In this document: positions 1 to 27,357 of the stretch, piece after piece | Layout: each line of letters begins with the position of its first letter | Position numbering within the stretch: position 1 is the stretch's first letter | DNA from: Candidatus Gallimonas intestinigallinarum | GTDB lineage: Bacteria; Bacillota_A; Clostridia; Christensenellales; Borkfalkiaceae | Assembly (NCBI GenBank): GCA_019116405.1 | Contig: DXBS01000136.1 | Span: 1-27,357 of the forward strand | DNA: 27,357 nucleotides | Direction: 5' to 3' | Notes under the pieces: generated by a model | Told to the model about the DNA's origin: nothing | Database searches by the model: none | The model's input: the letters and a program-made list of their open reading frames with translations, nothing else | Position numbers and translations under genes: made by a program

Positions 1-905
1 CCAAGAAGGAAGGGGCGGATGCCATCTGCCACGGCTGCACGGGCAAGGGTAACGATCAGGTGCGGTTTGAACTCACCATCAAGGCGTTTGCGCCCGAGAT
101 GACCATCATCGCGCCCTGGAGGATCTGGAACATCAAGAGCCGCGAAGAGGAGATCGAATACGCGGAGGCGCACAACATTCCTCTCAAGATCAACCGCGAG
201 ACCAACTATTCTAAGGATAAGAACCTGTGGCACCTCTCGCATGAGGGCCTCGATCTGGAGGATCCTGCCAACGAGCCGCAGTATGAAAAAGAGGGATTCC
301 TGGAAATGGGCGTATCTCCTCTGCAGGCGCCCGATAAGCCCACCTATGTGAGTATCCGCTTTGAAAAGGGTGTTCCCACCGCGATCGACGGCAAGGAGAT
401 GGGCGCGGTCGAGATCGTCGAGACGCTCAACAAGATCGGCGGCGAGAACGGCGTCGGACTTGCAGACCTCGTCGAAAACCGCCTCGTCGGCATGAAGTCG
501 CGCGGCGTGTACGAGACGCCCGGCGGCACCATCCTCTATGAGGCGCACAGGCTGCTGGAGACCATCACGCTGGACAAGGCGACCATGCACTACAAGCAGA
601 TGATCGCGATCAAATTCGGCGAAATGGTGTACGACGGGCAGTGGTTCACGCCCCTGCGCGAGGCGCTCTCCGCGTTTGTGACCAAGACGCAGGAGACGGT
701 CACTGGCGACGTCAAACTGCGCATCTACAAGGGCAACGTCACGAGCGCAGGCATCACCTCTCCCAACTCCCTCTACAGCGAGGACATCGCGACTTTCTCG
801 GACGACGGCGGCGCGTACTCGCAGAAGGACGCGGAGGGCTTCATCAACCTGTTCGGTCTGCCCCTCAAGGTCAAGGCGATGCTGGACGCGAAGAAGCTCA
901 AGTAA
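1..905 (+). CDS. argG: Argininosuccinate synthase, C-terminal ~300 residues (5' end outside window)
   Basis: ATP-dependent ligation of citrulline and aspartate to argininosuccinate, the penultimate step of arginine synthesis, in the cytoplasm. The frame is open from base 3 and carries the family signature [15 protein letters not shown] at about residues 9-23 of the visible part, followed by the typical synthetase and C-terminal multimerisation region. The family is about 400 residues long, so roughly a quarter of the protein lies upstream of the window. A GTG at position 60 falls inside the conserved motif and is not a start. The stop is TAA at 903-905, and argC begins two bases later, so the two genes are almost certainly co-transcribed. 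Family assignment is secure; the start and promoter are not visible. Confidence 0.97.
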
Positions 906-907
906 AC

Positions 908-1831
908 ATGATCAAAGTATTTATCGACGGAAGTGCGGGGACCACCGGTCTCCGCATTCGTGAAATGCTGGGAAAACGGGAGGACATCTCCCTCATCGCG
1001 CTGCCCGAGCAGCTTCGCAAGGACGTCGCGGCGCGCAGGGACGCGATCAACGGAGCAGACGCCGTCTTTTTGTGCCTGCCCGACGACGCGGCGCGCGAGG
1101 CGGTCGGGTTGGTCGAAAACAAAAATACGGTCGTCATCGATGCTTCGACGGCGCATCGCACGTCGCCCGGCTGGGCGTACGGCTTCCCTGAACTCTCGGC
1201 AAGCCACCGCGCGGCAATCGTAAACGGCAAGCGCATCGCCAATCCCGGCTGTTATGCCTCGGGCTTTCTCGCGCTCGTCTATCCGCTCGTCGCGGCGGGC
1301 GTTCTTCCGAAGGACTATCCGCTCGTCTGTCATGCCGTCAGCGGCTATTCCGGGGCGGGCAAGAAGGGGATCGCGGAGTACGAGGCGGAAAACCGTCCCG
1401 AAAGTTACGATACGCCCCGCCTGTACGCGCTCACGCTTTCGCACAAGCACCTGCCCGAGATGCAGGCGGTGTGCGGCCTGACGCGGACGCCCGTCTTCAA
1501 TCCCTATGTGTGCGACTACTACTGCGGTATGACGGTCAACGTCCCGCTCTTTTCAGACCTGCTCGCCGGGAAGGTGAGCGTCTCGGACGTCAAAGAACTT
1601 CTTCGTGCGCACTATGCGGGCGCGCACTTCGTGACGGTGGGCGAGGAGCCGAGCGGGTACATCTCGGCCAACACTTTAAGCGGTACCAACCGCATGGAAC
1701 TGCTCGTCAACGGCAACGAAGATCGCATCCTTCTGACGGCGCGCTTTGATAATTTGGGAAAAGGCGCCTCGGGCGCTGCGATTCAGAACATGAATCTTGC
1801 GCTTGGGCTTGACGAATGTCTTTCTTTGTGA
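908..1831 (+). CDS. argC: N-acetyl-gamma-glutamyl-phosphate reductase, type 2 (short form)
   Basis: NADPH-dependent reduction of N-acetylglutamyl phosphate to the semialdehyde, third step of arginine/ornithine synthesis. The 307-residue protein starts MIKVFIDGSAGTTGL, giving the Rossmann NADP loop. The catalytic cysteine is Cys115 in NPGCYASG, and the C-terminal segment includes NLGKGASGAA. The length and the GSAGTTGL loop match the shorter 'type 2' ArgC family (about 310 residues) rather than the commoner ~345-residue type 1; this is recall of the families, not an alignment. The ATG at 908 was chosen because it directly opens the Rossmann fold. The same frame is open well upstream inside argG, but that part is a shadow reading. 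The 3' end contains the promoter-like sequence described at 1809-1837. Confidence 0.95.
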   Translation: MIKVFIDGSAGTTGLRIREMLGKREDISLIALPEQLRKDVAARRDAINGADAVFLCLPDDAAREAVGLVENKNTVVIDASTAHRTSPGWAYGFPELSASHRAAIVNGKRIANPGCYASGFLALVYPLVAAGVLPKDYPLVCHAVSGYSGAGKKGIAEYEAENRPESYDTPRLYALTLSHKHLPEMQAVCGLTRTPVFNPYVCDYYCGMTVNVPLFSDLLAGKVSVSDVKELLRAHYAGAHFVTVGEEPSGYISANTLSGTNRMELLVNGNEDRILLTARFDNLGKGASGAAIQNMNLALGLDECLSL

Positions 1832-1837
1832 TATAAT
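1809..1837 (+). promoter_or_regulatory. Sigma-A-type promoter inside the end of argC, ahead of argJ
   Basis: TTGACG at 1809-1814, a 17-base spacer, then a perfect TATAAT at 1832-1837. This is 5/6 and 6/6 match to consensus at optimal spacing. A start site about seven bases downstream would fall near 1843-1845, only some 12 bases before the argJ ATG and within the purine-rich AAGGA (1841-1845) that would serve as ribosome binding site. Activity is inferred from sequence only. Confidence 0.6.
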
Positions 1838-1856
1838 CGTAAGGATAGTGAGATTT

Positions 1857-3071
1857 ATGGTACAGCAGATTTCGGGCGGCGTATGCGCGCCCAAGGGATT
1901 CCGCGCCAATGGTGTGCACTGCGGGATCCGCAAAAACAAAGGAAAGAAGGATTTGGCGCTCATCGTTTCGGACGTGCGTTGCGCGGCGGCGTGCGTGTAC
2001 ACGACCAACCTCGTCAAGGGCGCGCCCATCCTCGTGACGCAGAAGAACGTCGCGGACGGCTATGCGCAGGCGGTCATCGTCAACAGCGGTAACGCCAATA
2101 CCTGCAACGCAAACGGCGTGGAGATCGCCGAGGCAATGTGCGCGCTCGTCAAACAGCACACGGGTATTTCCGCGGGCGACGTCATCGTGGCGAGCACGGG
2201 TGTCATCGGTCAGACGCTCTCCATCGATCCGATTGCGGGCGGCATGGAGGGGCTCACAAAGGGGCTTGGCGACAACAGCGGCGCGGCAGCAGAGGCGATT
2301 ATGACGACGGACACCGTCAGAAAGGAGATCGCGTTCTCCTTTGAACTGGGCGGCGTGACGTGCAGGATGGGCGCGATCTGCAAGGGTGTCGGCATGATCT
2401 GCCCTAACATGGCGACCATGCTCATGTTCATCACGACGGACGCGGCGATCAGTCCCGCCATGCTGCAAAAGGCGATCTCGGCGGACGTAAAGGATTCGCT
2501 CAATATGCTCTCCGTCGACCGCGACACCTCCACCAACGATACGCTCGCCATTCTTGCGAGCGGGCTGGCGGGAAATGCTGCGATCACCGAGGAGAACGAG
2601 GACTATAACATCTTCTGCGAGGTGCTGCACGCCGTGACGACGGCAATGTGCAGGAAGCTCGCCGCCGACGGCGAGGGTGCGACAAAGCTCATCGAGTGCC
2701 GCGTCAGAGGTGCAAAGACCAAGCAGGACGCAAGACTGGCTGCCAAGTCGGTCATCAACTCCAACCTCGTCAAGGCGGCCATGTTCGGCGCGGACGCCAA
2801 CTGGGGCAGAGTGCTGTGTGCGCTCGGCTACGCGGGCGCCGATCTCGATGTGGACAAGATCGAAGTCGCGTTCACGTCCGCCGCGGGCAGCATCCTCGTC
2901 TGTGAAAACGGAAGGGGCGTGCCCTTTTCCGAGGAGGAGGCGAAAAAGGTGCTCTCGGAAAAGGAGATCGTCATCGCGGTGGACTGCAAGGACGGCGATT
3001 TCGACGCGACGGCATGGGGCTGCGACCTCACCTATGACTATGTGAAGATCAACGGAGATTACAGAACGTGA
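1857..3071 (+). CDS. argJ: Glutamate N-acetyltransferase / amino-acid acetyltransferase (ArgJ)
   Basis: Transfers the acetyl group from N-acetylornithine to glutamate, recycling it in the linear-cyclic arginine pathway. Bifunctional members also acetylate glutamate from acetyl-CoA. The 404-residue protein starts MVQQISGGVCAPKGF. It carries the self-cleavage signature GMICPNMATMLMF, in which Thr187 would become the N-terminal nucleophile of the beta chain after cleavage at Ala-Thr. The usual length is about 400. The ATG at 1857 is preferred over a TTG at 1797 because the homologous N-terminus begins here. The stop TGA overlaps the GTG start of argB. No separate acetylglutamate synthase (argA) is visible in the window, which fits a bifunctional ArgJ, but this is inference. 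Confidence 0.96.
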   Translation: MVQQISGGVCAPKGFRANGVHCGIRKNKGKKDLALIVSDVRCAAACVYTTNLVKGAPILVTQKNVADGYAQAVIVNSGNANTCNANGVEIAEAMCALVKQHTGISAGDVIVASTGVIGQTLSIDPIAGGMEGLTKGLGDNSGAAAEAIMTTDTVRKEIAFSFELGGVTCRMGAICKGVGMICPNMATMLMFITTDAAISPAMLQKAISADVKDSLNMLSVDRDTSTNDTLAILASGLAGNAAITEENEDYNIFCEVLHAVTTAMCRKLAADGEGATKLIECRVRGAKTKQDARLAAKSVINSNLVKAAMFGADANWGRVLCALGYAGADLDVDKIEVAFTSAAGSILVCENGRGVPFSEEEAKKVLSEKEIVIAVDCKDGDFDATAWGCDLTYDYVKINGDYRT

Positions 3072-3925
3072 CGCAAAAGGAAGCACAGGCAGAGATCCTT
3101 CTCGAGGCGATGCCCTATATCGAGAAGTATCAGAATAAGATCCTCGTCGTCAAATACGGCGGCAACGCCATGACGGATGAGACACTCAAACAGTTGGTCA
3201 TGCGCGACATGACCCTTTTGCAGTTCGTCGGCATCAAAGTCGTTCTGGTACACGGCGGCGGACCGGAGATCTCCCAGACCTTGAAGCGCATGGGCATCGA
3301 GTCCCGCTTTGTCGGCGGACTCCGGTATACCGATGAAGAGACGGCGGAAGTCGTGCGCATGGTGCTCGCGGGTAAGGTGAACAAGGGGCTTGTGCACATG
3401 CTCGGCGCGCTGGGCGCGCGGGCGATCGGGCTTTCGGGCATCGACGGCAGGATGCTCCTTTGCAGCAAGGAGAGCGAGGAGCTCGGCTTTGTCGGCAAGA
3501 TCGATCAGGTGGATACCCACGTCATCACCAGCTGTCTGGATGCGGGCTATCTCCCCGTCATTTCCTCCGTCGGGTTTGACGATGCAGGCAATATCTACAA
3601 CGTCAACGCCGATACGGCGGCATCTGCCATTGCAGGCGCACTGAAGGCGGAGAGCCTCATCCTCATGACGGACGTGCGCGGGCTTCTGCGCCGGAAGGAC
3701 GATGAATCGAGCCTCATCAAAAAGGTGTACGTCTCGGACATTCCCTCTCTGGAGAAGGAGGGCGTCATCTCGGGCGGCATGATTCCCAAGATCCATTGCT
3801 GCCGCGACGCCATCCGCAACGGCGTGCACCGCGTATTCATCACGGACGGCAGAGTCAAACATTCCATATTGCTCGAGCTCCTCTCCAACGAGGGGCAGGG
3901 TACGATGTTCGTAAAAGGTGACTGA
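3068..3925 (+). CDS. argB: Acetylglutamate kinase
   Basis: Phosphorylates N-acetylglutamate at its gamma carboxyl, the second step of arginine synthesis and usually the arginine feedback-controlled one. The 285-residue protein has the amino-acid kinase fold, with KYGGNAM at about residues 29-35 and the glycine-rich VHGGGPEI. The C-terminal part holds NVNADTAA, LMTDVRGL and the GGMIPK loop. The start is GTG in a GTGA overlap with the argJ stop, arguing for translational coupling. A short inverted repeat (ATCGCA 3925-3930 with TGCGAT 3942-3947) lies in the 37-base gap before argD. It has no T-tract and so is not an obvious terminator. Confidence 0.97.
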   Translation: MTQKEAQAEILLEAMPYIEKYQNKILVVKYGGNAMTDETLKQLVMRDMTLLQFVGIKVVLVHGGGPEISQTLKRMGIESRFVGGLRYTDEETAEVVRMVLAGKVNKGLVHMLGALGARAIGLSGIDGRMLLCSKESEELGFVGKIDQVDTHVITSCLDAGYLPVISSVGFDDAGNIYNVNADTAASAIAGALKAESLILMTDVRGLLRRKDDESSLIKKVYVSDIPSLEKEGVISGGMIPKIHCCRDAIRNGVHRVFITDGRVKHSILLELLSNEGQGTMFVKGD

Positions 3926-3962
3926 TCGCAGTCGCCTCTTTTGCGATATATAAGGAGAGATC

Positions 3963-5126
3963 ATGGATTTTAATGAGATAAAGACGCTTGACGGGGAGTA
4001 CCTCGCCAAGACATACGCACGCTATCCCGTCGCGCTCGTCGGCGGCAAGAACGCAACGCTCACGGACAGCAACGGGAAGCAGTATATCGACTTCGGCTCT
4101 GGCATTGCGGTCAATATCTTCGGCGCAAACGACGAGGAATGGAAGCAGGCAGTCATCGAGCAGCTTGGCAAGATCCAACACGTCAGCAACTATTACTACG
4201 CAGAGCCGCAGTCCCGCCTCGCGCAGATGCTGTGCGAACGGACGGGCGCAAAGCGGGTATTCTTCTCCAATTCGGGCGCGGAGGCGAACGAATGCGCCCT
4301 GAAGGCGGCGCGCAAGTACTCCTTCATGAAGTACGGCGCGGGGAGAAGCAAGATCGTCTCCTTAAAGGGGAGCTTCCACGGCAGGACGCTCTTCACGCTC
4401 ACCGCGACGGGGCAGGATGAATTCCACAAGTACTTCGATCCCTTTGTCCCCGGCGTTTCTTATGCTTCGCCCGATATGGCGGAGATCAGGAAAGTTGCGG
4501 ACACGGACGCCTGCGCCGTGATCATCGAGTGCGTGCAGGGCGAGAGCGGCGTCAACGCGCTGCCCAAGGCGTTTGTTTCGGCGCTGGGTGACTGGTGTAA
4601 ACAGAGCGACGTCCTGCTCATCTGCGACGAAGTGCAGAGCGGCAACGGCAGATGCGGTACGCTGTACGCCTATGAGCAGTACGGCATCACGCCCGATATC
4701 GTCACGACGGCGAAGGGGCTCGCGGGCGGGCTTCCCATCGGCGCATGCCTCTTCTTTGAAAAGACGGAAAACGCGCTCGGCGCGGGCGATCACGGCTCGA
4801 CGTTCGGCGGAAATCCCGTCTCGTGCGCCGCGGCGTGCAACGTCATCGGGCGGCTCACCAAGGAATTCCTGCTCGAAGTACAGGGCAAGGCAGCCTATAT
4901 GCGCGCCAAACTCAAGGATTTTGACGGCGTGAAGGAAGTGACCGGCCTGGGGCTGATGATCGGTCTGACGGTCGCAAAGCCCGCCAAAGAGGTGGCTGCA
5001 AAGTGCCTGGAAAAGGGACTTCTCGTCCTCACCGCACACGAGCGGGTGCGTCTCGTTCCGCCGCTCACTATTACAAAAACGGAGATGGATGAGGGATTGT
5101 CCATCCTCAAAGGGGTGCTTCAATGA
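3963..5126 (+). CDS. argD: Acetylornithine aminotransferase
   Basis: PLP-dependent conversion of N-acetylglutamate semialdehyde and glutamate to N-acetylornithine. The 387-residue class III aminotransferase shows FFSNSGAEANECALK (phosphate-binding), the segment SFHGRT, the cofactor Asp in LLICDEVQSG, and the PLP lysine at Lys251 in TTAKGLAGG. It ends with the usual small C-terminal domain. A good ribosome binding site (AAGGAG at about 3953-3958) precedes the ATG, the best Shine-Dalgarno in the arginine cluster. The last codons overlap the start of argF (ATGA). Closely related enzymes act on succinyl-diaminopimelate or ornithine, but its position between argB and argF settles the call. Confidence 0.96.
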   Translation: MDFNEIKTLDGEYLAKTYARYPVALVGGKNATLTDSNGKQYIDFGSGIAVNIFGANDEEWKQAVIEQLGKIQHVSNYYYAEPQSRLAQMLCERTGAKRVFFSNSGAEANECALKAARKYSFMKYGAGRSKIVSLKGSFHGRTLFTLTATGQDEFHKYFDPFVPGVSYASPDMAEIRKVADTDACAVIIECVQGESGVNALPKAFVSALGDWCKQSDVLLICDEVQSGNGRCGTLYAYEQYGITPDIVTTAKGLAGGLPIGACLFFEKTENALGAGDHGSTFGGNPVSCAAACNVIGRLTKEFLLEVQGKAAYMRAKLKDFDGVKEVTGLGLMIGLTVAKPAKEVAAKCLEKGLLVLTAHERVRLVPPLTITKTEMDEGLSILKGVLQ

Positions 5127-6025
5127 AACATTTACTCAAACTTGCGGACCTTTCGCGGGAGGAGATCCTCTCCGTCCTCAACCTCGCCGACCAGCTCAAG
5201 TACGAGCGCAAGCACGGCATCTACAAAGACTACTTAAAGGGCAAAAAACTGGGCATGATCTTCCAGAAGTCCTCCACGCGCACCCGCGTCTCCTTTGAAG
5301 TGGGCATGTACGAGCTGGGCGGCAACGCGCTGTTTCTCTCCAACCGCGACCTGCAGATCGGGCGCGGCGAGCCCGTGCAGGACACGGCGCGCGTTCTGTC
5401 GCGCTATCTCGACTGCATCATGATCCGCACCTTTGCCCAGCAGGAGGTGGAGGACCTTGCAAAATACGGCTCCATTCCCGTCATTAACGGACTGACCGAC
5501 TACTGTCATCCCTGCCAGGTGCTCGCCGACCTCATGACCATCCGCGAGAAAAAGGGCTCGTTCAAGGGGCTGAAGATGTGCTTTATCGGCGACGGCAACA
5601 ATATGGCGAACTCCTTGATGGTGGGTGCCATCAAGACGGGCATGTCCTTTTCCATCGCCTGCCCCGAAGGGTATGAGCCGGACGCGCAGCTCATCACGTG
5701 GGCAAAGGAGAACGGCTCGTTCACGATGACGACGGACGTCCTGAAGGCGGCAGAGGGCGCGGACGTCGTCTATACCGATGTCTGGGCCTCCATGGGGCAG
5801 GAAGAGGAGAAGGCAAAGCGCGAGAAGGCGTTTGCTGGCTATCAGGTCAACGAAGCGGTGATGGCGGCGGCGCATCCCGACGCGATGGTGCTGCATTGTC
5901 TGCCTGCACACCGCGGCGAGGAGATCACGGCGGAGGTCTTTGAGGCACATGCGGATGAGATCTTTGAAGAAGCGGAAAACAGACTGCACGCGCAGAAGGC
6001 AGTGCTGTGTAAAGTCATGCAATAA
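5123..6025 (+). CDS. argF: Ornithine carbamoyltransferase
   Basis: Condenses ornithine with carbamoyl phosphate to give citrulline. The 300-residue protein carries the carbamoyl phosphate motif S-T-R-T-R at residues 51-55, HPCQ in the hinge, and the ornithine-binding HCLPAHRGEE near the C-terminus. These features separate it from aspartate carbamoyltransferase. The length is normal for the family. The ATG overlaps the argD stop (ATGA). It stands directly upstream of carA and carB, which supply its carbamoyl phosphate substrate, so substrate maker and user are co-expressed. Placement in a biosynthetic cluster argues for the anabolic enzyme rather than a catabolic arcB. Confidence 0.97.
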   Translation: MKHLLKLADLSREEILSVLNLADQLKYERKHGIYKDYLKGKKLGMIFQKSSTRTRVSFEVGMYELGGNALFLSNRDLQIGRGEPVQDTARVLSRYLDCIMIRTFAQQEVEDLAKYGSIPVINGLTDYCHPCQVLADLMTIREKKGSFKGLKMCFIGDGNNMANSLMVGAIKTGMSFSIACPEGYEPDAQLITWAKENGSFTMTTDVLKAAEGADVVYTDVWASMGQEEEKAKREKAFAGYQVNEAVMAAAHPDAMVLHCLPAHRGEEITAEVFEAHADEIFEEAENRLHAQKAVLCKVMQ

Positions 6026-6041
6026 AGCGGAAGGAGAACAT

Positions 6042-7121
6042 ATGAATAAGAAAGTCTATCTCACGCTGGAAAACGGCAAGGTGTTTGAAGGGTATTCCTT
6101 CGGCGCAGACAGGGAGGTCGTGGGCGAGCTCGTCTTTACCACCGGTATGACGGGCTATATCGAGACGCTTACAGACCCGAGTTATTACGGGCAGATCGTC
6201 ACGCAGACCTTTCCTCTCATCGGCAACTACGGCGTCATTCCCGCCGATATGGAGAGCAGGAAATGCTGGCTTACGGCATATGTCGTGCGTGAGAAATGTG
6301 ATACGCCATCGAACTTTCGCTGTGAACTGACGCTTGAACAGTTCTTAAAGGAGCAGAATATTCCCGCCCTGTACGGTGTTGATACCCGGGAATTGACGCG
6401 AATCGTGCGCGAAGCGGGTGTCATGAATGCAGCCATTACCTATAAACCGCTCGCCGATCTTGCGGAATTGAAAAAGTATCGTGTCCGCGATGCCGTGAAA
6501 TCCGTTTCCTCGCATGAGGTTCGTGAACGGGGCGAAGAAAAAGACCTCAGGGTTGTCGTATATGATTTCGGTGCGAAGGGTAATATCGTGCGTGAACTCG
6601 TCAAGCGCGGATGCCATGTCATCGAGGTGCCTGCGGAGACGACGGCAGAGCAGGCGCTTTCCTATGCTCCGGACGGCATTATGCTTACAAACGGGCCGGG
6701 CGACCCTGCCGAAAATGTGGAGATCGTCGAGAATGTCAGAAAGTTTATCGGTAAAAAGCCCATTTTCGGCATCTGCCTCGGACACCAGCTTTTCGCGCTC
6801 GCGATGGGCGGACAGACGCGCAAGATGAAGTACGGCCACCGTGGCGCCAACCAACCGGTCAAGGATCTCTCGACAGGGAAAGTGTTTATCACCTCGCAAA
6901 ACCACGGATACGAGGTCGTAAGCGAGTCTGTTAAAAACGGTACGCTCAGTTTTATCAACGCCAACGACGGTACTTGCGAGGGCGTGGACTATCCTGCCGT
7001 CAATGCGACGACGGTGCAGTTTCATCCTGAAGCCTGCGGCGGTCCGCATGACGCCAATTACCTGTTCGATCGCTTTATTGCCAACATGAGAAAGGAGAAA
7101 GGATATGCCGAAGAGAAGTGA
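6042..7121 (+). CDS. carA: Carbamoyl phosphate synthase, small (glutaminase) subunit
   Basis: Hydrolyses glutamine and passes ammonia through a tunnel to the large subunit. The 359-residue protein has the N-terminal CPSase_sm domain (MNKKVYLTLENGKVFEGYSFG and onward). A C-terminal class I glutamine amidotransferase domain follows, with nucleophile Cys245 in FGICLGHQL and the His328/Glu330 pair in VQFHPEA. The tail reads CGGPHD where many homologues have SPGPHD. The ATG at 6042 has AAGGAG a few bases upstream; a longer open frame back to 5940 is only argF in another frame. Its 3' end overlaps the start of the large-subunit gene by 17 bases. The middle of this gene is somewhat richer in A+T than its neighbours. 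Confidence 0.97.
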   Translation: MNKKVYLTLENGKVFEGYSFGADREVVGELVFTTGMTGYIETLTDPSYYGQIVTQTFPLIGNYGVIPADMESRKCWLTAYVVREKCDTPSNFRCELTLEQFLKEQNIPALYGVDTRELTRIVREAGVMNAAITYKPLADLAELKKYRVRDAVKSVSSHEVRERGEEKDLRVVVYDFGAKGNIVRELVKRGCHVIEVPAETTAEQALSYAPDGIMLTNGPGDPAENVEIVENVRKFIGKKPIFGICLGHQLFALAMGGQTRKMKYGHRGANQPVKDLSTGKVFITSQNHGYEVVSESVKNGTLSFINANDGTCEGVDYPAVNATTVQFHPEACGGPHDANYLFDRFIANMRKEKGYAEEK

Positions 7122-10100
7122 TATCAAAAAGGTGCTCGTCATCGGATCGGGACCCATCGTCATCGGTCAGGCGGCGGAGTTTGACTATGCAGGCGCGCAG
7201 GCTTGCCGCGTTTTAAAGGACGCAGGCGTCAACGTCGTCCTGTGCAACTCCAACCCCGCGACCATTATGACGGACAAGATGCTCGCCGACGAGATCTATC
7301 TGGAGCCGCTGACGCTTGATTCCCTCAAGCGTATTATTATCAAGGAACGCCCCGACTCCCTGCTTGCATCTCTTGGCGGACAGACGGGACTTACCATGGG
7401 TTGCAAGCTCGCCAAGGAGGGCTTCTTGGACGAGTGGGGCGTCAAACTCATCGGCACCAAGCTGGATGCCATCGACAGGGCGGAGGATCGCGAACTCTTC
7501 AAGGAGACGATGCAGAAGATCGGGCAGCCCGTCGTGCCTTCGGATATCGCCTACACGGTGGACGAGTGCGTCGCGATCGCCGAAAAGTTGGGCTATCCCG
7601 TCATCGTGCGCCCCGCATTCACGCTGGGCGGCGCGGGCGGCGGCGTCGCGTACGATGAGGAGGAATTGCGCCTCATCTCGCACAACGGGCTCATGCTCTC
7701 GCCCATCACGCAGGTGCTCATTGAAAAGTACATCGGCGGCTGGAAGGAGATCGAGTTCGAGGTACTGCGCGACAGCGCCGGCAACGTCATCACCGTCTGC
7801 TCGATGGAGAACTTCGACCCCGTCGGTATCCACACGGGCGACTCCATCGTCATCGCGCCCGCCGTCACGCTCTCCGATAAGGAATATCAGATGCTGCGCA
7901 CGGCGTCGCTTGATATCATCACCGAACTCGGCATCGAGGGCGGCTGCAACTGCCAGTTTGCGCTGCATCCCGACAGCTTTGAATACGCGGTCATCGAAGT
8001 CAATCCCCGTGTGTCGCGTTCCTCGGCACTTGCAAGTAAGGCGACAGGATATCCCATCGCAAAAGTGGCAACCAAGATTGCGCTCGGCTACACACTGGAC
8101 GAGATCAGAAACGACGTTACGGGCAAAACGTATGCATGTTTTGAGCCTGCGATCGATTACGTTGTCGTGAAGCTTCCCAAATGGCCCTTCGATAAGTTTT
8201 TGTATGCGGGAAGAACGCTCGGTTCGCGTATGAAGGCGACGGGTGAGGTCATGGCGATCGGAACCTCCTTCGAGCAGGCGATCATGAAGGCGGTGCGCGG
8301 CGCGGAGATCTCTCTCGATACGTTAAACCATCCCAAGTTTGAGCCGATGAGCATCGAACAGCTCCGCGAAGAACTGCATAAAATGACAGACGAGCGCTTA
8401 TTCGCCGTCTATCAGGCGCTCAAAAAGGGTATCTCCATCGATGAGATCTATGCGACCACCAAGATCGACGAATGGTTCCTTGCAAAGCTCAAAAACCTCG
8501 CAGACTATGAGGCAGAGATCACGGGCAAAAAGCTGACGCGCGCGCAGTATCTGGAGGGCAAGCGCATCGGCTATACGGACAAGGCGCTGGAGCGCTTCTC
8601 GGGCGAGAAGCTGCCCGCGCACCGCCGCGCCGTGTTTAAGATGGTCGATACCTGCGCCGCGGAGTTCTCGGCAAAGACGCCTTACTTTTATTCGACCTAC
8701 GACGAGCTCGATCACGACGAGGCGCTGCCCTTCGTCCAAAACAGCACCAAAAAGCGCGTCATCGTCATCGGATCGGGACCTATCCGCATCGGACAGGGCA
8801 TTGAGTTCGATTATTCCTCCGTCCACTGCGTCTGGACGCTCAAGGAACTGGGCTACGAAGTCATCATCATCAACAATAACCCCGAGACGGTCTCTACCGA
8901 CTTTGATACGGCGGACAGACTGTACTTTGAATCTCTGACCCCTGAGGATGTTCAGAATGTCATCGATGTGGAGAAGCCGTATGGCGTCGTCATCACCTTC
9001 GGCGGACAGACGGCGATCAAACTGTGCGGATATCTCGCAAAGAAGGGAGTGCGCATCCTCGGCACGAGCGCGGACTCCGTCGACATGGCGGAGGATCGTG
9101 AGCGCTTTGACGAGCTTCTGGAGCACTTCCACATCGCTCGTCCCAAGGGACTGACGGTCATGACCAAGGAAGAGGCGATCCATGCTGCAGAGACGCTGGG
9201 CTATCCCGTCCTGCTGCGCCCGTCCTATGTCATCGGCGGGCAGAACATGACGATCGCCTTCACCGAGAACGATATTTCGCGGTACATGGACGTCATCCTC
9301 GCCCAGCACATTGAAAATCCCGTGCTGTGCGATAAGTACCTCATGGGCAGCGAGCTGGAAGTGGACGCGATCTCGGACGGCGTGGACGTCCTCATCCCCG
9401 GCATCATGCAGCACATTGAGCGCGCGGGCGTGCACTCGGGCGACTCCATCGCCGTGTATCCGCCCTATCATCTGAGCGACGCGATGCTGGAGAAGATCGT
9501 GGATATCTCCACCAAACTTGCGCTCTCCTTAAAGACCAAGGGGCTCATCAATATCCAGTACCTCATCTATCAGAACCAGCTGTACGTCATCGAGGTCAAT
9601 CCGCGTGCTTCGCGCACCATTCCCTATATTTCCAAGGTGACGGGGGTGCCCATGGTTGAGCTTGCGACCAAGATCATGGTGGGCGCGAAGCTGAAAAAGC
9701 TCGGTTACGGCACGGGGCTGTATCCCAATTCGCCCTATGTCGCGGTCAAGGTTCCCGTATTCAGCTTTGAAAAGCTCAACGACGTCAACAGCCAGTTGGG
9801 TCCCGAGATGAAGTCGACGGGCGAGGTTCTGGGCATCGGCAAGACCATCGAGGAGGCGCTCTTCAAGGGACTCGTCTCCGCGGGCTTCAAGATGTGCCAT
9901 CCCACCGCGCAGAAGCCCGTCGGCGTGTACTTCACCGTCAACGATCAGGACAAGTTCGAGATCGTCTCCATCGCAAAGAAGTTCGCCGACCTCGGCTGTA
10001 ACCTCTATGCGACGGCGGGCACGGCAAAGGTCATCTCCGACCTGGGCATCGACGTCACCATCGTCGACCGGCTCAAGGCGACCAAGCAGGTCTCCAAGCT

Positions 10101-11163
10101 CATGGACGACGGCAAGATCGACTATATCATCTACACGGGCAAGACGGACGTCGACTCCATCAACGACTATATCGAACTGCATCATCACGCCATCCTTCTG
10201 GGCATCACGGTGCTTACTTCCCTGGATACGGCAAATGCGCTGTGCGATATCATCGCAAGCAAGTTCACCGAATACAACACCGAACTTGTGGATATCAACA
10301 ACCTGCGCACCAAAAAGACGGAGATCTCCTTCGTCAAGATGCAGTCCTGCGGCAACGACTATATCTACTTTGAGGATCTGGACGGCAAGATCACCTGTCC
10401 CGAATCATTGGCGGTCAACTTTGTCGACAGGCACTACGGCATCGGCGGCGACGGCATCGTGCTCATCGAGCGCTCTGATGTTGCAGACGCCAAGATGCGC
10501 ATCTTCAATCAGGACGGCAGCGAGGGGCAGATGGCGGGCAACTCCATCCGCTGCGTTGCCAAGTACCTCTATGAAAAGGGCATCGTCAAAAAAGAGACGA
10601 TGACCATCGAGACGCTGAGCGGCGTCCGCGAGGTCAAGGTGTACTCCTTCGGCGGTATCGTGACGTCGGCGAGCGCGGACCTCGGGAAAGCGGTGCTGGA
10701 CGGCGAGAAGATCCCCTCCGTCTGGAAAGGGGAGAAGATCGTCGGTCAGCCCATGGAGATCGACGGCGTGACCTATCATGTGACGCTCGTCAACATGGGC
10801 AACCCGCACTGCATCATCTTCTGCGACAAGGTGGACGACGTCCCCGTGGAGACGCTCGGACCCAAGATCGAGCACAGCGAGTACTTCCCCGCCAAGACCA
10901 ACGTGGAGTTTATCCGCGTCGTCAACGAGAGCACGATCAAGATGCGCGTCTGGGAGCGCGGCAACGGCGAGACCTGGGCGTGCGGCACGGGTGCAGCGGC
11001 GGCGGCAGTCGCGTGCGTCCTGAACGGACTTTGTAAGATGGATACCGATATCACCGTCAAGGTCAAGGGCGGCGATCTTGTGGCGCACTATCGCTCGGAG
11101 GACGGCCACGTCATCCTGACGGGTAACGTGGAAAAAGTCTACGATGGGACGGTGGAGTTCTGA
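7105..11163 (+). CDS. carB-dapF: Fused carbamoyl phosphate synthase large subunit - diaminopimelate epimerase
   Basis: A single uninterrupted 1352-codon frame. Residues 1-1072 are a complete CarB: first ATP-grasp half (SGPIVIGQAAEFDYAG near the start), second half from about residue 550 (SGPIRIGQGIEFDYSS), and the MGS-like allosteric domain from about 938. Residues 1073-1352 are a complete DapF, which interconverts LL- and meso-diaminopimelate for lysine and peptidoglycan. DapF begins EISFVKMQSCGNDY. Its two catalytic cysteines are Cys1150 (GNSIRCVA) and Cys1293 (ACGTGAA). These are DapF-local positions 78 and 221, close to 73 and 217 of well-studied enzymes. The junction has essentially no linker. 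The ATG at 7105 follows AAAGGAGAAAGG. Both enzymes appear intact; whether the chain stays whole in the cell is unknown. Confidence 0.95.
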   Translation: MPKRSDIKKVLVIGSGPIVIGQAAEFDYAGAQACRVLKDAGVNVVLCNSNPATIMTDKMLADEIYLEPLTLDSLKRIIIKERPDSLLASLGGQTGLTMGCKLAKEGFLDEWGVKLIGTKLDAIDRAEDRELFKETMQKIGQPVVPSDIAYTVDECVAIAEKLGYPVIVRPAFTLGGAGGGVAYDEEELRLISHNGLMLSPITQVLIEKYIGGWKEIEFEVLRDSAGNVITVCSMENFDPVGIHTGDSIVIAPAVTLSDKEYQMLRTASLDIITELGIEGGCNCQFALHPDSFEYAVIEVNPRVSRSSALASKATGYPIAKVATKIALGYTLDEIRNDVTGKTYACFEPAIDYVVVKLPKWPFDKFLYAGRTLGSRMKATGEVMAIGTSFEQAIMKAVRGAEISLDTLNHPKFEPMSIEQLREELHKMTDERLFAVYQALKKGISIDEIYATTKIDEWFLAKLKNLADYEAEITGKKLTRAQYLEGKRIGYTDKALERFSGEKLPAHRRAVFKMVDTCAAEFSAKTPYFYSTYDELDHDEALPFVQNSTKKRVIVIGSGPIRIGQGIEFDYSSVHCVWTLKELGYEVIIINNNPETVSTDFDTADRLYFESLTPEDVQNVIDVEKPYGVVITFGGQTAIKLCGYLAKKGVRILGTSADSVDMAEDRERFDELLEHFHIARPKGLTVMTKEEAIHAAETLGYPVLLRPSYVIGGQNMTIAFTENDISRYMDVILAQHIENPVLCDKYLMGSELEVDAISDGVDVLIPGIMQHIERAGVHSGDSIAVYPPYHLSDAMLEKIVDISTKLALSLKTKGLINIQYLIYQNQLYVIEVNPRASRTIPYISKVTGVPMVELATKIMVGAKLKKLGYGTGLYPNSPYVAVKVPVFSFEKLNDVNSQLGPEMKSTGEVLGIGKTIEEALFKGLVSAGFKMCHPTAQKPVGVYFTVNDQDKFEIVSIAKKFADLGCNLYATAGTAKVISDLGIDVTIVDRLKATKQVSKLMDDGKIDYIIYTGKTDVDSINDYIELHHHAILLGITVLTSLDTANALCDIIASKFTEYNTELVDINNLRTKKTEISFVKMQSCGNDYIYFEDLDGKITCPESLAVNFVDRHYGIGGDGIVLIERSDVADAKMRIFNQDGSEGQMAGNSIRCVAKYLYEKGIVKKETMTIETLSGVREVKVYSFGGIVTSASADLGKAVLDGEKIPSVWKGEKIVGQPMEIDGVTYHVTLVNMGNPHCIIFCDKVDDVPVETLGPKIEHSEYFPAKTNVEFIRVVNESTIKMRVWERGNGETWACGTGAAAAAVACVLNGLCKMDTDITVKVKGGDLVAHYRSEDGHVILTGNVEKVYDGTVEF

Positions 11164-11777
11164 TGGCGCGCACGACGTTTTACGAGGAGAGCGCGATCTC
11201 CGTCAACGCCCGCGCGGAGGAGCGCGTGGCGCGGGCATTCAACATTGTCGGCATCATCTGCCTTGTCATGGCGGGCATCATTATCCTGATGTCACTGACG
11301 ATCGTCCCCACCTGGATCGGGACGTACGTGGAGGGCGAGGTCACGCTGGCGTGGCTGATCGCACAGCTCGTGATCTGGGCGATGCCGATCGTGGCGCTGA
11401 TCGGAATATTCTTTCTCTTTTGGTTTTTCAAGCGCAAGAAGAACGTTAGCTTCGACTATACCTTTGTCGAGGACGAAGTGCGCATCACCAAGGTGTTCAA
11501 CGGCAAGTCGCGCAAGCATCAGTGCACCCTGAATGCGGAGCAGATGCTCAAGATCGGCTATGCGGACAAGGATTCCTTCCAGCGTACGTTGGAGGGGGTC
11601 CGCAACAAAAAGGCGGTCTATTTCACGCCCAACAAGGAGCCGGCAGAGGGGAAGATGTTCATCTATATCCTCTATTCCACCTCGATCGAAAAGACGCTCT
11701 ACGTCCTCGAATGCCGCCAGCAGCTATTGGAGTTTATTGTCATGGCGGCAGGTATCAACAAGTTTGAAAGAAGATGA
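11163..11777 (+). CDS. Small membrane protein, two helices plus cytoplasmic domain, unknown function
   Basis: A 204-residue protein that I do not recognise with certainty. After about 24 polar residues come two hydrophobic helices (about 25-47 and 62-90), a basic KRKKN stretch consistent with the positive-inside rule, and a soluble C-terminal half. That half is rich in beta-type segments (SFDYTFVEDEVRITKVF, AVYFTPN), reminiscent of the PH-like domain of YcxB-type or DUF6106-type small membrane proteins of Clostridia; this likeness is from memory and weak. The start overlaps the carB-dapF stop (TGATG) and its stop overlaps the next start (ATGA), so it is firmly inside the operon and very likely translated. 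No catalytic motif is visible. Confidence 0.8.
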   Translation: MARTTFYEESAISVNARAEERVARAFNIVGIICLVMAGIIILMSLTIVPTWIGTYVEGEVTLAWLIAQLVIWAMPIVALIGIFFLFWFFKRKKNVSFDYTFVEDEVRITKVFNGKSRKHQCTLNAEQMLKIGYADKDSFQRTLEGVRNKKAVYFTPNKEPAEGKMFIYILYSTSIEKTLYVLECRQQLLEFIVMAAGINKFERR

Positions 11778-12892
11778 TCTATCTTGATAATGCAGCGACA
11801 ACGCGCCCCTCAAACGGGGCGCTTGCGCGCGCAAATACCTATCTCACCGACTGCTACTATAACCCGTCCGCGCTCTATCACGGCGGCGTCGAGGCGCACC
11901 GCTTTCTGACGCAGGCGCGCAGCGCGCTGCTGTCGCGCATCGCCGATCCTGCGGCATTCGAGCTCATCTTTACCTCCTGCGGGACGGAGGCGGACAATCA
12001 GGCGGTCTTCGGCGCGGGAAGGCGCGGGAACGTCGTCACGACGGCGGGGGAGCATGCGGCGGTCTATGAGAGCTGTAAGGAGCTAAAAAACCGCGGCGTA
12101 GAGCCGCGCTTCGCGCCGCTGCACGCGGACGGCAGCGTCGATGTCGAGGCGCTCTTGTCCCTCGTGGATGACAAGACGTCGCTCGTGAGCGTCATCCACG
12201 TCTCCAACGAGACGGGCGCCGTCAACGACATTGCGGAAATCGCAAGACGCGTCAAGCAAAAGAATGCGCGCACCGTCTTTCACAGCGACGGTGTGCAGGC
12301 GTTCGGGAAACTTCCCGAGCGCCTTACAAAGGACATTGACCTGTACACGATCAGCGCGCATAAGATCGGCGCGCTCAAGGGCACGGGGGCGCTCATCCGC
12401 AGAAAGGCGTACACGGCGCTGCCCGCCTTTGTCTGCGGCGGCGGGCAGGAAAACGGGCTGCGCAGCGGCACGGAGAACGTGTTCGGCATCGCCTGCTTTC
12501 ACTTTGCCGCCGAGGAGAAGTTTGCCTCGATGAAGGAGGACGGTGTCCGGCTGGCGGAGTACAAAGAACTGCTCTGGTCGCTGCTCGATCATGCGCAGTT
12601 TACGCGCCTCTCGCCCGAGAGCGGCTCGCCCTATATCCTGACGGTCTCGGCGCGCGGCAAGCGGGGCGAGACGCTGCAGCGCATGCTCTGGGACAGGGGG
12701 GTCGCGGTCGGCACGGGGAGCGCCTGCAATTCCAAAAAGCCGCACAGCCGCGTCCTGGAGGCGTGCGGGTATGCGCCCGATGTTCTGGACGGCGTCCTGC
12801 GCGTGAGCTTCTGTCCGCAGACGACAGAGGAGGACGTGCGCCTTGCGGCGGAGGCGATGAACGAGGCGGCGCGCGCCTTCGGAGGAGTTTGA
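11774..12892 (+). CDS. Cysteine desulfurase, NifS/IscS family (NifZ-like partner of ThiI)
   Basis: PLP enzyme that removes sulfur from cysteine as a protein persulfide. The 372-residue chain begins MIYLDNAATTRPS. It has GTEADN and GEHAAV near the cofactor, HSDGVQAFGK, the PLP lysine Lys197 in SAHKIGALKG, and the catalytic Cys318 in GSACNSKKPHSRVL. Its position 4 bases before thiI matches the nifZ-thiI pair of Bacillus, where a dedicated desulfurase feeds ThiI for tRNA 4-thiouridine. By that analogy it probably serves ThiI rather than general Fe-S assembly, and no iscU or sufU is next to it. The start overlaps the preceding stop (ATGA). Confidence 0.93.
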   Translation: MIYLDNAATTRPSNGALARANTYLTDCYYNPSALYHGGVEAHRFLTQARSALLSRIADPAAFELIFTSCGTEADNQAVFGAGRRGNVVTTAGEHAAVYESCKELKNRGVEPRFAPLHADGSVDVEALLSLVDDKTSLVSVIHVSNETGAVNDIAEIARRVKQKNARTVFHSDGVQAFGKLPERLTKDIDLYTISAHKIGALKGTGALIRRKAYTALPAFVCGGGQENGLRSGTENVFGIACFHFAAEEKFASMKEDGVRLAEYKELLWSLLDHAQFTRLSPESGSPYILTVSARGKRGETLQRMLWDRGVAVGTGSACNSKKPHSRVLEACGYAPDVLDGVLRVSFCPQTTEEDVRLAAEAMNEAARAFGGV

Positions 12893-12896
12893 TTGC

Positions 12897-14051
12897 ATGG
12901 AAAAAGTTGTCATTGTCCGCTATGCGGAAATTCATTTAAAGGGCAAGAACCGCGGCTACTTTGAGCGCGTGTTCTGCGTCAATCTGGAAAAGGCGCTCAA
13001 AGGGCTGCGGCACGAACTGCGCCGTACGAGCGGGCGCTATCTCATCGCCGCCTTTGACGAGGCGGACGCGGAGGAGATCTTAGATCGCGTCTCCCGCGTG
13101 TTCGGCGTACATTCCTATTCGCTCGGGTACCGCGTTCCCAGCGATCTGGACAGTATCTTTGCGGCGGCGCGCATCGTCTGCCCGCAGAGCGGCACGTTCA
13201 AGGTGGAGACCCACCGCGCGGACAAGCGCTATCCGATGACGTCGCTCGAGATCAGCGCGGCGATCGGCGGCAGGCTTCTGGACGTCAACTCCGCGCTCAG
13301 AGTGGACGTACACGGCCCTCAACATACCGTCTATCTCGATATCCGCGAGGAAGGGACGGCGCTCGTGTTCGGCACCTTTGAGGAGGGCGCGGGCGGCATG
13401 CCCGTCGGGACCTCGTCCAAGGGGCTGCTGCTCATCTCGGGCGGCATCGATTCCCCCGTCGCGGGCTATATGATGGCAAAGCGCGGCATGGAAGTGGAGT
13501 ACCTGCACTTCCACAGCTATCCCTATACCAACGAGCAGGCAAAGGACAAGGTCGTTGAACTTGCGCGCATCCTCTCCCGCTATGCGGGCAGTGAGTCGCT
13601 CGCGACGGTCAAGGTGACGCACATTCAGGAGGAGATCCATAAAAAGTGCGCGCCCGAGCTCAACGTGACCCTTCTCCGCCGCTTCATGTTCCGCATTGCA
13701 GAGCGCGTCGCGAAGAAAAAGGGCGCGAAGTGCCTTATCACGGGCGAGAGTCTTGGTCAGGTCGCCTCGCAGACGATGGAGGGCATCACCTCCTCCAATG
13801 CCGTGGTGACGCTGCCCGTCTTGCGTCCGCTCATCGGGTTCGATAAGGAGGAGATCATCGTGCGTGCCAAGAAGATCGGCACCTACGATACCTCCGTCCT
13901 GCCCTATGAGGACTGCTGCACCGTGTTTCTGCCGGAATTTCCCGCAATCAAACCAAAGCTCTCCTTCATCGAAGAAGAGGAGAGCAAGCTGGATGTCGCG
14001 GGTCTGGTCGAAGAGGCGCTCACGACGCTGGAGCGCATCTCCATTCACTGA
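12897..14051 (+). CDS. thiI: tRNA uridine(8) 4-sulfurtransferase ThiI
   Basis: Adenylates U8 of tRNA and transfers sulfur to make 4-thiouridine; in some bacteria it also supplies sulfur for the thiamine thiazole. The 384-residue protein has an N-terminal ferredoxin-like region, a THUMP domain to about residue 165, and a PP-loop SGGIDSP at 181-187. HFHSYPYT, TGESLGQVASQTMEG and YEDCCTVFLP follow, the last holding the conserved cysteine. It lacks the C-terminal rhodanese domain of the enterobacterial form, as in Bacillus, so sulfur must come directly from a desulfurase, presumably the upstream gene. Its last 7 bases overlap the 3' end of the convergent penicillin-binding protein gene; a terminator for it lies at 14221-14240. 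Confidence 0.96.
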   Translation: MEKVVIVRYAEIHLKGKNRGYFERVFCVNLEKALKGLRHELRRTSGRYLIAAFDEADAEEILDRVSRVFGVHSYSLGYRVPSDLDSIFAAARIVCPQSGTFKVETHRADKRYPMTSLEISAAIGGRLLDVNSALRVDVHGPQHTVYLDIREEGTALVFGTFEEGAGGMPVGTSSKGLLLISGGIDSPVAGYMMAKRGMEVEYLHFHSYPYTNEQAKDKVVELARILSRYAGSESLATVKVTHIQEEIHKKCAPELNVTLLRRFMFRIAERVAKKKGAKCLITGESLGQVASQTMEGITSSNAVVTLPVLRPLIGFDKEEIIVRAKKIGTYDTSVLPYEDCCTVFLPEFPAIKPKLSFIEEEESKLDVAGLVEEALTTLERISIH

Positions 14052-16222
14052 TCGAGCCACCAGTCGTCGGGCGTCGAAGTTGTGTGCGGCAGCGTGACGG
14101 CGGGCAGAACGACGGGCGTCCCCGTATAGTTCTTGTATTTCGGAATGACCGTATAGACGTACGTCTCGCCCGCGCGGACGGAATTGTCGCAGACGGTATC
14201 GCGGTAGGCGCCGCTGTAGATCGTGGCAGTTTTGCCACGATTTTCTCTTTTTATCTCATAGTCGTAATACTGCGTGCGGGAGAGCGCGATCGTGACCGTC
14301 CCGCCACTCACCCGGATATCGGGCGTACGGATGCTCGGCATGGAGAAGCGCGTACATACTTCGCCGGGCGCCGCATTTGCGCGAAAGAGCTCCGAAAGGC
14401 TCGTTGCGGGCGGCCCGACGGGGTCGGCGAGCAGAATGGTGTGTTCGTTTTCATACGCCGTGCGGTCAAAATTCAGCCGCACGACGTCAGAGCACTCTTT
14501 GAACGGAGTGGGCGCGCCGCCCTGATAGAGCGCGCGCATGACGGCAAGGACGGCGTTTGCCGGCAGACCGCCGCCCGTTGCTTCGACGGGGGAGTTGTCG
14601 GCATTGCCCATCCAGGCGGCAACGACGTGGTCCTTGGTATAGGCGATGCAGTAGGCATCCGTATTGCCCGCGGGAGTTCCCGCCGTGCCCGTCTTGGCGC
14701 AGACGGGGAAGGAAAGGGCGCGCAGCTTTTTTGCGGTGCCCTCCTGCACGGTCGTCTGCAGCATGTCGCTTACCAGCCAGCTCACGTCCTCGGAAAAGAC
14801 GCGCTCCTGTCCGGCGGCGTGGGAATAGAGCACATTGCCCCGCTCGTCCTCGATGCGGGAGATATATCCGGAGGGCGCATACATGCCGCCGCTCGCGAAG
14901 GTCGCGTACCCGTCGGCGAGGGCGGGCAGCGTGAATCCTTCCTTCATGCCGCCGAGGGCGAGGGCAAGGGACTTGTCATCGTCGGGAACAAAGAGGCGCA
15001 TCTTGTCAAGATAGCTTGTTCCCGTGGCAATGCCCATCTCGTTGAGCACGCGCACGGCGGGAATATTGACACTGTGCGCCAGGGCATACCGTACGCTCAT
15101 ATATTCGCCCGTCGCGCCGTCATAGTCGTCAGGGGAATACCCGCCAAAGTCCGTCTTTTTGTCGAGCAACGGGGTCGCGGGACTGATGAGGTTCTCCTCC
15201 AGTGCGGGACCATAGACAAGGAGGGGTTTGATCGTGGAGGCGGGCAGGCGCTTTAATACGCCCGCCGTCGCGTGCAGAGCGCACACGGCATTGCGCTCGT
15301 TGTCGCGCACCAGCATGCACAGATCGGAATCCGCCTGCGTCTGTTCCAGTTCCGCCTGCAGGGCGGGTTCAAAATAGGTATAGATGCGCAGCGTTCCCCA
15401 GTCGCCCGACTTGGCGTCGGGAAAAAGCGACGCAAGTTCGTCAAAGACGCAGTCGACGTAGGCATTGCCTGCGGTCGTCGGCGCAGGGGAGAGGGGGAGC
15501 GGCTCGTTGTTTGCCTTACGGAATTGGGCGTCGTCCAAATACCCCTGTTCGTGCATGAGGCGCAGCACCAGTTCCCGCCGCGCGCTGCAGGCCTCTGCGT
15601 CGCGGAAGGGAGAATAGCGGTTGGGCGACTTGATGATCGCGGCGAGCATGGCGCCCTCGGCGACAGTGAGCTCGTCTGCGGTCTTGCCAAAGTAAAACTG
15701 CGCGGCGCTCTCAATGCCGAATGCGCTGTGACCGAAGTAGATGGAGTTTAAGTAGAGCGTCAGAATTTCATCCTTGCTGTATTGCTTCTCCAGCGCCCTT
15801 GCCAGCTTGATTTCCTTGAGCTTTCTCGTGATGGTCTTTTCGCTCGTTAAGTGGGTGTTCTTGATGAGCTGCTGGGTAATGGTGGAGGCGCCCTCGGCAA
15901 AGGAAAAGCTGGTCACGTTGCGAAAGAGCGCCGCAAGCATGCGTTTCGTGTCCACGCCGTGGTGGGAATAGAAGCGCTTGTCCTCAACGGCGATAAACGC
16001 CTGTTTGACGTGGTCGGGAATGTGCGCCGCGTGCGCCTGCGCGGAGACGGGCAGCTCCTGTCCTTCCCTGTCATAGAGGTGGATATACGCCGTCTCGGGC
16101 AGAAGTTTGGAATCATCGAGCTTTGTGCCCGCCGTCACGCCGAAATAATAGAGGAAGAGCGCCGCGGCGATGATCGCGAGGATCCCGAGTACGATGCCGA
16201 CGATGGTGAGAGTACGTTTCAT
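14045..16222 (-). CDS. Class A penicillin-binding protein (transglycosylase/transpeptidase)
   Basis: Polymerises lipid II glycans and cross-links peptides outside the membrane. The 725-residue protein starts MKRTLTIVG and has a membrane anchor at about 5-28. The family 51 glycosyltransferase domain holds Glu80 in EDKRFYSHHG, GASTITQQL at 111-119, RKLKEIKLARALE, and the LYLNSIYFG motif. The transpeptidase domain has S329-T-I-K332, S384-V-N386 and K510-T-G-T. The C-terminal ~100 residues look like a fibronectin III-type domain. The frame stays open to 16465 across the divergent sirtuin start, but the anchor shows that translation begins at 16222; the Shine-Dalgarno there is weak (GCGAG). The gene is convergent with thiI and overlaps it by 7 bases. 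Substrate: lipid II, likely carrying the diaminopimelate made by the DapF domain upstream (inference). Confidence 0.95.
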   Translation of the reverse strand: MKRTLTIVGIVLGILAIIAAALFLYYFGVTAGTKLDDSKLLPETAYIHLYDREGQELPVSAQAHAAHIPDHVKQAFIAVEDKRFYSHHGVDTKRMLAALFRNVTSFSFAEGASTITQQLIKNTHLTSEKTITRKLKEIKLARALEKQYSKDEILTLYLNSIYFGHSAFGIESAAQFYFGKTADELTVAEGAMLAAIIKSPNRYSPFRDAEACSARRELVLRLMHEQGYLDDAQFRKANNEPLPLSPAPTTAGNAYVDCVFDELASLFPDAKSGDWGTLRIYTYFEPALQAELEQTQADSDLCMLVRDNERNAVCALHATAGVLKRLPASTIKPLLVYGPALEENLISPATPLLDKKTDFGGYSPDDYDGATGEYMSVRYALAHSVNIPAVRVLNEMGIATGTSYLDKMRLFVPDDDKSLALALGGMKEGFTLPALADGYATFASGGMYAPSGYISRIEDERGNVLYSHAAGQERVFSEDVSWLVSDMLQTTVQEGTAKKLRALSFPVCAKTGTAGTPAGNTDAYCIAYTKDHVVAAWMGNADNSPVEATGGGLPANAVLAVMRALYQGGAPTPFKECSDVVRLNFDRTAYENEHTILLADPVGPPATSLSELFRANAAPGEVCTRFSMPSIRTPDIRVSGGTVTIALSRTQYYDYEIKRENRGKTATIYSGAYRDTVCDNSVRAGETYVYTVIPKYKNYTGTPVVLPAVTLPHTTSTPDDWWLDQ
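14221..14252 (+). terminator. Intrinsic terminator for thiI, inside the convergent PBP gene
   Basis: Perfect 8-bp stem TCGTGGCA (14221-14228) / TGCCACGA (14233-14240) with a 4-base loop, extendable by one A-T pair, followed on the + strand by TTTTCTCTTTTT. On the - strand the hairpin is followed by mixed sequence, so it should act only on rightward transcripts. It lies about 170 bases past the thiI stop and codes for part of the C-terminal tail of the penicillin-binding protein on the other strand. Confidence 0.8.
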
Positions 16223-16275
16223 CGCTCGCAGTATGTGCTTTGTGCGGAAATTTTCACGCGATCCGCCCGCTTTTG

Positions 16276-16304
16276 TTGAAACCTGCGCCGTTTTATGGTA
16301 TAAT
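16276..16304 (+). promoter_or_regulatory. Sigma-A-type promoter for the sirtuin gene
   Basis: TTGAAA at 16276-16281, 17-base spacer, TATAAT at 16299-16304 with an upstream TGG giving an extended -10. A GGAG at 16313-16316 precedes the sirtuin ATG (16323) by 6 bases. It lies in the 100-base gap between divergent genes. No equally good promoter was found for the leftward PBP gene. Confidence 0.75.
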
Positions 16305-16322
16305 GTAATATCGGAGCAAACC

Positions 16323-17048
16323 ATGACACTCAGAGAAATTGTAGACAAGAGCAATAAAATCGTATTTTTCGGGGGCGCGGGCGTCTCCACCGAGAGCGGG
16401 ATCCCCGATTTTCGCAGCGAGGACGGGCTGTACCGCCAGAAGTACGATGTCCCGCCCGAAACCATGCTCAGCAGCGATTATTTTTATGCGCACACGGCGG
16501 ACTTTTACCGCTTCTACCGCGACAAGATGCTTCCGCTCTCCGCGCAGCCCAACGCCGCGCATCAAAGGCTCGCCCAGTGGGAGCGGGCGGGTAAACTTCT
16601 TGCCGTCGTCACGCAGAATATTGACGGACTGCATCAGGCGGCGGGCAGCAAAACGGTCTATGAACTGCACGGCAGCATCCACCGCAATCACTGCCTCACC
16701 TGCGGGAAGTCTTATCCCGCGGAGTACATTGCAAACAGCGCGGGCGTGCCGCGCTGCACCTGCGGCGGGCTCATCAAGCCGGACGTCGTCCTGTACGGCG
16801 AACCGCTCGACGGCGCAACCGTGCAGGGCGCACTGGAGGCGATCATGGCGGCGGATACGCTCATTGTGGCGGGCACGTCGCTCACCGTCTATCCCGCGGC
16901 GGGTTTTGTCGACTATTTCCACGGCAAATCCCTCGTGCTCATCAACCGCGACGCAACGCCCCTCGATAAAAAGTGCTCGCTTGTCTTGCATCAGAAGGTG
17001 GGGGAGGTGCTGGGCTCGCTCCCGTCCTACCTTCCAAACGAAAAATAA
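16323..17048 (+). CDS. cobB: NAD-dependent protein deacylase, sirtuin family
   Basis: Removes acyl groups from protein lysines using NAD+, releasing nicotinamide and O-acyl-ADP-ribose. The 241-residue protein shows GAGVSTESGIPDFR (18-31), TQNIDGLH (97-104), catalytic His116 in ELHGS, and a zinc site from Cys124, Cys127, Cys145 and Cys147. GTSLTVYPAAGF is present near the C-terminus. The length is that of a minimal bacterial sirtuin. The symbol cobB is used in the general family sense; the acyl preference cannot be read from sequence here. It has its own promoter and is 14 bases upstream of miaB, so it may also lead the miaB-mutS-mutL-miaA transcript. An earlier in-frame start at 16170 lies upstream of the promoter and was not chosen. 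Confidence 0.95.
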   Translation: MTLREIVDKSNKIVFFGGAGVSTESGIPDFRSEDGLYRQKYDVPPETMLSSDYFYAHTADFYRFYRDKMLPLSAQPNAAHQRLAQWERAGKLLAVVTQNIDGLHQAAGSKTVYELHGSIHRNHCLTCGKSYPAEYIANSAGVPRCTCGGLIKPDVVLYGEPLDGATVQGALEAIMAADTLIVAGTSLTVYPAAGFVDYFHGKSLVLINRDATPLDKKCSLVLHQKVGEVLGSLPSYLPNEK

Positions 17049-17062
17049 AATTTAAGGTCACT

Positions 17063-18370
17063 ATGAACTATCACATCGTCACTTACGGCTGCCAGATGAA
17101 CGTCCACGAATCGGAGAAGATCGCGGGGCTTCTGCGCGGCGCGGGATATGAAACGGAGAGCGCGATCGAGGACGCAGACGTCATCGTCTTTAATACCTGC
17201 TGTATTCGTGAGAATGCCGAAAATCACGCGTTCGGCAATATCGGCGCGCTCAAAAAGATGAAAAAGCAAAGGCGCGGACTTCTCATCGCGGTGGGCGGCT
17301 GTATGGCGCAGGAGGAGGGGAAGGCGGAGCTGCTCGTCAAAAAATTTCCCTTCATCGATATCGTATTCGGGACGCACAACGTCGCCGAGCTTCCCTCGCT
17401 CATCGCGCGCAAACAGCGGGAAAAGAAGGTCGTCTCCCTCCTTGCGGACCGCGCGGAGACGGAGGACGGCGCCCAGCCCTATCGCACGAGCTATCCCAAT
17501 GCCTGGGTGAATATCACCTACGGCTGCAATAATTTTTGCACCTACTGCATCGTGCCCTATGTGCGCGGCAGGGAGAAGAGCCGCTCCGCCTCCCTCATTT
17601 TGGAGGAAGTGCGCGCCTTGGTCGCGGCGGGGTATAAGGAAATTACCCTGCTCGGGCAGAACGTCAACTCCTACCGCGACGGCGAGATCGATTTTCCCGC
17701 GCTTCTCGACATGGTCGCGTCCATCGAGGGCAAGTTCCGCGTGCGGTTTATGACCTCGCACCCCAAGGACTTCTCTGCGGCGCTCGTCGCCGTCATGAAG
17801 AAGCACGAGAAGATCTGCAATTTGCTGCACCTTCCCGCGCAGTCGGGCTCCAGTCGCATCCTCTCGCTCATGAACCGCCGCTACACGCGCGAACAGTACC
17901 TGGAGAAGGTCGCGCTTCTTAAGAAGGAGATCCCCGAAGCGGAACTGACGACCGATCTCATCGTCGCCTTTCCGACTGAGACGGAGGAGGAGTTCGAAGA
18001 GACGCTCTCCCTCGTTAACGATGCAGACTTCTCCTCGGCGTTTACCTTCATCTATTCCCCGCGCAAGGGGACGAAAGCGGCGGAAATGGAGGGACAGATC
18101 TCGCCCGATGTCGCCAAGGAGCGCATCACCCGACTTGTCGATCGCGTCAACGAAAACACCCGCCGCAAGAGCGAGCGCTACGTCGGGCGCACGATCGAAA
18201 TATTGTGCGAGGATTATGACGCAAAGAAGGGGCTGTACCTTGGCAGGGAGCCGCTCGGGCGAATGGGCTACTTTGCGGCAGATCACAACTGCGTCGGCGA
18301 ATTTGTTCAGATGCGCGTGACGCGCGCCAACGGCATTTCGCTGTACGGCGACCTTGTGCAAACGGAGTAA
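17063..18370 (+). CDS. miaB: tRNA-2-methylthio-N6-dimethylallyladenosine synthase MiaB
   Basis: Radical SAM methylthiotransferase that converts i6A37 to ms2i6A37 in tRNAs reading UNN codons. The 435-residue protein has the N-terminal UPF0004 domain, with auxiliary cluster cysteines Cys10 (YGCQMN), Cys46 (NTCCIRE) and Cys80 (GGCMAQ). The radical SAM triad is Cys155, Cys159 and Cys162 (YGCNNFCTYC), and a C-terminal TRAM domain follows. The ATG at 17063 was chosen because it opens the conserved N-terminus; upstream codons belong to the sirtuin reading frame shadow. The gene for the preceding enzyme, miaA, lies three genes downstream in the same run, so both steps of the modification are encoded together. 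Confidence 0.97.
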   Translation: MNYHIVTYGCQMNVHESEKIAGLLRGAGYETESAIEDADVIVFNTCCIRENAENHAFGNIGALKKMKKQRRGLLIAVGGCMAQEEGKAELLVKKFPFIDIVFGTHNVAELPSLIARKQREKKVVSLLADRAETEDGAQPYRTSYPNAWVNITYGCNNFCTYCIVPYVRGREKSRSASLILEEVRALVAAGYKEITLLGQNVNSYRDGEIDFPALLDMVASIEGKFRVRFMTSHPKDFSAALVAVMKKHEKICNLLHLPAQSGSSRILSLMNRRYTREQYLEKVALLKKEIPEAELTTDLIVAFPTETEEEFEETLSLVNDADFSSAFTFIYSPRKGTKAAEMEGQISPDVAKERITRLVDRVNENTRRKSERYVGRTIEILCEDYDAKKGLYLGREPLGRMGYFAADHNCVGEFVQMRVTRANGISLYGDLVQTE

Positions 18371-18389
18371 CAATCACGGAGGAAAAAGG

Positions 18390-20947
<2,558 letters not shown>

Positions 20948-20951
<4 letters not shown>

Positions 20952-22846
20952 AAATCAATCTTCTGTCGGCAGACGTCTACAATAAAATTGCGGCGGGGGA
21001 GGTCGTGGACCGTCCCTATTCCGTCGTCAAGGAACTGGTTGAAAACGCCATCGATGCTGGCGCGACGCAAATTACCGTCGAGATCGAAAAGGGCGGCAAG
21101 AAGCGCATCCGCGTGACGGACAACGGCAGCGGCATTGCGCGCGACGATCTGCCGCTCGCCTACTCCGCGCACGCGACGAGCAAGCTAAAGACGGCATCCG
21201 ACCTGTTCGCCATCCATACGCTGGGATTCCGCGGCGAGGCGCTGGCGTCTGTTGCGGCGGTCTCGCGCATGGAGATCGTTTCGCGCACTTTAGCTGCGGA
21301 CGCCTTCTCGCTTGCCTGCGAGGGCGGCGTACTCGGCGAAGTCCTGCCCGCGGCGGGTGCGCAGGGGACGGTCGTCACGGTGGACGATCTGTTTTACAAC
21401 GTCCCCGCGCGCCTCAAGTTTCTCAAGTCGGACACGCAGGAGGAGGCGGATATCGGAGGCGTCATGGCGCGCTTTCTCCTTGCCCGTCCCGAAATTTCCT
21501 TCACCTATCTTGCGGACGGCAAGGTGAAATACCGCTCGTTCGGGGACGGGCTCGCCGCTGCGCTGGTCGCGGTGTATGGCGCAAGCACGCTGGAAAACTG
21601 CCTGGAGATCAGGGCGGAGAAGCACGGGATCAGGCTGCACGGCTTTCTTGGAAACCGCAACTTTTACAAGGCAAACCGTTCCTATCAGAGCTTGTTCGTC
21701 AACGGGCGGAGCGTCGTCAACCAGACGGTCGGCGCGGCGATTACCAATGCCTACGCAAGCTATCTGATGAAGCGGCAATATCCTTTCTATGTGCTCTTTC
21801 TGGACGTCCCGCCCGAGGTCGTGGACGTCAACGTGCATCCCAACAAGGCAGACGTCCGATTTGCGGACAATCAGATCATCTACGGCTGCGTCTATTCCAT
21901 TGTTTCAGCGGTGCTGGATGGCAATTCCAAGGCGCTGGAATACCTCGTTCAGGTTCCTAAGACGGAGCCTGCGCCGCAAAAGGAAGTAGCCGCACCTGCG
22001 CCTGTATGGAACGCGCCGAACGTGTCGGCGCCGCAGGCAGATATAGAGGTGCATTCGGCCCCGCAGATGACGTACGCGGAGGCAAAAAAGGAGCTTGCGT
22101 TCGATATCTCCATGCCCAAGGGGAGCGAGCCGCGCTTTCTGGAGCAGAAGCGGGCGGTGATGGAAGTCCGCGCGCCCGCCAAGGCGCAGCCGGAGACGGA
22201 CGCCTTCGAGGAGAACAAAAAGTTTCTTCTTGCGCAGGACGCGGCGCGCATCAGACAGCCGCGCGTGGAGACGGATGTGCTCGTCTATAAGGGCGAGCTG
22301 TTCCGCACCTACCTCATCTACCAATCGGGCGACTGCGCCTATATCGTCGATCAGCACGCCGCGCACGAGCGCATTTTGTTCGATAAACTCAAAGAGAAGT
22401 GGGAGACGCGGAGCGTCGTTTCTCAGCCTATGCTCGTACCGTTTATCTATAACGGAAATGCTCAGGAGTTTGCATTTTTAGAGCGCAATTTCCCCGTCCT
22501 GCACGAGATCGGGTTTGACATCGAGGCGTTCGGCGATACAAGCGTGCGCGTCTCGGCGGTGCCCGCAGAGCTGATGGGGATCGATCTTGACGGCTTCTTC
22601 AGGGATGTGCTCTCCTCCATGGAGAGTCTGCGCGCCATCAAGCTTACCGATCTTCTAAGGGATAAGCTGGCAACGGCCGCCTGCAAAGCGGCGGTCAAGG
22701 GCGGGGAATCGCTGACGGAGCAGGAAGTGCGCACGCTCATCGAGCGCATGAACGGCGATATGGCAATGAAGTGTCCGCACGGCAGGCCCGCCGTCGTCGT
22801 GATGAAAAAGTCGGAGATCGAAAAGCTCTTCAAGAGGATCGTATGA
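20948..22846 (+). CDS. mutL: DNA mismatch repair protein MutL (endonuclease type)
   Basis: ATP-dependent partner of MutS. This is the type that itself nicks DNA, as expected in bacteria lacking MutH. The 632-residue protein opens with the GHKL ATPase (NKIAAGEVVDRPYSVVKELV, DNGSGI, TLGFRGEAL). A variable proline- and alanine-rich linker at about 335-400 follows. The C-terminal domain carries the nuclease metal motif D468-Q-H-A-A-H-E-R and the C609-P-H-G-R-P motif. The start is TTG at 20948, overlapping the mutS TGA (TTGA), with AGGAG 8 bases upstream. A GTG at 20930 is in frame but would place the Shine-Dalgarno inside the gene and adds six residues not expected in the family. Confidence 0.95.
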
Positions 22847-23742
22847 AGCTGATTGCCATCTGCGGGCCGACCGCCTCCGGAAAGACGTCGCTTGCCGTCG
22901 CCTGTGCCAAGGCGTTCGGGGGCGAGGTTGTCTCCTGTGACGCGCTGCTTGTCTACAAGGGGCTGAATATCGGCACGGCGAAGCCGACCAGAGAGGAGAT
23001 GGACGGCGCCCCTCATCATCTCATCGATATCGTCGAGCCGACGCAGAGCTTTTCCGTGCACGATTTTGAATGCGCAGCGCTGCCTGTCGTCGAGGATATC
23101 CTCGCGCGTGGAAAGGTCCCCGTTCTGTGCGGCGGAACGGGGTTTTATATGAACGCCATTCTTTTTCGCAGCGGCTTTGGGCATGCGGGGGGAGACGCGG
23201 CGATCCGCGAAAAATATGAGCGTATTGCCGAGGAGCGGGGCAGGGAATACCTTCACGCCTTGCTGCGCGAATGTGACCCTGAGAGCGCGGAAAAACTGCA
23301 TCCAAACGACGTCAAACGCGTCATCCGCGCGCTGGAGATCTATGAACTGACGGGCTGTAAGAAATCGTCACAGAACGATTCTTGTGTGCCGCGCTATCCC
23401 TATGAGGCATTTGCTGTAAATTGGGAGCGCCAGACGCTCTATGCGCGCATTCACGAGCGCACGCAGGCGATGCTGCGGGCGGGACTTGTAGAGGAAGTAA
23501 AGGGACTTTTGGCGTCCGGCGTGCCCGAAAATGCCCAGTGTATGCAGGCGATAGGGTACAAAGAAGTTGTTGAAATTTTGAAAAATGACGATTTACACAG
23601 TACTATGTCTGACATAATAGAGCAAAATACCCGTCGCTATGCCAAGCGGCAGCTGACTTTTTTCAAAAAGCTGCCCCACTTACATTGGCTGGAGCCCGCC
23701 GGGACGGAGACGATGAGAAAGGAGATCGAACGTTATCTATGA
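22843..23742 (+). CDS. miaA: tRNA dimethylallyltransferase MiaA
   Basis: Transfers the dimethylallyl group to N6 of A37 of tRNAs reading UNN codons, the substrate-forming step for MiaB. The 299-residue protein has the P-loop GPTASGKT (8-15), the motif DALLVYKGLNIGTAKP and the downstream H-H-L-I-D. GGTGFYMNA and HPNDVKRVIRALEIYE are also present. The usual length is about 300. The canonical Asp-Ser of the substrate loop reads Asp-Ala here, a mild variant. The ATG overlaps the mutL stop (ATGA) and its own stop overlaps the next start. The last ~180 bases are unusually A+T-rich and contain promoter-like elements near 23578-23606 that could help drive the next gene. Confidence 0.96.
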   Translation: MKLIAICGPTASGKTSLAVACAKAFGGEVVSCDALLVYKGLNIGTAKPTREEMDGAPHHLIDIVEPTQSFSVHDFECAALPVVEDILARGKVPVLCGGTGFYMNAILFRSGFGHAGGDAAIREKYERIAEERGREYLHALLRECDPESAEKLHPNDVKRVIRALEIYELTGCKKSSQNDSCVPRYPYEAFAVNWERQTLYARIHERTQAMLRAGLVEEVKGLLASGVPENAQCMQAIGYKEVVEILKNDDLHSTMSDIIEQNTRRYAKRQLTFFKKLPHLHWLEPAGTETMRKEIERYL

Positions 23743-24965
23743 CCATTGAGGATAGGATCGCTTCGGCAGAGCGTGCGCTTGCGCCCAAATTTGACGAAAT
23801 CGATGCGATCGCATATTACAATCAGGATAAGGTCTTAAATGCCTTCCGGGAGGAGTGCATCGCGCTCCGTCATTTTGCGCCCAGTACGGGCTACGGCTAC
23901 GGCGACGAGGGCCGCGACGCCCTGGGAAGGATGTACGCCCGCGCGTTCGGTGCGGAGCGCGCCATCGTCTCACCGACGCTTCTGAGCGGGACGCACACGC
24001 TGACGGTCGCCCTGTTCGGCGTCCTGCGCCCGGGGGATAAGGTGCTCTGCATCAGCGGGACGCCCTATGATACATTGCGCGGCGTTATCTGGGGCGAGGG
24101 GAACGGCTCGCTTGCCGACTTTGGCATCTCGTTTGAGACGCTCGCACTCGATGAAGGCGGCAAAATGGACCTCGCTGCGGTCGAAAAGGCGCTTGCCTCG
24201 CAGGAGTACCGTATGGTCTATATTCAACGCTCGCGCGGGTATGAACTGCGCGATTCTTTCACGATCGAGGAGATCGAGGTCGCGTGTGCCCGCGTGCGCG
24301 GATGTGGCTTCCGGGGGTGTATCTTTGTCGATAACTGCTACGGCGAGTTTGCCGAGAAACGCGAGCCGACCGATGTGGGCGCTGACCTCATTGCCGGTTC
24401 ACTCATCAAAAATCCCGGCGGGGGGCTGACGCCTACGGGCGGCTATATCGCGGGGAAGGCGAAGTATATCGAGCAGTGCGAAAATCGCCTGACTGCGCCC
24501 TCCGTGGGCGGGGAGATCGGCTCCTATGCCTACGGGTACCAGCTCTTCTATCAGGGCTTTTTCCTTGCGCCGCACGTCGTCGCGCAGGCGCTCAAGGGCG
24601 CGCTGCTCATCGGGCAATGTATGTCCGAACTGGGGTATGAAAACTACCCGTCCGTCGATCGTCTCCCGCCCGATCTGACGCGTGCGGTGCGCTTTGATAC
24701 CGAAAAGCAGCTGACCGATTTCATCCAGTCCGTGCAGGATGTCTCGCCAGTCGATTCCTTTGTCAAACTGGAGGCGTGGGATATGCCCGGGTATGACTGC
24801 AAGATCATCATGGCAGCGGGGACGTTCAACGCGGGCGCGAGCATCGAACTTTCCGCCGACGCGCCCATTCGTGAGCCGTACGTCGCCTACTTTCAGGGTG
24901 GGCTCACCTACGAGCACTGCCGTATCGCCGTCCGCGAGATCTTAAAAAAGCTGGTCGGAGAGTGA
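23739..24965 (+). CDS. PLP-dependent methionine gamma-lyase-like / aluminium resistance family protein
   Basis: A 408-residue fold-type I PLP protein of the family named both 'aluminium resistance protein' and 'Met_gamma_lyase-like' (YnbB type). Visible hallmarks are SPTLLSGTHTL, the cofactor Asp in CIFVDNCYGEF, and the PLP lysine Lys224 in GSLIKNPGGG. Members are annotated as carbon-sulfur lyases, but the physiological substrate is poorly defined, so I would not infer methionine breakdown from the name. It follows miaA by a 4-base ATGA overlap, an arrangement common in Clostridia. The ATG at 23739 was chosen for that overlap; an earlier in-frame start would lie within miaA. Confidence 0.9.
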   Translation: MTIEDRIASAERALAPKFDEIDAIAYYNQDKVLNAFREECIALRHFAPSTGYGYGDEGRDALGRMYARAFGAERAIVSPTLLSGTHTLTVALFGVLRPGDKVLCISGTPYDTLRGVIWGEGNGSLADFGISFETLALDEGGKMDLAAVEKALASQEYRMVYIQRSRGYELRDSFTIEEIEVACARVRGCGFRGCIFVDNCYGEFAEKREPTDVGADLIAGSLIKNPGGGLTPTGGYIAGKAKYIEQCENRLTAPSVGGEIGSYAYGYQLFYQGFFLAPHVVAQALKGALLIGQCMSELGYENYPSVDRLPPDLTRAVRFDTEKQLTDFIQSVQDVSPVDSFVKLEAWDMPGYDCKIIMAAGTFNAGASIELSADAPIREPYVAYFQGGLTYEHCRIAVREILKKLVGE

Positions 24966-24973
24966 GGGGCAGA

Positions 24974-25426
24974 ATGGCAACGTGGAGCGCGACCAGACAT
25001 AAGCTGGAAAACGAGCATCTTGCGGAGAGCCTTCGCGGGCATATTTGTTACTTTGCGACGACGTATCGCGAAAGCCATGATCAGGAGGGGCGGGCAGCGA
25101 TCTATTATGACGGGCAGGAAGTGATTGCGGGCGGCTATTATCACAGAGATTTTTGCATCGAGTGGTATCCGAAAATCGAGACCGATAAGGTGATCAGAAA
25201 GGGTGCGTTTGATCAGGCAAGTTTCTATGCGGCGTTCCATGATTTTGACAATCAGAGCATCGAAGAGAGCTTAAAGAGCAGCAATTTGCTCATTCGTATT
25301 TTTGCGCTTCTCGATCGCCGCGTCGGAAAGAGAAGGCTGCTGGCAATGCAAGAGCAAATGCCGAAGGAAGCGGAGACTGTTCAGACCTTTTATCGCATCC
25401 GCATGGCAGCGGAAGGGCTTTGTTGA
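24974..25426 (+). CDS. Small conserved hypothetical protein (SF0329-like)
   Basis: A 150-residue soluble protein with no catalytic motif that I can name. The N-terminal third, with WSATRHKLE, SLRGHICYFATTYRESHD and GRAAIYYDGQEV, resembles the proteins called 'conserved hypothetical SF0329' in Clostridia. The C-terminal half is helical and ends RIRMAAEGLC. The resemblance is from memory. The start ATG at 24974 has GAGGGG four bases upstream and lies eight bases after the preceding stop, so it is probably the last gene of the sirtuin-miaB-mutSL-miaA run. A GTG at 24962 is in frame but overlaps the upstream gene and lacks a ribosome binding site. Base composition falls in its last third, where the accessory region begins. 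Confidence 0.8.
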   Translation: MATWSATRHKLENEHLAESLRGHICYFATTYRESHDQEGRAAIYYDGQEVIAGGYYHRDFCIEWYPKIETDKVIRKGAFDQASFYAAFHDFDNQSIEESLKSSNLLIRIFALLDRRVGKRRLLAMQEQMPKEAETVQTFYRIRMAAEGLC

Positions 25427-25464
25427 GAAGCGCGTGAGCACGTCGGATGCAATGCTTGAAGTGA

Positions 25465-25578
25465 CCTTCTGTTTTTGTCGTATCTTACCGTTCGACTTTG
25501 TGTACCCCAATATTTGCGGACTGTTTCCCGGTAACTCAAATGGTTTTCGCGCATATCCATTATAACAGATATTTTGGA
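25465..25578 (-). pseudogene. Probable fragment of an IS3-type transposase OrfA (helix-turn-helix)
   Basis: On the - strand, positions 25578 down to about 25503 read SKISVIMDMRENHLSYRETVRKYWG. This resembles the first helix-turn-helix of IS3-family OrfA proteins (pattern FK..V...M....LSYRETA..). After about 25 residues the likeness stops: the expected W-E-R-I-Y-L-E-E-G segment is not found in this frame. No terminal inverted repeats or OrfB were seen. It is either a decayed remnant or a chance match over a short stretch. Confidence 0.4.
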
Positions 25579-25579
25579 C

Positions 25580-25752
25580 GAAGTGCGTGCGGCGGCGTAC
25601 CGGCCGCGTACCGGCCGCTTGCCGATATTCTGCGCTCGCTCGATCGCGACCTTGTGCGCGGCGCATTTGCGGGGGAGTACTTTATGGAATATTTCTCCCG
25701 CGACTGCAAAGACGAGACACTTTTGACCTTTGTAAAGGATTGCAGGAGATAG
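25580..25752 (+). pseudogene. 3' remnant of an unknown gene, frameshifted by an 11-bp duplication
   Basis: Reading from 25580, the frame gives EVRAAAYRP. After collapsing one copy of the 11-bp tandem repeat at 25597-25618 it continues LADILRSLDRDLVRGAFAGE, then YFMEYFSRDCKDETLLTFVK, ending DCRR and TAG at 25750-25752. The result looks like a genuine helical protein C-terminus, acidic and with normal composition, but I do not recognise the family. There is no start codon or ribosome binding site upstream in this frame, which is closed by a TAA at 25532-25534, and the transposase-like fragment abuts its 5' side. An alternative is that the downstream frame alone (ATG at 25540 or ATT/GTG upstream) is a short real gene. 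Confidence 0.5.
25597..25618. repeat. Exact 11-bp tandem duplication
   Basis: GTACCGGCCGC occurs twice head to tail (25597-25607 and 25608-25618) with no mismatch. Its length is not a multiple of three and it joins two reading frames that together form one plausible protein C-terminus. Confidence 0.9.
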
Positions 25753-25805
25753 AGGCTGGCCGTGGCGCAATTCGCCGCCGTAAGGCGTCAAAGGTTTATA
25801 AAAAT

Positions 25806-25839
25806 GAAATACCACGTGCTTGTTTGCGCGTGGTATTTC
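25806..25839 (-). terminator. Intrinsic terminator of the leftward membrane-protein gene
   Basis: Perfect 11-bp inverted repeat GAAATACCACG (25806-25816) / CGTGGTATTTC (25829-25839) with a 12-base loop. Read on the - strand, the stem is followed by ATTTTTATAAACC, a usable U-tract, and it starts 14 bases after the TAA of the 25853-26650 gene. On the + strand the following sequence is not T-rich, so rightward termination would be weak. Confidence 0.7.
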
Positions 25840-25852
25840 TTCATGTGCTGTT

Positions 25853-26650
25853 TTATGCGAGATATTCTCCGGTTTCTTCGCTGCGTACACGCTCCGCATT
25901 GTTTTCCGCGATCCGCGCGGTGCATGTAAGTCTGGTCGGACGCTTTTGCAGCCGTTCCGTAAATTTTGCGGAATATGCAATGAAGATGAGATAAATGTAT
26001 GGCATGCCGAGGTTGGTTTCCAGGAGAGAGTTTGTGACAAGAGTCAGGAGTTTGTCGGCAAAGTTCTCAAACCCCGCGCTTCGGATACCGCCCAGCAGCA
26101 GTCCTGCTTCCCATCCGAATTGGACAAGGATGCCGATCGCGAGGATCCAAAGCAAAGGAATATGCAGTGTCCTATCCTTTTGGGCGAGGTTCCACACGTT
26201 GGCAGCGCCGTAGCCGACAAATAAGATCGCAGCCATCCAGCCGTGATATGCGCCCGTCGTGCGCTGGATGACGATGGGCGTACCGCTGCCGAATGTCGCC
26301 GCCAGCATGGGGCAGCACAGCCACCATGCAAGAATGAATAAAGACCATTCCAAAAGGTGTTTGTCTTTGGAGATCCACAGCCAGATCCATGCAAAGTTCG
26401 TAAAGCCGTAGCTCATCGACATCCACAGCAGAACCGGGAACATGTCGCCTCCCTGAATGCTCCTTGCGTGAAAGACGAGGTGAAACAGACCATAGTCCAC
26501 GGCGAAATAGACAATTCCCATACATATGCCGACAAGTACCGTCATATATTTTTTCCGCCAAAGCAACAATCCTGCAAACACAATGAGAAAGGTAATATCC
26601 AGCCAGATATAGAGCGGGTCAAATTGCCTGCGCGCAATAATCTCTGACAT
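25853..26650 (-). CDS. Seven-helix integral membrane protein of unknown function
   Basis: A 265-residue protein with about seven hydrophobic helices (roughly residues 12-31, 35-60, 70-92, 100-120, 136-155, 163-186 and 215-232) and a charged C-terminal tail. Conserved-looking intramembrane residues include MSYGFTNFAWIW, QRTTGAYHGW and GWEAGLLLGGIR, suggesting a defined function, but I cannot name the family. The start at 26650 was chosen over one five codons earlier because AGGAG lies six bases before it on the - strand. It has its own consensus promoter (26683-26711) and terminator (25806-25839), so it is monocistronic. Its lower GC and AT-richer codons, compared with the rest of the window, suggest later acquisition. 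Confidence 0.85.
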   Translation of the reverse strand: MSEIIARRQFDPLYIWLDITFLIVFAGLLLWRKKYMTVLVGICMGIVYFAVDYGLFHLVFHARSIQGGDMFPVLLWMSMSYGFTNFAWIWLWISKDKHLLEWSLFILAWWLCCPMLAATFGSGTPIVIQRTTGAYHGWMAAILFVGYGAANVWNLAQKDRTLHIPLLWILAIGILVQFGWEAGLLLGGIRSAGFENFADKLLTLVTNSLLETNLGMPYIYLIFIAYSAKFTERLQKRPTRLTCTARIAENNAERVRSEETGEYLA

Positions 26651-26682
26651 TGCAACTCCTGTCATAAAAAGTTATTACATTC

Positions 26683-26711
26683 AGTATAGCCGATTTTATC
26701 CTTGCGGTCAA
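26683..26711 (-). promoter_or_regulatory. Sigma-A-type promoter of the membrane-protein gene
   Basis: On the - strand TTGACC (26711-26706), 17-base spacer, TATACT (26688-26683). The spacing and five of six matches in each box are near consensus. The predicted start lies about 25 bases before the ATG at 26650, leaving room for the AGGAG ribosome binding site. Confidence 0.75.
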
Positions 26712-26755
26712 GTGTCTTGTTATCATCTTTGCGAAAAAAATTTTGTTTCAAACTA

Positions 26756-26784
26756 TTGACAATACATATGTTTCATGATATCAT
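26756..26784 (+). promoter_or_regulatory. Sigma-A-type promoter of the SPFH gene
   Basis: Perfect TTGACA at 26756-26761, 17-base spacer, TATCAT at 26779-26784. The start codon at 26820 is preceded by GGAGGG (26810-26815). The spacer and -10 box are occupied by palindromes, described at 26764-26794. Confidence 0.75.
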
Positions 26785-26794
26785 GATGATATCA
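26764..26794. promoter_or_regulatory. Phased palindromes overlapping the SPFH promoter, candidate operator
   Basis: Three perfect palindromes lie in succession: ACATATGT (26764-26771), CATGATATCATG (26774-26785) and TGATATCA (26787-26794). The second contains a copy of TGATATCA (26776-26783), so this octamer occurs twice with centres 11 bp apart, about one helical turn. Their position over the -10 element suits a repressor site. No regulator gene is visible nearby. Confidence 0.4.
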
Positions 26795-26819
26795 AAATAA
26801 CTCTGTTCTGGAGGGTAAA

Positions 26820-27251
26820 ATGGAAAACGAGAAAATTCTGAAGGAAGTTGAGGAGAAGAGCGCGCATGAAAAGAGCGGCTGGGGTATGCTTGTCGTCGTT
26901 ATTCTGTGCTTCATCGCGGCGATTGTTGTGTTTGCCATCGGCGCGGCAGGTATGGACCGAAACGGTGCGCTCGGCGCCTTGGTGGCGGTCGGCATTGTGC
27001 TGTTTCTTGTCGCCCTCGTGCTTGCATGTGGGTTTAAGACGCTGCAGCCCAATGAGTCCTACGTCTTTACGCTGTTCGGCAAGTACTACGGCTCGTTGAA
27101 GCTGGACGGCTTTTTCTGGGTCAATCCTTTCTGTTCAACGGTCAATCCTGCCCGCGCCATGATGGGGACGAACCGTAAGCTCTCCTTAAAGGCGATGACG
27201 CTCAACAACGAAAAGCAGAAGGTCAACGACGAGGAGGGCAATCCCATTTAG
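26820..27251 (+). CDS. SPFH/band 7 (stomatin-like) membrane protein, ending early at an in-frame TAG
   Basis: A 143-codon frame with a charged N-terminus, two hydrophobic helices (about 20-42 and 49-70) and the start of an SPFH domain (GFKTLQPNESYVFTLFGKYY). Such proteins form oligomeric rings or microdomains in the membrane and are usually about 280-320 residues long. The frame stops at TAG 27249-27251, after EEGNPI, where homologues continue with a glutamate or similar residue and ISVVVIWRI. The homologous sequence does continue in the same frame immediately after the TAG. So this is a truncated product, a pseudogene, a read-through gene or a sequence error. It has a strong promoter and ribosome binding site, with no other sign of decay in the visible part. 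Confidence 0.8.
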   Translation: MENEKILKEVEEKSAHEKSGWGMLVVVILCFIAAIVVFAIGAAGMDRNGALGALVAVGIVLFLVALVLACGFKTLQPNESYVFTLFGKYYGSLKLDGFFWVNPFCSTVNPARAMMGTNRKLSLKAMTLNNEKQKVNDEEGNPI

Positions 27252-27357
27252 ATCTCCGTCGTCGTCATCTGGCGCATCGTCAATACAGCGCGCGCTGTGT
27301 TCAACGTGGACAATTACATGGCATATCTCTCCACGCAGTGCGACGCGGCGATCCGTC
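27252..27357 (+). pseudogene. Continuation of the SPFH domain after the in-frame TAG (runs off the window)
   Basis: Directly after the TAG, the same frame reads ISVVVIWRIVNTARAVFNVD and then NYMAYLSTQCDAAIR to the last base. This matches the core of SPFH domains (IxxVVxWRVxDTAxAxFxVxxYxxYVxxQxxxALR). The frame is intact with no further lesion over 35 codons, so the break is a single codon. The rest of the gene lies outside the window. Confidence 0.7.

Follow-up and report, generated by a model that had tools for sequence, protein, structure and literature searches.

Organization of the Locus

The window, i.e., the whole 27,357-nucleotide stretch of Candidatus Gallimonas intestinigallinarum DNA that was analyzed (contig DXBS01000136.1), carries an arginine gene cluster, carA, and a single gene encoding the large subunit of carbamoyl phosphate synthase (CarB) joined to a diaminopimelate (DAP) epimerase (DapF) domain (Table 1). 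The CarB-containing enzyme begins arginine and pyrimidine synthesis, and DapF is a cell-wall and lysine enzyme. The carA coordinates are those of a mechanical open reading frame; its true start probably lies near 6060.

Table 1. Genes, domains, and key residues of the carB-dapF locus.
Feature	Position	Strand	Remarks
argC, argJ, argB, argD, argF (arginine gene cluster)	641..6025	+	upstream, same strand
carA	5940..7121	+	mechanical ORF, overlaps the carB start
carB-dapF fusion gene	7105..11163	+	1352 aa, one open frame
CarB part, residues 1–1053	7105..10263	+	full length; profile match; E-x-N-P-R motifs as in E. coli CarB
MGS-like (allosteric) domain, residues 952–1038	9958..10218	+	
Connector, residues 1049–1072	10249..10320	+	conserved NTELVDIN
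DapF domain, residues 1074–1350	10324..11154	+	profile match, predicted structure
Ala1144	10534..10536	+	first catalytic Cys position; H. influenzae C73, C. glutamicum C83 (passages of PMC5296763)
Cys1150	10552..10554	+	conserved neighbor position; also Cys in 26/26 standalone DapF
Cys1293	10981..10983	+	second catalytic Cys; kept in 81/81 fused domains of the clade

The original prediction, a single CarB-DapF chain, holds: the ORF listing and translation contain no internal stop. The CarB part scores 1450 bits against PRK05294 (cut-off 599) and 1406 bits against TIGR01369 (cut-off 1027), the latter over model positions 1–1050 of 1052. CarB is full length and the MGS-like domain is present, as proposed. 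Aligned to E. coli CarB, the E-x-N-P-R motifs of the two ATP-grasp halves read VIEVNPRVSR and VIEVNPRASRT; we take these motifs to be important for CarB. The window thus shares with CarB (TIGR01369; E. coli, PDB 1BXR) its full length, both ATP-grasp halves, and the oligomerization and MGS domains, but adds a C-terminal DapF after a conserved connector. The DapF domain scores 268 bits against TIGR00652 (cut-off 114.65). Its structure was predicted with high confidence and is closest to DapF structures, the top Foldseek match being 2OTN with a TM-score by target of 0.85. Fold, length, second catalytic cysteine, and eight contact residues are common to this domain and DapF (TIGR00652; PDB 2OTN and 5M47), from which it differs by an alanine at the first catalytic cysteine and by its joining to CarB.

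The junction, first described as having almost no linker, is more precisely a connector. It spans about 20 residues, contains a conserved NTELVDIN-type motif, and is of near-fixed length; up to the GND motif, this length is identical in 116 of the 117 cases measured. Model confidence falls below 50 at residues 1056–1059. CarB (whole or cut by a contig end) and DapF occupy a single frame at 78 of 80 related loci. At the remaining two, L033 and L058, the contig stops before CarB; these had once been classed as standalone DapF, but are contig-cut fused frames. This recurrence rules out a frameshift or missing-stop artefact, and the architecture, suspected from the start to be uncommon, is real and unusual. 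Three in-frame starts lie within 10151–10360 (GTG 10210, GTG 10288, and ATG 10339), none with a clear ribosome site for a free DapF by eye, and ATG 10339 falls inside the DapF domain; an internal start yielding free DapF was therefore rejected.

Catalytic Cysteines and Substrate Pocket

Residues 1150 and 1293 had been assigned as the catalytic cysteines of the DapF domain. The second assignment is correct, but Cys1150 is the cysteine of an IRC motif, six residues past the true first position, which is occupied by Ala1144. Among the 81 fused domains of the clade, this position is Ala in 59, Gly in 17, Ser in 3, Thr in 2, and Cys in none; the 26 standalone DapF that share genomes with them all have Cys there. 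According to passages of PMC5296763, a C83A or a C221A change leaves C. glutamicum DapF almost inactive. Given these mutants and the missing first cysteine, the two-cysteine mechanism should not work in the fused DapF of the window's lineage, and the domain is very probably not a normal DAP epimerase.

The substrate pocket is a different matter. The same source lists N15, N74, N85, N159, N194, E212, R213, and T223 as substrate contacts in C. glutamicum DapF, again in the passages considered, and all eight are present in the window as N1084, N1135, N1146, N1233, N1266, E1284, R1285, and T1295, as mapped through shared motifs rather than by aligning the C. glutamicum chain itself. Each of the eight positions is at least 97% conserved across the 81 fused domains, a level reached by 91 of the 271 remaining columns (p = 2e-4), although this conservation may reflect fold stability. 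Median dN/dS values are 0.181 for fused DapF, 0.252 for standalone DapF, and 0.071 for CarB. At the sequence level, these data show that the fused domain, its pocket intact, is still under purifying selection without its first cysteine.

DapF, Ddh, and CarB in Related Genomes

A separate DapF with both cysteines occurs in 26 of 32 related genomes, including the two nearest, G001 and G002, and the six without a standalone DapF all have meso-DAP dehydrogenase (Ddh). With Ala1144 and a standalone DapF in its nearest genomes, the window does not belong to the intact type of fusion. Supply of DAP epimerase by the chain, as first envisaged, is unsupported because one catalytic cysteine is missing and most of the related genomes, the two nearest among them, have a separate DapF. 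A search for a second dapF or carB, proposed earlier and run on the related genomes, gave a split answer: standalone DapF is frequent, as above, but in all 32 genomes no full CarB other than the fused one was seen. The fused CarB is split across contigs in G031 and contains internal stops in G029; incomplete frames were not included in a further count of full-length CarB.

Separate carB and dapF with an identical junction in close relatives, named at the outset as evidence against the fusion, were absent among the 34 unfused CarB that were read, a set outside which G047, a possible second close relative, lies. The fused clade excludes 32 of the 34; of the remaining two, one is a contig break. 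L257 (G199), on a long branch, may belong to the fused clade despite being unfused. The close relative L289 was rejected as a case of DapF-domain loss, since its frame ends at the contig end and not at a stop, and no confirmed loss in the window's own CarB group was found among the 34. When 14 stretches were examined for adjacent unfused carB and dapF, carB lay within the stretch only at L239 (G483); a later look at unfused CarB found further adjacent pairs.

Intact and Damaged Fusions in 138 Genomes

A survey covered 138 genomes with one fused gene each, hand-picked rather than random and supplied without completeness figures. Fused domains with both catalytic cysteines were classed as intact (n = 45) and the others as damaged (n = 93); one domain of unclear kind and L186, which duplicates the gene of L152 (G413), were dropped or treated as special rows. 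A standalone DapF was seen in one of the 45 intact genomes (G486) and in 70 of the 93 damaged ones. Of the 23 damaged genomes without it, 18 have Ddh above the cut-off, leaving five with neither; Ddh matches under the cut-off (e.g., G354, G611, G473, and G445) were scored as absent. Since Ddh is also found in 24 of the 45 intact genomes and in 10 of 24 tested damaged genomes with a standalone DapF, Ddh on its own is no predictor of decay.

The association between intactness and standalone DapF gave a Fisher p of 1.1e-12 for the first 98 genomes less G173, which has only DapF fragments beside its fused gene. A correlated-evolution likelihood test on the CarB tree, with G173 scored as lacking a standalone DapF, gave LR 28.8 (p = 8e-6). 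An independent-pair test on supported branches yielded four pairs, a mean of 3.0 as predicted and 0 against, and was not significant (median p 0.25). The contrast in standalone DapF suggests that the intact fused domain is probably the cell's DapF, and decay of the domain probably occurs chiefly in genomes with an alternative supply of meso-DAP. The bifunctional enzyme originally pictured thus fits other lineages, with both cysteines and usually no other DapF seen, but not that of the window. Not every damaged domain retains the pocket: in 26 of the 93, one or more of the first seven contacts are lost as well.

Possible Roles of the Fused DapF Domain

The explanation that we favor, with good though not full confidence, is as follows. 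The fusion of carB and dapF would be old in Clostridia and probably arose by loss of the stop between neighboring genes. The DapF half of many lineages has both cysteines, is the only DapF seen, and would serve as the active epimerase in a bifunctional enzyme. The window's lineage would obtain meso-DAP from the separate DapF, or in some relatives could obtain it from Ddh, and its fused domain has lost the first catalytic cysteine while keeping the pocket. Purifying selection and the intact pocket despite this loss suggest that the damaged domain most likely serves the cell's only CarB non-catalytically; it is likely to be a module maintained for a non-catalytic role, and it probably regulates or stabilizes CarB rather than making a cell-wall precursor. 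Most likely it would act as an amino-acid-binding module beside the MGS domain, closing on DAP, or on a diamino acid like it, and so tuning or stabilizing carbamoyl phosphate synthesis, with ligand sensing itself a tentative proposal. The regulatory link first suggested for the allosteric end of CarB is conceivable, but as a non-catalytic one. Non-catalytic regulation by this fold has a precedent: passages of PMC4227774 report that E. coli DapF with both cysteines replaced by Ala still binds and stimulates RppH. Those are separate proteins and an engineered mutant, whereas the window's domain is natural and fused.

It is possible, if doubtful, that dead DapF domains bind DAP, or amino acids resembling lysine or ornithine, and set carbamoyl phosphate synthesis allosterically, the change from enzyme to sensor having occurred several times, when the domain was set free by an alternative meso-DAP source. 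If so, cell-wall and lysine precursor supply would control entry to arginine and pyrimidines. A comparable chance is given to a domain with no ligand role, upon which CarB folding, stability, or oligomer assembly depends. Purifying selection, the conserved connector, the absence of confirmed domain loss in the window's CarB group, and the position of 32 of 34 unfused CarB outside the fused clade are in line with such a scaffold, but the pocket residues, unneeded for a scaffold alone, are more conserved than the rest, and L257 may have dispensed with the domain.

Another reaction of the one-cysteine domain (e.g., one-base exchange or elimination), in which Cys1082 might act as base, is improbable. 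Cys1293 and the pocket are kept, and Cys1082 is present in 80 of the 81 domains of the clade, but it was rejected as a substitute base since it shows no link to loss of the first cysteine (Cys in 24/45 intact and 57/93 damaged domains); moreover, 11 of the 93 damaged domains, in lineages elsewhere, lack the second catalytic cysteine. Still less probable is pairing of the dead domain with the standalone DapF, regulating it or recruiting it to CarB: DapF is a dimer in passages of PMC4227774, and a standalone DapF accompanies most damaged domains, but the domain is also kept in the 18 genomes with Ddh and no full standalone DapF. Least probable, and very unlikely, is an active DAP epimerase merely co-expressed with CarB, for despite the above-cut-off TIGR00652 score, the second cysteine and all eight pocket residues, and the intact domains of other lineages, the first cysteine is missing in 81/81 domains of the clade, the equivalent change all but inactivates C. 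glutamicum DapF (passages of PMC5296763), and related genomes have a two-cysteine DapF or Ddh.

Comparison with Known Systems

A DapF fusion with another partner is known, the bifunctional DapF/glutamate racemase (NF038284), against which the window scores 121 bits (cut-off 350). No CarB-DapF fusion or DapF pseudoenzyme was described in the titles and abstracts listed by searches of the open-licence PMC literature, and the passages considered from PMC9026213 contain no mention of either. Source-named entries among the relatives listed are labelled solely as carbamoyl-phosphate synthase large subunit; consequently, name-based pathway reconstruction may miss DapF where the fused domain is the sole one, and domain-based reconstruction may credit DapF where it is dead. 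The fusions form a natural intact-to-damaged series of one enzyme. Across this series, losing a catalytic residue goes together with gene content elsewhere, standalone DapF above all, which makes the question of why a dead domain is kept directly testable.

Intact fusions of other Clostridia (e.g., L241 and L253) have the same architecture and connector as the window, but keep both catalytic cysteines; in 44 of 45 genomes, they are the only DapF seen. Unlike in the window, no arginine cluster was found in 12 informative surroundings of intact fusions; the neighbors identified, in 5 of the 12, are PurF, CTP synthase, a glutamine synthetase homolog, or GltD.

The Fused Gene and Its Relatives

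The carB-dapF gene of the window is a single stop-free frame, as the original prediction held, and the same joint frame, with CarB whole or cut by a contig end, recurs in 78 of 80 related loci; thus, the fusion is real. In the other two loci (L033 and L058), the contig stops short of CarB. Among the 78, the frames of L068 and L077 start within the CarB match, and the genome of L077 has stops within CarB. The nearest related loci belong to uncultured Clostridia and to Candidatus Gallimonas, which NCBI places in the Clostridia. One genome (G123:C10, locus L122) carries, besides a full fused copy elsewhere in the assembly, a further incomplete one whose DapF match is interrupted by a stop; this may be a strain mix.

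Features of the fused gene and its neighbors in the window
Feature	Position	Strand	Remark
argG (3′ part), argC, argJ, argB, argD, argF, carA	upstream of fused gene	same as fused gene	
carB-dapF	7105–11163	+	1352 codons
CarB part, full	residues 1–1053	+	above curated cut-off
MGS domain	residues 952–1038	+	domain match
DapF part, full	residues 1074–1350	+	above curated cut-off
204-residue ORF	11163–11777		downstream; overlaps end of fused gene
NifS-like protein	downstream of 204-residue ORF		under NifS cut-off
ThiI	downstream of 204-residue ORF

All of the best 120 relatives for each of two protein-database queries contain the DapF Pfam domain, and the named ones among them, including that of Ruminococcaceae bacterium YRB3002, are called carbamoyl-phosphate synthase large subunit. 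The sequences are already public. Within the scope of the search, neither the pattern nor the pseudo-epimerase appears to have been described: among the papers listed in literature searches, several of which listed some of their matches, none reports a CarB-DapF fusion or a pseudoenzyme derived from DapF. Fusions and pseudoenzymes as such have precedents; to our knowledge, the pairing of CarB with DapF and its repeated decay do not.

Catalytic Positions and Retention of the DapF Domain

Of the two catalytic cysteines originally proposed, the second (Cys1293) is kept in all 81 fused domains of the window clade (one from the window, 80 from the related loci), but Cys1150 is not catalytic: in an alignment to solved DapF structures, it is Ala1144 that takes the place of the catalytic CGN-motif Cys. 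This first position is occupied by Ala (59), Gly (17), Ser (3), or Thr (2) in the 81 fused domains and by Cys in 26/26 standalone DapF genes from related genomes. For Corynebacterium glutamicum DapF, C83A and C221A are each reported to nearly abolish activity, as are changes in eight residues that contact the substrate (PMC5296763). Dependence on two cysteines is likewise described for a relative, HisR of F. nucleatum (PMC11602996). We infer that the fused DapF of the window clade lacks epimerase activity.

The domain is nevertheless retained, under purifying selection. Each of the eight substrate-contact residues is kept in at least 79 of the 81 fused domains, and conservation reaches ≥97% at all eight pocket positions, compared with 91 of the remaining 271 columns (Fisher p = 2 × 10−4). 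Within the window clade, the median pairwise dN/dS (pairs with dS of 0.1–1.5) is 0.181 for fused DapF (81 sequences, 1863 pairs), 0.252 for standalone DapF (26 sequences, 157 pairs), and 0.071 for the C-terminal part of CarB (68 sequences, 1366 pairs). The closest solved structures to the domain are DapF enzymes. Cys is also found at residues 1082 and 1098 (window 10348–10350 and 10396–10398) in 80/81 and 81/81 fused domains of the clade, respectively, and is not typical of its standalone DapF at these positions.

Decay of Fused DapF and Genome Content

The fused DapF was examined in 138 hand-picked genomes: 32 from the 80 loci, with long contigs preferred, 19 mainly divergent ones from a family sample, 47 from the long-frame rows of an order sample, and 40 from 52 new genomes of a class sample. 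Both catalytic cysteines are present in 45 (intact), and 93 are damaged, with Ala-Cys (52), Gly-Cys (22), Ser-Cys (8), Ser-Ser (5), Cys-Ser (3), or other pairs (3) at the two positions. Of the eight contacts, the first seven are kept in 67 of the 93 damaged and in all 45 intact domains.

A standalone DapF was seen in 1/45 intact versus 70/93 damaged genomes. The 40 class genomes, examined after the first 98, show the same pattern (intact, 22 without and 1 with standalone DapF; damaged, 9 with and 8 without). Meso-DAP dehydrogenase (Ddh) yields meso-DAP without DapF. Scored in 92 of the 138 genomes, it exceeds the cut-off in 18 of 23 damaged genomes without a full standalone DapF and thereby covers most of these; neither enzyme was seen in damaged genomes G120, G341, G537, G567, and G780. 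Ddh is also present in 24 of the 45 intact genomes and in 10 of 24 examined damaged genomes with standalone DapF; in the other 21 intact genomes, no further meso-DAP route was found among those examined. Hence standalone DapF separates intact from damaged genomes well, whereas Ddh alone does not.

For the first 98 genomes less G173, the association with standalone DapF gives a Fisher p of 1.1 × 10−12 in a test that ignores kinship. Mapped on the CarB tree for the 138 genomes, the state changes at least nine times, four of them forced by supported branches. An independent-pairs test on supported branches had only four pairs, of which 3.0 on average agreed with the prediction and none opposed it (median p = 0.25). 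In a correlated-evolution likelihood test (custom script; LR = 28.8, p = 8 × 10−6), the intact-to-damaged change is fast only with standalone DapF present, with no return change. These results, from a modest number of events and genomes of unknown completeness, support a causal link between gene content and decay.

Genomic Context and Possible Function

No full CarB other than the fused one was seen in any of 32 related genomes (the fused CarB is split over contigs in G031 and has internal stops in G029), and it therefore probably serves both arginine and pyrimidine synthesis. In 31 of the 40 long related loci, argF and argD lie on the same stretch; the 204-residue ORF, for which neither Pfam nor NCBIfam gave a match at E = 0.001, was likewise found by tblastn in 31 of the 40, followed by the NifS-like and ThiI genes. 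With window proteins as queries, the surroundings of 13 intact fused genes yielded no arginine gene, L247 being uninformative with <1 kb upstream. The neighbors of five of these 13 were scanned, revealing PurF in L244, L246, and L248, CTP synthase and a below-cut-off glutamine synthetase homolog in L241, and the glutamate synthase small subunit in L253. Four damaged genes from other clades than that of the window divide evenly: L254 and L255 are part of an arginine cluster, whereas L256 and L260, the last adjoining PurF, are not. For a cell's only DapF, a location subject to arginine repression would presumably be unfavorable.

We infer that the DapF domain confers a non-catalytic benefit on CarB. 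An E. coli DapF in which both cysteines are replaced is reported to still bind and stimulate RppH (PMC4227774). In C. glutamicum DapF, substrate binding is described as causing a large open-to-closed movement (PMC5296763). At the MGS end of CarB, the domain would be well placed to relay ligand binding to the allosteric domain, and a ligand-sensing module is a tentative possibility; a purely structural role is about equally probable. An NTELVDIN-type connector motif was detected by pattern search in 118/138 fused proteins, at the same distance from the DapF GND motif in 116 of 117 measured. In the AlphaFold2 model of residues 930–1352 (mean pLDDT 86.5), the connector is the least confident part and the pTM is 0.67, so that the model does not define how the two domains are placed relative to each other.

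Spread and Origin of the Fusion

Among the full-length CarB listed for the family sample (151 genomes), 65 genomes have fused and 44 unfused forms (one of the 44, G097, is a contig break), with 2 carrying both. Fused genes occur among the matches listed for the order sample (297 genomes), down to ~44% DapF identity, and a fused frame was counted by eye in at least 56 genomes of the class sample (391 genomes). In a CarB-part tree, which carries a long-branch warning and gives no support value for this split, the fused proteins lie on one side of 32/34 unfused CarB. Two unfused CarB depart from the split: L289 is a contig break, and L257 has a real stop and a long branch and is a possible case of DapF domain loss. 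The simplest interpretation is that the fusion arose once in this CarB lineage. L257 is the second CarB of its genome (G199) and branches among fused CarB.

Unfused carB is followed by dapF in six loci (L239, L259, L265, L266, L267, and L268), where the FxK motif at the DapF start begins 12–19 bases past the carB stop; the CarB tail is identical in L239 and L266, so that the six are not all independent. This adjacent arrangement is the likely precursor of the fusion. The genomes of L259 (G440) and L267 (G326) also carry a damaged fused CarB-DapF; in these two loci, the FxK motif lies 14–15 bases past the carB stop, and carA is also present in L259.
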